NCBI GenBank assembly: GCA_902779315.1
Contig: CACZBC010000005.1
Location: forward strand, 1 to 52,279
Length of the DNA stretch: 52,279 bases
From: an uncultured Bacteroidales bacterium
GTDB taxonomy: Bacteria; Bacteroidota; Bacteroidia; Bacteroidales; Bacteroidaceae
Direction: 5' to 3'
The notes under the pieces are model-generated. The model was not told where the DNA came from and ran no database searches. It worked only from the letters and a program-made list of their open reading frames with translations. Shown one piece after another: positions 1 to 52,279 of this stretch. Both the position numbers and the translations under genes were made by a program. The first letter of the stretch is position 1. Every line of letters begins with the position of its first letter.

Positions 1-104
1 ATTTCCTTCTTTTTCTTAAAGGATAAAATACTCTTGTTCTTCATAAGTTAATACATTTATTGTTCCTAAATGTGTCAACCTATTTCAGTATAAGACAGAC
101 AGAT

Positions 105-222
105 GCCGTTTCTTATATATATTATATTACAAATTACATTATTAGTTAATATAATAAATAATATATAGCCGGACCTTTTCTCTCAAAAACAGGTGTTGCA
201 TTTGTTGCATTTGTTGCTTTTT
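105..222. repeat. AT-centred repeat, half of an inverted-repeat element
   Basis: An AT-only core of about 55 bp (about 113-167) is followed by an arm containing CTCTCAAAAAC and tandem TGTTGCATT/TGTTGC words (174-217). The arm matches, in reverse complement, 11612-11663 in the 1.2 kb gene-free region, including the CTCTCAAAAAC junction. The opposite arm is not recognisable here, so I call it a half element. No coding capacity is seen. The remainder of 1-446 holds the 22-bp repeats and the promoter of the next gene; nothing is recognised in 1-100. Confidence 0.55.
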
Positions 223-260
223 GGGGGGAGGGGCGCAGTTCACCAAAGGTGGCCTGTTAA

Positions 261-342
261 GATGCCAAACTTCACGTGTCAAGTTGCCAAACTTCACGTG
301 TCAAGTTGCCCAACTTCACACGTCATCTTTGCATTTTACCTT
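261..342. repeat. 22-bp repeat array 1
   Basis: Three contiguous 22-bp units of the form GTTGCCAAACTTCACGTGTC plus two bases, followed by a partial unit. This is the CACGTG variant of the array family seen at seven other places in the window, here in reverse-complement orientation to the arrays at 17846 and 32722. There are no unique spacers. Confidence 0.75.
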
Positions 343-389
343 GCCTAAGTGAAAATTTTATTTTGCAAAGCAAAATAATTGCCAAAATA

Positions 390-421
390 TTTGGAAATTC
401 GGAAATAATGTTGTATCTTTG
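390..421 (+). promoter_or_regulatory. Bacteroidetes promoter for the M16 peptidase gene
   Basis: TTTG at 390-393, a 20-bp spacer and TATCTTTG at 414-421 match the Bacteroidetes primary sigma consensus exactly. Transcription would begin near 428, about 19 bases before the ATG at 447. Confidence 0.8.
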
Positions 422-446
422 CACCAGAATATTAAACAAATGAATT

Positions 447-3353
447 ATGAAACAAAAACGAATCTTCGGCTATTGCCTTCTGGCAGCCATCCTGTGCCTG
501 TTCTCCTGTAAGGACCGCAACTATGAACGTGTGGGCGGTGACCCCATGCAGACGCGCATTTATACCCTCGACAACGGCCTGAAAGTGTACCTCTCTGTCA
601 ACAAGGAAGAGCCCCGCATCCAGGCCTACATTGCTGTGCGTACGGGCTCGAAGAACGACCCTGCCGAGACGACCGGCCTGGCTCACTATCTGGAGCACCT
701 CATGTTCAAGGGAACCAAGCAGTTCGGCACCACCGACCCCGAGGCCGAGGCTCCTCTGCTGGACGAGATTGAGCAACGCTACGAAGAGTATCGCACCCTT
801 ACCGACGAGGCCCTCAGAAAGCAGAAGTACCACGAGATAGACAGTGTCTCGCAGTTGGCAGCCAAGTACTTCATTCCCAACGAGTACGACAAGCTGATGG
901 CCGCCATCGGCAGCCAGGGTTCGAATGCTTTCACCTCGAACGACGTGACTTGCTACGTGGAGGACATCCCCTCGAACGAGATTGAGAATTGGGCAAAGGT
1001 GCAGGCCGACCGCTTCCAGAACATGGTCATCCGCGGTTTCCACACCGAGCTGGAGGCTGTTTACGAGGAATACAACATCGGCCTCTCGAACGACGGCAAC
1101 AAGCAGTACGAGGCTATGCTGGCAAAACTTTTCCCCACGCATCCCTACGGCACTCAGACCACAATCGGCACGCAGCAACACCTGAAGAACCCCTCCATAA
1201 CGAACATCAAGAACTACTTCGCAAAGTGGTATGTGCCCAATAATGTGGCCATCTGCATGGCGGGCGATTTCGATCCCGACAAGGCGCTGGCCATCCTGAA
1301 GAAATACTTCGGCGAGTGGAAACCCGGCGAGGATGTCAGCCAGCCCACTTTCCCCGAATTGGAGCCATTGACACAGCCCGTCGACACGACCGTCATGGGA
1401 CTCGAATCCGAGAACATTTGGCTTGGCTGGCGCACGGAAAAAGCATCTTCCTTGCAGAACGACACGCTGAAACTCATCAGCACCGTGCTCTATAACGGCA
1501 AGGCAGGTCTGTTCGACCTCGACCTCAATCAAGAAATGAAGGTGATGGATGCCGCCGCTTTCACCGAGCCGATGCTCGACCACGGCCTCTTCCTGCTTGC
1601 CGGTCAGCCCAAGGAGGGCCAGTCGCTGGACGAAGTGAAGGAACTGATGCTGGGCGAGATAAACAAGCTGAAATGCGGCGATTTCGACGAGGACTTGCTC
1701 TTGGCCGCTCTGAACAACAAGAAGCTGGACGAACTGCGCAGCCTCGACCAGAATTCGTCCCGCGTCAGCAAGATGCTCGACGCCTTCATCAATGGCATCG
1801 AATGGCAGCAAGAGGTCGGACAGATGGACCGCCTGGCCAAGATAACCAAGCAGGAACTTGTCGCCTTTGCCAACCGCTTCTTCACCGAGGGTTATGTGGC
1901 CGTCTACAAGCGTCAGGGCGAGGACACCACGCAGAAGAAGATTGACAAGCCTGCCATCACACCCATTCCCACAAATCGCGACCTCGTCAGCCAGTTCGTG
2001 AAGGACATTCAGGAGGCAGAGGTCGACCCCATCGAGCCTCAGTTCCTCGACTACAAGAAGGACCTCTCGTTCTTCAAGACACAGAAAGGCCTGCCCGTCG
2101 TCTACAAGCAGAACACCGAAAACGGCCTCTTCGAACTGCAGTTCCGCTACGAGTTCGGACAAGAGGACGACAACCGCTACGACGTGGCCGCCAACTACAT
2201 CGACTACCTCGGCACGGACAAACTCTCTGCCGCACAAGTCAAGCACCAGTTCTACAAGATGGCCTGCAACTATGCCATCAGTGTGAACGCAGACTACATT
2301 ACCATCGGTCTCAGCGGCCTGGCCGAGTACATGCCCGACGCCCTTGCTCTGCTCGAAGACCTGCTCCACAATGCCAAGGTCGACCAGAACGCCTACGACC
2401 AGATGGTCGGACTCATCCTGAAGAACCGACAGGACCAGAAGTCGGAGCAGGGCAACTGCTTCTCCATGTTGGGTGCGTACGCCCTCTATGGCCCGCACAA
2501 TGCCATGCGCGACAACATGACCGAGCAGCAGCTTCGCGAAGCCAATCCTCAGGAATTGCTCGACCTCCTGAAGAACATTTCCGGGTACGAGCACCAGGTT
2601 CTCTACTACGGTCCCATCACCAAGGAGAAGCTGGATGAATGCGTGTCCGACCTGCATCCCACCGAAAAGGACCTGAAGCCCGTACCAGAAGGCAAGCCCT
2701 ATGAGTTGCAGACGATAACGGAGCCCGAAGTCATCATCGCGCCCTACGACGCCAAGAACATCTATATGCGCATGTTCGTCAACGAAGGCAGGCAGACCAA
2801 CCTCGACGAGCACGCCACCATCGAACTCTTCAACGAATACTTTGGCGGCGGCATGGGCGGCGTCGTCTTCCAGGAGATGCGCGAGGCGCGCGGACTGGCC
2901 TACAATGCCATGGCATACTATCTCACACCTGCCAAGAAAGGGCAGCCCGAGTTTTTCCTCACCCACATCGTCACGCAGAACGACAAGATGATGGACTGCG
3001 TCAATCAGTTCCGCGAAATCCTCGACAAGATGCCAGCCAACGAGTCGGCCTTCCAGATTGCAAAGGATGCCCTGACAAAGCGACTCGCCAGCCAGCGCAC
3101 AACCAAGTTCAGCGTCATTCTGGCTTATCTCAGCGACAAGCGCCAAGGCTTTGATTTCGATGTGGACCAGAAGATATACGAAGACCTGCAGAACCTGACC
3201 TTAAAGGATATTACCGACTTCGAGCAGGCTCAAATCGCAGGCAAGACGGGTCGCTATGCCATCCTCGGCAACGAGAAGGAACTCGACATTCCCGCTCTCG
3301 AAAAGATAGCACCAATCCGTCGTGTCAGCCTCGAGGAAATCTTCGGCTACTAA
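447..3353 (+). CDS. M16 family zinc metallopeptidase, lipoprotein
   Basis: A 968-residue pitrilysin/insulinase-type peptidase. The inverted zinc motif HxxEH is present as HYLEH (His80, Glu83, His84), and the downstream acidic ligand region ELEAVYEEY lies near residue 205. The length fits a fused double M16 unit, with a second non-catalytic half containing the GGGMGGVVFQEMRE segment typical of the C-terminal half. The N-terminus is a lipoprotein signal with lipobox LFSC and acylated Cys21, so the enzyme is expected to be membrane anchored and to degrade peptides in the periplasm or at the surface. It is monocistronic: a consensus promoter lies just upstream and a hairpin terminator just downstream. 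The exact peptide substrate cannot be inferred. Confidence 0.93.
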   Translation: MKQKRIFGYCLLAAILCLFSCKDRNYERVGGDPMQTRIYTLDNGLKVYLSVNKEEPRIQAYIAVRTGSKNDPAETTGLAHYLEHLMFKGTKQFGTTDPEAEAPLLDEIEQRYEEYRTLTDEALRKQKYHEIDSVSQLAAKYFIPNEYDKLMAAIGSQGSNAFTSNDVTCYVEDIPSNEIENWAKVQADRFQNMVIRGFHTELEAVYEEYNIGLSNDGNKQYEAMLAKLFPTHPYGTQTTIGTQQHLKNPSITNIKNYFAKWYVPNNVAICMAGDFDPDKALAILKKYFGEWKPGEDVSQPTFPELEPLTQPVDTTVMGLESENIWLGWRTEKASSLQNDTLKLISTVLYNGKAGLFDLDLNQEMKVMDAAAFTEPMLDHGLFLLAGQPKEGQSLDEVKELMLGEINKLKCGDFDEDLLLAALNNKKLDELRSLDQNSSRVSKMLDAFINGIEWQQEVGQMDRLAKITKQELVAFANRFFTEGYVAVYKRQGEDTTQKKIDKPAITPIPTNRDLVSQFVKDIQEAEVDPIEPQFLDYKKDLSFFKTQKGLPVVYKQNTENGLFELQFRYEFGQEDDNRYDVAANYIDYLGTDKLSAAQVKHQFYKMACNYAISVNADYITIGLSGLAEYMPDALALLEDLLHNAKVDQNAYDQMVGLILKNRQDQKSEQGNCFSMLGAYALYGPHNAMRDNMTEQQLREANPQELLDLLKNISGYEHQVLYYGPITKEKLDECVSDLHPTEKDLKPVPEGKPYELQTITEPEVIIAPYDAKNIYMRMFVNEGRQTNLDEHATIELFNEYFGGGMGGVVFQEMREARGLAYNAMAYYLTPAKKGQPEFFLTHIVTQNDKMMDCVNQFREILDKMPANESAFQIAKDALTKRLASQRTTKFSVILAYLSDKRQGFDFDVDQKIYEDLQNLTLKDITDFEQAQIAGKTGRYAILGNEKELDIPALEKIAPIRRVSLEEIFGY

Positions 3354-3375
3354 GCTTTACCATATATATACGACA

Positions 3376-3418
3376 AGAGCGTGCCCTCCCTGTTCGGAGA
3401 GCACGCCCTTTTGTTTTG
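3376..3418. terminator. Bidirectional hairpin terminator
   Basis: GCGTGCCCTCC (3379-3389) pairs with GGAGAGCACGC (3396-3406) with one mismatch and a 6-base loop, followed by TTTTGTTTTG. It lies between two convergent genes and can serve the M16 gene. Confidence 0.8.
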
Positions 3419-3433
3419 ATTCCGTGCGGACTT

Positions 3434-3814
3434 TTACCTTGATGGGGCAGGGCGGGAACCAATCTTCTTGAACTTCTTGTCCCAGATCAGAATCCAACTG
3501 CCTTTGCGACTGGTAATCGTTTCAGACGAAACGGACAGGACATCGCCGACATTGCCGATGCTCTGCGAAGCTGTGACCCTTCCTTTCACATCAAAGACGC
3601 GGTAGAAGCCCGTGTTCTTCCCGACGAAGAAAGTGCTTCCCCAACCAACCACTTCGCCCACACTACTGCGAGCGAAACCTTTGATCAGCTTGCCTTTCGC
3701 ATCGTAAAGGCGGTGCCAGTTTCTGTCCGACTCGATGTAGGCAATCTCCTGAGCAATGATGTTTCCGGCAAACAGAAGCGCCAAAAGCATCAATATGATT
3801 CGTCCTTTTTTCAT
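3434..3814 (-). CDS. Small secreted protein with WG/propeller-like repeats
   Basis: A 126-residue protein with a clear signal peptide (MKKGRIILMLLALLFAGNIIAQ, cut after AQ is plausible). The mature part holds two or three similar short units, each with an aromatic-Asp-x-Lys-Gly pattern (LYDAKGKLIKGF, VFDVKGRV), as seen in short beta-strand WG-type repeats, then a basic tail (KKFKKIGSRPAPSR). No named family is recognised with certainty. It is monocistronic, with its own TAACTTTG -7 box just upstream and divergent to the rhamnosidase gene. Likely periplasmic or surface located; function unknown. Confidence 0.75.
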   Translation of the reverse strand: MKKGRIILMLLALLFAGNIIAQEIAYIESDRNWHRLYDAKGKLIKGFARSSVGEVVGWGSTFFVGKNTGFYRVFDVKGRVTASQSIGNVGDVLSVSSETITSRKGSWILIWDKKFKKIGSRPAPSR

Positions 3815-3836
3815 AGAAAATGATGTTTCTCGCTTG

Positions 3837-3844
3837 CAAAGTTA
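3837..3844 (-). promoter_or_regulatory. -7 box for the small secreted protein gene
   Basis: On the minus strand this reads TAACTTTG, 22 bases before the ATG at 3814. A good -33 box is not evident at 19-21 bp. Confidence 0.55.
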
Positions 3845-3887
3845 CGAAAAAGTTCGTTCCGAATGCGCATCTTTCGCAAATAATTTG

Positions 3888-3895
3888 TATTTTTG
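3888..3895 (+). promoter_or_regulatory. -7 box for the GH78 gene
   Basis: TATTTTTG, 22 bases before the ATG at 3918. It decides the start: an in-frame extension back to 3756 would begin upstream of this promoter and would run through the divergent gene. Confidence 0.55.
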
Positions 3896-3917
3896 TGTTG
3901 TCGTAAACCTCATATCT

Positions 3918-6464
3918 ATGCCAAAACTTTTCTTTTGCCTGCTTTCGGCTATGCTCATTGCAGAATCGGCTACGGCCCGACTGAAAGCCGTGTTCCTGAC
4001 TTGCGAGGACCTGACAGACCCGATGTCAGTCGGTACGAACCAGCCAAGGCTTTCGTGGGTGAATCTGGCCGAAGGAAACGACCGGAACCAGCGACAGACT
4101 GCCTATCAGATTCAAGTCGCTTCCACAAAGGACGGACTTCTTCGCGGCGATGCAAACCTCTGGGATTCAGGGCGCAGGAAAAGCGATGAGTCGCGCTCTG
4201 TTTCCTACGAAGGCAAACCTCTCCTCAGCAATTCCGATTGTTATTGGCGAGTCAGGGTGTGGGACAAGCATCGCAAATGCTCCGAATGGAGCGAGCCAGC
4301 CCGCTTCCACACAGCTCTCCAACCCTCGGATTGGGTGGCAAAATGGATTGGCTGCGACGAAGATGCGCCCTTGTTCCGAAAGGACATCGAGATAGACAAG
4401 CCCGTCCAGAACGCTCACATTTTCATTTGCGGACTTGGTTACTTCGAACTGTATGTCGACGGAAAGAAAGTGAGCGACGATGTGCTTGTGCCCGGACAGA
4501 CCGACTATGCTCATCGCAACGATATCGAGATTACCCGAGTTGCCATCGACAATGAGTTTACGGGCTACCGCCAACTCTATCTTGGCTACGACCTCACGCC
4601 CTTCCTTTCTCTTGGACGCCATGCTCTGGATGTGTGGCTTGGGAACGGTTTCTTCAATTCCGCGAACGGCTTCGCCATGCCTTACGGCAAACCGCGTCTC
4701 ATCGCCCAGTTGATGTTGACCTTTGCCGACGGCTCTTCGCAAATCATCCCTACCGACACTTCTTGGTTTGCAAAACGAAGCGGCATTACGCAGAACAGCA
4801 TTTTTGGCGGCGAGGTCTTCGATGCAAGGATTCAAGATGTGGATTGGCAGCCGGCCCTCCTTCGCGAAGCCCCCGACGGAACGCTCGAGCCCCAAATGTC
4901 GCCAGCCGACAAGGTCTGCGAAACCCTTGTTCCAAAGAGGATAGAGCGCCTTGAAGACAAAAGTTGGCGAGTTGACTTCGGCGAGGAAATTTCGGGCTGG
5001 GTTCATCTGAAGGACATCCAGGGCCAGGCAGGGCAGCGAATAGAAATCAAGTACCTTTCCGAATCGCCAAACGGCGAGAATGTTTATATCATGAAGGGCG
5101 GCGGAAGGGAGAACTACCATCCTCGCTTCACTTGGTTCGTTTTCCGTCAGGTTGAGATTCGAGGTCTTGATGACCTCCATGCCTCTCAGATTCAGGCCGA
5201 AGCCGTAAATACAGAACTCCGTCAAACGGGTTTCTTCGCATGCTCCGACACCTTGTTGACCAAGATTCATCGCATTTGGCGACGCACCCTTTTGGACAAC
5301 GCTCATGGCTCTGTCATTAGCGATTGCCCTCATCGCGAACGCTCTGCTTACCTGGGCGACGGACAAGTGGCAGCCGAGATGGTGATGCGGACATTCGATG
5401 CCCGGGCTTTCTATCGGAAGTGGTTTGCCGATATGCGTTTGGCTCAAAATCCCCGGACAGGCTTTGTGCCCTTTGGAGCACCTTGGCAACCTGGTTGCGG
5501 AGGTGGTGTACCTTGGAGTGCGGCCATGATTTTGATGCCCTACGACTTCTATCAATGTTATGGAGACATTTCTGTCCTTAAGGAAAACTACCCCTCCATG
5601 CTTCGGCTCATGGATTATTTCGCAGGTTGGGTGAACGAGGACGGAACGATGGAACAACACTATCAGCCGCACAACGACATGACCTATTGGTGCAACCTTG
5701 GGGAGTGGTGTATTCCAACGGAATCACGTCCCTCGAATGCGCTCGTCCATACCTATTTTTATTGGCTTTGTGCAAAAAAGATGGCCTCGATTGCAAAGCT
5801 TTTGGGCGATAAGGAAGCGGAGCAACGTTTTGCCGCTTTGGAAGAGCGAACTCGCAAAGCTTTCCACCATCGCTTCTACGATACGGAGAACAAGACTTAT
5901 GGTCCGGCTGGCTCCAACCTTTTTGCTTACGAGATGAAGCCCGAAGAGAGTATTGAGGAGGCCCTCCGCCAAGACTTGCAGGAGAGTCGGAATCATCTTT
6001 TCACAGGCATCTTCGGGACGAAGCTTTTCTTCAATGTCCTTGCCGATGCCGGACTTTCCGACCAAGCGCTCGAAGCTTTCCTTCAGCGCGATTTCCCTTC
6101 GTTTGGGCATTGGATAGAGCAGGGAGCCACCACGACTTGGGAACAATGGGATGGTGCCAATTCCCATTGCCATCCCATGTTTGGCGGAGGATTGACTTGG
6201 CTCTATTCTTGGTTGGGAGGCATCAGTTCCCCAGAGCCTCGACTCGTCAGGATTTCCCCTCATCTTTCCGAACGGATAACGTGGGTCGAGAGTTCGCAGG
6301 AAACTCCGTATGGCCTCGTTCATCTCCGTGCAGAATACCTTTCCGATGGCGGCATGAAAGTTTCCGCCGATATTCCTGTCGGTTGCAAGGCCGTCATCTC
6401 CAATCCCTCGAAACCGAACAAGCAACGGACTGTAGGCTCAGGGCATTGGGAACTTGAGATATAG
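3918..6464 (+). CDS. Alpha-L-rhamnosidase, GH78
   Basis: An 848-residue secreted glycoside hydrolase that would release terminal alpha-L-rhamnose from plant or bacterial glycans. It starts with a signal peptide (MPKLFFCLLSAMLIAESATA), then an N-terminal beta-sandwich opening with LTCEDLTDPMSVG, a Bac_rhamnosid N domain (SDWVAKWIGCDEDAPLFRK onward), and the (alpha/alpha)6 catalytic barrel. The GH78 signature DCPHRERSAYLGDGQ is near residues 468-482 and the second acidic segment GATTTWEQWDG near 735-745, so both catalytic acidic regions are present. The chosen ATG follows a TATTTTTG promoter box. Its neighbour is a GH3 glucosidase on the opposite strand, sharing the terminator between them, which suggests a small glycan-use locus without a local SusC/D pair. 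Confidence 0.93.
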   Translation: MPKLFFCLLSAMLIAESATARLKAVFLTCEDLTDPMSVGTNQPRLSWVNLAEGNDRNQRQTAYQIQVASTKDGLLRGDANLWDSGRRKSDESRSVSYEGKPLLSNSDCYWRVRVWDKHRKCSEWSEPARFHTALQPSDWVAKWIGCDEDAPLFRKDIEIDKPVQNAHIFICGLGYFELYVDGKKVSDDVLVPGQTDYAHRNDIEITRVAIDNEFTGYRQLYLGYDLTPFLSLGRHALDVWLGNGFFNSANGFAMPYGKPRLIAQLMLTFADGSSQIIPTDTSWFAKRSGITQNSIFGGEVFDARIQDVDWQPALLREAPDGTLEPQMSPADKVCETLVPKRIERLEDKSWRVDFGEEISGWVHLKDIQGQAGQRIEIKYLSESPNGENVYIMKGGGRENYHPRFTWFVFRQVEIRGLDDLHASQIQAEAVNTELRQTGFFACSDTLLTKIHRIWRRTLLDNAHGSVISDCPHRERSAYLGDGQVAAEMVMRTFDARAFYRKWFADMRLAQNPRTGFVPFGAPWQPGCGGGVPWSAAMILMPYDFYQCYGDISVLKENYPSMLRLMDYFAGWVNEDGTMEQHYQPHNDMTYWCNLGEWCIPTESRPSNALVHTYFYWLCAKKMASIAKLLGDKEAEQRFAALEERTRKAFHHRFYDTENKTYGPAGSNLFAYEMKPEESIEEALRQDLQESRNHLFTGIFGTKLFFNVLADAGLSDQALEAFLQRDFPSFGHWIEQGATTTWEQWDGANSHCHPMFGGGLTWLYSWLGGISSPEPRLVRISPHLSERITWVESSQETPYGLVHLRAEYLSDGGMKVSADIPVGCKAVISNPSKPNKQRTVGSGHWELEI

Positions 6465-6485
6465 GGGAATTGCATCATTAAGGTA

Positions 6486-6518
6486 CAAAAAAAGAGCCTC
6501 GTTTTGAGGCTCTTTGCT
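6486..6518. terminator. Bidirectional hairpin terminator between GH78 and GH3
   Basis: AAAGAGCCTC (6491-6500) pairs perfectly with GAGGCTCTTT (6506-6515), loop GTTTT, with A-rich sequence on one side and T-rich on the other so that it works for both convergent genes. Confidence 0.85.
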
Positions 6519-8740
6519 TATTTCAATGTGAATTTGACTTTGCAGGGAAGACGGTCGCTTGAATCGCCTGCCCAAGCAATGAACTCGCCCGGTTCGGCTT
6601 TCCATCCGTCGCTCGCTTCGTCCCAGAACGAGAGGGCTCGCTTGTCGGTTTTCAGGGTGATGGTCTTCGTTTCGCCCGGCTTCAAGTTGACTTTCTGGAA
6701 GGCTTTCAACTCTTTGACGGGACGGTCCACACTGCATTTCTGGTCAGTTATGTAAAGCTGAACCACGTCGCTACCTTCCACACTTCCCGTATTGGTTACG
6801 TCCACGGTAAATGTCATGTTTCCGTCGGTCGTGACGGGGCTCAAGACCTTCAGGTTGCTGACCTTGAAAGTCGTGTAGCTGAGTCCATGACCAAAGGCGA
6901 AAGTGGGCTTCAGTTTCTGCTTGTCCGTCCAACGATAGCCGACATAAATGCCTTCCTTGTATTCCTCGTCGATAATCTTTTTGCCTTCGCGCCAAATGCC
7001 TGGGAAAGCACTTTCGCCAAAGCTGTGAGCACCCACTTGGTTGAGGTTTTCGTACCAAGTGAAAGGCAGATGGCCGCTTGGATTGGTTTTGCCGAGAAGC
7101 ATGTCTGCCAGTCCGATGCCTGCTTCGCTACCGAGGAACCAGCCTTGGACAATGGCAGGAACTTGTTTGCGCCAAGGCATACAAACCGCATTGCCACTGA
7201 TATTGACGTAGACAGTCTGCTTGTTGACGGCAGCAAGGGCTGTGATGAGTTTGTCCTGGTTGTAGGGCAAGTCCATCGTCTTGCGGTCGTGACCCTCGCA
7301 GTCCTGGTAATCGCTCTTGTTCAAACCACCGAAAATGATGACATAATCTGCCGTCTTTGCCTTTTCGACTGCTTCTGCAATCAGGACTTCGGGAGCGCGG
7401 TCGTCCTTGAGGTCCTGACCCGTCGTGACGCCATTGTAGTTGCCGCTCACGTCACCCACATATCCTCTTGCATATTCAACATCGCAAATGCCTTTCAAAC
7501 GCATCTGCAAGCCTTGGAGAGGACTGATTTCGTGCTGAGCCTTGAGCGAGCTAGAACCTCCGCCAACAGTCATCATCTTGATGGCATTCTCGCCCACGAC
7601 AAGAATCTTCTTGCCTTCGGGCTTGATGGGCAACACATTTCCGTCATTCTTCAGGAGCACAATGCCCTCAGCCGCAACCTTTTGAGCCACTTCGTAATGG
7701 CTCTCGCTGCAAAGGAATCCGTATGGCCTTTGCTTGTTCATCGTGGTCCGGAAGAAGAGTCGAAGCACTCGGCGGACCTTTTCGTCGAGTTCCTTCGTGG
7801 TGTATCTGCCCTCGACAATCGCTTTCTGGTAACGCTTCGAGAGGAAGTATTGGTCGTAGGCATTCGTGGCGCCCATCGTCAGGCCGTCCGTCCAAGTGCC
7901 GAACTCCATGTCGAGCCCGTTCTTGACAGCTTGGTCGAAGTCGTGCACACCGCCCCAATCGCTTACCAGCACGCCGTCGAACCCCCAATCTTTTTTCAGT
8001 ATCTTGTTGAGAGTGTATTGGTTATGGCAGTTGTGCTCGTCCTTGTAGAGGTTGTATGCACCCATCACGCCCCAAGCCTTTCCTTCCTTCACGGCTGCCT
8101 CGAAGCCCGGCAGATAGATTTCGTGGAGGGCACGGTCACTGATAATGACGTTGACTTGATGGCGGTATTCCTCGTCGTTATTGAGGCAATAGTGCTTCAC
8201 GCAACTTGCCACACCGCAGCTCTGGAGGCCTTGAACATAAGGCACAACCATTCTTGATGTGAGGTAGGGGTCTTCGCCCATGTACTCGAAGTTGCGCCCT
8301 CCCAGAGGGGTGCGGTAGATGTTCACGCCAGGTCCCAGTATCATGCCTTTGCCACGATACAGAGCCTCTTCGCCCAGGGCATGACCATAGGCCCTTGCCG
8401 CTTCGGGGTTCCAAGATGCCGCCAGACAGGTCAGGGCGGGGAAAGCCACGCACGAGTCGTTGGTCTGGCCAGCCTGCTCCCATTCGTCCCAAAGCACATC
8501 GGGGCGAACGCCATGAGGTCCGTCGTCGGTCCAGAAGTCGGGCATGCCGAGACGCTTCACGCCTGCGCTCGAGAATTTGCTTTGTGCATGAATGACATCA
8601 ATCTTTTCGGCGAGCGTCATGCGCTTCAGGGCGTCCTCCACTCGTGTTTCGATGTCCTTCGTCGGGTCAAGGTAAACAGGGGTTTGGGCCTGAAGGAAGA
8701 TGGATGTAAGAAGTAATAGGAAAGAGGTTAGGTACTTCAT
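6518..8740 (-). CDS. Beta-glucosidase-like GH3 enzyme
   Basis: A 740-residue secreted GH3 hydrolase. A signal peptide (ending LQAQ) precedes the (beta/alpha)8 domain; WTDDGPHGVRPD and KHYCLNNDEEYRHQVN are typical substrate-binding segments. The nucleophile aspartate sits in GVLVSDWGG near residue 260. The alpha/beta sandwich domain (KILVVGENAIKMMTVGGGSS) and a C-terminal fibronectin type III-like domain (GSVEGSDVVQLYI) complete the BglX-type layout. Expected to act in the periplasm on beta-gluco- or related oligosaccharides; the exact specificity is not visible. It begins 21 bases after the fmt stop on the same strand, so it may be the last gene of the mce-DUF1080-fmt unit. Confidence 0.92.
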   Translation of the reverse strand: MKYLTSFLLLLTSIFLQAQTPVYLDPTKDIETRVEDALKRMTLAEKIDVIHAQSKFSSAGVKRLGMPDFWTDDGPHGVRPDVLWDEWEQAGQTNDSCVAFPALTCLAASWNPEAARAYGHALGEEALYRGKGMILGPGVNIYRTPLGGRNFEYMGEDPYLTSRMVVPYVQGLQSCGVASCVKHYCLNNDEEYRHQVNVIISDRALHEIYLPGFEAAVKEGKAWGVMGAYNLYKDEHNCHNQYTLNKILKKDWGFDGVLVSDWGGVHDFDQAVKNGLDMEFGTWTDGLTMGATNAYDQYFLSKRYQKAIVEGRYTTKELDEKVRRVLRLFFRTTMNKQRPYGFLCSESHYEVAQKVAAEGIVLLKNDGNVLPIKPEGKKILVVGENAIKMMTVGGGSSSLKAQHEISPLQGLQMRLKGICDVEYARGYVGDVSGNYNGVTTGQDLKDDRAPEVLIAEAVEKAKTADYVIIFGGLNKSDYQDCEGHDRKTMDLPYNQDKLITALAAVNKQTVYVNISGNAVCMPWRKQVPAIVQGWFLGSEAGIGLADMLLGKTNPSGHLPFTWYENLNQVGAHSFGESAFPGIWREGKKIIDEEYKEGIYVGYRWTDKQKLKPTFAFGHGLSYTTFKVSNLKVLSPVTTDGNMTFTVDVTNTGSVEGSDVVQLYITDQKCSVDRPVKELKAFQKVNLKPGETKTITLKTDKRALSFWDEASDGWKAEPGEFIAWAGDSSDRLPCKVKFTLK

Positions 8741-8761
8741 CTTTTTTGTTTTCTTAATGTC

Positions 8762-9715
8762 TTATTCTCTGATTATCTCAACCTTTGTGCCGCGAAGCAA
8801 ATCGGCTACGGGCATGCGTTTCTTGCCTGCAATCTGCACTTCGTCCAGGCTGAGATTGCCTCCTGGCAGGTCAACTTGCAGAGGGCCGGAGCCTTTCGAG
8901 GCCTTGTAGACCTTCATCTCCGTCTCTTTGCCGTTTGCGATGACCCTTGTCCAAGCGGCAGGGTAGGGGCTGAGACCGCGAATGAAGTTGTAGGCGCTCT
9001 CCAGGTTGTGCTCTTGCCATCGGATTTGGCATGTTTCCTTGAAGATTTTCGGAGCTGGCCGGAGAGGCTCGTCCGTCATGAACTGGCTTTGGTCGACGGC
9101 TTTTGCCTGACCGCTTTCGATGAGTCGGACCGTTTTGATGACGAGTTCAGCCCCTTGCATCATGAGTTTGTCGTGCACGTCTTCGGCACAATCGTCCTCG
9201 CTGATTGGGGTTCGTTCCTGCAGGATGATGCGCCCCGTATCAATCTGTTCGTCGAGGAAGAAAGTCGTGATGCCCGTCTCTTTGTCGCCGTTGATGATGG
9301 CCCAATTGATGGGGGCTGCGCCTCGATATTGAGGGAGCAAAGCGGCATGCAGGTTGAAAGTGCCCAGTGGGGGCAGAGACCACACCACTTCGGGCAGCAT
9401 TCGGAAGGCCACCACTATCTGCAGGTCGGGTTTCAGGGCCTTGAGCTCTTCGAGGAAAGCCTCGTCGCGAAGTTTCTCGGGCTGGAGGACAGGAATGCCT
9501 TTCTCGAGGGCAAACTTCTTGACGGGACTGCTTTGCAGGACATCGTGATGCCTGCCGATTGCTTTGTCAGGCATTGTGACGACGCCCACCACATTGCAGC
9601 CCTCTTCGATTAGGCGTTTCAGGCTTTGCACGGCAAAGTCGGGAGTGCCCATGAAGACGATGCGGACCCCCTCTAGCTCCCCCTGTAATGGGGAGGATAA
9701 ATGCTCATTCTTCAC
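8762..9715 (-). CDS. fmt: Methionyl-tRNA formyltransferase
   Basis: Formylates initiator Met-tRNA for translation start. The core begins VRIVFMGTPDFAVQSL, and the active-site segment FNLHAALLPQYRGAAPINW holds the conserved Asn and His; the C-terminal OB-like domain follows (RPAPKIFKETCQIRW, GLSPYPAAW). Length 317 residues is normal for the family. The start is odd: the only in-frame start upstream of the core is a GTG at 9715, after an in-frame TAA, and the first 16 codons (including SSPLQGELEG) are translated from a palindromic CTCCCC/GGGGAG repeat. The next in-frame ATG lies inside the first beta strand (FMGTP) and would clip the fold. So the N-terminus appears to be repeat-derived. It is cotranscribed with DUF1080 upstream and GH3 downstream. 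Confidence 0.93.
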   Translation of the reverse strand: MKNEHLSSPLQGELEGVRIVFMGTPDFAVQSLKRLIEEGCNVVGVVTMPDKAIGRHHDVLQSSPVKKFALEKGIPVLQPEKLRDEAFLEELKALKPDLQIVVAFRMLPEVVWSLPPLGTFNLHAALLPQYRGAAPINWAIINGDKETGITTFFLDEQIDTGRIILQERTPISEDDCAEDVHDKLMMQGAELVIKTVRLIESGQAKAVDQSQFMTDEPLRPAPKIFKETCQIRWQEHNLESAYNFIRGLSPYPAAWTRVIANGKETEMKVYKASKGSGPLQVDLPGGNLSLDEVQIAGKKRMPVADLLRGTKVEIIRE

Positions 9716-9745
9716 TCTTAATTCTTAATTCTTGACTTTGTCCAG
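9664..9745. repeat. GC palindrome plus heptad A/T repeat at the fmt start
   Basis: CTCCCC (9677-9682) and GGGGAG (9690-9695) form a short palindrome, followed by the tandem words TTCTTCACTC/TTAATTC/TTAATTC. A similar arrangement (CTCCCC palindrome next to ATTCATA heptads) lies at 39532-39610 between nhaD and dbpA. The block overlaps the first codons of fmt. Confidence 0.6.
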
Positions 9746-9767
9746 ACTGCTCTCGCAGCCCTCATTT

Positions 9768-9800
9768 TCAATTTTTAATTTTCAATTTTCAATTTTTAAT
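9768..9800. repeat. A/T-rich tandem repeat at the DUF1080 stop
   Basis: Tandem words CAATTTTT/AATTTT/CAATTTT. The TGA stop of the DUF1080 gene (9789-9791) and its last codons (IKN) are read from this repeat. Confidence 0.6.
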
Positions 9801-10790
9801 TTCCCTGACGTAGATGTTCCTGAAGTAGCAACGGCTGCCGTGAGCCTGCATCTCAATCTGGTCCTTGGGGAAGATGGGCTGTTTGCGGTCCCAATAGTTC
9901 TCGAGGACCACGTCGTCCACCACTTTGACGCCATTCAGCCAGACCGTCACTTTCTCGCCCTTCATGATGATGCGGAAGGTGTTCCATTCGCCCAACTTGT
10001 TGTCCTCCACGCTGGTTGGAGTGGAGCGGTTCTTCTGGTTGTTGTAGAGACCGCCAGAGCCCACCTGCGCTCCGACATTTGTGCGACGGATGTCCCAAAT
10101 CTGCACTTGTGGCGCACCTCTCAGATAAACGCCTGCATCGGGCTCCTTGCCGTTCGGATCGAGGCGCCAGTCCACGAGAAGTTCGAAGTCGGCATAGTCC
10201 TTCACCGTGCAGATGTTGTCCCATCCGTGACCGATGTAGACCAGCTCGCCATTCTCCACGATCCAGTCCTTCTTCATCAGTTCGTCGGCCTTTGCCTGAG
10301 CCAGGGCAAGTTCTTCCTTGCTCATCTTGGCGCGTTTAATCGGGTTCTCCACGAGGCCTTTCCATCCCTCCAGGTCCTTTCCGTTGAAGAGGCAGACGAA
10401 TCCCTCCTCGTCCGGATTGGCGGCCTTGAGCCAGTTCTTTGCCTTGTTCCTCTGCTTGAAGCTGAGCATAGGCAGTATGGCCGTGAGCGTTTGGCGCGTG
10501 TCAGTGCCGTTGTATTCAGGATGATTTCCGAGGATTGTCCAGACCGTCTGGGCGGCGGTATAGGCCGTCTCTTCGTATTGGAGCTGCGAAGTGGCGAAGG
10601 TCAGAGCCTGATAGGTTCCCGTGTTAGCCATGAGCGTCAGGACTGCATTGCGCTCTTCCGTATCGCTTGTCTGCTCGAAGATGTGGCGCAGGTAGAGCAC
10701 CTGATTCTCTGGCGTGAGCGTCTGTGCCGAGAGGGTAGGGCACAAGACAAAGAAGGCCGACATCATGATGCCGGCCAACTTATGGAGCAT
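9789..10790 (-). CDS. Secreted DUF1080 (3-keto-disaccharide hydrolase-like) protein
   Basis: A 333-residue protein with a signal peptide (MLHKLAGIMMSAFFVLCPTLSAQ), a helical spacer of about 100 residues, and a DUF1080/LamG-like jelly roll starting FVCLFNGKDLEGWKG. Family hallmarks GELVYIGHGWDNICTVKDYADFELLVDWR, DAGVYLRGAPQVQIWD and the C-terminal CYFRNIYVREIK are present. Members of this family include hydrolases of 3-keto sugars, so a role in glycan breakdown in the periplasm is plausible but not proven here. I chose the ATG at 10790, two bases after the mce stop, because it gives a proper signal peptide; an upstream ATG at 10805 overlaps mce. The stop codon falls in an A/T-rich repeat. Confidence 0.88.
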   Translation of the reverse strand: MLHKLAGIMMSAFFVLCPTLSAQTLTPENQVLYLRHIFEQTSDTEERNAVLTLMANTGTYQALTFATSQLQYEETAYTAAQTVWTILGNHPEYNGTDTRQTLTAILPMLSFKQRNKAKNWLKAANPDEEGFVCLFNGKDLEGWKGLVENPIKRAKMSKEELALAQAKADELMKKDWIVENGELVYIGHGWDNICTVKDYADFELLVDWRLDPNGKEPDAGVYLRGAPQVQIWDIRRTNVGAQVGSGGLYNNQKNRSTPTSVEDNKLGEWNTFRIIMKGEKVTVWLNGVKVVDDVVLENYWDRKQPIFPKDQIEMQAHGSRCYFRNIYVREIKN

Positions 10791-10792
10791 GT

Positions 10793-11197
10793 TTATTCTT
10801 CGCATAGTTCAGTCAGAATGCCGCAAGTGCTCTTTGGATGGAGGAAAGCGATGTGGAGGCCGTCAGCGCCCTTTCTGGGAGCCTTGTCGATGAGGCGGAT
10901 GCCCTTCTCGTCGCACATGGCGAGGGCTTCGCTCACGCCGTCTTCCACCTTGAAGGCCACGTGGTGAACGCCACGGCCGCCGTTGTCCAGGTACTTCTGG
11001 ACGGTGCTTTCGGGGCAAGTCGGCTCCAGGAGTTCGAGCTTCACTTCACCCACCTTGAGGAAAGCGGTCTTCACCTTTTGGTCTTCTACAACTTCTGTTT
11101 TGTAAACCTCCAGTCCGAGAACGTCCTGGAAATAGGGCAGCACCTCGTCAATACTCTGTACGGCGATGCCCAGATGCTCAATGCGTGAAATCTTCAT
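10793..11197 (-). CDS. mce: Methylmalonyl-CoA epimerase
   Basis: A 134-residue single VOC-fold protein that interconverts (R)- and (S)-methylmalonyl-CoA in the succinate-propionate pathway. It shows RIEHLGIAV, the metal-binding VHHVAFKV and the final LTELCEE glutamate. The upstream in-frame ATG at 11230 is rejected because the -7 box lies at 11239-11246, leaving that ATG at or before the transcription start; the ATG at 11197 gives the usual MKISRIEHLG start. It is the first gene of a minus-strand unit and is followed after two bases by DUF1080. In Bacteroidales mce is often next to methylmalonyl-CoA decarboxylase genes; those are not seen here. Confidence 0.92.
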   Translation of the reverse strand: MKISRIEHLGIAVQSIDEVLPYFQDVLGLEVYKTEVVEDQKVKTAFLKVGEVKLELLEPTCPESTVQKYLDNGGRGVHHVAFKVEDGVSEALAMCDEKGIRLIDKAPRKGADGLHIAFLHPKSTCGILTELCEE

Positions 11198-11238
11198 AAT
11201 GTGATGTTGTTTAAATAGGTTTGTAGTCAAATGTGGTG

Positions 11239-11269
11239 CAAAGATAATGATTTTTACGCGAACGGCAAA
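11239..11269 (-). promoter_or_regulatory. Promoter of the mce unit
   Basis: Read on the minus strand: TTTG (11269-11266), 19-bp spacer, TATCTTTG (11246-11239). Matches the Bacteroidetes consensus. Confidence 0.75.
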
Positions 11270-11380
11270 GCGAATCGAATCTTTTTTGCAGACAACACAT
11301 AAAAATTCATGGTTTCATTTTCCCAATGCAATGCTTTTTTTGCTATAACTCACAAATCAATGTCGTATTCATGGTTGCTC

Positions 11381-11574
11381 CGGGCGTAAATTTTATTGTG
11401 GTTTTCGGAGGGGTAAAATTCAAAGAATTTTAACGGCTCATTTTAAGGCACCGTAGAGCGCAAGTTTTTGCCTCGGAGGTATGAATGTACGTCGAAGACA
11501 TTTGAAGCGATTCTGGGGCAAAAGAGAGGGGTTTTTCGGGGGTTCTGGATTTCGTGCCAAGACGGGCAATTCTT
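11381..11574. repeat. 195-bp direct repeat, copy 1
   Basis: Begins CGGGCGTAAATTTTATTG and ends GGGCAATTCTT. About 94 percent identical by eye to copy 2 at 11820-12014, same orientation, 245 bp apart. On the minus strand both copies keep one reading frame (NRFKCLRRTFIPPRQ, KLALYGALK) in which several of the differences are silent, but there is no complete gene. Confidence 0.8.
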
Positions 11575-11611
11575 CCAGGCATGAAAAAGAGTCGATTTTC
11601 CGTGTTTTCCA

Positions 11612-11780
11612 CAAATGCAACAAAAGCAACAAATGCAACACCAGTTTTTGAGAGAAGAAAGGGTGCATTTATATATATTATAATTGAATAAGTGTAATTA
11701 TTGATATAATATAATTATATATGCACGATGCACCTTGTCTCTTTTTCGCTTGTTGCTTTTGTTGCTTTTGTTGACTTTAC
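11612..11780. repeat. AT-centred inverted-repeat element between the 195-bp repeats
   Basis: The left arm carries tandem GCAACAAA words (11612-11640) and GAGAGAAGAAAGGGTGCAT; an AT-only core spans about 11669-11720; the right arm reads GATGCACCTTGTCTC and then tandem TTGTTGCTT words. The arms are imperfect inverted repeats of about 45 bp. The left arm matches 174-217 in reverse complement. Confidence 0.7.
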
Positions 11781-11819
11781 CAGCCGATGCCGTATTGCTG
11801 GCAAATCCAATCGGCTGCT

Positions 11820-12014
11820 CGGGCGTAAATTTTATTGTGGTTTTCGGAGATGGTAAAATTCAAAGAATTTTAACGGCTCGTTTTAAGGCACCGTAGAGCG
11901 CAAGTTTTTGCCTCGGTGGTATAAATGTACGTCGGAGACATTTGAAGCGATTCTGGGGCAAATTAGAGGGGTTTCTCGGGGGTTCTGGATTTTGTGCCAA
12001 GACAGGCAATTCTT
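11820..12014. repeat. 195-bp direct repeat, copy 2
   Basis: Second copy of the repeat at 11381-11574. In this copy the minus-strand frame continues a few codons further (KRAVKIL then stop), where copy 1 has an early TGA. The unit copy1-element-copy2 looks like a duplication produced around, or by, the intervening inverted-repeat element. Confidence 0.8.
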
Positions 12015-12056
12015 TTGAAGTGCAAAGGAATGGCAAGACTAAGCAGGGCAAATGTA

Positions 12057-12193
12057 AAATGTTGCATGTATCGGCAACATTTAAAAGGGACTATACCCTA
12101 GAATTATTCTTCAATATTATCTATAGATAATATTGACCATAGACACCAGGGGGTACAGTCTGTGTTTTTTGTTGCACAACTATGCAACATTTA
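12057..12193. repeat. AT-centred inverted-repeat element with a perfect palindromic core
   Basis: Arms AAATGTTGCATGTATCGG (12058 on) and the matching TATGCAACATTT (12181-12192), each also containing its own TGTTGC/GCAACA pair, flank a perfect 24-bp palindrome at 12112-12135 (CAATATTATC, TATA, GATAATATTG). Inner arms GGACTATACCC and GGGGTACAGTC also pair imperfectly. No coding capacity. The rest of 11231-12438 (for example 11270-11380 and 12200-12320) shows nothing recognisable. Confidence 0.65.
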
Positions 12194-12319
12194 ACATTCT
12201 GTCCATCACACACCCGTCAAAAAACACCATCCTCACAGTCGAAAATCACACTTTTCTCTGCGCAAAATGAACTTTTTCAGTGCGAAATCACACTTTTTCC
12301 GCTTAAAAATCACAAAAAC

Positions 12320-12400
12320 ATCACACCAGATAATTGCCAACGTCACACTAGTAAATCGCAATCGTCACACGTCAAAATGGTAATCGTCAAACTAGCTTAT
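12320..12400. repeat. 22-bp repeat array 2 (degenerate)
   Basis: Contains CGTCACACTAGTAAATCGCA, ATCGTCACACGTCAAAATGG and TAATCGTCAAACTAGC in tandem, reverse orientation relative to array 3. It lies 3' of the TonB-linked receptor gene (stop at 12439). Confidence 0.65.
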
Positions 12401-12438
12401 GAGCTTCTTGCGCTCCGTAGGTCAGCCTTTAACCGCTT

Positions 12439-14838
12439 TTACAACTCCACGAGGATGCGGGCGTTTATCATGCGGCCTGTCAGGTAGTTGGGGACGGCGT
12501 ACTGATGGTTCGAGATGTCCGTTATCCAGTAGTAGCTGCTGACGTTGTCGAGGCCGAAGATGTTGAAGCAGTCCAGGCCTAACCAAATGTTCCTCAGGTA
12601 CTTGCAGCGGCGCAGGTGACGGTCCTCGTTGTCGATGAGTCGGTAGTTCATGCCGACGTCGAATCGCCTGTAGGCAGGGGCTCGGAAGGCATTGCGCTCC
12701 AGTCCTGTATGGGGCGGGCCGAAGGGAAGTCCGTCGGCAAAGGTGGCCTTGAGGTTCATCTTCCAGCGCGTGGTATTGGGGAAGTAGTCTGTGAAGAAGA
12801 GGTTGATGTTGTAGCGCTGGTCGGTGGGCTGCGGTATCTTCTGTCCGTTCAGGTTCATCGAGGCTTTCATCAGGCCGAAACTGATCCACGAGTCTGTGCC
12901 TGGGACGAACTCTCCGTAGAGCTTGAAGTCGGTTCCAACTACGTAACCGGTTGCGCAGTTGTTGCCGTAATAGACGATTTTCAGGTTGTCGACGTTGTAG
13001 GGGTTGAGTTTCCATTGCGCCTTGTAGTAGGCCTCGGTGGTGAACTTGAAGGGTCGGTTCGCTATCTTGAACTTGTACTCCATTCCGGCCACCACTTGGA
13101 ACGAGCGCTGCGACTTGATGTTCTGGTTGAGCTGGACGGTGGTGTTGCCGGCCAGGGTGATGGTGTCGCGCAGTTCCTTGTAGAAGGGGCGCTGGTTGTA
13201 GAGTCCCAGGGCAAGGCGGAACGTGAAGTTGTCGTTGGCCGCAGGCACGAAGCCGAGGCTTGCACGAGGGCTGATGAGCCACTCCTTGTTCCAGCTCCAA
13301 TAGCTGAGGCGAAGGCCGTAGTTGAAGCTGAGGATGCCCAGACTGCTTTCCCTTCGCCAGGTGTCTTGGGCGTACATCTCGAGCTGGTTGGAATTGATGG
13401 AGTTGGCGGCTCGCATGTTGTAGATGACATGCAGGTCGTTTCCTGTGTGGGGGACGGAGTAGCCGCTACTGTCGCGATACTCCCACTCGTTCGAGTTCTC
13501 GCGCACCTTCTCGTGTTTCCAGCCGATGCCTGCATGCATCTGATGGGTGCCGAGCTTGAGGTCGTAGGCGAGCTTCATGCTCTGGACGGAACTGTAGAGG
13601 AAGTTGCGGGCATGCTCCATATAGGAACCCACGCCCAACTGCTCGTCGCCGTTCAACTCGTTCAGCCAGTACTGGCCCTGGATGTCGTAGGTCTCCTTCT
13701 CGCGATTGCTGAAGAGGGATGTGGTGAGGCTGAGCGCGCCCTTGCCAAGCATGCGGGCTGCACGGACGGTTCCGAAGAGCGTCTGGAACTGGTCCTCCTC
13801 CTTGCCGTCGAAATAGACCTTGAAGCTCTTCACGTCCTCCAGCGTTCCGAACTTGGTCTCGCGGTCGGCAGGCTTGAAGTTGTAGTTGTTCCGATTGATA
13901 TAGACAATGGCGTCGAAGGCCCAGTTCTTTGTGGGGGCCCAGCGGAGGTAGGCCTGGTAGTCGAGGAAGTTGGGCTTGTACTCGCCCTTCGTCTCGAGGC
14001 TGCCCAGCATGTACTGGTTGGTCTTGTAGCGCAGACCGTTGGAGAAGGAGAACTTCTTCTTGCCGTAACCCACATAGACATTGGCGCCAAGCAGACTGGC
14101 GGCCACTGAGGCTTCGAGCCTCTCGGGGTGGGCATAGGTGATGTCGAGCACGCTCGACATCTTGTCGCCATACTTCGCCTCGAATCCGCCTGCAGAGAAG
14201 TTGATTTTCTCCACCATATCACTGTTGATGACGGAAAGTCCCTCCTGTTGCCCACTGCTGATGAGCATCGGCCTGTAAACCTCCACACCGTTGATGTAGA
14301 CGCAGTTCTCGTCGAACGAGCCGCCACGGACATTGTACTGGCTGGAGAGCTCGTTGTGGGTGCTGACGCCAGCCTGGGTGGCCACAAGCTCCTCGACTGC
14401 ATTTCCGCTCGTGGAGGGCATTCGCTTCAGGTCTTTCCTGTTGAGCTCCTGCATCGAACCCATCTGCCTTCTGGTCTCGGCCACAGTGACTTCCGAGAGT
14501 TCCTTCCCGCTCTCTCGCATCACGATGTTGAGCGTCAGGTTTCCCTTGGGTTTCTTCAGGACACGCTTGCGCGTCTCGTAGCCAATCATGCTGTAAACGA
14601 CCACCACACTGTCGGCAGTGGAGAAGGAGAGCCTGTATTGTCCGTCGAGCGAAGCAGTTGTGCCGAAGGGCTGGCCCTCGATGCGGACCTGACACAAAGA
14701 CACAGGGTCGTTACTGTCGTCCACAACCCTTCCCTTCAGGTGCACCTTGGCGGTGTCCACCTGCTGCTCTTCCTCCTGAGCAGACACGTTCATGATGCCC
14801 CAAAAGAGAGGCAAAAGAAGCAATAAGAAACGTTTCAT
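12439..14838 (-). CDS. TonB-dependent receptor with carboxypeptidase-like regulatory domain
   Basis: A 799-residue outer-membrane protein. The signal peptide (MKRFLLLLLPLFWGIMNVSAQ) is followed by a CarboxypepD_reg-like domain (VHLKGRVVDDSNDPVSLCQVRIEG), a plug domain (SGNAVEELVATQAGVSTHNELSSQYNVRGG shows the LxxxxGV and YxVRGG signatures) and a long barrel. It has no SusD partner nearby and is shorter than most SusC proteins, so it belongs with the stand-alone receptors of unknown ligand. The ATG at 14838 is chosen over 14889 because it starts the signal peptide. The start region faces the nitroreductase gene across an A/T repeat pair; no clear promoter of its own is seen. Confidence 0.88.
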   Translation of the reverse strand: MKRFLLLLLPLFWGIMNVSAQEEEQQVDTAKVHLKGRVVDDSNDPVSLCQVRIEGQPFGTTASLDGQYRLSFSTADSVVVVYSMIGYETRKRVLKKPKGNLTLNIVMRESGKELSEVTVAETRRQMGSMQELNRKDLKRMPSTSGNAVEELVATQAGVSTHNELSSQYNVRGGSFDENCVYINGVEVYRPMLISSGQQEGLSVINSDMVEKINFSAGGFEAKYGDKMSSVLDITYAHPERLEASVAASLLGANVYVGYGKKKFSFSNGLRYKTNQYMLGSLETKGEYKPNFLDYQAYLRWAPTKNWAFDAIVYINRNNYNFKPADRETKFGTLEDVKSFKVYFDGKEEDQFQTLFGTVRAARMLGKGALSLTTSLFSNREKETYDIQGQYWLNELNGDEQLGVGSYMEHARNFLYSSVQSMKLAYDLKLGTHQMHAGIGWKHEKVRENSNEWEYRDSSGYSVPHTGNDLHVIYNMRAANSINSNQLEMYAQDTWRRESSLGILSFNYGLRLSYWSWNKEWLISPRASLGFVPAANDNFTFRLALGLYNQRPFYKELRDTITLAGNTTVQLNQNIKSQRSFQVVAGMEYKFKIANRPFKFTTEAYYKAQWKLNPYNVDNLKIVYYGNNCATGYVVGTDFKLYGEFVPGTDSWISFGLMKASMNLNGQKIPQPTDQRYNINLFFTDYFPNTTRWKMNLKATFADGLPFGPPHTGLERNAFRAPAYRRFDVGMNYRLIDNEDRHLRRCKYLRNIWLGLDCFNIFGLDNVSSYYWITDISNHQYAVPNYLTGRMINARILVEL

Positions 14839-14877
14839 CTTATATAATAACGTTAAAAGTCGTGATTTATTGTGTAT

Positions 14878-14972
14878 AACATTGAACATTGAACATTGAC
14901 CATTGAAAAATTATTTGTACCTTTGCAGCGAAAAAGATAAAGGATTCAATATTCAATGTTCAATATTCAATG
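14878..14972. repeat. Inverted pair of A/T heptad repeats flanking a promoter
   Basis: The left tract is AACATTGAACATTGAACATTG (14878-14898, continuing to 14905) and the right tract is CAATATTCAATGTTCAATA (14947 on, to 14972); they are inverted relative to each other with about 40 bp between. The promoter of the nitroreductase unit lies between and partly in the left arm, and the ATG of that gene (14970-14972) is the last triplet of the right arm. Confidence 0.7.
14895..14925 (+). promoter_or_regulatory. Promoter of the nitroreductase-kdsC-maf unit
   Basis: ATTG ending at 14898 (inside the left heptad tract), 19-bp spacer, TACCTTTG at 14918-14925. The -33 box is provided by the repeat. Confidence 0.65.
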
Positions 14973-15494
14973 AAATTTAGCGAATTGATCAAGTTGCGTC
15001 GCAGTCACAGAAGCTTTACGGAAGAGCTCCTGAGCGGCGACGATGTGAAGCTGCTTCTTCGGGCCGGATTGATGGCTCCCAGCAGTAAAGGACTGCACAG
15101 TTACGAGTTCATTGTGGTGGAGGACAAGCAGATGCTCGCAGCCTTGAGCCAGAGCAAAGCCGTGGGTAGCGACTTCCTTTCGGGAGCGCCTCTGGCTATC
15201 GTGGTGCTTGCCGACCCCAGAATCAGCGACGTTTGGATAGAAGACGCCTCAGTCGCTGCGATGAACATCCTGCTTCAAGCCGAAGACCTCGGGCTGGGTG
15301 CCTGCTGGATTCAGCTGCGCGACCGTCAGGATGCGGAAGGCCGTCCGACTGAAGAAATTGTGAAGTCCCTGCTCGCCATTCCAGATGAGATGCGGGCCGT
15401 CTGCATGATTGCCGTCGGACACAAAGGCATGGAACGCAAGCCGCAGAACGAAGACCGACTGAAATGGGAACGCGTTCATATCGGACAGTACTAA
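14970..15494 (+). CDS. Nitroreductase family protein
   Basis: A 174-residue FMN-dependent nitroreductase-like oxidoreductase. The N-terminal RRSHRSF motif contacts FMN phosphate, APSSKGLHSYEF is the second FMN segment, and DASVAAMNILLQAEDLGLGACWIQ is the dimer/FMN helix with the GLGACW signature. The substrate is unknown. It heads an overlapping plus-strand unit with a Rossmann/DUF2520 protein, kdsC, maf and a lipoprotein. Its start codon is supplied by an A/T repeat (ATTCAATG). Confidence 0.9.
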   Translation: MKFSELIKLRRSHRSFTEELLSGDDVKLLLRAGLMAPSSKGLHSYEFIVVEDKQMLAALSQSKAVGSDFLSGAPLAIVVLADPRISDVWIEDASVAAMNILLQAEDLGLGACWIQLRDRQDAEGRPTEEIVKSLLAIPDEMRAVCMIAVGHKGMERKPQNEDRLKWERVHIGQY

Positions 15495-16207
15495 TCGGAG
15501 CCGGCAATGTGGCCAGTTTCCTGAAGGCCAGCATCAAGTCGCCCTTCCTGCTGACTTGTGTCGGGGGACGCCAAAGAGAGTGTCCCATTCCGAAGGATGC
15601 CGACCTCTACATCATTGCTGTAAGTGACAGGTCGATAAGTTCTGTTAGTCAGGAACTTAAGGATGTCGATGGACTCGTCGTCCATACGGCTGGAAGCGTG
15701 GCTATGGATGTGCTTTCCTCGAAGAGAAGAGGCGTGTTCTACCCCCTCCAGACGCTCTCCAAGAAGCGCCCGATTCCTGCCTCTCGCGTACCTTTTTACA
15801 TTGAGGCATCACGAGAAAATGACCTCGAATTGCTCCGATTGCTTGCCGAAAGCATGGGGAGCAAGGCCGAGCAGATGGACAGCCAGCGCAGGAAATACCT
15901 TCACCTAGCAGCCGTATTCTGCTGCAATTTCGTGAATCGGCTCTACGGCATTACCGCCGACCTGCTCGAAGCGCACAATATCCCCTTCTCGGCTATGCTG
16001 CCAATCATTCACGAAACGGCGGACAAGGTGGACGAGCTCATGCCCAGCGAAGCCCAAACAGGGCCTGCAGTCCGATGGGATGAGGAGGTGATGGCTCAGC
16101 AAATGTCACTCCTCGATGACGAGCAAAAGCTTCTCTATCAACTACTTAGCAAAAGCATACACGATGATAAACTACGATCTGAAGAAGATAAAGGCACTCG
16201 CCTTTGA
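15464..16207 (+). CDS. Rossmann-like and DUF2520 domain protein
   Basis: A 247-residue protein with an N-terminal NAD(P)-binding Rossmann-like fold (TVLIGAGNVASFL, then ADLYIIAVSDRSI) and a C-terminal all-helical DUF2520 dimerisation domain (KYLHLAAVFCCNFVNRLYGIT, LPIIHETADKV, GPAVRWD). The architecture resembles ketopantoate reductase/6-phosphogluconate dehydrogenase relatives; its substrate is not established. The start overlaps the nitroreductase gene by 31 bases and the end overlaps kdsC by 44 bases, so translation of the unit is tightly coupled. Confidence 0.88.
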   Translation: MGTRSYRTVLIGAGNVASFLKASIKSPFLLTCVGGRQRECPIPKDADLYIIAVSDRSISSVSQELKDVDGLVVHTAGSVAMDVLSSKRRGVFYPLQTLSKKRPIPASRVPFYIEASRENDLELLRLLAESMGSKAEQMDSQRRKYLHLAAVFCCNFVNRLYGITADLLEAHNIPFSAMLPIIHETADKVDELMPSEAQTGPAVRWDEEVMAQQMSLLDDEQKLLYQLLSKSIHDDKLRSEEDKGTRL

Positions 16208-16682
16208 TGTGGATGGCGTCCTGAGCACGGAAAATGTGCGCATCGACGTGAATGGGGAACTGCTCCGAACGGCCAATACGAAAGACGGATATGCACTCCG
16301 ATTGGCTGCCATGAGCGGACTTCATGTCGCCGTCATAACGGGGGCTCGCGAGTCGTCCATCCTGGCCAGATACGAGGCAATCGGCATCCACGATGTGTTC
16401 CTGGGCAGTTCCATCAAGACGGAGAAACTCCAACAATTGCTCGAGAAATACAACCTCACAAGGGAGGAAGTCCTTTATATGGGGGATGATATTCCAGATT
16501 ACGAGGTGATGAAGCAGGTCGGATTGCCTTGCTGCCCCAAAGACGCCGCTCCGGAAATACGCGAAATCAGTGTTTATGTCAGTCACAAAGAAGGTGGTTG
16601 CGGCTGTGTTCGCGATGTGATAGAGCAAGTCCTCAAGGCTCAAGGGAAATGGATGGCTGACAAAAAAGCATTTAGCTGGTAA
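16164..16682 (+). CDS. kdsC: KDO-8-phosphate phosphatase, HAD family
   Basis: A 172-residue HAD subfamily IIIA phosphatase. Motif I is AFDVDGVLS (nucleophile and acid/base aspartates), motif II is VITGARES, and motif IV is YMGDDIPDYEVM; there is no cap domain, which matches KdsC. It would dephosphorylate 3-deoxy-D-manno-octulosonate 8-phosphate in LPS core synthesis. The ATG at 16164 starts the usual KIKALAFDVDG core; an upstream in-frame ATG at 16116 adds 16 unlikely residues. It sits between DUF2520 and maf, an order common in Bacteroidales. Confidence 0.88.
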   Translation: MINYDLKKIKALAFDVDGVLSTENVRIDVNGELLRTANTKDGYALRLAAMSGLHVAVITGARESSILARYEAIGIHDVFLGSSIKTEKLQQLLEKYNLTREEVLYMGDDIPDYEVMKQVGLPCCPKDAAPEIREISVYVSHKEGGCGCVRDVIEQVLKAQGKWMADKKAFSW

Positions 16683-16716
16683 CTATGAACTTTGGACTAT
16701 GAATTATGAACTATAA
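16683..16716. repeat. Degenerate ACTATGAA repeat supplying the maf start
   Basis: AACTATGAAC, GGACTATGAA, TTATGAACTAT follow the kdsC stop directly; the ATG of maf at 16706 is one of the repeat ATGs. Confidence 0.55.
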
Positions 16717-17275
16717 GATTGTCTTAGCAAGCAATTCTCCTCGACGCAAGGAACTCCTCGCTGGACTTGGTCTCGACTATGAAGTCCGCACACTTCAGGG
16801 CCTCGATGAAAGTTATCCTGAAGGCCTTTCGATGGAGGAGATTCCTCAATATATCAGCCGAAAGAAGGCAGCGGCTTACACTCTTCAGCCCGACGAACTG
16901 CTCATCACGGCCGATACCATCGTGTACCTCGAAGGCGAAGTCCTTGGCAAACCAGCCGATGAGACTGAGGCAAAGGAGATGCTCAGGAAGCTTTCAGGCA
17001 AGACGCACCAAGTCGTGACGGGGGTTACACTCTCCACAACCGAGATGCTTCACTCGTTTGCCTGCGTCTCGCAAGTCACTTTCGCCCAGCTCTCGGAAGC
17101 CGAAATCGACCATTATGTCACGCACTATCACCCTCTTGACAAGGCCGGAGCATACGGCATTCAGGAGTGGATAGGCTATATTGGCGTGACGTCCCTGGAA
17201 GGTTCCTACTTCAACGTGATGGGCCTTCCCGTTCAAAGACTCTATTCCGAAATGAAAAAACTCAATCTGATATGA
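16706..17275 (+). CDS. maf: Maf-like nucleoside triphosphate pyrophosphatase
   Basis: A 189-residue house-cleaning nucleotide pyrophosphatase of the Maf/YhdE type, which hydrolyses non-canonical or pyrimidine NTPs to NMPs. The SNSPRRKELL loop, ITADTIVYLEG, GKTHQVVTGV and DKAGAYGIQEW motifs are all intact. It lies 23 bases after kdsC, and its TGA overlaps the ATG of the next lipoprotein gene (ATGA). Confidence 0.93.
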   Translation: MNYKIVLASNSPRRKELLAGLGLDYEVRTLQGLDESYPEGLSMEEIPQYISRKKAAAYTLQPDELLITADTIVYLEGEVLGKPADETEAKEMLRKLSGKTHQVVTGVTLSTTEMLHSFACVSQVTFAQLSEAEIDHYVTHYHPLDKAGAYGIQEWIGYIGVTSLEGSYFNVMGLPVQRLYSEMKKLNLI

Positions 17276-17835
17276 ACCGCAAATACCTTTTCCTCTGCCT
17301 CTTGATGGCAATTCTCTATTCATGCTCGAAGAACGACTACAGTTCCTATTGTCCTACTTGGCTTGGATTCACCTATAAGACAGGCAGTTATCCCAATTAC
17401 ACTCCAGGCAATCCCCGTAGTGTTGTCCTGACTCCTGGCGACTCTGTCCACCTCACGGCACATCAGGACAAGAAGGGACACCTCATCAATGCCACTTATT
17501 ATACGTGGACCGTCTGTTATGACACGCTCAACACGACTGGCGAAAGGGTTCATGCCAGAAAGTCTTATAGCAAGCATACGAACTACGACGGCTATGCAGA
17601 TGGAAGCGACGATCCCGTTTGTCACCTTCTCCTGCCTGCAAATGCTCTCCCTACGGAATATGGAAAGCCAGACACCATCCAGTTTGTAGCCCGTTTCAGT
17701 TATAGCGGACAGGGTGTTACCATCGAGACTGGAAACATCATCAACAACACTTCCTACAATGGTCGTATCACACCCCAAAGTGGTCCTACAGGAGGCGGAG
17801 CTGCAGGCAATTTCTACTTCGACGTGTCTATCTGA
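17272..17835 (+). CDS. Putative lipoprotein of unknown function
   Basis: A 187-residue protein with a lipoprotein signal (lipobox LYSC, Cys18). The mature part is beta-rich and polar (YYTWTVCYDT, TIQFVARFSYSGQGV) and ends in a Gly-rich segment (PTGGGAAGNFYFDV). No domain is recognised. The ATG overlaps the maf stop, which supports this start and co-translation with maf. Probably an inner- or outer-membrane-anchored periplasmic protein. Confidence 0.8.
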   Translation: MNRKYLFLCLLMAILYSCSKNDYSSYCPTWLGFTYKTGSYPNYTPGNPRSVVLTPGDSVHLTAHQDKKGHLINATYYTWTVCYDTLNTTGERVHARKSYSKHTNYDGYADGSDDPVCHLLLPANALPTEYGKPDTIQFVARFSYSGQGVTIETGNIINNTSYNGRITPQSGPTGGGAAGNFYFDVSI

Positions 17836-17845
17836 AAACGTGGCG

Positions 17846-17945
17846 TAGTTAAAATGCAAACGTGACACTATACGATTGCAATCATCTAGTGTGACGATTG
17901 GCTTTTACTAGTGTGACGTTTCGGATTTACTAGTGTGACGATTTG
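17846..17945. repeat. 22-bp repeat array 3
   Basis: GCAAACGTGACACTATACGA, then CATCTAGTGTGACGATTGGC and two TTTACTAGTGTGACG units. It fills the junction between two convergent genes (stops at 17835 and 17948) where no hairpin terminator is present. Confidence 0.75.
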
Positions 17946-17947
17946 GG

Positions 17948-18709
17948 TTATGCCTCGAGTACCAATCCGTCGTAGGCATAGTGGAAGCCTTGGGGAAGTT
18001 TCTGTTCCTCCACTTCATAAAGGCCGACTTGGTGGCACATGTGTATGAAGTAGGTCGGAATGTCGCCCAAACTTCGGCTGAACTCAATGGCGTGCTCGAC
18101 GGTTTGGTGCGTCTTGTGAGGTGTGTGACGCAAGGCTCCGATAATCAGCAACTTGATGCCCTCGAGCAGGGGGAGTGACGAGTCGAACAGTTCGGTCATA
18201 TCCGTCAGGTAAGCCACATCGCCAATCCTGTATCCCATGATGGGCAACTCGCCATGCATGACTCGGATGGCCGTCACTTCAAGCTCGCCGAATTGCATCT
18301 TGTCACCCTCCTTTATCTCGTGCAAATCCAGCTTGGGAATACCTGGATAAGTGTGTCGAACCAAACAATAGGGAAGCCTTTGACGCAAGTGACGACAGGC
18401 ATAGTCGTCGGCAAAAAGGGGAAGGTCGTGCTCGAATGTAAAGGGACGAAGGTCGTCGATGCCCCCAACGTGGTCGTAATGCTCGTGAGTGATGAGGACG
18501 GCATCAAGCGGTTTCGTCATCTTGATGCGGAGCATTTGTTCGCGAAAGTCAGGTCCGCAGTCGACGAGGAGCCTTGTGTCGCCTTCCTCGAAGAGTGCAG
18601 AAGCACGAAGACGCCTGTCGCGAGGGTCGCTACTGGTGCAAACCTCGCACCCACAGCCGATTTGCGGCACGCCGATGCTTGTGCCTGTTCCAAGGAAAGT
18701 TATCTTCAT
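17948..18709 (-). CDS. MBL-fold metallohydrolase (PhnP-like)
   Basis: A 253-residue metallo-beta-lactamase fold hydrolase. It opens with ITFLGTGTSIGVPQIGC, the PhnP/RNase Z-like start, followed by a CGCEVC pair of cysteines; the metal motif HEHYDHVGG is near residues 73-81, and later His residues occur in MHGELPIMGYRIG and HTPHKTH. PhnP-like enzymes are cyclic phosphodiesterases, so that activity is possible; specificity is not proven. The ATG at 18709 overlaps the murB stop by four bases (ATGA). Confidence 0.88.
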   Translation of the reverse strand: MKITFLGTGTSIGVPQIGCGCEVCTSSDPRDRRLRASALFEEGDTRLLVDCGPDFREQMLRIKMTKPLDAVLITHEHYDHVGGIDDLRPFTFEHDLPLFADDYACRHLRQRLPYCLVRHTYPGIPKLDLHEIKEGDKMQFGELEVTAIRVMHGELPIMGYRIGDVAYLTDMTELFDSSLPLLEGIKLLIIGALRHTPHKTHQTVEHAIEFSRSLGDIPTYFIHMCHQVGLYEVEEQKLPQGFHYAYDGLVLEA

Positions 18710-19710
18710 ATAAAGTTGACTTCTGGCTCCAAATTGATGCCGAAACGCTCCTTGACGTCCTTTTTGATAGCTTCGCAAAGCCTTTGTATATCGCTTCCAG
18801 AGGCTCCGCCCTTGTTGACGAGGACCAAAGCCTGACGGTCGTGGACGGCAGCAGGACCGAGACTCTTGCCCTTCCAGCCTGCCTGTTCAATCAGCCAACC
18901 TGCCGCCAACTTGATTTTCCCCTCGTCGGCAGGGTAGTGGGGCATTGTCGGATAATCCGAAAGAAGGCGTTCTGCCTGCTCCTTGGAAACGACAGGATTC
19001 TTGAAGAAACTGCCTGCATTGCCTTGCTCCTTAGGGTCTGGAAGCTTGGCTCTGCGGATGTCTATGATGATTTGGCGCAACTGCTCTGCCGTCAAGGTGT
19101 CCTTCGTCAGTCCCTTCTCCTCGACAGCCTTCACGAGGCCTCCGTATTGGAGCTTCGGCTCGAAGTGTTTTTTGAGGCGGAACGTAACACGGGTGATGGC
19201 ATATTGGCCCCACAACTCGCTCTTGAAGATGCTCTGTCTGTAGCCGTACTGGCAGTCCTTCTGCTTCCAGAAACGTGTTGAGCCGTCCTTCAGGCTGATG
19301 CCTTTCACCTCCTCAATCACGTCCTGAGCCTCCACGCCATAAGCTCCGATGTTCTGTACGGCTGCCGCTCCAATCTGACCAGGAATGAGTGAAAGGTTCT
19401 CCATTCCGTACCAACCATTCGTGATGGCTTGGGCTATGAACTCATCGCACACTTCGCCAGATCCGACTTCCACAAGCACATCGTCCTCCGTCTCTTGCTT
19501 GATGGTAAATCCCTTAATGTTTGATTTTAATATGATGCCATTATAGTCGCTAAGAAACAAAAGGTTACTGCCCTGACCTATATGCAGAAGAGGAAGCCCT
19601 TCGTATTGCTTGTGAATACGAGCGAGTGCCTCCAGAAGTGCCTCTTCCGAGTCGTATGTGATGACTTCTCGAGCCTCTGCCTCTATGCCGAAAGTGTTCT
19701 CAATTCTCAT
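18706..19710 (-). CDS. murB: UDP-N-acetylenolpyruvoylglucosamine reductase
   Basis: A 334-residue FAD enzyme that reduces UDP-GlcNAc enolpyruvate to UDP-MurNAc in peptidoglycan synthesis. NTFGIEAEA opens the FAD-binding domain, LLHIGQGSNLLFL and LIPGQIGAAAVQNIGAYG bind FAD, and the catalytic serine lies in NAGSFFKNPV; the final acidic residue is in LEPEVNF. The presence of the extra YGYRQSIFK segment points to type I MurB. The ATG at 19710 gives the family's usual start and overlaps the preceding lipoprotein gene by 11 bases; an upstream in-frame ATG at 19782 would add 24 unrelated residues. Confidence 0.94.
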   Translation of the reverse strand: MRIENTFGIEAEAREVITYDSEEALLEALARIHKQYEGLPLLHIGQGSNLLFLSDYNGIILKSNIKGFTIKQETEDDVLVEVGSGEVCDEFIAQAITNGWYGMENLSLIPGQIGAAAVQNIGAYGVEAQDVIEEVKGISLKDGSTRFWKQKDCQYGYRQSIFKSELWGQYAITRVTFRLKKHFEPKLQYGGLVKAVEEKGLTKDTLTAEQLRQIIIDIRRAKLPDPKEQGNAGSFFKNPVVSKEQAERLLSDYPTMPHYPADEGKIKLAAGWLIEQAGWKGKSLGPAAVHDRQALVLVNKGGASGSDIQRLCEAIKKDVKERFGINLEPEVNFI

Positions 19711-20563
19711 ATTTTGTAAGTCGCCAACCATTTCGCTCTTTAGTGAATGTGAAGACCTCTTGCAAGCCGTTCGAGAGGCCACTCTTTCTCAGCACGATTC
19801 TATGCCCTCCATAGCTTTGTCCCTTGCGGATGTTGCTGATGATGCCGCTTGGAACTTCAGGACAGAACGTCTGCCATTGGTCGGCGTCAATAATGCCGTC
19901 GACGCTTTCGTCATCCTCTTCCGAATCGTGGATGCTGATTCGAAGCGGGTCGGCAATGGATTGGTTCTGGAAGATGCTGTCTGTGCAGAAGTGAGCATAG
20001 AAGCTGAGGAAGTCGCTGAGGTCATCGTCGTCGAAGGTTGCCTCGCGAATGGCATCGAGCCTCCAATGCCCTTCTTCGCGAAGGAAACGGAAGTTGCGAA
20101 TCGTTCCGTCGTTGAGATTGATGCGCTGCAGGTTGACGATGGAGTCCTCTTCCAGTTCCTCTTCATCCTCTTCGTACATTTGCGTGGCACTTCCATAGAG
20201 CGTAGTGAAGTATTCGCCAGAAAGGAAACTGAATTCGAACTCAGGGTTGAAGTCCTCGAGCAACTCGGTAGGACGCTCGGAATGCTCCAAAGGCAAGGGG
20301 TTTGCAGTACGTTCCTGTCGCAAGGTGTGGCTGTGAAGATAGGCGAAAAGGAAGTCGTTGAAGAAGCCGTCGAACTGAGGCGTCTTCTCCTCCATAAGCC
20401 CAAGCTCCTCTTCCTCCTTCATCAACGTATCGACAGGAATAGTGTCCAAGAGAAGCATGTCTGCCTCGTCCTGACTCGAGTCGCTGCCTTTTTCGCCACA
20501 CGAAAGCAGTGTCGCAACCATAGCGGCAACGGCAAGCACAATTCCCTTACACTTAATGCTCAT
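19700..20563 (-). CDS. Putative lipoprotein, DUF4348-like
   Basis: A 287-residue acidic lipoprotein (lipobox LLSC, Cys22). The mature chain has a first helical/acidic block, a strongly acidic stretch near the middle (EEDEEELEEDS) and a C-terminal region (GHWRLDAIREATF, DPLRISIHDSEEDDES, GWRLTKYEN) that resembles Bacteroidales DUF4348 proteins; that assignment is from memory and moderate. The gene leads the murB-MBL unit, with overlapping ends, and has a TACTTTTG-like -7 box at 20591-20598. Confidence 0.75.
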   Translation of the reverse strand: MSIKCKGIVLAVAAMVATLLSCGEKGSDSSQDEADMLLLDTIPVDTLMKEEEELGLMEEKTPQFDGFFNDFLFAYLHSHTLRQERTANPLPLEHSERPTELLEDFNPEFEFSFLSGEYFTTLYGSATQMYEEDEEELEEDSIVNLQRINLNDGTIRNFRFLREEGHWRLDAIREATFDDDDLSDFLSFYAHFCTDSIFQNQSIADPLRISIHDSEEDDESVDGIIDADQWQTFCPEVPSGIISNIRKGQSYGGHRIVLRKSGLSNGLQEVFTFTKERNGWRLTKYEN

Positions 20564-20605
20564 TCTGCAACCTAACGACTAAAAATCGTGCAAAAGTACA
20601 AAGAA

Positions 20606-20649
20606 TTCTTCATTCTTCATTCTTCATTCTTCGTTTTTTTGTATCTTTG
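20606..20649 (+). promoter_or_regulatory. pheS promoter next to an ATTCTTC heptad repeat
   Basis: Four copies of CATTCTT heptads (20606-20633) abut a TATCTTTG -7 box at 20642-20649. The repeat occupies the -33 region; no TTTG box is seen at the standard distance. Confidence 0.6.
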
Positions 20650-20677
20650 CACGCGAAAACGGAAATAAAGGCTATTT

Positions 20678-21700
20678 ATGTTACAGAAAATAGAACAATT
20701 GATGCAGGAAATCTCTGCACTTCAAGCAAAGAATGCACAGGAGGCAGAAGCCTTGCGAATCAAGTACTTGAGCAAGAAAGGCGAGATTTCGCAGTTGATG
20801 AACGACTTTAGGAGTGTTCCTGCCGAACTGAAGAAAGAGGTCGGCATGAAGATTAACGAGTTGAAGAACTTCGCTCAGGAAAAGATAAACGCCCTGAAGG
20901 AGTGTGCTGGAGAAGGTTCTGCTGCAGGTGCTTCGTCTATCGACCTCACTCGCACACCTTATCCCATTACCCTCGGCTCTCGTCATCCCCTGACTATTGT
21001 CAAGAATGAAATCGTCGACATCTTCAGCCGCCTTGGTTTCACCCTGGCAGAAGGCCCTGAGGTGGAGGACGACTGGCACGTTTACAGCAGCTTGAACTTT
21101 GCTGACGACCATCCAGCTCGCGATATGCAGGACACGTTCTTCGTGGAGTCGCATCCCGACATCATCCTTCGCTCGCACACCAGCAGCGTGCAGTCTCGTG
21201 TGATGGAAAAGACACAACCGCCCATCCGCATACTTTGCCCTGGCCGTGTTTATCGCAACGAAGCCGTGAGTGCACGTGCCCATTGCTTCTTCCATCAGAT
21301 TGAAGGCCTGTATGTCGACAAGAATGTCAGCTTCACAGACCTCAAGCAGGTGCTCCTCCTCTTTGCCCAAGAGCTCTTCGGACCTGAGACAAAGATACGT
21401 CTCCGCCCAAGCTACTTCCCCTTCACGGAACCCTCTGCCGAGATGGACGTCAGCTGTTCTATCTGTGGAGGCAAGGGCTGTTCGATGTGCAAGGGCAGCG
21501 GTTGGCTCGAGATACTTGGCTGCGGAATGGTAGATCCTGCAGTGCTCGACGCAAACGGCATCGATAGCAGCATCTACACAGGCTACGCTTTCGGCATGGG
21601 CATCGAGCGCATCACGAACCTGAAGTACCAGGTGAAGGACCTCCGCATGTTCTCCGAGAACGATGTCCGCTTCCTCGACGAGTTCACCAGCGCAAGGTAA
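20678..21700 (+). CDS. pheS: Phenylalanyl-tRNA synthetase alpha subunit
   Basis: A 340-residue catalytic subunit of the (alpha beta)2 PheRS. It has the N-terminal coiled coil (residues 1-85), the motif 2 region (FHQIEGLYVDKNVSFTDLK, RPSYFPFTEPSAEMDVSC) and motif 3 (GFGMGIER-type segment AFGMGIERI). A short Cys-rich insertion CSICGGKGCSMCKG near residues 259-272 is typical of Bacteroidetes PheS. pheT is not adjacent. Followed by a strong hairpin. Confidence 0.95.
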   Translation: MLQKIEQLMQEISALQAKNAQEAEALRIKYLSKKGEISQLMNDFRSVPAELKKEVGMKINELKNFAQEKINALKECAGEGSAAGASSIDLTRTPYPITLGSRHPLTIVKNEIVDIFSRLGFTLAEGPEVEDDWHVYSSLNFADDHPARDMQDTFFVESHPDIILRSHTSSVQSRVMEKTQPPIRILCPGRVYRNEAVSARAHCFFHQIEGLYVDKNVSFTDLKQVLLLFAQELFGPETKIRLRPSYFPFTEPSAEMDVSCSICGGKGCSMCKGSGWLEILGCGMVDPAVLDANGIDSSIYTGYAFGMGIERITNLKYQVKDLRMFSENDVRFLDEFTSAR

Positions 21701-21726
21701 TACACATTATTACATATACATGATAT

Positions 21727-21762
21727 GGTGAGAGCCCAAGGCTGTACCTTCGGGCTCTCACC
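21727..21762. terminator. Hairpin after pheS
   Basis: GGTGAGAGCCC pairs perfectly with GGGCTCTCACC; an inner AAGG/CCTT pair extends it. No T-run follows, so it may be an mRNA 3' end stabiliser or a weak terminator shared by the convergent DUF4419 gene. Confidence 0.6.
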
Positions 21763-21860
21763 GTATTAATGCTCGTGTTCCTCAAGGTCAACATGCTGAG
21801 GAGCGTTTTCTTAGTGGTGACTCCTCACGTGTCGTTCGTTGCTGTCGTTAAGGTTGGAGT

Positions 21861-23549
21861 TCAGACATCCCTGTCTATAATGAACTTACCTACGTTTGCC
21901 TTACGCAATTGCTTTGAGAACTTCCGCTTCTCTGCCCTTGTCATCTTGCCGCTGACAATAAGCTCATCGATGCTAAACCCAGAGAGCCATTCGGGCAGTA
22001 CGACTTCATTTGGGTAACTGAGGCTTAGCTTCTTGACCTTGATCTGCTGTGTCTTTTCCTGTACTTCAGAAGGAGTTATCGTGTTTTCCTTCTTGCTTCT
22101 GACGGTAAGGGCAAGGTTGCCATCAAGTGCGAAAAAGATACTAAGGTACTCGATGCCTTTTATCTTGGCAAGAGCCTTGAACATATTCTCACTTCCCCTT
22201 GTTGAGCCATGGATGTTCAGGTGGTCGATGTCGATTCGGTCGAACCATTCCGGCAGCACGATGTCATCGGTGAAAGTGAGGCTCAGGCCTTTGATGTGCG
22301 GCAGTTTGGCAAGCATCTCGGGCACTTCCTTCACTTTGATGTCAATGGTTCCCTTGCTCTTTTTCTGAAGGCTGGCCAGCAATTCCTCGTCAGTCTCAGC
22401 TCTTCGCAGCAGCCAACCTATCTTCGGAGTAAGCGTATTCGTGAGCGTGTCTTCCTCTTCCCCAATGAAGCCCGCCATGAGTTCCAATGGCATTTCGCTT
22501 ATGACGGCACTCGTCTGCGGGTCTGTCATACGGTACTTCAGGCCGACATAAAAGCGCTCGGACGGCATTTCCTTCAGGTGCGAAACGCTGTCCGGCGTTT
22601 GTCCGTTCTCGTCAGGAAAGAGCTTCAGCAGCCATCCGTCAATTCGGGTTGGCCTTTCACTGCTGCATCCGCCGCCTTTCAGCCTGTCCGTCGGCTCCTT
22701 CTTGACAATGCTTTGCCAGAATTCCTGATTGGGTTTGCCTTCGGAAGCAAGTATGAACTGAGCCAAGATAGGCTCGATGTCTCGCGTCCAATCAGCAAGT
22801 CCGTAGCCGGCAAGCTTGCGTGTCTTGTCGAGAACGCTTTGCCAGTCGGCAGGTGTTCCCTTTAATGTGATTGATGGAATGCCGCAGGCGGCATAATAAA
22901 CCATGTATCGGAAGTACGACTTCACACTTTCCATCAACGTTATCTGCGAGGCGATTCGCTCGGCAGGCAATGTCGTAGAGAAGTCAGACGTGAGCGTCGT
23001 GGCAATGTCGTCCTTTGTGTATTTCGCTATCCCCGATGCGAAGTCGCCGACAAGCTTCTTGCAGTCGGCCTCGCCCGAAAGTAGGTCAAGCTCCGATTCT
23101 ATCGCCAAGTCCATCTTTCCTTCATGGCTCACCAGCTTCGGACGCAGTTCTTCGCTGTGCGCATCAACGTATCTGGCAAAGCCTTGGCTGATGAGCAACC
23201 AAATCATATCTGGGGAGAGTACCAGCGACTGGTGCTTCTTGTATGCCCGCAGCACGCATTGGAAGAAGGCATCCTTCTCGCCGCCTCTCATGTTCTTTGC
23301 TTCCGCAAAGCTCGATGCATAGATTTTATAATAGTCATCATTATGGATGGTCTTGTCTTTGCCCAGAATGGCTTTGGCCAACTTCTCACCATCCATAAGG
23401 TACTTGAACGTGTCTTCAATGGGCTCCAAGCCTTCGTCAACCACAAACGTGATGCTACCATCAGTCTGATGAATAACTTTCCTTTCTTCTGCCCGACCTG
23501 CAACCTGGGCGAAAGCAAAGAGAAGAACTATGGCAACCCTCCTATACAT
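21861..23549 (-). CDS. Secreted DUF4419 protein with LRR-like C-terminus
   Basis: A 562-residue protein with a signal peptide (MYRRVAIVLLFAFAQVAGRA). The central region matches DUF4419 (YKKHQSLVLSPDMIWLLISQ, then LVSHEGKMDL), a domain also found in fungi and slime moulds and of unknown function. From about residue 410 there are repeated units around LPHIKGLSLTFTDDIVLPEW and VKKLSLSYPNEVVLPEW that look like irregular leucine-rich repeats. It starts 18 bases after rpiB on the same strand, so it is probably the last gene of the tkt unit; the long in-frame extension upstream overlaps rpiB and is not used. Confidence 0.83.
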   Translation of the reverse strand: MYRRVAIVLLFAFAQVAGRAEERKVIHQTDGSITFVVDEGLEPIEDTFKYLMDGEKLAKAILGKDKTIHNDDYYKIYASSFAEAKNMRGGEKDAFFQCVLRAYKKHQSLVLSPDMIWLLISQGFARYVDAHSEELRPKLVSHEGKMDLAIESELDLLSGEADCKKLVGDFASGIAKYTKDDIATTLTSDFSTTLPAERIASQITLMESVKSYFRYMVYYAACGIPSITLKGTPADWQSVLDKTRKLAGYGLADWTRDIEPILAQFILASEGKPNQEFWQSIVKKEPTDRLKGGGCSSERPTRIDGWLLKLFPDENGQTPDSVSHLKEMPSERFYVGLKYRMTDPQTSAVISEMPLELMAGFIGEEEDTLTNTLTPKIGWLLRRAETDEELLASLQKKSKGTIDIKVKEVPEMLAKLPHIKGLSLTFTDDIVLPEWFDRIDIDHLNIHGSTRGSENMFKALAKIKGIEYLSIFFALDGNLALTVRSKKENTITPSEVQEKTQQIKVKKLSLSYPNEVVLPEWLSGFSIDELIVSGKMTRAEKRKFSKQLRKANVGKFIIDRDV

Positions 23550-23566
23550 TATTATATTAGTATATG

Positions 23567-23995
23567 TTACTGGACAGGAATCTTCGCGACTCTCCTTGCG
23601 TGGCGACCACCTTCGAAGTCTGTCTGGAAGTATTCGTCCATGATGGCATCTGCCTCCTCGTTCGTGATGAAGCGGCCAGGCATCACCAGCACATTGGCAT
23701 CGTTGTGCAGTCGGGAGAGATGGGCTATCTCGGGTTTCCAGCATAGCGCGGCACGAATGCCTTGATGTTTGTTGAGCGTCATGCTGATGCCTTCTCCACT
23801 GCCGCAGATGGCAATGCCTTGCTCACATTCTCCTGCTTCCATTCCTTGAGCCAAAGCATGTCCGAAGTCAGGATAGTCGCAGCTCTCCTCGCTATAAGTT
23901 CCGTAGTCGTGAAACTCGATACTTTTCTCTGCGAGATATTCCTTTACGTGTTGCTTGAGCGGATATCCTGCGTGATCGCTTGCCAATCCAATCAT
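23567..23995 (-). CDS. rpiB: Ribose-5-phosphate isomerase B
   Basis: A 142-residue isomerase of the non-oxidative pentose phosphate pathway (ribose 5-P to ribulose 5-P). It has the GLASDHAGYPLK start, DYGTYSEESCDYPDFGH, the catalytic cysteine in IAICGSGEGISM and the phosphate-binding RHARRV. The N-terminus is two or three residues shorter than usual, and its ATG lies right after an A/T-rich repeat. It is normally directly downstream of tkt in Bacteroidales; here a four-helix-bundle gene lies between them. Confidence 0.94.
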   Translation of the reverse strand: MIGLASDHAGYPLKQHVKEYLAEKSIEFHDYGTYSEESCDYPDFGHALAQGMEAGECEQGIAICGSGEGISMTLNKHQGIRAALCWKPEIAHLSRLHNDANVLVMPGRFITNEEADAIMDEYFQTDFEGGRHARRVAKIPVQ

Positions 23996-24001
23996 ATCTA
24001 T

Positions 24002-24066
24002 AATTAAAAATTAAAAATTAAAAATTAAAAATTAAAAGTTAAAAATTAAAAGTTAAAAATTGATAC
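24002..24066. repeat. AATTAAA heptad tract and left terminal inverted repeat
   Basis: Tandem AATTAAA/AATTAAA words run from 24002 to 24060 and end in AATTGATAC. The last 26 bp (24041-24066) are the reverse complement, with one mismatch, of 24432-24457. Confidence 0.8.
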
Positions 24067-24071
24067 TTTGG

Positions 24072-24422
24072 CTACTGATTGTCTTTAGTGCTTTTTACGA
24101 TGGCTACTAATATGGAGATAATTTCTTTTATGTCTTTGTCGAGAGACATATAGATGTCATCTTCCAAATAATCACCATAGTGTAATAAATCTAACCAATA
24201 TCGCGTCTCGTTGGCTTCTTTGAGAGCTATTGACATTTTATTGATGAAGTCGGCCTTGCTTTGAGCGAACTCTGCCTCTTTAACCATTGCGCCTACTGAT
24301 GTTCCGCTACGTACCAATTGGTTCGACATATTGTATTCCTTTTTTTCCAGGAGATATTGGTATGCCTTAACCATTCGACGAGCAAAAGCATGAGTCTTTA
24401 ATGCAATTTGGTTATCTTTCAT
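24072..24422 (-). CDS. Four-helix-bundle protein (S23/IVP family)
   Basis: A 116-residue all-helical protein. HAFARRMVKAYQYLLEK, NQLVRSGTSVGAMVKEAEFA, KADFINKMSIALKEANETRY and the final ISILVAIVKST helix correspond to the four helices of the 23S rRNA intervening-sequence protein family, which also includes the Avd accessory protein of diversity-generating retroelements. No retroelement is nearby. Members are small basic or neutral pentameric proteins; the biochemical role of stand-alone copies is unknown. It lies on the same strand as, and between, tkt and rpiB, has an AUAGG sequence just before the ATG, and is tightly bounded by inverted repeats. Confidence 0.88.
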   Translation of the reverse strand: MKDNQIALKTHAFARRMVKAYQYLLEKKEYNMSNQLVRSGTSVGAMVKEAEFAQSKADFINKMSIALKEANETRYWLDLLHYGDYLEDDIYMSLDKDIKEIISILVAIVKSTKDNQ

Positions 24423-24431
24423 CCTATGAAT

Positions 24432-24457
24432 GTATCAATTTTTAATTTTTAATTTTT
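24432..24457. repeat. Right terminal inverted repeat of the S23-like unit
   Basis: GTATCAATTTTTAATTTTTA plus ATTTTT, the partner of 24041-24066. Its last base is the first base (on the plus strand) of the tkt stop codon. Confidence 0.75.
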
Positions 24458-26493
24458 CATTGTTCATTTAATATGTTAATAGCTTGGTTATATACGTTCT
24501 CTGCTGTGAAGCCGAGCTTTTCGTCGAGCACTTTGTAGGGAGCGGAGAAGCCGAAGCTGTTGAGGCCCCAGACTGTGCTGCGCGGATCTGCTCCGATGAG
24601 GAAGCTTTGCAGGTTGACGGGCAGGCCGGCTGTGAGGCCGAAGACTTTTGCCCCTTCTGGCACTACGCTCTTCTGGTAAGCGACAGGCTGCTCGCGGAAG
24701 AGGCCTTCGCTGGGGACATCTACGATGCGAACTTTGTAGCCGTCCTGACGAAGGAGGCTTGCTCCTGCAACGAGGGTGCTGACTTCGGAACCTGTGGCAA
24801 CCAGAACCACATCTGGATTCTCGTCGCTTCCAGCCACGATGTAGCCGCCCTTGCGAGCCTGTTCGTAGTCGTTGCCTTCAGGCAGATTCTCGATGTTCTG
24901 GCGGCTGAGGATGAGGGCTGTGGGCGTATCTGTGTTCTCCATCGCCATTGCCCAAGCCGTAGTGGTCTCCTTGGCATCGGCTGGCCTGAGGACAAGCACT
25001 GAGTTCTTGCCGCTGTGGTTCTTCAGTTTCTCCATCAGGCGGATTTGTGCTTCCTGCTCGACGGGTTCGTGCGTAGGACCGTCTTCGCCAACGCGGAAGG
25101 CGTCGTGCGTCCAGATGAACTTGACGGGCACTTGCATCAGGGCAGCCATGCGGATGGCGGGCTTCATGTAGTCGGAGAAGACGAAGAATGTTCCGCAAGC
25201 CGCTATTGCACCGCCATGGAGCATTATGCCGATGCAGCAACAAGCCATCGTAAGCTCTGCAACACCTGCCTGCAGGAAGTTTCCGCCGTAGTTGTCGCGG
25301 GAGATGACTGTCGCTCCTCCCTTGAGGAAACCGTCTGTCTTGTCGGAATTGCAGAGGTCGGCCGAGCTGACAATCATGTTGGGCACCTGTTTTGCGAGCA
25401 GGGCGAGGCAGGCGCTCGAGGCGTTGCGGGTGGCGTCATTCGGCTTTTGCTCGATGCTCTTCCAGTCTATCTGCGGCAGTTTGCCACAGAACCAGTCCTT
25501 CAGTTGGGTTGCTTTCTCGTTGTTCTGCTTTGCCCAAGCCTCTTCTTCTTCATGTCGGATGGCAGCAATGCCTTCCAGTTCCTTGAGACGGGCTTCATAG
25601 AGATCTGCCACTTCGGGGAAGATGACGAATGGTTCGTCGGGGTTGCCGCCAAGGTTTGTGATGGTGTTGCGGAAAGCGTCGCCGCCAAGAGGTGCTCCGT
25701 GCGTCTTGCAGTTGCGTTCGTAGCTGCTTCCGTCTTCCTTGCGCGCACCCTTGCCCATGATGCAATGGCCGATGATGAGCGTCGGTTTGCCCTCCACGGC
25801 TTTGGCTTTGTCGAGTGCCTGGCGAATCTGTTCCACATCGTTGCCGTTGATGTCGTAGACTTCCCAGCCGAGTGCGCGATATCTCATTGCCACGTCTTCA
25901 CTTGTCACAACTTTCGTCTCGGTAGAGAGCTGGATGTCGTTGGAGTCGTAGAACATGATGAGGTTGTCGAGCCCCAGGTTGCCTGCGATTCGTGCAGCGC
26001 CAAGGCTCACCTCTTCCTGAATGCCGCCATCGCTGATGTAGGTGTAGACGGTCTCTTTCCCGAAGGTGGGATTGCCAGTCTTCGCATAGAGGAACTTTGC
26101 GGCGATGGCTGCGCCGACTGCATAGGCGTGGCCTTGTCCCAAGGGGCCTGAGCTGTTCTCTATGCCGCGTTCGTAGCAGACTTCTGGATGGCCTGGAGTG
26201 GGAGAGCCCCACTGACGGAGTTGCTGGATTTCGTCGAGGGTGAACTTCCCTGTGAGTGTCAGTTCCGCATAGAGCATCGGCGCCATGTGACCCGGGTCGA
26301 GGAAGAAACGGTCACGCCCTTCCCAAGTGGGATTCTTCGGGTCGAATTGCAGGTATTCGCTGAAGAGGACGTTGATGAAGTCTGCGCCGCCCATGGCTCC
26401 GCCGGGATGTCCGCTCTTTGCTTTCTCTACCATTGCAGCCGCCAGGATTCGGATGTTGTCGGCTGCGCGATTCATGAGAGGTATGCTGTTCAT
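24457..26493 (-). CDS. tkt: Transketolase
   Basis: A 678-residue thiamine diphosphate enzyme of the pentose phosphate pathway. The thiamine/metal site is in YISDGGIQEEVSLGAARIAG with the metal-binding FYDSNDIQL, and the substrate histidines occur in EKAKSGHPGG and THDAFRVGEDGPTHEP. Full length for the family. The gene has its own promoter and heads a unit with the S23-like gene, rpiB and DUF4419. The 5' untranslated region contains a CA-type dinucleotide repeat. Confidence 0.95.
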   Translation of the reverse strand: MNSIPLMNRAADNIRILAAAMVEKAKSGHPGGAMGGADFINVLFSEYLQFDPKNPTWEGRDRFFLDPGHMAPMLYAELTLTGKFTLDEIQQLRQWGSPTPGHPEVCYERGIENSSGPLGQGHAYAVGAAIAAKFLYAKTGNPTFGKETVYTYISDGGIQEEVSLGAARIAGNLGLDNLIMFYDSNDIQLSTETKVVTSEDVAMRYRALGWEVYDINGNDVEQIRQALDKAKAVEGKPTLIIGHCIMGKGARKEDGSSYERNCKTHGAPLGGDAFRNTITNLGGNPDEPFVIFPEVADLYEARLKELEGIAAIRHEEEEAWAKQNNEKATQLKDWFCGKLPQIDWKSIEQKPNDATRNASSACLALLAKQVPNMIVSSADLCNSDKTDGFLKGGATVISRDNYGGNFLQAGVAELTMACCCIGIMLHGGAIAACGTFFVFSDYMKPAIRMAALMQVPVKFIWTHDAFRVGEDGPTHEPVEQEAQIRLMEKLKNHSGKNSVLVLRPADAKETTTAWAMAMENTDTPTALILSRQNIENLPEGNDYEQARKGGYIVAGSDENPDVVLVATGSEVSTLVAGASLLRQDGYKVRIVDVPSEGLFREQPVAYQKSVVPEGAKVFGLTAGLPVNLQSFLIGADPRSTVWGLNSFGFSAPYKVLDEKLGFTAENVYNQAINILNEQ

Positions 26494-26502
26494 AATTGTA
26501 AA

Positions 26503-26526
26503 TATGTATGTGTGTGCGTGTGTGTG
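26503..26526. repeat. TG dinucleotide repeat in the tkt leader
   Basis: TATGTGTGTGCGTGTGTGTG lies between the tkt start codon and its predicted transcription start near 26541, so it is read as a CA-rich tract in the mRNA leader. Confidence 0.6.
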
Positions 26527-26548
26527 AAGGCAAATTTGTTTGACACTG

Positions 26549-26580
26549 CAAATTTACGATTTTTTACTGAGATTCACAAG
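26549..26580 (-). promoter_or_regulatory. tkt promoter
   Basis: Minus strand: CTTG (26580-26577), 20-bp spacer, TAAATTTG (26556-26549), followed by CAGTGT. The same TTTGCAGTGT string follows the -7 box of the orphan promoter at 26894-26925 on the other side of the long inverted repeat. Confidence 0.7.
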
Positions 26581-26595
26581 AGTCGGACACAAAAA

Positions 26596-26878
26596 AGCAC
26601 AAGAAAAAACACGCTGGATTTTGGGGGGGTGGTGGCGTGGTGGTACAGATGGCAGATGGCAGTTTCTATGTGAGCCATCTTTTTCATCTGCTGAGATTAA
26701 ACAAGTAAATAACTATAGAATATAGTTATATTATATATATATAATCATATATATATAATATAAAAATTTGACCTTCCAGATTTTCTACTGCAATTAGTGC
26801 TCATATAGAAACTGCCATCTGCCATCTGTACCACCACGCCACCACCCCCCCAAAATCCAGCGTGCTTTTTTGCGTGCT
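26596..26878. repeat. Long inverted repeat with AT-rich centre
   Basis: Arms 26610-26675 and 26799-26864 are 66 bp each with one mismatch; shorter outer matches (AGCAC/GTGCT) extend them to 26596 and 26878. The arms carry GGTGGTGGCGTGGTGGT and the tandem word CAGATGGCAGATGGCAG. The 123-bp spacer has an AT-only core of TATA runs. The arms end about 16 bp from outward-facing promoters on both sides. No coding capacity; it could form a large cruciform or RNA hairpin. Confidence 0.85.
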
Positions 26879-26893
26879 TATTTTAAGGAATTA

Positions 26894-26925
26894 TTTGCAC
26901 GCGCGCGCGAAAAGCCGTACCTTTG
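26894..26925 (+). promoter_or_regulatory. Orphan consensus promoter
   Basis: TTTG (26894-26897), 20-bp spacer that includes a CACGCGCGCGCG run, TACCTTTG (26918-26925). It points right, into the 22-bp repeats and antisense to the 54-residue gene and DUF4296. I see no plus-strand gene of normal size for it. Confidence 0.65.
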
Positions 26926-26944
26926 CAGTGTGATTCGAAACACA

Positions 26945-27012
26945 CACAGTCACGATGGCTTGCGTGACACTATACGATGGCTTACATAACACTATGTGAT
27001 TGGCCACTCAGC
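26945..27012. repeat. 22-bp repeat array 4
   Basis: Units GTGACACTATACGATGGCTT and ATAACACTATGTGATTGGCC and a partial third. The array runs into the stop codon of the gene at 27008-27172. Confidence 0.65.
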
Positions 27013-27172
27013 GTGTTATGACGAAAGTGCCTCCATGCCATTCGGTGAAAGGCTCTTCTCCCTCCAGGAAATGCCAGCTGAGGAAGTGTCCCCCTTCATC
27101 GGTCTCCACAACGACAGGACCTTGCTGGAGGGTTCCGTCGGGCAGGAGAATGTCGTGATAGGCACGTTTCAT
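27008..27172 (-). CDS. Small conserved-looking protein, 54 residues
   Basis: Too short to be found by usual length cut-offs, but its ATG overlaps the TGA of DUF4296 (ATGA), as other junctions in this unit do. It reads MKRAYHDILLPDGTLQQG, then VVVETDEGGHFLSWHFLEGE and EPFTEWHGGTFVITR. It has no signal peptide; the pattern of short strands and the FTEWHGGTF ending look like a small beta-rich domain. Function unknown. Its end lies in a 22-bp repeat array. Confidence 0.65.
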   Translation of the reverse strand: MKRAYHDILLPDGTLQQGPVVVETDEGGHFLSWHFLEGEEPFTEWHGGTFVITR

Positions 27173-28149
27173 CGGCGACGGCGGTTGATGCGTTGTGGGA
27201 TGCCTTGCTGAGGACGGATGGGGTTGGGGTTCTCCTTGACGACGTGTATCTTCTTCTCCTTGGGCTGGCTCTCGCGCACTTGAAGGGGGGAGAGGCGTTC
27301 GGCCTTCTGCTTGGGAAGCGTGTCGGAGCTGAGTGTGTCAGTGCGAAGCGTGTCGGCAGGGAGCTTGGGGGCGACGGGTTGCTCCTTGTGCATCCTGATG
27401 AGTTGCATCTCGCTCACGAGCAAGGGTTTGGGCTGGTCGGCACCTTTCACGATGGGCAGGTAGATGAAGCCGGAAATGGAGCGGAGCTGGAGGCTGTCGA
27501 TTGCCCTGCCGGGATTGTGGCGCATCTCGTTCTTCAGGCTGCTCCTCACCAGGTCAGTCACGCAGCAGACGGTGTCGTTGTCATAGTAGAAGTTGAGCAG
27601 GGCAATGGCTTCGTTGTTCATGGAGCGTCCCACGAACTGCGTCTTGAAGCGCCAAATGAATCTGTCGCCAGCCTTGAAGGTGGTGTCGGCTTTCATCGAG
27701 AAAGAATAGACGCATTGCACAGGGTTGGCCACAATGCAGGCAAAGTCCTTTCCGAGCCAGATGTTGGCCGTGTCGCCCTCGTTGGTCAGAGAAGCGAATT
27801 TGTCCTGGCTGGATGATAGCTCCAGTCCCATGCGCTCGGCCTGAGCCTGAACGCGAGTGACTACATTGTCATATATGTGTGTGAAGTCTTCGGCATGTCC
27901 GCTCCAGTATACCATCGAGGAGTCGAACTCAGCCTCCGTGATGCGGTGCTTTCGGAAGACGGCCTGAATGTAGTTGTAGCGCGCAACGTCCTGGTTCTCG
28001 ACTTGCGACTCTGCCATTCCCTGCGCCAAATGGAAGTCCACAAGGACATCCGTCATGTCGTCCTCGTCCAGAATGCCGCTCGGAAGGGGAGGGGAGCAGG
28101 CCGCCAGCAAAAGAGCCAGAGGCAGGAGGTAGGACGCGAGACGTTTCAT
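27169..28149 (-). CDS. DUF4296 lipoprotein
   Basis: A 326-residue lipoprotein. Lipobox LLAAC with Cys18 is followed by the DUF4296 domain (GILDEDDMTDVLVDFHLAQG, then YIQAVFRKHRITEAEFDSSMVYWSGHAEDF). The C-terminal part adds a beta-rich segment and a Pro/Thr/Lys-rich tail ending RINRRRR. DUF4296 lipoproteins regularly follow lspA in Bacteroidales; the role is not established. The ATG overlaps the lspA stop (ATGA), which rejects the longer in-frame reading into lspA. Confidence 0.9.
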   Translation of the reverse strand: MKRLASYLLPLALLLAACSPPLPSGILDEDDMTDVLVDFHLAQGMAESQVENQDVARYNYIQAVFRKHRITEAEFDSSMVYWSGHAEDFTHIYDNVVTRVQAQAERMGLELSSSQDKFASLTNEGDTANIWLGKDFACIVANPVQCVYSFSMKADTTFKAGDRFIWRFKTQFVGRSMNNEAIALLNFYYDNDTVCCVTDLVRSSLKNEMRHNPGRAIDSLQLRSISGFIYLPIVKGADQPKPLLVSEMQLIRMHKEQPVAPKLPADTLRTDTLSSDTLPKQKAERLSPLQVRESQPKEKKIHVVKENPNPIRPQQGIPQRINRRRR

Positions 28150-28751
28150 CTGAAAACGTTCTTGTTGTGGAAAATGATGAGGGCAATGACGCCGCATGAG
28201 ATGCTGGCATCGGCAAAGTTGAAGATGGGGCTGAAGAAAATGAAGTGCTCGCCACCAATGTAGGGCAGACTGGCAGGCCAATCCCATTCGACCAGAGGGA
28301 AGTAGAACATGTCCACCACTCGTCCAAGCATCAGCTGGCCGTAGCCTGTGCCCCAATGGACAAGTTCTGCAACCATGGGGGCAGGAGGGTTGTTGAAGAT
28401 CATGCCGTAGAACATGCAGTCGAAGATGTTGCCTGCAGCCCCAGCGGTTATCATGGTCAGGCAGACCAGATAGCCCCAGCCGATGCCTCGCTTGACACAA
28501 CGGCAAATGTACCACGTGAGCACGGCAACTGCCGCTATGCGGAACGAGGTGAGGAACCACTTGGGGATGACCTCCATACCGAATGCCATCCCATCATTCT
28601 CTGTGAAGAGAATCTGGAACCAGTCCGTCACCTTGATGCTTTGATGCAGATACATGCTTGTCTTGACCGCCACCTTGATGGCCTGGTCAACGACAACAAT
28701 GCCGACAGCAAGAGCTACGGAGGTTAGTGCTTGTGCCTGCCTGCGAGTCAT
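28146..28751 (-). CDS. lspA: Lipoprotein signal peptidase
   Basis: A 201-residue inner-membrane aspartyl protease that removes signal peptides of prolipoproteins. Four transmembrane helices are visible; the catalytic aspartates are in GAAGNIFDCMFYG and FNFADASIS. The VVDQAIKVAV and ENDGMAFGM segments are also typical. The ATG at 28751 overlaps the TAA of the TraR gene (TAATG), and the stop overlaps the start of DUF4296. Products of several lipoprotein genes in this window would be its substrates. Confidence 0.94.
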   Translation of the reverse strand: MTRRQAQALTSVALAVGIVVVDQAIKVAVKTSMYLHQSIKVTDWFQILFTENDGMAFGMEVIPKWFLTSFRIAAVAVLTWYICRCVKRGIGWGYLVCLTMITAGAAGNIFDCMFYGMIFNNPPAPMVAELVHWGTGYGQLMLGRVVDMFYFPLVEWDWPASLPYIGGEHFIFFSPIFNFADASISCGVIALIIFHNKNVFR

Positions 28752-29140
28752 TAGTGCTTCTTCTTGTCGCGAGCTTGCTTGGCTTCGATGGAGAGAGTGG
28801 CGTGAGGCACTGCACGAAGGCGCTCCTTCGGAATGAGCTTGCCCGTCTCGCGGCAGATGCCGTAGGTCTTGTTCTGGATGCGGACAAGTGCTGCCTGCAG
28901 TCCTGTGATGAACTTCTGGGCACGCATGCACTCGTTCATGAGGCTCTCTTTGGAGAGTGTCTCGCTGCCTTCCTCCAGCGTGTGATAGGTGGAGTGCGTC
29001 TCGTCGTCGTTTACGCCGCTCTCGTTAATCTTCTTCATGAGGATTTCGTAGTCGCTCTTGGCAACTGCAAGTTTCTCGTTGATGAGTTGGCGGAACTCCT
29101 CGAGCTCCTCGTCGGAGTACCTTACTTTGTTTTCTTCCAT
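28751..29140 (-). CDS. TraR/DksA family protein with degenerate zinc finger
   Basis: A 129-residue protein: an N-terminal coiled-coil hairpin (residues about 10-85, with KFITGLQAALVRIQNKTYG) and a C-terminal TraR/DksA finger region ICRETGKLIPKERLRAVPHAT. Only one of the usual four cysteines remains, so zinc binding is unlikely; this is common for the Bacteroidetes homologues. By family it may bind the RNA polymerase secondary channel. It lies between ileS and lspA with 12-base and overlapping junctions. Confidence 0.9.
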   Translation of the reverse strand: MEENKVRYSDEELEEFRQLINEKLAVAKSDYEILMKKINESGVNDDETHSTYHTLEEGSETLSKESLMNECMRAQKFITGLQAALVRIQNKTYGICRETGKLIPKERLRAVPHATLSIEAKQARDKKKH

Positions 29141-29152
29141 ATCTTTTTACTT

Positions 29153-32100
29153 TTATAATTTGCTGACTTTCAGTTCGCTGCCAAGCTGGATGCTGTTGGC
29201 AAGAACCTGTGATGCTATGTAGTCGCTGAACTTGCTGAGGCAAGTACGGTTGTCGTCACTTTCTGGGATGGTGACGTTGATGCGGTCTGTAATGTCGAAT
29301 CCGCTGTCCTTGCGAAGGGTTTGGATGCTGCGGATGAGTTCGCGGGCAACACCTTCGAGGCGCAGGTCCTCTGTGATTGTGAGGTCGAGGGCAACGGTCA
29401 GAGTGCCTTCGTTGGCAACGCTCCATCCTGGGATGTCTTGGCTGAAGATTTCGATGTCTTCGAGGTCAACAGTGACTTGTTCGCCTGTGTCGAGCGTGAG
29501 GGGCAGGTGCTCTTTCTCTTCGAGCTCTGCAATCTGTTCCTGACTCATGGCCAGGACTGCTGCATTGACACTCTTCATCAGCTTGCCGAACTTCTTGCCC
29601 ATTGTGCGGAAGTTGCACTTCACCTGCTTGACGAGCATTCCCTGAGCCTCCACGAACTCGAGCTCCTTGACGTTCACTTCGTCGAGGATGAGTTGCTGCA
29701 TGGCCTGGATGCGCTGTTGCTGCTCTGCACTCGTGGCCGGGATGGCGATGCGCTGAAGCGGTTGCTTCACGACAATCTGCTCTTTCTTGCGGAGCGAGAG
29801 TATCATGCTCGTAACCTGCTGAGCGAGAGCCATGCGCTGTTCCTGCTCGATGTCAATCTTGGCGTCGTCTGCAACGGGGAACTTAGCGAGGTGAACGCTC
29901 TTTGTCTCACCCTTGCCAGTCGCGTCGTTCAGGTCTCTCCAAAGACGGTCTGCATAGTATGGGGCGATGGGAGCCATCAGTCGGGCCACCGTTTCGAGGC
30001 ATGTGTAGAGCGTCTGATAAGCGCTCAGCTTGTCAAGGCTCATGGCAGAACCCCAGAAGCGCTTCTTCGAGAGGCGCACAAACCAGTTGCTGACGTTGTC
30101 GACCACAAAGGTCTGGATGAGTCGTCCTGCCCTTGTGGGCTCGTAATCCTCGTAGCATTGCTCAACCTCGCGAATGAGGCTGTTCAGGCAAGAGAGTATC
30201 CAACGGTCCATCTCAGGACGTTCGTTCATGGGCACATCAGGCTCTTCGTAGCTCCAACCGTCAACGTTGGCGTACATTGTGAGGAATGAGTATGTCTGGA
30301 AGAGCTTGCCGAAGAATGTGCGGCTCACTTCCTGCACGCCTTCCTCGTCGAACTTCAGGTTGTCCCAAGGCGCGCTGTTCGTTATCATATACCAGCGAAC
30401 GGCATCGCTTCCGTACTTCTCGATGGCACCAAACGGGTCGACGGCATTGCCAAGACGCTTCGACATCTTCATGCCGTTCTTGTCGAGCACGAGACCATTG
30501 CTGATGACGGCCTTGTAGCTGACACTGTCGAAGACCATTGTGGCAATGGCGTGCAAAGTATAGAACCAGCCGCGTGTCTGGTCCACGCCTTCTGCGATGA
30601 AGTCTGCAGGGAAGACGATTCCCTTGTCGAGCTGCTCTTTGTTCTCGAAGGGATAGTGTATCTGAGCGTAAGGCATAGCACCAGAGTCGAACCAAACATC
30701 GATGAGGTCAAGTTCGCGCTTCAATACTGCGCCACTCTCGCCTACGAGCCAAATCTGGTCGACATATGGGCGATGAAGGTCGATACGGTCGTAGTTCTCC
30801 TGACTCATATCGCCTGGCACGAAACCTTTTTCCTTGAGAGGATTGCTTGGCATCACGCCTGCAGCAACTGCCTTCTCTATCTCGTTGTACAGTTCCTCGA
30901 CAGAACCGATGCAAATCTCTTCGCGAGTCTCCTTGTTGCGCCAAATGGGAAGTGGTGTGCCCCAATAACGTGAACGGCTGAGGTTCCAGTCGTTGAGGTT
31001 CTCGAGCCACTTTCCGAAGCGGCCTGTACCTGTGCTTTCTGGCTTCCAGAGAATGGTGTTGTTGAGTTCCATCATGCGCTCTTTAGCCGCCGAGGAACGG
31101 ATGAACCAAGAGTCGAGAGGGTAGTAGAGGATGGGCTTGTCAGTTCGCCAGCAATGGGGATAGTTGTGGACGTGCTTCTCTATCTTGAAGGCCGTACCTT
31201 CGTCCTTCATCTCGATGCACATCTTCACGTTGAGGTCCATCTCCTTTGCAGCGGCTTTCTCGTCGTACTTGCCACCTTCGTTGAACTTCGGATCGTATGC
31301 ATTCTTCACGAAGTCGCCCTCGTGAATGGCGTAAGCCTCTTCGTTGACGCAAAGTTTGCGGAAACTCTCGTCCATATCTTCCTTGAGGAAATACTTGCCC
31401 GTGAAGTCCACCATAGGACGCGTATCGCCTGCTTTGTCGATGATGAAGAGGCTGGGAATGCCTGCATCCTTTGCCACCTTAGCGTCGTCAGCACCAAATG
31501 TGGGAGCGATGTGGACGATGCCAGTACCATCCTCGGTCGTGACATAATCGCCAGGGATAACTCGGAAAGCTTCTGCACTCTTGTCGACTACTTTGTCGTT
31601 CTCAAGCGCACAAGGCTTCACCCAAGGGAAGAGCTGCTCGTACTTCATGCCAACGAGGTCAGTTCCTTTGCCTCGCCAAACAATCTCGAGTTCCTGGCCT
31701 TCCTCAGCTTGGAAGTAAGCGGAGAGTCGAGCCTCGGCAATTATGTAAATGGCCTGTTCGCCAGTATAGGGGTTGCTGCCCTTGACGGCAACATAATCAA
31801 TCTTGGGTCCTACGCAAAGGGCTGTGTTCGAGGGCAATGTCCAAGGCGTTGTGGTCCAAGCCAGAACATATATCGGAGTGTTCTGAGTGCTCAGAGTATT
31901 CAGATTGTTCTGAGTGACACGGAACTGGGCCGTAACCGTTGTGTCTTTCACATCCCTGTAGCAGCCGGGCTGGTTGAGCTCGTGGCTCGACAGACCTGTT
32001 CCTGCAGCTGGAGAGTATGGCTGAATGGTGTAACCCTTATACAGTAAGTCCTTCTGGTAGAGCTGCTTCAGGAGCCACCAAAGCGTTTCGATGTACTTGT

Positions 32101-32563
32101 TGTCGTAGGTGATGTAGGGGTGTTCCATGTCGACCCAGTAGCCCATCTTGTGGCTGAGGTCGGCCCACTCGCTGGTGTACATCATCACGTTCTCGCGGCA
32201 CTTCTGGTTGTACTCCTCGATGCTGATGCTCTTGCCTATGTCTTCCTTTGTGATGCCAAGCTCTTTCTCTACGCCAAGCTCGACGGGAAGTCCGTGTGTG
32301 TCCCAGCCTGCCTTGCGCTTCACCTGGTAGCCCTTCATCGTCTTGAAGCGGCAGAAAGTGTCCTTGATGCTGCGAGCCAGGACGTGGTGAATGCCCGGAT
32401 GTCCGTTAGCCGATGGGGGACCTTCGTAGAAGACGAACGAGGGACAGCCCTCTCTCTCGGATATGCTTGAATGGAACACGTCTTCGTCGTCCCACTGCTG
32501 AAGCACTTCTTTGTTTACGTCACTCAGGTTGAGCTTATTTCGTTCTGTGAATTTCTTGCTCAT
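29153..32563 (-). CDS. ileS: Isoleucyl-tRNA synthetase
   Basis: A 1136-residue class I aminoacyl-tRNA synthetase. The HIGH motif appears as NGHPGIHHVL near residue 55 and KMSKR as NGMKMSKRLGN near 697. The editing (CP1) domain is present (WTTTPWTLPSNTALCVGP). The length and the long C-terminal part match the type 2, eukaryote-like IleRS that is often mupirocin tolerant; that phenotype is inference. It heads the unit ileS-traR-lspA-DUF4296-small gene. Confidence 0.95.
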   Translation of the reverse strand: MSKKFTERNKLNLSDVNKEVLQQWDDEDVFHSSISEREGCPSFVFYEGPPSANGHPGIHHVLARSIKDTFCRFKTMKGYQVKRKAGWDTHGLPVELGVEKELGITKEDIGKSISIEEYNQKCRENVMMYTSEWADLSHKMGYWVDMEHPYITYDNKYIETLWWLLKQLYQKDLLYKGYTIQPYSPAAGTGLSSHELNQPGCYRDVKDTTVTAQFRVTQNNLNTLSTQNTPIYVLAWTTTPWTLPSNTALCVGPKIDYVAVKGSNPYTGEQAIYIIAEARLSAYFQAEEGQELEIVWRGKGTDLVGMKYEQLFPWVKPCALENDKVVDKSAEAFRVIPGDYVTTEDGTGIVHIAPTFGADDAKVAKDAGIPSLFIIDKAGDTRPMVDFTGKYFLKEDMDESFRKLCVNEEAYAIHEGDFVKNAYDPKFNEGGKYDEKAAAKEMDLNVKMCIEMKDEGTAFKIEKHVHNYPHCWRTDKPILYYPLDSWFIRSSAAKERMMELNNTILWKPESTGTGRFGKWLENLNDWNLSRSRYWGTPLPIWRNKETREEICIGSVEELYNEIEKAVAAGVMPSNPLKEKGFVPGDMSQENYDRIDLHRPYVDQIWLVGESGAVLKRELDLIDVWFDSGAMPYAQIHYPFENKEQLDKGIVFPADFIAEGVDQTRGWFYTLHAIATMVFDSVSYKAVISNGLVLDKNGMKMSKRLGNAVDPFGAIEKYGSDAVRWYMITNSAPWDNLKFDEEGVQEVSRTFFGKLFQTYSFLTMYANVDGWSYEEPDVPMNERPEMDRWILSCLNSLIREVEQCYEDYEPTRAGRLIQTFVVDNVSNWFVRLSKKRFWGSAMSLDKLSAYQTLYTCLETVARLMAPIAPYYADRLWRDLNDATGKGETKSVHLAKFPVADDAKIDIEQEQRMALAQQVTSMILSLRKKEQIVVKQPLQRIAIPATSAEQQQRIQAMQQLILDEVNVKELEFVEAQGMLVKQVKCNFRTMGKKFGKLMKSVNAAVLAMSQEQIAELEEKEHLPLTLDTGEQVTVDLEDIEIFSQDIPGWSVANEGTLTVALDLTITEDLRLEGVARELIRSIQTLRKDSGFDITDRINVTIPESDDNRTCLSKFSDYIASQVLANSIQLGSELKVSKL

Positions 32564-32601
32564 ATTGTGTGCTTTGTTTTATACCTTTTTATTTTGGTGT
32601 G

Positions 32602-32632
32602 CAAAGATACGAAATATATATCAAACTACAAA
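32602..32632 (-). promoter_or_regulatory. ileS promoter
   Basis: Minus strand: TTTG (32632-32629), 19-bp spacer, TATCTTTG (32609-32602). Transcription would start near 32595. Confidence 0.75.
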
Positions 32633-32642
32633 ACACTACAGG

Positions 32643-32683
32643 AAAAAAAACGAAAAAGCCGTCCGAGAGTATTCTCGAACGGC
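32643..32683 (-). terminator. Terminator of the FadL-like porin gene
   Basis: On the minus strand GCCGTTCGAGA and TCTCGGACGGC pair with one mismatch around a 4-base loop and are followed by TTTTTCGTTTTTTTT. It lies 160 bases beyond the porin stop codon, so the 22-bp repeat array between them is part of the transcript. Confidence 0.82.
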
Positions 32684-32721
32684 ATATTGGCTGATGAAAT
32701 GTGGGGCGATTTTGAACTATC

Positions 32722-32842
32722 CCAGTGTCGTTTGCAATCATCTAGTGTGACGTTTGCAATTTACTAGTGTGACGTTTGCGTTTTACTAGTGTGACGTTTG
32801 CGTTTTACTAGTGCGACGTTTGCAATCGTCCCACGTCACGTT
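32722..32842. repeat. 22-bp repeat array 5
   Basis: CCAGTGTCGTTTGCAATCAT, CTAGTGTGACGTTTGCAATT, then two identical units CTAGTGTGACGTTTGCGTTT, one CTAGTGCGACGTTTGCAATC and a closing CCCACGTCACG. The period is 22 bp. It lies in the 3' untranslated region of the porin gene, before its terminator. Confidence 0.85.
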
Positions 32843-34189
32843 TTAGAAGTCGATGTTGAAGCCGACACCAAAGGTGTGGTTCTTGCGGCTGTAGACGTCA
32901 GTCTTGGGACCTGCTGCAGTCTGTGTCGTCACCTCGCGGTCATTGTAGAAAGTGCACATATAGCCCAGGTCGATGCTGAGCCTGTCTGTTGCGTTGATGC
33001 GGACACCTCCGCCAACCATGTTGTTCGAAAGGTTGAACGAAAGGTCGTTCATGAACTCATCATTCATGCCGTAGCGGGTTGTTTCCCAAGAGCCGGAAAT
33101 GGTGATGAGCTTGCAGATGTCGTATTCAGCACCCAAGATGAACTCGTGAGTGTTGTGGTCGATGAGTTCCTCCTTGTTGAGGAACTTTGTGGAAACCTTG
33201 TCGAAGAACTGGTGGTAAGCCGCGTTCAGACGCACTTTCTCGATTGGCGAGTACTGTGCACCCAAAGCAAGCATTGCGGGAACGTCCTCACGAACTTTCT
33301 TGCCGTCTTCGAACTGACTGAGAATGCTGGCTGCCTTTTCTTTTACCAAATCCTCCACAACAATGATCTCGCTCTTGTTCTTGAGGTTCAATCTGGTTGG
33401 AGTTTCATATTTGGCAGAAACATTCCACTTGTCGTTAATCTTCCAGTCAACGCCAAGGATGACGGCAACACCTAAACCTGTTTGGTCGCAGTTCAGGTCA
33501 ATGCCGTAGTTGTTGAGGGGCACCTTTCCTACATTCGTGCTTGCGATGGGATTGACGGCTCCATTATAATTAGCTGTAGCGTACAATCCGCGAACACCAA
33601 CAAAGCCAGCAATGTTGTCAGTAAACTTGTATGTTCCACCAAGTTGCAGGCCGAAATGGTAGGACTTGCCTTTCATATAGCTATTGAGCGTGTATCCTTG
33701 GAACTGTACACCTGGAGGCAAGAGTGAAGGAGCCATTTGATAGAGCACACCTGCATAGGCAGCTTCGAAAGAGCCAAGACCTTTGTCGAACTCGCACTTG
33801 CCGCCACCACCGCTGATGGCAAAGTGAGCGGAAAGGCTCCACTTGTCCTTATTATAAGATACGGTAAAGGAAGGAATGGCAGGAGCCGTTGCTTTACCTA
33901 CGAATTTATGTGTCTGATTGCGATTCTCCTCGTTTAATTGGAAAAGTGGGAAAGTAGTCTCAATATTACGACGTTGGAAAGCCGACTGGTTGTTAAGGCT
34001 CAAGTGCCATCCGTTCTCCAGGAAAGCTCCACCAGCAGGGTTTGCGTAAATACTTGTAATGTCAATCTTACCTTCTTGAGCAAAGTTGCGAACGAAGGCT
34101 GCATTCTGGTTCGTGTTGGTCAGCAGACCACCTGCGAATGCGTTACTAACTGCGGCAAAAGCCATCAAAATAAGTGTTGTTTTCTTCAT
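32843..34189 (-). CDS. FadL/OmpP1-like outer-membrane transporter
   Basis: A 448-residue outer-membrane protein of the FadL/TodX/OmpP1 family, which transports hydrophobic compounds such as fatty acids. The signal peptide ends NAFAGG; the N-terminal hatch region has TNQNAAFVRNFAQEGKIDIT and SIYANPAGGAFLENGW (the NPAG motif). The C-terminus ends HTFGVGFNIDF with a terminal Phe as needed for barrel assembly. Single gene with its own promoter and a distal terminator. Confidence 0.9.
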   Translation of the reverse strand: MKKTTLILMAFAAVSNAFAGGLLTNTNQNAAFVRNFAQEGKIDITSIYANPAGGAFLENGWHLSLNNQSAFQRRNIETTFPLFQLNEENRNQTHKFVGKATAPAIPSFTVSYNKDKWSLSAHFAISGGGGKCEFDKGLGSFEAAYAGVLYQMAPSLLPPGVQFQGYTLNSYMKGKSYHFGLQLGGTYKFTDNIAGFVGVRGLYATANYNGAVNPIASTNVGKVPLNNYGIDLNCDQTGLGVAVILGVDWKINDKWNVSAKYETPTRLNLKNKSEIIVVEDLVKEKAASILSQFEDGKKVREDVPAMLALGAQYSPIEKVRLNAAYHQFFDKVSTKFLNKEELIDHNTHEFILGAEYDICKLITISGSWETTRYGMNDEFMNDLSFNLSNNMVGGGVRINATDRLSIDLGYMCTFYNDREVTTQTAAGPKTDVYSRKNHTFGVGFNIDF

Positions 34190-34219
34190 TTTTTACCTTA
34201 AATTGGTTAAAATCGGCTG

Positions 34220-34251
34220 CAAAGGTAACACAATTATCTCGTTTGTGCAAG
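34220..34251 (-). promoter_or_regulatory. Promoter of the FadL-like gene
   Basis: Minus strand: CTTG (34251-34248), 20-bp spacer, TACCTTTG (34227-34220). Confidence 0.7.
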
Positions 34252-34319
34252 TTTTTTGAAGAAAAATGCACAATAAATACACGTTTTGTGCAAAAACACA
34301 AGGAAAACGCATGCGTGAG

Positions 34320-34350
34320 ATTGTACATTGTTTAAAATAAACTAACTTTG
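34320..34350 (+). promoter_or_regulatory. Promoter of the sigma-barrel gene
   Basis: ATTG (34320-34323), 19-bp spacer, TAACTTTG (34343-34350). The gene is thus readable by the housekeeping sigma factor, with a leader of about 85 bases to the ATG at 34444. Confidence 0.65.
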
Positions 34351-34443
34351 CATATGTTTTGTGTCTAACAAGAAAAAATCGCTAATACCGTGCAGTCTTT
34401 TTGCAGTTCATCGGACTATATAGAAGGAAGAGTCTCGTTTACG

Positions 34444-36090
34444 ATGGAGATAACATGGCTGATAGAACGGTGCAGACAAGGTGATTCGGAAGCTCTCGGC
34501 GAATTATACAAGATGTACGCTCACAGAATGCGTGGTGTGTGCTCACGTTATATCTCCGATGAGCAAACCATCAGCGATGTGTTGCACGATGCTTTTGTGG
34601 TTATCTTTACCTCTTTCGAGAAACTGCGCGACGATAGCAAAGCGGAAGCATGGATGATGTCAATTACGAGGAATGTTGCCTCGAAGTACAAAGACTATCA
34701 AGATGCACATCGGACTTTCCTGCTTGAAGAATCAACTGAAACAAACCTTCTTGCAGAAAAGGAGGAAGAACAGGACGTGAGAGGAATCCCTTTGGATGAG
34801 GTAATAAGTCTGGTCGATAAGTTGCCAGAGGGATATGGGAAGGTATTCCGTCTCTCTGTCTTCGAAGGGTTGTCGCACAAAGAAATCGCAAACATCTTAG
34901 GCATTGAGCCACACTCATCCTCGTCGCAATTGGCACGCGCAAAGAAGATGCTTCGCAAGATGATGAGGCGATACTGGCTCGTATTCATGTTGCTATTTGT
35001 TCCCCTTGTCTTCATCTTGCAGAAGAAAGAAGAAGTCCCCCCAAAGGGCGAAAAGCCTATCGTAGAGAAGCAAAAGCCTCTTCCCGTTGAATCGCATCAT
35101 GAGAAGACGGGAGGATCTGCAATTGCCTCTGTGCCTAAGCATCAAGTAACGGCAGTTGCTACAGACACCTTGCAAGATGTAATAACTCAGGAACTGGTAA
35201 TGCCAGACACCTTGCAGGACCAGGAACAAAGCGATACGGTTCGTCTCGCCCCCAAAATAGGGACAATACAGCATTATGACATGGCCGACATTATCCGTGA
35301 TAATCCCGTTCGGAAAACCTATCATGAACGAAGGTGGTCGCTTGAACTCGCATACGCAGGCAGTCTTGGCGAACAGTACATAAATCTCCCTTATGCTTTT
35401 ACAGAGACGCCGATGATAAGTCCGACAGGCGAGGCAGCGTCGCCAATAACGTTCAAAAATTGGAGCGACTATGCTGCATATCTTTCAGAACTTCCTGCCG
35501 ATGACAATTCTCATACGCGTAGTGTTATCATGAATGTGGCTTTGAACAATGCCAATCGCCCAGAAACAGACAAGATTATGCGAACGAGTCACCATTATAT
35601 GCCTTTCACATGCTCGTTGGCGTTGAAGTACAGTCTGAACAATCGCATAAGTTTAGAGTCAGGCCTGAACTATAGCCGTCTTGTTTCCAACTTCGAAATG
35701 GGAGCTGACGGTAATGCTATTCGCGAACATCAAACCATTCACTATCTTGGAATCCCAGTAAAGGGAATATATAATATGTATAACAAAAAGGCATGGAGCC
35801 TTTATGCAAGTGCTGGCATAACAGCGGAAATCCCAGTCTTCTCATCGCTGAGCAAGAGTTATTACTTGCACGATGTGATGTCAGGCACTGATAGAGAAAG
35901 CATTCATGCTTCTTGGCAGTGGTCAATTGGTACAGGAATCGGCGTTGAATATAAACTGACACCAAGCATCGGCCTCTTTGTCGAGCCAAGTATGCGATAC
36001 TATATCCCAACAGACAGCAACATCGAAACTTACTATACTAAGCATCCGTTTACATTCTCCCTGCCTTTAGGCATAAGATTTACATGGTAG
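34444..36090 (+). CDS. ECF sigma factor fused to a transmembrane helix and outer-membrane beta-barrel
   Basis: A 548-residue single chain. Residues about 5-85 are sigma-70 region 2 (ALGELYKMYAHRMRGVCSRY, ISDVLHDAFVVIF), about 118-172 region 4 (LPEGYGKVFRLSVFEGLSHK, EIANILGIEPHSSSSQLARA). Directly after region 4 comes one hydrophobic helix (YWLVFMLLFVPLVFIL, about 177-192), then a linker of roughly 100 residues whose start is rich in Pro, Lys and Glu (KKEEVPPKGEKPIVEKQKP), then a beta-barrel of the OMP_b-brl type (RRWSLELAYAGSLGEQY to the terminal SLPLGIRFTW). The reading frame is open throughout, with no trace of a lost stop. In Bacteroidales an ECF sigma gene is often followed by a separate gene with a transmembrane helix and a barrel; here both are one protein, without an anti-sigma domain. 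The ATG at 34444 begins a normal region 2; an upstream GTG at 34390 is less likely. Confidence 0.88.
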   Translation: MEITWLIERCRQGDSEALGELYKMYAHRMRGVCSRYISDEQTISDVLHDAFVVIFTSFEKLRDDSKAEAWMMSITRNVASKYKDYQDAHRTFLLEESTETNLLAEKEEEQDVRGIPLDEVISLVDKLPEGYGKVFRLSVFEGLSHKEIANILGIEPHSSSSQLARAKKMLRKMMRRYWLVFMLLFVPLVFILQKKEEVPPKGEKPIVEKQKPLPVESHHEKTGGSAIASVPKHQVTAVATDTLQDVITQELVMPDTLQDQEQSDTVRLAPKIGTIQHYDMADIIRDNPVRKTYHERRWSLELAYAGSLGEQYINLPYAFTETPMISPTGEAASPITFKNWSDYAAYLSELPADDNSHTRSVIMNVALNNANRPETDKIMRTSHHYMPFTCSLALKYSLNNRISLESGLNYSRLVSNFEMGADGNAIREHQTIHYLGIPVKGIYNMYNKKAWSLYASAGITAEIPVFSSLSKSYYLHDVMSGTDRESIHASWQWSIGTGIGVEYKLTPSIGLFVEPSMRYYIPTDSNIETYYTKHPFTFSLPLGIRFTW

Positions 36091-36101
36091 TGGTGCAGTC
36101 A

Positions 36102-36148
36102 TTCGTTGCATAATCGGACTTATTAAATAGAGAACAATATGCAACGAA
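36102..36148 (+). promoter_or_regulatory. Inverted repeat before the radical SAM gene
   Basis: TTCGTTGCATA (36102-36112) and TATGCAACGAA (36138-36148) are perfect 11-bp inverted repeats with a 25-base AT-rich loop, ending four bases before the ATG at 36153. No T-run follows. It could be an RNA hairpin hiding the ribosome site, or a dyad operator. Confidence 0.55.
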
Positions 36149-36152
36149 AACT

Positions 36153-37229
36153 ATGTACAACATCTTTGATTATGTATACAACGGATTCCTCTATTTGAAT
36201 AATATGGCAAGGCCGAGGCACAAACTGCTGTCGGGGCTGATGATATACTCAACTACACTTTGCCAGTCGAGATGTAAGCATTGCAACATTTGGCAAAAGC
36301 AACCAGAGCATCTGTTGCTCGAAGATATCAAAAGAGTGATGGAGAGCCGCTGCGTAACCCGTCGGACAACCGTAGGTTTGGAAGGCGGAGAGTTTGTCTT
36401 GCATCCACAGGCCAATGAAATCATGGCGTGGTTCCACGAACATCACCCCAATTATACTTTATTGTCGAATTGCCTCGCACCTCGCCGTGTCGTAGATGCT
36501 GTGCGTCTTTATCATCCTCGACATTTGTATTTGTCTCTCGATGGCAACCGCGAAAGTTACTTGCGGATGCGAGGCAGGGATGGATATGACAAGGTGATTC
36601 AGGTCGTTGATGCCTTAAAGGATGAAGTCCCATTGTCGTTGATGTTCTGCCTTTCGCCTTGGAATTCTTTCGAAGATATGGCCTTTGTCATTGATGTTGC
36701 CAAACATTATGGCGTGGATGTTCGTGTCGGCATATATGGAACAATGGCTTTCTTTGATACCACGAGCGAGTTGTTGAAAGCCTCTGATTTCGTGAAACAT
36801 ATCCCGCAAAGCATTCATGACACACAGGAGAACTATGATTTTGTGGCACTATATGACCAGTGGCGAAACGGACATCTGCGATTACGTTGCCAAAGTATAA
36901 TGAGCAACCTTGTCATTCACAGCAATGGCGATGTGCCGCTCTGTCAGAACCTTGATGTCCTTTTGGGTAACATTCACAAGCAATCGCTAGATGATATTTT
37001 CAATGGGACAATGGCCTGCCAGACTCAACAGCACTATTCGCAACAATGCAACGATTGCTGGATTAACTTCCATCGCAAGTACGACATCATTCTTGTGCGA
37101 AGTCTTGAACGCCTGTTTCCCAAGTGGCTCATTGAGAAGTTCTATGGTTCTTATCAATGGACAGCAGACAAAAAGCAAACATATAAACAACATATGAAAC
37201 ATTGCAATGATACAAAAACTGATTTATAG
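36153..37229 (+). CDS. Radical SAM protein with SPASM-like C-terminus
   Basis: A 358-residue radical SAM enzyme. The 4Fe-4S motif CxxxCxxC is CQSRCKHC (Cys37, 41, 44); GLEGGEFVLHP is the GGE-type SAM segment and YLSLDGNRESYLRMRG follows the usual strand pattern. C-terminal cysteines at 246, 264, 289, 299 and 302 (HSNGDVPLCQNLDVLLGNI, QQCNDCW) fit a SPASM or twitch auxiliary-cluster domain. The substrate is unknown; such enzymes modify peptides, sugars or lipids. It lies 62 bases after the sigma-barrel gene and its end overlaps the next gene by 23 bases, so the three could form one transcript. Base composition is more AT-rich than most of the window. Confidence 0.88.
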   Translation: MYNIFDYVYNGFLYLNNMARPRHKLLSGLMIYSTTLCQSRCKHCNIWQKQPEHLLLEDIKRVMESRCVTRRTTVGLEGGEFVLHPQANEIMAWFHEHHPNYTLLSNCLAPRRVVDAVRLYHPRHLYLSLDGNRESYLRMRGRDGYDKVIQVVDALKDEVPLSLMFCLSPWNSFEDMAFVIDVAKHYGVDVRVGIYGTMAFFDTTSELLKASDFVKHIPQSIHDTQENYDFVALYDQWRNGHLRLRCQSIMSNLVIHSNGDVPLCQNLDVLLGNIHKQSLDDIFNGTMACQTQQHYSQQCNDCWINFHRKYDIILVRSLERLFPKWLIEKFYGSYQWTADKKQTYKQHMKHCNDTKTDL

Positions 37230-38232
37230 CCTCAAGCGTAAGTGTACAGAACATTATCTGCGCCAAACGTACCAATGTCAATATGCCTTCGTTGGCATGG
37301 GACAACACTCGTTGACCAATCTTTACCCGGTTCTTCGTTATTTGGGAGTATCGTTGAAATATATTTGTGTTACGACAACATACAAGGCAAAGTTAATAGA
37401 AAGGAAATATCCCCTTGTTAAGGCTACCGTGTCGCTCGACGAGGTTCTCAACGACGAGGAAGTGAAGGGCGTATTCGTCTCGGCCTTGCCCTCTGCTCAT
37501 TTCTCCATTGCCTCACAAGTCTTGAAGAGTGGGAAGTCGTTGTTCATAGAAAAGCCTCCTTGCCAGACATTAGATGAACTTGATGTCCTCATCAGCCTCC
37601 AGCGGCAATATGGCTCGTCAGTTGCTATGGTAGGAATGCAGAAACGGTATGCTCCGGCAGTTCGATTGTTAAGGAAAAGGCTTGGCAGAGAGCAGCTTCT
37701 AAACTATGATATGCACTACCTTACGGGCGCTTATCCTGAAGGCGATGCCCTGCTTGACCTTTATATCCATCCTGTTGACTTGGTGTGTCACCTCTTTGGT
37801 CAGCCGGGAATCTTGGCATGTAGGAAGGTTGCAAAGGATTCATACATACTCATGCTTCAGCATCCACACGTTGCAGGTACGCTCGAACTCTCTGCTGCCT
37901 ATAGTTGGACGGGCTCGGAAGAAACCTTGAAAATCTGCACACGTTCTGGGATTTATCGTTTAGAGCAAATGGAAGAACTGATGTTTGAGCCCAAACCTTC
38001 CAGTATTTTCGGTCTTCCGACAGATAAGATGATTCGCCATCATGCGTTGGAAGAACACTTGTATCAACGCAATAACGCAGTTCCCATACCAACCAACAAT
38101 CAGATTTATTCGCAAGGTTTCTTTAATGAAATCGAGGCATTTGTGTCCGCCATTGAGCACAGCCATTCCGATGTCCTTACTTCTCTGCCTTCGCTTAGAA
38201 TGACTTATGGGACATTGCTGAACATCAAGTGA
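37207..38232 (+). CDS. Gfo/Idh/MocA family oxidoreductase
   Basis: A 341-residue NAD(P)-dependent oxidoreductase. A short basic N-terminal helix (LIYSLKRKCTEHYLRQ) precedes the Rossmann fold with AFVGMGQHS; the family EKP motif is SLFIEKPPCQT, and DLYIHPVDLVCHLFG provides the conserved catalytic Asp/His region. Family members oxidise or reduce sugars and cyclitols. It overlaps the radical SAM gene, which suggests that the two act on the same substrate. Its stop lies three bases from the stop of the convergent helicase gene. Confidence 0.88.
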   Translation: MIQKLIYSLKRKCTEHYLRQTYQCQYAFVGMGQHSLTNLYPVLRYLGVSLKYICVTTTYKAKLIERKYPLVKATVSLDEVLNDEEVKGVFVSALPSAHFSIASQVLKSGKSLFIEKPPCQTLDELDVLISLQRQYGSSVAMVGMQKRYAPAVRLLRKRLGREQLLNYDMHYLTGAYPEGDALLDLYIHPVDLVCHLFGQPGILACRKVAKDSYILMLQHPHVAGTLELSAAYSWTGSEETLKICTRSGIYRLEQMEELMFEPKPSSIFGLPTDKMIRHHALEEHLYQRNNAVPIPTNNQIYSQGFFNEIEAFVSAIEHSHSDVLTSLPSLRMTYGTLLNIK

Positions 38233-38235
38233 TGT

Positions 38236-39543
38236 CTAATCCCCAGCTAAGGCATAAATCGTCTTTTGTCCCTTAATCTTCAGACCTTTGATGTCTTTGA
38301 GGAGTTTGCTTGCCGAAGCGCGTTCCACGGCTACATAAGACCAATGAGGCAGCACGTCGATTCTGCCTATTTGACTGCTTTCGAGGCCTCCTTGCTTTGT
38401 AAGGAACCCCACGATGTCCCCGCGACTTATCTTGTCCTTCTTGCCTTTACCTATATATAATGTCACCCAAAGCGGCTTCGCTGGCTTGGGAACTTTGGTG
38501 GGCAAACTGATTGTCTCGACCTCTTCTGTGATGTATTCCGGCAAGTTTTCCTCAGGTCCGAGGATGAAATAGGCGCTTCCGTTCATGTCCCATCTTGCCG
38601 TTCTGCCATTCCGATGCGTGCAAGCTTCCTCATTCAAGGGCAGGTGGTAGTGGATGATATTGTCGACATCCGTGATGTCCAACCCTCGAGAAGCGAGGTC
38701 GGTGCTGACGAAGACGTTGCATGAGCCATTCATAAAGCGATAGAGCGCCCTTTCGCGGTCCCGTTGTTCCATGCCTCCGTGGAAGATGTCGGCCATGATG
38801 CCTTGCTCTTCAAGGAAGCCTCCTACGCGCTCCACACTCTCTCTGTAACCCACAAAAACGAGGCTTTTCTGCGTTCCAAGCGTACAAAGCAAGCGATACA
38901 AGGTCTGCAACTTGTCCTTTTCAGGCGACTTAACCACCAAGAGACTGATGCGGTCGTCGCTCTCTCCGTCAAGGAAGTTGAGGCGGATATGATTGTCTGT
39001 TCCTACGAACGACGGGATATCTTCGCTATCGGTTGCAGAGAGGAGGATGCGTTGCTGCAGGTAGGGGAGCAGGGAGATAATGCTCTGCATCTGCTCGCGA
39101 AAGCCCAACTCTAGCGACTTGTCGAACTCATCTATGACGAGCGTCTTGATATTGTCGGCAAGGAGATTGCCTTTTTGCAGATGGTCGAGCAGTCGTCCAG
39201 GAGTTGCAGCAACGAGATGAGGGCGCAGTCCACGCATTTGCTGATGCTCCTCCATTGCAGGTCTTCCACCATAACAAGCAGCTACTCGAAGCTCAGAACA
39301 CAGTCTGCGAGCCACATCGGCTGTTTGTGTTGCCAATTCTCTTGAGGGAACTATGACGAGAGCCTGCAGGTCGTCGCTCTTCGCATCGAGTTTCTCCAGC
39401 AAAGGCAACAGGTAGGCAAGTGTCTTGCCCGAGCCTGTAGGACTGAGGAGCACTACCGACGCGCCCTTTCGAGCCGTGCTGAGCATATCCTGCTGCATGG
39501 CGTTGAGGGCTGAGATGCCGAGGCGATTTAATTCATAATTCAT
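38236..39543 (-). CDS. dbpA: DEAD-box RNA helicase, DbpA-like
   Basis: A 435-residue helicase. Walker A is SPTGSGKT, motif II is IDEFDKSLELGF (DEFD in place of DEAD, usual for this Bacteroidetes group), SAT is LLSATD, and the C-terminal helicase motifs STDLASRGLDI and HRNGRTAR are intact. The C-terminal domain (RGDIVGFLTKQGG, SYVAVERASA) matches the DbpA RNA-binding domain that in E. coli recognises 23S rRNA hairpin 92, so a role in 50S assembly is likely. The start ATG is part of an ATTCATA heptad repeat; other ATGs in that repeat run quickly into stops. Confidence 0.88.
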   Translation of the reverse strand: MNYELNRLGISALNAMQQDMLSTARKGASVVLLSPTGSGKTLAYLLPLLEKLDAKSDDLQALVIVPSRELATQTADVARRLCSELRVAACYGGRPAMEEHQQMRGLRPHLVAATPGRLLDHLQKGNLLADNIKTLVIDEFDKSLELGFREQMQSIISLLPYLQQRILLSATDSEDIPSFVGTDNHIRLNFLDGESDDRISLLVVKSPEKDKLQTLYRLLCTLGTQKSLVFVGYRESVERVGGFLEEQGIMADIFHGGMEQRDRERALYRFMNGSCNVFVSTDLASRGLDITDVDNIIHYHLPLNEEACTHRNGRTARWDMNGSAYFILGPEENLPEYITEEVETISLPTKVPKPAKPLWVTLYIGKGKKDKISRGDIVGFLTKQGGLESSQIGRIDVLPHWSYVAVERASASKLLKDIKGLKIKGQKTIYALAGD

Positions 39544-39610
39544 AATTCATAATTCATAATTACGGCATCTGAAGCTCCCCTCTCCTCGGAGATGGGGCGG
39601 GGGTGAGGCT
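39532..39610. repeat. ATTCATA heptads and GC palindrome between nhaD and dbpA
   Basis: Four tandem ATTCATA units (39532-39560) are followed by GCTCCCCTCTCCTCGGAGAT with GGGGCGGGGG, a layout also seen at 9664-9745. The start codon of dbpA lies in the heptads, whose ATGA words occur in all three frames. Confidence 0.65.
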
Positions 39611-41014
39611 CTATCTCAGGAAATAATCCACGAGGAAATAGATGCCGAGGCTGACGAACCAGCCCAAGAGCACCTTCCAAGTGATGTGTTTCAGGTACCA
39701 CCAAATGGTCACATCCTCTGATTTCATGAGCGCATAGCCAGCCGTATTTCCGATGGGCAAAAGGCAACCTCCTACACAACCGCTCAGCGTGATGAGGTGC
39801 CAGTACTGTCCGTTCTGTACGAAACTCTGCATGTATTCGCTCATTCCGCTTGCTCCACCATCCAAGACGGGATAGATGGAGATGCCGCTTATGACGAGAG
39901 CGATATTGTCCATCACAGAGCTGACGGCTCCCAAAACGAGCGACATTATATATATATTATGGATGTATCCGTCGCACCAACTCCTGACACTATCCATCGC
40001 ACCTACCTCGATGAGGATGTCCACGCTAAGACCTATGCCAAGGAAGAACATGATCATCTGCATCACTTCGTACTGTAGGCTGCGATTTGTCCTTGTAGTA
40101 AGGGGTTGGTCGCTAAGTATGCGCTTGCGATTGATGACCTCATTCACCACCCAAAGCACGCCAAGTACGCAGAGTGCGCCAAGGAAGGGGGGCAGATTTG
40201 TAAGCCTGTAGAATGTGGGGACGAACCACAAACCACCCATTCCGAGGAAGAACATGAGCAATTGTTGCCAGAGCTTCACATCGGCATCATCACCTCTGAA
40301 CATCATCACACTGTTGCGTTTCAGGTCGAGATGGGCAGGAAGTTTCCTGCCGATGAGGTATGTGGGGATGATTGTGGCGAAGAGTGCCGGCAAAACCAGG
40401 GCGGCTGTGTAGTTGGTGGGCGTAACTGCTCCTCTTGTCCAAACGAGCAGGGATGTGACGTCACCAATGACTGTGAAGCAGCCTCCGCAGTTCGTGGCTA
40501 TCACGATGATGGCGCCCAAGAGCATCCTTTGCCTGTGATTGACGACCAGACGGTTCATCACCATCAACATCACGACTGCAGAAGTCAGGTTGTCGAGGTT
40601 GGCGCTCAACAGGAAACTGCACAGAGCGAGCATTGTGACGACGACCCAAGTGCTGCGGCTTCGGCAAAGTTTCGTGACGAGGTCGAAGCATCCGTTGTTC
40701 GCCAAAACGTCCACAATCGCCATAGTTGTCAGCAAGTACATCACCACGCTCGTCAGTTGGGCGATATGGCTGGCAAAGACTTTCTGACGGATGAACTCGT
40801 TGACTGCTCTGATGCTATAGTCCTCATTGCCAAGGAATTCCTGGAAACCTGCGTCATGAAGCGTTTCGATATAATAGGGACCCACGCAGACGTAGAGCAC
40901 CCAACCCCACACTCCGCAGAAGAGGGCAACGGTGGCTTTGTTGATGCGGGTAATGTGCTCAGTACAGATGAGCAGATAGCCGAGCAACATCAAGGTAACA
41001 ATAGCAATAGTCAT
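39611..41014 (-). CDS. nhaD: Na+/H+ antiporter, NhaD family
   Basis: A 467-residue inner-membrane protein with about 11-12 hydrophobic helices, opening MTIAIVTLMLLGYLLI. The NhaD/ArsB-superfamily signature LLSANLDNLTSAVVMLMV lies in the first half and its counterpart SSVMDNIALVISGISIY in the second. It would export Na+ in exchange for protons. The ATG at 41014 is chosen because the -7 box at 41042-41049 leaves an upstream ATG at 41044 outside the transcript. dbpA follows after a 67-base repeat block on the same strand. Confidence 0.92.
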   Translation of the reverse strand: MTIAIVTLMLLGYLLICTEHITRINKATVALFCGVWGWVLYVCVGPYYIETLHDAGFQEFLGNEDYSIRAVNEFIRQKVFASHIAQLTSVVMYLLTTMAIVDVLANNGCFDLVTKLCRSRSTWVVVTMLALCSFLLSANLDNLTSAVVMLMVMNRLVVNHRQRMLLGAIIVIATNCGGCFTVIGDVTSLLVWTRGAVTPTNYTAALVLPALFATIIPTYLIGRKLPAHLDLKRNSVMMFRGDDADVKLWQQLLMFFLGMGGLWFVPTFYRLTNLPPFLGALCVLGVLWVVNEVINRKRILSDQPLTTRTNRSLQYEVMQMIMFFLGIGLSVDILIEVGAMDSVRSWCDGYIHNIYIMSLVLGAVSSVMDNIALVISGISIYPVLDGGASGMSEYMQSFVQNGQYWHLITLSGCVGGCLLPIGNTAGYALMKSEDVTIWWYLKHITWKVLLGWFVSLGIYFLVDYFLR

Positions 41015-41041
41015 AGCAGTCGTTTTTGGTTGTTTGACTTG

Positions 41042-41073
41042 CAAAGATAGTTAAAAATCCTCAAAACGGCAAG
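41042..41073 (-). promoter_or_regulatory. nhaD promoter
   Basis: Minus strand: CTTG (41073-41070), 20-bp spacer, TATCTTTG (41049-41042). Confidence 0.68.
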
Positions 41074-41079
41074 CATTTT

Positions 41080-41110
41080 ATTGCTATTTCTCACAAAATA
41101 TCTAATTTTG
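41080..41110 (+). promoter_or_regulatory. Promoter of the small secreted protein gene
   Basis: ATTG (41080-41083), 19-bp spacer, TAATTTTG (41103-41110). The -7 box ends seven bases before the ATG at 41118, so the leader would be very short or absent. Confidence 0.6.
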
Positions 41111-41117
41111 TGGTGTT

Positions 41118-41627
41118 ATGAAGAAGATAATAAGTCTATTGATGCTCCTTTCTGCCCTTAATGTAGGGGCGCAGAAGGTCGAAACGGTTGTTGGCGAAGG
41201 TTGGGTGGAGATTCCTGTTCAGCAGACTCAGAGCGAGCTGAAGCCGGGCTGGAAAATCGTGGATTATCAGATGAAGAGCAAGCTGACGCGCTATCTTTCA
41301 GGAGGTCACGCCAGTCAATTGACGGAGGGAAATCGGCCCGTTTTTCGTGTCACTCCAGCCGAAAAGGAAGTGCTCATCGACTACGTCCTCGTTCGCTTGA
41401 AAGCCTCGAAATACTACAGGAAAATGTTCAAGCCGTTGCTGATTGAGTGCAATTATATCCGATTGGAACCCAGCAACTTCGACATAAAAGCTGAAAGTGA
41501 TAGTTTCATTTGCCAACCAAAGCAGCCTCTCATGGCTGGAGAGTACATTTTAGCTTGCCTCACGCAACATCCTATTGGCGAGCTTCAAGACCTGCTCGTC
41601 TATCCGTTCAGCGTAGGGAAGGAGTAG
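41118..41627 (+). CDS. Secreted protein of unknown function
   Basis: A 169-residue protein with a signal peptide ending VGAQ. The mature chain is a mixed alpha/beta protein without a recognised domain (EGWVEIPVQQTQSELKPGWK, IVDYQMKSKLTRYLSGGHAS, EYILACLTQHPIGELQDL). Divergent from nhaD, with an almost leaderless promoter. A 22-bp repeat array follows. Confidence 0.75.
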   Translation: MKKIISLLMLLSALNVGAQKVETVVGEGWVEIPVQQTQSELKPGWKIVDYQMKSKLTRYLSGGHASQLTEGNRPVFRVTPAEKEVLIDYVLVRLKASKYYRKMFKPLLIECNYIRLEPSNFDIKAESDSFICQPKQPLMAGEYILACLTQHPIGELQDLLVYPFSVGKE

Positions 41628-41665
41628 TTCCGCAGCCGTTTTTGCTCGCCACCAAAAGTGTGCCT

Positions 41666-41812
41666 CCAAACTTCACACTAGTAAAACGCAAACTTCACAC
41701 TAGTAAATTGCAAACTTCACACTAGTAAATTGCAAACTTCACACTATATGTTTGCAATCGTGGCACTATACGTTTTCAATCGTAACATTATACGTTTGCG
41801 ATTTACCCACGC
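41666..41812. repeat. 22-bp repeat array 6
   Basis: Three units AACTTCACACTAGTAAATTG (with small changes) are followed by three units of the ACTATACGTTTGCAATCGT type, period 22 bp, over about 145 bp. It is the longest array in the window and fills the gap between the secreted protein gene and the DMP19 promoter. Confidence 0.85.
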
Positions 41813-41873
41813 CTAATTGAGCAAGCTCTGCAAATAAATCTGTTCTCTTATCGTTTTATCCGAAAATTTTTCG

Positions 41874-41881
41874 TATCTTTG
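41874..41881 (+). promoter_or_regulatory. -7 box for the DMP19-smpB unit
   Basis: TATCTTTG, 20 bases before the ATG at 41901; no clear -33 box. Confidence 0.6.
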
Positions 41882-41900
41882 CAAAGCAAACAAGCAAGAA

Positions 41901-42404
41901 ATGGAAGTCAACATACCCGAAATAAAACTCCAGGAAGCTGTAGGTCTGGGCACCGATGCATTCTTGAAGGCCGTTCACGACGCCATCCTGAGTGCGATTG
42001 GAGGCGAGGTGAATGCCGAGACTTTGCCGCTCCTGAATGGCGAACAGACCACTCTGCTGGCCTACTTCATCCTGCGTGAAGAGGTGATGGACGGCGGTTT
42101 CATCCAACTCATCCACAATGGTTACGGCCCTTTCATCTTCCTCAATCCCTTCGCCAAAGCTATGCGAATGTGGGGCGCTCACGAGTTCAGCAAGCTCATC
42201 TACAAGGGCAGAAAACTCTTCGAGACTCATGAAAAAGCCCTCACAGCCGAGTGTAGCGACGAGGAGTTCATGGCGCTCTTCGAGAAGTACCCTGAGTTTG
42301 ACGACCTCGACGACGAGTTCATCGAGATGGAGGAGGATGTGACGGACCTCATCGCCCACTATGTGGACGACCATCTCGAGCAGTTTGTCAATGTCAGGAG
42401 TTAA
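41901..42404 (+). CDS. DMP19/DUF4375-like protein
   Basis: A 167-residue acidic protein without signal peptide. LAYFILREEVMDGGFIQLIH and FNPFAKAMRMWGAHEFSKLI-like segments (LNPFAKAMRMWGA) match the DMP19/DUF4375 fold, first known from a Neisseria DNA-mimic protein; the C-terminal third is very acidic (FDDLDDEFIEMEEDVTDL). Whether this homologue mimics DNA is unknown. It leads a unit with smpB and a LOG-family gene. Its stop codon is in a short GGAGTTAAA repeat. Confidence 0.85.
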   Translation: MEVNIPEIKLQEAVGLGTDAFLKAVHDAILSAIGGEVNAETLPLLNGEQTTLLAYFILREEVMDGGFIQLIHNGYGPFIFLNPFAKAMRMWGAHEFSKLIYKGRKLFETHEKALTAECSDEEFMALFEKYPEFDDLDDEFIEMEEDVTDLIAHYVDDHLEQFVNVRS

Positions 42405-42425
42405 AGGAGTTAAGGTAGTTAAAGA
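42396..42425. repeat. AGGAGTTAA tandem repeat before smpB
   Basis: Three 9-bp units (AGGAGTTAA, AGGAGTTAA, GGTAGTTAA) contain the DMP19 stop codon and end nine bases before smpB. The AGGAG words could also act as ribosome binding sites. Confidence 0.55.
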
Positions 42426-42434
42426 AGCTGAAGA

Positions 42435-42914
42435 ATGGCAAAGACGCTGATTCCCAATAAAGGGAAAGACATAAACATAAAGAACAAACGAGCCGAGTTC
42501 GACTACTTGCTCATGGATAAATACACGGCAGGAATCGTTCTGACCGGCACTGAGATTAAGAGCATCCGCAAGGGCAAAGCGAGTCTGGTGGACACATACT
42601 GCTATGTGATTCAGGGCGAAGTGTGGGTCAAGAACATGTATATCGCGCAATACGAGCAAGGTTCCTACAACAACCACATGGAAAGGCGTGACCGCAAGCT
42701 CCTGCTCAACCGCAAAGAGATTCGCAAGATGCAGCAGACGGTCAAGTCTCCAGGCTTCAGCATCGTGCCGACTCTCCTTTTCATCGACGAGAAAGGACTT
42801 GCCAAACTCGACATCCACATTGCTCGAGGCAAGAAGGAATACGACAAGCGCGAGACACTCAAGGAGAAAGAAGACCGTCGCAACATTGACCGACAATTCA
42901 AAAAGAACTATTGA
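42435..42914 (+). CDS. smpB: SsrA-binding protein
   Basis: A 159-residue tmRNA-binding protein of the trans-translation system that rescues stalled ribosomes. It has [20 protein letters not shown], the [14 protein letters not shown] motif and a basic C-terminal tail ([20 protein letters not shown]) that enters the mRNA channel. Its TGA overlaps the ATG of the LOG-family gene (TGATG). No tmRNA gene is seen in the window. Confidence 0.95.
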
Positions 42915-44020
42915 TGCGAGACAGATATCAACAGATAAAGAACGAACGCGAACTGGCGGAATTGCTTGCCCAGCCAGAAGAGGAACTGCGAAGGGTTGCC
43001 TTCCAATGCGTTGATTTCAAGGCAGTTCCGGAGCAGGCACTCGCTCATATCTATCGCGAATGCCTTTTCCTGAGTTGTCGTTTGCCGATGGGACTCAAGC
43101 GTCAGTCAAGGGATTGCCTCTTCCTGCCCAATATGGGCGAGGAATTTGGCTTTCCAAATCACCTCTATTCGCCAGAGGAACTCTACGAAGGCTTCAATCC
43201 CGCAGACCCTGACAGCTACGAGAAATGCTACGATGGGCGTGTGTATCGGCATTACTTGAAGAAGGGAAAGTACGCAACAGACATTAAGGAAACGTTGGCG
43301 CGAACGCTTCACGACCACTCTATAAGCGATTGCCTGCAGGATTTCCTCTCGCGTTTCGACGAACATAAGCTGGTCGGAGTAATGGGCGGGCACAGTCTCT
43401 CGAGGCTCGACAAAGCATATGTTCAGGTCGTGCGAATGAGCAAAAGACTTGCCGAACTGGGTTTCCTGATGATTACAGGCGGCGGTCCAGGAGCGATGGA
43501 GGCAACACATTTGGGCGCTTGGATGGCAGGCAGAAGCGAAGAAGAACTGCAAGAAGCCCTCTCCATCATGAGTGTCGCCCCTCATTATACAGACAAACTT
43601 TGGCTCTCAACTGCTTGGGAAGTGCACAATCGCTTCCCCAATCTTGGTTACGAGAGTCTTGGCGTTCCCACTTGGCTATACGGACACGAGCCTTCCACAC
43701 CTCTTGCCACACACATCGCAAAGTACTTCGACAACAGTATTCGCGAGGATGGAATCCTCACCATCTCAAAAGGCGGAATCATCTACACACCCGGCTCAGC
43801 CGGCACTCTGCAGGAAATCTTCCAGGAAGCCGTGCAGAACCATTATCTCACATTCGGTTACGCTTCGCCGATGATCTTTATGGGCAAGCAGTTCTGGACA
43901 GAAGATGTACCAGTCTGGCCTTTGATAATGAACTTGGTTGATAGCGGAAGATACAAGAATCTCATCCTCTGTCTGACCGACGAGGTTGCCGATGTGGAGC
44001 GTGTTTTACAAGGAAAATAA
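42914..44020 (+). CDS. LOG family protein (Rossmann-like nucleotide hydrolase)
   Basis: A 368-residue protein with a LOG/lysine decarboxylase-like domain in the second half: LVGVMGGHSLSR, MITGGGPGAMEA and YTPGSAGTLQEIFQEA (the PGGxGTxxE motif with Ser and Ala replacing Gly). An N-terminal extension of about 150 residues (YRECLFLSCRLPMGLKRQSR) sets it apart from short cytokinin-type LOG enzymes and resembles PpnN-type nucleosidases in layout only. Likely cleaves nucleotide monophosphates; substrate not proven. Coupled to smpB. Confidence 0.85.
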   Translation: MRDRYQQIKNERELAELLAQPEEELRRVAFQCVDFKAVPEQALAHIYRECLFLSCRLPMGLKRQSRDCLFLPNMGEEFGFPNHLYSPEELYEGFNPADPDSYEKCYDGRVYRHYLKKGKYATDIKETLARTLHDHSISDCLQDFLSRFDEHKLVGVMGGHSLSRLDKAYVQVVRMSKRLAELGFLMITGGGPGAMEATHLGAWMAGRSEEELQEALSIMSVAPHYTDKLWLSTAWEVHNRFPNLGYESLGVPTWLYGHEPSTPLATHIAKYFDNSIREDGILTISKGGIIYTPGSAGTLQEIFQEAVQNHYLTFGYASPMIFMGKQFWTEDVPVWPLIMNLVDSGRYKNLILCLTDEVADVERVLQGK

Positions 44021-44034
44021 AAGGGCGCACTGGT

Positions 44035-44240
44035 GATGTGATGAAACTCCGAAAAACAGGTTTTGAGGGTTCGCTGCCTTTGTAATCCATCTAACCACAA
44101 TGGGATGGCACGCCATTAGCAGACGAAACATTTCTCGGTAATAAAATGTAAATTGATGAGTATCCCGATCTAACCAGTACGCCCGTATGATGTCTGTGTC
44201 CTAACCGCTGTAGAACCATTTCGGACTTCAATGATATCGC
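44035..44240 (-). other. Gene-free stretch with three tRNA 5'-half-like words
   Basis: On the minus strand the segments AGCGGTTAGGACACAG (around 44201), ACTGGTTAGATCGGGATAC (around 44170) and TGTGGTTAGATGGATTAC (around 44091) each resemble the D-loop region of a tRNA, but no acceptor or T-arm pairing completes a cloverleaf. Nothing else is recognised between 44021 and the malQ promoter. Confidence 0.25.
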
Positions 44241-44297
44241 AAATTTAGGCATTCTTGTCTTATTATGCAAGCTTTTTAACAATTTTCTTTCTCTCTT

Positions 44298-44329
44298 CTT
44301 GGCTTTTTCTTTATTTCTTGCTAATTTTG
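44298..44329 (+). promoter_or_regulatory. malQ promoter
   Basis: CTTG (44298-44301), 20-bp spacer, TAATTTTG (44322-44329). It decides the malQ start at 44357. Confidence 0.7.
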
Positions 44330-44356
44330 TTAAAGAAAACGATAGAAAATACGCTT

Positions 44357-46813
44357 ATGACGTTACATTTCTCGATAGAATACAGGACTGAGTGGGGACA
44401 AAGCGTTGAGGTGGAACTTTGCTTCCTTTCCGAAGAGGGTAAGACACACTGGCAACGCATCCTTCTCGAAACGGAAGATGGCCTGATTTGGAAGGGTCTG
44501 TGCACACTTCGGGCACGTGGAAGGCAGTTCCGATATACATATATAATTACGCAGGAAACTGCCGTTTCTCGTCGTGAATGGGATGTTGTGCCTCGAGTTT
44601 TCCCTGCTGATGATGCCCGCACATACTTCTTTGTCGACCATTGGCGTGATGTTCCTGAGGCGTCTTATTGTTATACGGATGCCTTCAAGGTTGCGAATGG
44701 ACTTGGCAGGATACCTTCAGCTTCGGTGGCGCTCTTTCCTCGGACTTTCCTTTTCCGCATTCAGGCTCCTTGGCTCGAGCAGGGAGAAAGGATTGCGCTC
44801 ATAGGCGACCAGCCTGCTTTGGGGAATTGGGATGTGGAACGTGCTTTGCCGATGATTCAGTCCGACCACGGAGAATGGCTTCTCTCCATTAGTGGTGACG
44901 GTCTTCGTTTGCCGTTCCAATATAAATATATTAAGGTAAAGAAGGACTATTCGGTGCTTTGGGAGGAAGGTCCAAACAGGCTAAGTCCTTCGACGGACCA
45001 ATTGTCGTTGGCTGGCGGACGATGGGTTGTTGCCCTATCTGATGGCGAGATTCGGCTTGAAGCTCCTCGTTGGAAGGTTGCAGGACTGGTGGTTCCTCTG
45101 TTCTCTCTCAGGTCGGAAGGCAGTCAGGGGGTAGGGGACTTCGGCGACCTCAAAGAGATGGCGGATTGGGCAGCTTCGGCTGGAATGCACGCCATCCAGC
45201 TTCTGCCTATCTGCGACACTACGCAAGACCGCTCTTCCACCGACAGTTATCCCTACAATGCCATTAGCGTTCATGCGCTTCACCCCATTTATGCGGACCT
45301 CAGGCAAATGCCGCTTTCGGACAAGAAGAAACTTGCTTCGTTCCAGAAGAAGTGGCAAAAGCTGAATGCTCTGCAGGCTCTCGACTATGTAGAGGTCATC
45401 AAGTTGAAGGAGGAGTACTTGCATCTCCTCTATGACGAACGAGGTGAGGAAGTTCGTCAAAGTGCCGAATATCGCGTTTTCGCAGATGAGAATGCCGAGT
45501 GGTTGCAGCCTTACCAGGTTTTCTGCCATCTGAGGGACACCAACGGAACGCCCCAGTTTGCGAAGTGGAAGAAGCTATCCAGCTACAATCGGAGTGCTGT
45601 GACGAAGTATGCAGACAGCCATTCCGAAGAGGTTGGCTATTATGCTTTCGTGCAATACCTGCTTCATTTGCAACTTTCGGAAGCCGCCGAGTACGCTCGT
45701 GCCCGAAGAGTCTTCCTCAAAGGGGACCTTCCGATTGGCATCAGTCCTTGTAGCGTGGAAGCTTGGCACGAGCCGCACCTCTTCAATATGGATATGGTGG
45801 CAGGAGCTCCACCTGATGATTTCTCACGAACTGGCCAGAATTGGGGTTTCCCCACGTACGATTGGGAACGGATGGCGGCTGACGGCTATCTTTGGTGGAA
45901 GCAGCGACTGGGTGGAATGGCGCAGTATTTCAGCGCTTACCGGATTGACCACATTCTTGGTTTCTTCCGCATTTGGTCGATTCCAAAGAATAGTCCGAAT
46001 GCCCTGCTGGGACAGTTCTCGCCTGCACTTCCCATGAGTATAGGCGAGATTGAGTCTTACGGATTGCCTTTTTACGAGGACCTTTTCGTGCCCGATGCCA
46101 AGCAGCCCAACCTCTATCACCCAAGAATTAGCGTCATCGGAGAAGATGCCTGGTGTCGGCTTCCCAAGTATGAACAGGACGCATTCATCCGTCTGTACGA
46201 AGATTTCTTCTTCCGCAGGCACAATGATTTCTGGGCTTCTCAGGCCATGAAGAAGTTGCCTGCACTCATCGAGGCGAGCAATATGCTGGTTTGTGGCGAG
46301 GACTTGGGAATGGTGCCTGCTTGCGTAGGACCGGTCATGAAGCGGCTCGGCATTCTCAGTCTCGAGATTCAAGCTATGCCGAAGACTTATGGTGTGCCCT
46401 TCGCACAACTTCACGAGAACCCTTATCGAAGCGTGGACACCATTTTCACGCACGATATGCCGACCCTCAGACTATGGTGGAAGGAGAATCCTGAGCGCAC
46501 CCAGTCGTATTATAATAATGTATTGGAACACGATGGAAACGCGCCGAAAGATCCGTCGGGCTGGCTCTGCGAGGAAATTATCGCGCACCACCTCAATTCC
46601 CCTTCCATGCTTTGCCTCATCAGTCTGCAGGATTGGCTCTCGATAGACGAGGATATGAGGAATCCCAACCTCGAGGAAGAGCGCATAAATGTGCCTGCCA
46701 ATCCGAAGAACTATTGGCGCTACAGGATGCATCTTCCCATCTCGAAACTGCTGAATGCAAAGGCCCTGAACGAACGTCTGCAAGTGTTGGTCGAACGTTC
46801 TGAAAGGGTGTGA
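44357..46813 (+). CDS. malQ: 4-alpha-glucanotransferase, CBM20-CBM20-GH77
   Basis: An 818-residue amylomaltase that transfers alpha-1,4-glucan segments during maltodextrin and glycogen metabolism. Two N-terminal starch-binding CBM20 modules (residues about 3-110 and 125-225, the second with IALIGDQPALGNWD) precede the GH77 barrel. The nucleophile Asp is in SAYRIDHILGFF near 528, the acid/base Glu in CGEDLGMVP near 647, and the third Asp in FTHDMPTLR near 697. The ATG at 44357 lies 27 bases after the promoter; a longer in-frame reading from 44255 would begin upstream of that promoter and adds a false hydrophobic segment. Cytoplasmic. Confidence 0.94.
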   Translation: MTLHFSIEYRTEWGQSVEVELCFLSEEGKTHWQRILLETEDGLIWKGLCTLRARGRQFRYTYIITQETAVSRREWDVVPRVFPADDARTYFFVDHWRDVPEASYCYTDAFKVANGLGRIPSASVALFPRTFLFRIQAPWLEQGERIALIGDQPALGNWDVERALPMIQSDHGEWLLSISGDGLRLPFQYKYIKVKKDYSVLWEEGPNRLSPSTDQLSLAGGRWVVALSDGEIRLEAPRWKVAGLVVPLFSLRSEGSQGVGDFGDLKEMADWAASAGMHAIQLLPICDTTQDRSSTDSYPYNAISVHALHPIYADLRQMPLSDKKKLASFQKKWQKLNALQALDYVEVIKLKEEYLHLLYDERGEEVRQSAEYRVFADENAEWLQPYQVFCHLRDTNGTPQFAKWKKLSSYNRSAVTKYADSHSEEVGYYAFVQYLLHLQLSEAAEYARARRVFLKGDLPIGISPCSVEAWHEPHLFNMDMVAGAPPDDFSRTGQNWGFPTYDWERMAADGYLWWKQRLGGMAQYFSAYRIDHILGFFRIWSIPKNSPNALLGQFSPALPMSIGEIESYGLPFYEDLFVPDAKQPNLYHPRISVIGEDAWCRLPKYEQDAFIRLYEDFFFRRHNDFWASQAMKKLPALIEASNMLVCGEDLGMVPACVGPVMKRLGILSLEIQAMPKTYGVPFAQLHENPYRSVDTIFTHDMPTLRLWWKENPERTQSYYNNVLEHDGNAPKDPSGWLCEEIIAHHLNSPSMLCLISLQDWLSIDEDMRNPNLEEERINVPANPKNYWRYRMHLPISKLLNAKALNERLQVLVERSERV

Positions 46814-46825
46814 TTCCGGACGAGG

Positions 46826-46945
46826 CCAGTGTCGTTTGCAATCATATAGTGTTACGTTTGCAATCGTATAGTGTGACGATTGCGATTTACTAGTGTGATG
46901 TTCGCGATTTACTAGTGTGAAGTTTGTGATTTACTAGTGTGATGT
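46826..46945. repeat. 22-bp repeat array 7
   Basis: Opens CCAGTGTCGTTTGCAATCAT like array 5, then TATAGTGT and three TTTACTAGTGTGA units with 22-bp spacing. It fills the junction between the convergent malQ and mltG genes; no hairpin terminator is present. Confidence 0.82.
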
Positions 46946-46946
46946 T

Positions 46947-47951
46947 TTAGCGTATCCCTCGTTCGTTGAGTGCCCTTACGTAGCGACGGGCGTTCTGGTA
47001 GTGTTCCGAGAGGTTCTTTGCGAAGTTGTGAGTGCCCGAAAAGTCCTCTTTCGCACACATATACAGATAGGAGTGCTCTGTATGGTTCAGCACGGCATCC
47101 AGACCTGCAATGCTGGGAATGCGGATAGGTCCTGGAGGCAATCCTACGACACGATAAGTGTTGTAGGGACTCTCTACCTGCAGATGCTTGTTCAGGATGC
47201 GACGGAGCGTGAAGTCCCCAACCGCAAACTTCACTGTCGGGTCGGCTTGCAAAGGCATTCCCAAACGCAGTCGATTGATGTAGAGCCCTGCTATCATCGG
47301 CTTTTCGGCATTGTTCGCAGTCTCTTCGTCTACGATGCTCGCTAATGTCGCCACTTCTTCACGAGTCATACCGCAAGCCTCTGCTTTCGACTTCCTCTCG
47401 GCCGTCCAGAAGCGATTGTTCTCGCTTTCCATACGCTCAACCAGTTTGTCGACGGAAATGTCCCAATAGACCTCGTAAGTGTTTGGAATGAAGAGGGCTG
47501 GAATGGTGGCAGTAGTGTAACCGTGCGTATTACAGTAGGAACTGTCGGTCAGGGCTTGGGCAATCTCTGCGGAATCTACCATCAGGCTTTGGGAAAGCAC
47601 AGAAGCCAGTTTTTCCATCGTTCTGGCTGTGGGAACGACTAGGTTCATGGGCTCCTGAGCGCCGTTCCTGAGCAGACGGAACAACTGCAGACAAGTCGTT
47701 CCGGGCTCAACATGATAGCGGCCTGTTCGTGGACGGAAACTGAAGACCTTATTGTATAAGTCCCATCTCCAGCCAAGTTCGGACTTCACCTTGACACTAT
47801 CCGCCGTATCGTCCCGGTCGATGAATATCAGCCTTCCAGGTCCTTCTTTACTGTTTGGAGCCTCAGCCGAAATCAAATAATACGTAAAAAACGCGGCCCC
47901 AGCCACAACGATAGCCAGCCCTGCAACGAGCCACAGAAACTTCTTGTTCAT
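46947..47951 (-). CDS. mltG: Endolytic peptidoglycan transglycosylase MltG
   Basis: A 334-residue YceG-like enzyme that cuts nascent glycan strands. One N-terminal transmembrane helix (LVAGLAIVVAGAAFFTYYLI) anchors it to the inner membrane, a LysM-like subdomain follows (TGRYHVEPGTTCLQLFRLLR), and the catalytic domain shows LASIVDEET with the catalytic Glu near 207, ADPTVKFAVGD and SPYNTYRVVGLPPGPI. The promoter box TAATTTTG lies at 47975-47982 on the minus strand. Confidence 0.94.
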   Translation of the reverse strand: MNKKFLWLVAGLAIVVAGAAFFTYYLISAEAPNSKEGPGRLIFIDRDDTADSVKVKSELGWRWDLYNKVFSFRPRTGRYHVEPGTTCLQLFRLLRNGAQEPMNLVVPTARTMEKLASVLSQSLMVDSAEIAQALTDSSYCNTHGYTTATIPALFIPNTYEVYWDISVDKLVERMESENNRFWTAERKSKAEACGMTREEVATLASIVDEETANNAEKPMIAGLYINRLRLGMPLQADPTVKFAVGDFTLRRILNKHLQVESPYNTYRVVGLPPGPIRIPSIAGLDAVLNHTEHSYLYMCAKEDFSGTHNFAKNLSEHYQNARRYVRALNERGIR

Positions 47952-48008
47952 TTTCGATTATGCTTATTCAAGTGCAAAATTACACATTTTCTCGTAGAAA
48001 GCAAATAA

Positions 48009-48054
48009 TTTTGAATTTTGAATTTTGAATTTTGAATTATTTGTCTTACCTTTG
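48009..48054 (+). promoter_or_regulatory. tRNA-Thr promoter built on an AATTTTG heptad repeat
   Basis: Four AATTTTG heptads (48009-48037) precede TACCTTTG at 48047-48054. The TTTG at 48024-48027, inside the repeat, has the right 19-bp spacing to act as the -33 box. Confidence 0.65.
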
Positions 48055-48066
48055 CACCCGCGTTTC

Positions 48067-48139
<73 letters not shown>

Positions 48140-48149
48140 CAAACCAAGC

Positions 48150-48190
48150 GACAAGAGGGTTCCGTCAGGGAGTCCTCTTTTCTTGTTTAT
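48150..48190 (+). terminator. Terminator after tRNA-Thr
   Basis: AAGAGG and CCTCTT pair around a 15-base loop and are followed by TTCTTGTTT; the outer ACA/TGT bases extend the pairing. Spacing fits the end of a short tRNA transcript. Confidence 0.55.
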
Positions 48191-48284
48191 AAAGGCGAAA
48201 CGGCACATCTGGAGCGTTTGCAAGAAAAAGAGGGAGTGAGAAGTTTTTTCATGGAGAATGTGTCGGAATCTGATTTGTTTTTCG

Positions 48285-48292
48285 TATCTTTG
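48285..48292 (+). promoter_or_regulatory. -7 box for the DUF1349 gene
   Basis: TATCTTTG, 29 bases before the ATG at 48321; it excludes an upstream in-frame ATG at 48258. Confidence 0.6.
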
Positions 48293-48320
48293 CCTCGAAA
48301 TTGACAAAATAAACAGAATC

Positions 48321-49052
48321 ATGCAAAAAAATCTTTTCACATTATTGTGCTTGGCTCTTGCTTTAGCAGCCTGCACTCAGCAGAAACCTCAGGAAACAGC
48401 AGAAACCTTCGCAGATGACGTCTCTGCCGCACTTGCCGACGGAGGGAAAATAGACCTTGCAAACCTGCAATGGACGCGAGAACCTGCCGGATATGAGGTT
48501 AAGGGCGATACCGTTCTCGTCACGACTGCGCCCCATACGGACCTTTGGCAGCGAACTTACTACCACTTCCAGAACGATAATGCTCCTGTCCTCCAGATGA
48601 AGACTCGCCAGAAGTTCTTCAGTTTCGTGGTGAAGACAGATTTCACGCAAAGCCACCAACGCTTCGACCAATGCGGCATTGTGATGTACCTCGACAGCGA
48701 GAATTGGCTGAAGGGTTCAGTTGAATTCGAGAACGAAGAGTTCCAGCATTTGGGCAGCGTGGCGACCAATAATGGCTATTCAGATTGGGCAACAACGGCC
48801 ATTCCTGCTGAGGTGAAGACGATGTGGTATCGTTTCTCGCGCAGAGAGGACGACTATTGCATCGAATGTTCCACCGATGGGACAGATTTCAGCCAGATGC
48901 GCATTTGCCACATGTATGCGGGGGCCGATGAAATCAGTTTCGGCATCTATGCCTGCTCGCCCGAGGAATCGTCCTTCACAGCCGTTTTCACGGACATGAA
49001 GATTACGGAGTGCATGTGGAAAGCTCACGACGGGCAGCAGCCCGACGAGTAG
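48321..49052 (+). CDS. DUF1349 lipoprotein
   Basis: A 243-residue lipoprotein (lipobox LAAC, Cys18) with a single DUF1349 jelly-roll: DLWQRTYYHFQNDNAP, FSFVVKTDFTQSHQRFDQCG, MYLDSENWLKGSVEFEN and WYRFSRREDDYCIECS. DUF1349 is related to concanavalin-like carbohydrate-binding or hydrolase folds, so glycan binding is possible, but no catalytic residues can be named. It converges on the DUF6055 gene with only ten bases between the stop codons. Confidence 0.88.
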   Translation: MQKNLFTLLCLALALAACTQQKPQETAETFADDVSAALADGGKIDLANLQWTREPAGYEVKGDTVLVTTAPHTDLWQRTYYHFQNDNAPVLQMKTRQKFFSFVVKTDFTQSHQRFDQCGIVMYLDSENWLKGSVEFENEEFQHLGSVATNNGYSDWATTAIPAEVKTMWYRFSRREDDYCIECSTDGTDFSQMRICHMYAGADEISFGIYACSPEESSFTAVFTDMKITECMWKAHDGQQPDE

Positions 49053-49062
49053 CCCAATTGCT

Positions 49063-50322
49063 TCAGAACTTGATGATATAAGGGTATGTTGCAGCCTTTC
49101 TGGCTTCATACTCCTTTGTGGGGCAACCTACTACAACAAGGTATAGCCTTTTGATGTTGCCCGAATTGGTGTAGGAGAGCGTTTTCTTTTGTGCCGAATT
49201 GGCAGCCAGATAGGTGGGTTTGCCTTCCTGGTCGATGGCTACCAGCCTGTAGCGATAGCCGACATTCTCTTCTTCCGGGAGTCCTTGGAAACGGATCTTG
49301 ACGCTCTTTCCCTCTTGGGGGACAGGAATCTCATCTACGTTAAAGCCGTATGTCTCAGGCACTTTGACGGGTTTCTTCCATCCGCCCAGGGTGTCGGCCA
49401 ACTCGCTCTTCAGTTCGCAGGAGTAGCGCGCACTTTCCTTGTGCTTGTCGGGGAAGTCGAAAGTGATGAGGCGGCTGTAGCAGTCGAGCAGTTCGTCGCC
49501 CATCTTCTCCACGTCCACTTTGTACATGCGCATGTAGGTCTGCACGAAGTCCTCTCCCCGCTTTCCGCCTCGGAACATGTCGGCCATATAGGTGAGGCCG
49601 TGCAGAACGCCCCAGTACTCGAGCACGAAGGGCGCATGATACATGTTCTGGTGGTGGAAGAGGCGCAGGTGAATGTCTTTCTTGTAGGCATCCCAATGGT
49701 ATTTCTCGTCGGTCGTCCATCGTGGGTTGACCTGCCAGAGCATCCATTGGGCGCTGGTTTCGAAGATGCCGCCGCCCATGCCTTGTGACTGTCCGTCGCA
49801 TCTGATCTGACTTTGGAAGGAGTGTCCCAGTTCGTGGGCGATGCAGTTGAGTGTCTTGTCCTGCACCCGGTTCGGAGCAATCCACAGCGCTCCGATGACG
49901 TCGTCGTAGCAGCCTCCGTAGGCCGTTCCTTCCAGCGAATACTTCAGCATCACCATCATGCGGTACTTCTCGGCCTTGCTGCCGCGACGAAGGAAGCCCA
50001 TCATGTCGCGATAGACGTTGTAGAAGTATTCCACACGACTCAGCAAGTTGTTCAGGTCGACAGTCATCGGATGCCCGTCCAGGTCAGGGGCTTTGCTGAG
50101 GTCGTCGCCGAAACCTTTCTCCCAGAAGCAGACCACGTTGGGCGTGCAAGCCATGCGATAGTAGCTCCAATCGGACTCTTTGTTCGTGAAGTCATTGTCG
50201 CGCAGCTCTTTCGGGATGTATATCTCCTTACCCTCCGGAAGGGTGTAGCCCGACTTCTGCTCTTGTGCCTGAACCAGACTGCATGCAAAAGCGCAAACGA
50301 GTATGAATTTGTTGAAAATCAT
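49063..50322 (-). CDS. Secreted DUF6055-like zinc metalloprotease
   Basis: A 419-residue protein with a signal peptide (ending SLVQAQ). The zinc motif HExxH is present in IAHELGHSFQSQ near residue 163, and GGGIFETSAQWMLWQ downstream may give the third ligand. The N-terminal WSYYRMACTPNVVCFWEKGFG and the C-terminal beta domain (VKIRFQGLPEEENVGYRYRL) match Bacteroidetes DUF6055 proteins as I know them. Probably a periplasmic or surface peptidase; substrate unknown. It starts 27 bases after the OmpA-like gene on the same strand and is likely cotranscribed. Confidence 0.83.
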   Translation of the reverse strand: MIFNKFILVCAFACSLVQAQEQKSGYTLPEGKEIYIPKELRDNDFTNKESDWSYYRMACTPNVVCFWEKGFGDDLSKAPDLDGHPMTVDLNNLLSRVEYFYNVYRDMMGFLRRGSKAEKYRMMVMLKYSLEGTAYGGCYDDVIGALWIAPNRVQDKTLNCIAHELGHSFQSQIRCDGQSQGMGGGIFETSAQWMLWQVNPRWTTDEKYHWDAYKKDIHLRLFHHQNMYHAPFVLEYWGVLHGLTYMADMFRGGKRGEDFVQTYMRMYKVDVEKMGDELLDCYSRLITFDFPDKHKESARYSCELKSELADTLGGWKKPVKVPETYGFNVDEIPVPQEGKSVKIRFQGLPEEENVGYRYRLVAIDQEGKPTYLAANSAQKKTLSYTNSGNIKRLYLVVVGCPTKEYEARKAATYPYIIKF

Positions 50323-50349
50323 GACCTTGCGATTTGTTTGATGAGAGTT

Positions 50350-51489
50350 TTATCTGACTCTGTAGCGCACTTCCTTCGTCTTGAACTTCTTCACCATCTT
50401 CTTGTCCTTAGCGCCTTTCAGACCTGTGGCGACAATGATGGTGACGCGGTTCTTCTCGTTCTCGGCAAAAGGCTGGATGGTGTCGCCATAGCAGTTCGAA
50501 GTGATGGCCGAGGCTGGCACTCCGGCATCCGTCAGAGCCTTCACAGCCTTTTCCATGCGCTGCTTCGAGAGCTCCAGGTTGAGCTGGGGATTGCCCGTCT
50601 CCACGTCGGCATAAGACTTGACATCGACCTTGCAGTCGTGGAAGTCCTTCAGGAAAGCGCCGATTTCAGCCAACTGTTCGTCGGCCTTGAAGTCACTCTC
50701 GCGAATATCATAGAAGACAGTCCAAGTGTTGGAGCCGTTCGCCTCCTTTGGCGTCTCCACGACATCATCGTACCAGATCGTGTCCTGCCTGGTCTCCCAG
50801 ACCTCTGCAGCCTCCTGCTTCAGGGCCTTAGGCGTTTTCTTCGACCGCTTAGCCGCGAACTTGTAGGTAACACCCAGTTGGCCTACCATTTGCCAGTCGC
50901 CCTTGTTGTGGAACTTGCTGTTGAAGCGGTCCTTCAGCGTGTTGGCATCCAGCTCGACATTGATGCTGACGTGCTTCGAGATGTCGCAGGACACCATCGC
51001 GCCGATGCGTGCATTGTGGCTGAAACGGCCATCGTTGTATGCCAGCATGAGCTTGTCCTTGTGAGCATAAGCCTCGTCATTGTCCCAAGCATAGTTCAAG
51101 CCCAGACCGCCTATCAGGTAGACATTCACCGGATAGTAACTCTTCTTGCCGATAAGCGTCACCAGATTGACCATCATGTCGATGTCGGACGTGAAATACT
51201 TGTACTTGTACCTGAAGTCCTCCTCGCTGTCGAGGTGGCCGCCCTTGTTCCAGGCACCGTTGAAGTGCAGACGTGCGCCAATGACAGGCGTGAAGAACGA
51301 ACCGAAGCTGAAGCTGGCAGAAGGCGTGAACAGCTCCCAGTTGTTGTAGTTCGTGAAGGTCACCTGAGTGCCGGCCTGTGCACCGAAGAACAGTTGCGGA
51401 TAGGTGACAGCCTGCTCGTCCGACTGCGCATTTGCAGCCAAACCAAGCGTCATAAAGGCAATGGTACAAAGAAATTTCATGCGATTCAT
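50350..51489 (-). CDS. OmpA-like outer-membrane protein
   Basis: A 379-residue protein with a signal peptide (ending LAANAQ), an N-terminal barrel of about 230 residues (PQLFFGAQAGTQVTF, NVYLIGGLGLNYAWD, QLGVTYKFAAK) and a C-terminal OmpA/peptidoglycan-binding-like domain (LNLELSKQRMEKAVKALTDA, ASAITSNCYGDTIQPFAENE, KNRVTIIV). The ATG at 51489 follows the -7 box at 51521-51528; the longer reading from 51564 is upstream of it. Such proteins link the outer membrane to the cell wall. Confidence 0.88.
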   Translation of the reverse strand: MNRMKFLCTIAFMTLGLAANAQSDEQAVTYPQLFFGAQAGTQVTFTNYNNWELFTPSASFSFGSFFTPVIGARLHFNGAWNKGGHLDSEEDFRYKYKYFTSDIDMMVNLVTLIGKKSYYPVNVYLIGGLGLNYAWDNDEAYAHKDKLMLAYNDGRFSHNARIGAMVSCDISKHVSINVELDANTLKDRFNSKFHNKGDWQMVGQLGVTYKFAAKRSKKTPKALKQEAAEVWETRQDTIWYDDVVETPKEANGSNTWTVFYDIRESDFKADEQLAEIGAFLKDFHDCKVDVKSYADVETGNPQLNLELSKQRMEKAVKALTDAGVPASAITSNCYGDTIQPFAENEKNRVTIIVATGLKGAKDKKMVKKFKTKEVRYRVR

Positions 51490-51520
51490 GTCGGTAGTGT
51501 GTTTTTGCGTTATTTTGATA

Positions 51521-51528
51521 CAAAGGTA
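51521..51528 (-). promoter_or_regulatory. -7 box for the OmpA-like gene
   Basis: Minus strand TACCTTTG, 32 bases before the ATG at 51489. Confidence 0.6.
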
Positions 51529-51605
51529 CGGCTTTTTCGTGAAATATCCAAACATATTCCCCAATAAAATAATTATGTCTGGAAGATGTGTTCCAATATC
51601 ACCAA

Positions 51606-51725
51606 GGTAAATCGCAAACGCATAGTGTCACGATGGCGATCATCTAGTGTGACATTTGCGATTTACTAGTGCCACGTTTGGGAACTTCACGTGTGAAATT
51701 GGCCACTTTCACGTGTGATGTTTTG
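51606..51725. repeat. 22-bp repeat array 8
   Basis: ATAGTGTCACGATGGCGATC, ATCTAGTGTGACATTTGCGA, TTTACTAGTGCCACGTTTGG, then two CACGTGTGA units. It combines the TAG and CACGTG variants of the family in one array. Confidence 0.78.
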
Positions 51726-51804
51726 AATTACAGCACAAAGTTACGACATTCTAAAGTGGCGTTGAAAACTTGCGAAAAGTTTTGAAAAGATAAGCAAAGA
51801 TTTT

Positions 51805-51836
51805 CTTGCATAATTCGTTTATTTTTAGTAACTTTG
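51805..51836 (+). promoter_or_regulatory. Promoter of the small unit at 51843-52197
   Basis: CTTG (51805-51808), 20-bp spacer, TAACTTTG (51829-51836). Confidence 0.65.
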
Positions 51837-51854
51837 CATACAAATACGAGTACC

Positions 51855-51977
51855 ATGAAAAGCGCATACAAATACGAATTGGCAGATGCTCCCTCCAAGG
51901 GCAGTCGCATGGATTTGCCAACAATACGGCATCGACTACCCTCAAGTGGCGTAAAGCGTATCGTATACGAAAAATAG
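51855..51977 (+). pseudogene. 40-codon ORF, possible N-terminal remnant
   Basis: Starts 18 bases after a good promoter and reads MKSAYKYELADAPSKGSRMD, then LPTIRHR before running into the inverted-repeat element, where it stops. The first 20 residues look like the beginning of a larger protein (a short YKYxL start as found before Cys-rich primase-type zinc domains in Bacteroidetes accessory genes), but the rest is missing. It could instead be a leader peptide. Low certainty. Confidence 0.3.
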
Positions 51978-52147
51978 GATACGCATATAGGGAATTAGAG
52001 GTCTATTATATGTTATATAATAGAAGTTCATTTCCGAGGGGGTGTATCATATTTCGCGTAAATGATACGTGATACGTTTTTACCAAAGCGTCTCCAGAAC
52101 GGCGTTTCAGGAAAATAGTAGCGTAAAGCGTATACGATACGAAAAAT
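51949..52147. repeat. AT-centred repeat element with GTATC words
   Basis: Direct repeats of 27 bp at 51949-51975 and 52121-52147 (both start GCGTAAAGCGTAT and end ACGAAAAAT, with an inverted inner segment) flank imperfect inverted arms rich in GTATC/GATAC and a palindrome TCTATTATA/TATAATAGA (52002-52024). Same architecture as the elements at 11612, 12057 and 26596. Confidence 0.65.
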
Positions 52148-52165
52148 GTGTTACACCCACTCAGT

Positions 52166-52197
52166 CAGCAGTTCTCCAAGAGGGCTGCTGCTTTTTT
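52166..52197 (+). terminator. Hairpin terminator
   Basis: CAGCAG (52166-52171) and CTGCTG (52185-52190) pair, extended inside by TTCTC/GAGGG with two wobble pairs and a 3-base loop, followed by CTTTTTT. It ends a transcript of about 355 bases from the promoter at 51805-51836. The remaining 52198-52279 shows no start of a gene that I can support. Confidence 0.75.
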
Positions 52198-52279
52198 ATT
52201 TTCTTTTGCATAACTTCTGCATTTTCCACAAATAATCAATAAATTTTCACTCAGAAATGTTACAAATCGCAAGTTCGGG

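Follow-up and report, generated by a model that had tools for sequence, protein, structure and literature searches.

A Dma3-like gene joining an ECF sigma factor to a predicted outer-membrane beta-barrel in Bacteroidales

How might a sigma factor be controlled from the outer membrane if it shares a single polypeptide with a membrane helix and a beta-barrel, and what would keep it silent if no anti-sigma gene lies beside it? The question is raised by a gene in a contig from an uncultured Bacteroidales bacterium (GenBank assembly GCA_902779315.1, contig CACZBC010000005.1), of which the stretch from position 1 to 52,279 was analysed and is referred to as the window. An earlier note, made from the letters of the DNA, had read this gene as an ECF sigma factor, a transmembrane (TM) helix and an outer-membrane barrel on one chain, and this reading is borne out by the 548-residue open frame, its Pfam domains and the open frames of 79 of 80 relatives. 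The following sections describe the gene, its two-gene relatives, a promoter-like element that accompanies it and the mode of control that these features suggest.

The fusion gene and its predicted topology

The fusion gene occupies positions 34444-36090 of the forward strand, on which all further features also lie, and consists of a single open frame without internal stop that is translated into 548 residues (P0001). It is supported by the open frame, Pfam matches, alignment and intact relatives, and is termed Dma3-like for reasons given below. A GTG start at 34390, which would extend the protein to 566 residues, was rejected on the grounds of its overlap with the promoter-like element and of the ATG at 34444, at which the conserved protein begins. 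The N-terminal part contains sigma region 2 (residues 21-82, positions 34504-34689; Sigma70_r2, PF04542, 33.6 bits against a cut-off of 24) and sigma region 4 (residues 118-170, positions 34795-34953; Sigma70_r4_2, PF08281, 47 bits against a cut-off of 25.7). Sigma70_ECF also scores above its cut-off, and the phmmer matches of the sigma part are consistent with an ECF sigma factor. With regions 2 and 4 as its only sigma content, as in ECF sigma factors, the protein is by its sequence a member of this class; it may belong to the ECF21 group, a number that is taken only from its context and from the accessible part of PMC13088901. The stretch H157-L163 (HSSSSQL) in region 4 is invariant across 11 alignment rows.

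Region 4 is directly followed by a lone TM helix (residues 177-193, positions 34972-35022), which is rich in leucine, includes Pro187 and forms the sole hydrophobic segment of the protein (Kyte-Doolittle 2.3). A linker of approximately 100 residues (residues 194-297, positions 35023-35334), predicted to be disordered and to cross the periplasm, connects the helix to the C-terminal outer-membrane beta-barrel (residues 298-548, positions 35335-36087), which ends in FTW and is matched by OMP_b-brl_2 at residues 380-521 above the curated Pfam cut-off (PF13568, 41.6 bits, cut-off 27). The linker has the Pro/Lys/Glu-rich composition that the earlier note ascribed to it, but its description as TonB-like was rejected since no TonB family matched.

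The structure was modelled with AlphaFold2 from an alignment of 60 sequences, comprising the window protein and 59 of the 80 best relative loci. The model (pTM 0.44) contains the helices of the sigma domain, a helix at residues 161-193 in which the recognition helix continues into the TM helix, disorder at 195-295 (pLDDT below 50) and strands at 298-547, in keeping with the barrel that had been proposed for residues 297-548. Ten-residue mean pLDDT values are 77-93 at residues 361-548, 59-85 at 301-360 and 74 at 171-190, and fall to 43-62 at 111-170, which covers region 4; because of these low values and the pTM of the model, region 4 and the placement of the domains are uncertain. Among solved structures, Foldseek ranks porins and barrels of the OmpA type highest (OmpA 9fzc, TM-score 0.60 by target), with ECF sigma factors, for instance E. 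coli sigma-E (1or7), also among the top entries. The TM helix, the disordered linker and the predicted barrel together suggest a chain that would run from the cytoplasm through the inner membrane and the periplasm to the outer membrane, a topology that had been proposed earlier and is supported here as a prediction.

An alternative to a genuine fusion is an artefact or a decaying gene, namely two neighbouring genes joined by the assembly or by an accident of the reading frame. Intactness was gauged by a scan of a species-genome collection that yielded 356 relatives, the best 80 of which were kept; the scan was seeded with the sigma motifs of fused proteins and therefore gauges intactness and not frequency. 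All of the best 80 loci match at least residues 46-548 of the fusion protein, and none is split near 35010, the site that the earlier note had named for a possible stop codon or frameshift. An open frame from the start of the match to the stop codon is found in 79 of the 80, the exception being L057, whose match is interrupted by a stop at its eleventh codon. Within the same set the TM helix begins 19-22 residues past the histidine of HSSSSQ in region 4, the C-terminal end is FTW in 79 proteins and ITW in one, and many of the relatives carry names of Prevotella, Prevotellaceae or Bacteroidaceae from the rumen or other ruminant guts. Compared with L003, an 87% identical relative, dN/dS is 0.056 for residues 1-90, 0.065 for residues 115-175, 0.24 for the TM helix, 0.32 for the linker and 0.19 for the barrel, values that point to purifying selection on both the sigma and the barrel halves, strongest on the sigma half. 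A few broken or cut copies (L057, L122, L199, L200, L201 and L257) would suit an artefact or a fusion in decay. This explanation can practically be dismissed, and an assembly artefact was rejected, in view of the 79 open loci out of 80, the single clade formed by the fused proteins (support 100/99, see below) and the purifying selection on both parts.

In these copies, which carry a stop or a change of frame or are cut, the sigma domain and the TM helix still share a frame except in L057 with its stop near the start; L201 is located at a contig end. A near-identical relative, L002 (genome G005), has 20 of its 24 differences from the window gene within an 85-nucleotide patch at 34980-35064 (gene nucleotides 537-621) that covers the TM helix and the start of the linker. 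In this patch L002 is equal to L003, although L003 is otherwise more distant, a pattern suggestive of local recombination or of mixed strains in the assembly. The frame is open through the patch in the window gene, L002 and L003.

Two-gene relatives and the origin of the fused form

The relatives of the fusion gene occur in three builds, of which the first (a) is fused and the other two consist of two adjacent genes. In build b an ECF sigma gene is paired with a gene for a barrel protein that is composed of a soluble N-terminal segment, a TM helix, a linker and a barrel. Build c combines an ECF sigma factor of another type (PPGTIATRL in region 4) with another soluble segment (LRRALQQ...). Barrel proteins with a different soluble segment, mostly LRRALQQ...LPEGF, were observed in L140-L146, L148-L150, L014 and L018, and where the partner of the LRRALQQ-type proteins is seen it is an ECF sigma factor with PPGT[IVL]ATRL in region 4, so that barrels of a similar kind work with a second lineage of sigma factors. 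A signature of the form P-x3-W-x2-hydrophobic precedes the TM helix in 29 of 50 partners from builds b and c together.

The soluble segment that lies ahead of the TM helix in two-gene partners is absent from the fused proteins. In these the gap between region 4 and the TM helix has a median of 2 residues (range -3 to 8, n=137), which leaves no room for a soluble anti-sigma segment; the signature was found between region 4 and the TM helix in none of the 137 fused proteins, a result that is trivial at that distance. From the end of the TM helix to the C-terminus the median length is 372 residues in the 137 fused proteins versus 355 in the 50 two-gene partners. The TM helices themselves differ in character. 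Proline is present in 118 of 137 fused proteins versus 6 of 50 two-gene partners (109 of 132 versus 6 of 50 after thinning), and per 17 TM residues the thinned fused proteins have 6.3 leucines and 1.2 alanines, versus 3.3 and 5.0 in the two-gene partners. Proline is however no constant of the family, since the fused TM helices without it (19 of 137, or 23 of 132 after thinning) include most members from groups g27, g33 and g37.

The earlier note had held that such a protein could do without a separate anti-sigma factor, and both the missing segment and the flanking genes agree with this view. The neighbours of the fusion gene in the window are a FadL-like porin, a radical SAM protein, a Gfo/Idh protein and a DbpA-type helicase, with neither a separate sigma gene nor an anti-sigma gene beside it. 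The sigma domain might nonetheless be silenced by an anti-sigma factor from elsewhere, or by the segment of a two-gene Dma protein in the same cell, in which case the fusion would only target it to the membrane. In Bacteroides thetaiotaomicron crosstalk is suspected, as the dma3 locus (bt_2778-2779) rises in both dma1 and dma2 mutants according to the accessible text of PMC13088901. Set against the lack of an anti-sigma gene beside the fusion gene in the window and the conservation of the fused clade without the segment, silencing by a separate anti-sigma factor appears quite improbable.

In a tree built from 122 sigma domains, the fused rows, 73 in number and including three broken or cut copies, all lie on one side of one branch with a support of 100/99, and the branch is present in 100% of 200 bootstrap trees. 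An earlier quick tree of 109 rows also placed the fused rows on one branch (SH-aLRT 100), beside the sigma factors of build b. The trees were thinned by dropping near-identical sigma domains and by taking every fifth (109-row tree) or every eighth row (122-row tree) of the large Prevotella group, and both exclude seven sigma ORFs (L122, which has a stop, L225_755, L102, L092, L057_7153, L100 and L142). Because the fused rows form one clade, the fusion likely arose once as far as sampled, and several independent fusions were not seen within the sample.

Within the genus of the window, a match at E 1e-20 or less is present in 57 of 139 genomes, and by row count 35 of 139 have sigma factor and barrel in one frame; among these 35, the copy in G096 has an internal stop and that in G124 matches from residue 43. 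At the family level a match at 1e-30 or less is present in 166 of 301 genomes, with fused rows in many genus groups. Group g27 has matches at 1e-50 or less in 13 of 149 genomes, comprising 10 genes fused in one frame, two broken copies and one two-gene pair (G491). The order sample yielded matches at 1e-50 or less in 9 of 393 genomes, and fused genes extend there to family groups f5, f26 and f111. The phylum sample yielded matches at 1e-45 or less in 5 of 395, two of which lie outside the order and are both barrels of two-gene pairs. No fused gene was seen beyond the window's order in the phylum sample of 395 genomes. The candidates scored per genome were few (three in the order and phylum scans, four in the family scan and at most nine in g27), so that misses are possible. 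Two diverged fused genes each are present in G005, G023, G033, G070, G094, G134 and G150, and also, with pieces at contig ends, in G075, G112 and G154; a cell may therefore operate more than one signalling chain of this kind.

A promoter-like element and candidate target genes

A pattern of the form TGCAGTC-N15-GGACT is located at 34391-34417 before the fusion gene, where it is a putative ECF -35/-10 element suggestive of autoregulation, and a second copy lies at 36094-36120 before the downstream operon. Both were identified by pattern matching, and the two matches in the window compare with 0.01 expected by chance. To count the element in relatives, rows with too short a stretch of upstream DNA or a short sigma match were left out, and the removal of near-copies thinned 182 rows to 129. 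TGCAGTC occurs within 160 nucleotides upstream of 118 of the 129 thinned fused genes and, downstream of the stop codon, within 200 nucleotides in 96 of 128 thinned loci with the fusion, against a same-strand background of 0.018 per 160 nucleotides. Upstream of two-gene sigma genes it was found in 5 of 58 cases, one of which (L012) is a truncated copy of a fused gene.

On the scale of whole genomes the bare pattern of the full element is weak evidence. The window's own genome (incomplete, 2.83 Mb) contains three exact matches, two of them flanking the fusion gene, and one match to the reversed control. In 16 other genomes there are 25 matches versus 23 for the reversed control, and 16 of the 25 sit less than 2 kb from a fused gene. 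The 12 of these genomes that have a fused gene contain 20 matches, the 16 within 2 kb being spread over nine genomes; the exceptions are the two matches of G003 and two of G011, which lie elsewhere, and G102 and G124, which have none. The four genomes without a matched fused gene contain five matches, none of which is of the TGCAGTCTTT form.

The second half of the element reads GGAC in the window's clade, where 62 of 64 have Ala at sigma residue 67, and ATC[T/C/A] elsewhere, where 39 of 40 have Phe, Leu, Ile or Val at this residue; 25 of 129 loci have neither -10 class or are without TGCAGTC. The pattern fits a sigma factor that reads its own promoter, and TGCAGTC-N15-GGACT is named here as the candidate promoter of the fusion sigma factor. 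Since the -10 switch tracks one clade it is possibly a single event. No set of residues is claimed to explain the switch, the mutual information being driven by one clade and spread over the whole sigma domain. L196 and L197, which are without TGCAGTC, are also altered in the recognition helix (QTSGSQL). The exact TGCAGTC is absent from L004, L049, L192, L193 and L233, which keep PHSSSSQL, and several loci without the exact motif differ from it by one letter. Upstream of the promoter-like element, at 34342-34350, TAACTTTGC resembles the Bacteroidetes housekeeping -7 box and could provide a basal promoter.

The second copy of the element precedes two putative target genes that would form an operon. 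The first encodes a radical SAM/SPASM protein (36153-37229; PF04055 and PF13186) and the second, which overlaps it, a Gfo/Idh/MocA-type oxidoreductase (37207-38232; PF01408). Among loci L031-L110, 69 extend for 1500 nucleotides or more downstream; of these, the radical SAM gene is matched in 57 and the Gfo/Idh gene in 49, and 49 have a lipoprotein-like gene. The latter encodes a protein of approximately 185 residues after the fusion gene (for example L005:3273-3839 and L006:3307-3867), two examples of which matched no Pfam family, one of them having a weak NCBIfam match (E 0.0085), and the protein may or may not be related to NigD. In the window the radical SAM gene directly follows the fusion gene with no lipoprotein-like gene between them. 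In other groups a methyltransferase gene often follows the fusion gene (L193-L195, L198, L208 and others; Pfam Methyltransf_23 in L193), and in L193 and L198 TGCAGTC lies between the two genes. A role of the operon product in surface-glycan or lipid modification is a guess.

Probable mode of control and comparison with known systems

The probable explanation of these features is a Dma3-like single-chain trans-envelope sigma factor, which tethers itself, is released on an outer-membrane signal and then drives its own gene and the neighbouring operon. The N-terminal ECF sigma domain would be a cytoplasmic domain that the TM helix, continuing from the recognition helix, keeps at the inner membrane, and the flexible linker would span the periplasm to the OmpA-like barrel in the outer membrane. 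In the resting state the sigma domain would be off because it is pinned to the membrane and not because an anti-sigma factor covers it. If the barrel registered a change, the chain would be cut, most likely by an RseP-type protease within or next to the TM helix, and the freed sigma domain would read the TGCAGTC-N15-GGACT promoters of its own gene and of the adjacent radical SAM/oxidoreductase operon, which in many relatives is preceded by the lipoprotein gene. We thus infer inhibition by tethering and release by proteolysis. The window's genome has one RseP-type peptidase (PF02163), which proves little as the family is general and present in 14 of 14 control genomes. A more specific version is plausible but held tentatively. 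It proposes that at the fusion the membrane replaced a discarded anti-sigma segment, and that an unbroken recognition helix and TM helix gave rise to a single polypeptide that links the outer membrane to a private pair of promoters, kept in a single lineage across the order.

By a ToxR/CadC-like logic, the tethered sigma factor might instead work without cleavage if an outer-membrane event pulled or loosened the linker, shifted the shape of the sigma domain or its distance from the membrane and caused RNA polymerase to be recruited to the membrane. The conserved length of linker and barrel would suit a tether under tension. However, the recognition helix appears to be continuous with the TM helix, an arrangement expected to leave promoter DNA cramped at the membrane, and IutY, the closest studied single-chain analogue, is cut according to the accessible part of PMC8999054; an uncut mechanism is therefore considered unlikely.

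The barrel might be a mere anchor or folding reporter that triggers release on failed barrel assembly or envelope damage, with no ligand. This reading shares the release step with the preferred explanation and differs from it on the signal, and the probabilities assigned to the two overlap. It gains from the two-gene protein Reo, which reaches from the cytoplasm to the cell surface and for which outer-membrane stress has been proposed as the signal (PMC13114119, accessible part). The selection on the barrel (dN/dS 0.19 against L003) and its many invariant residues are more than a plug may need, and a pure anchor or folding reporter is possible but on the doubtful side.

The data presented here assign the single-chain build to a family that probably arose once, suggest a likely way in which its sigma factor is kept off and supply a promoter-like element together with candidate target genes. 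If self-tethering and signal-dependent release are true, a membrane tether can stand in for an anti-sigma factor, and in abundant gut and rumen bacteria events at the cell surface can reach a promoter via one polypeptide. The protein would then represent an outer-membrane one-component system built from a sigma factor.

The design is not new, although the earlier note knew of no described example. The accessible part of PMC13088901, citing Pardue et al. 2024, reports that Dma3 of B. thetaiotaomicron carries a sigma domain at its own N-terminus with no adjacent sigma gene, and this is the only description of a sigma-barrel fusion found in the literature searched, as far as the texts were accessible. 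Compared by description only, the window protein likewise has an N-terminal sigma domain on a dual membrane-spanning chain and no sigma gene next to it, and it shares with the Dma family the TM helix, the long disordered tether and the C-terminal beta-barrel. The same text states that Dma3 is dispensable for the hypervesiculation of dma1 and dma2 mutants and that very little is known about it. The window protein is, judging from its sequence, Dma3-like but no anti-sigma protein in the strict sense, because there is no room for an anti-sigma segment between region 4 and the TM helix.

The Das/Dma and EcfO/Reo systems, which combine an ECF21 sigma factor with a dual membrane-spanning anti-sigma factor, have the same layout of the barrel protein, a similar length and a related sigma factor, and two-gene sigma factors of this kind border the fused clade in the trees; the likeness of the two-gene relatives to these systems is drawn from the published layout rather than from aligned sequences of the Bacteroides proteins. 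PMC9308784 describes a barrel-bearing anti-sigma factor with the two-gene layout, and PMC12596196 mentions Das1/Dma1 and EcfO only in passing, both in their accessible parts. The two-gene systems differ from the window protein in their two genes, in the soluble N-terminal segment before the TM helix and in the Ala-rich TM helix, which is without proline in 44 of 50 partners.

A further single-chain system, IutY of P. putida (ECF243), works together with a separate outer-membrane receptor. It is a natural sigma/anti-sigma fusion that is activated by regulated proteolysis, being freed by Prc and RseP, and together with the ECF48, ECF52 and ECF53 fusions it resembles the window protein in joining a sigma factor and a membrane-spanning regulator on one chain (PMC8999054, accessible part). 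The extensions of these fusions are described as anti-sigma-like, with no mention of an outer-membrane barrel in that part of the source. The single-chain design as such has thus already been described for Dma3, and what the window protein and its relatives add to it is a single lineage, a missing anti-sigma segment and a likely private promoter pair.
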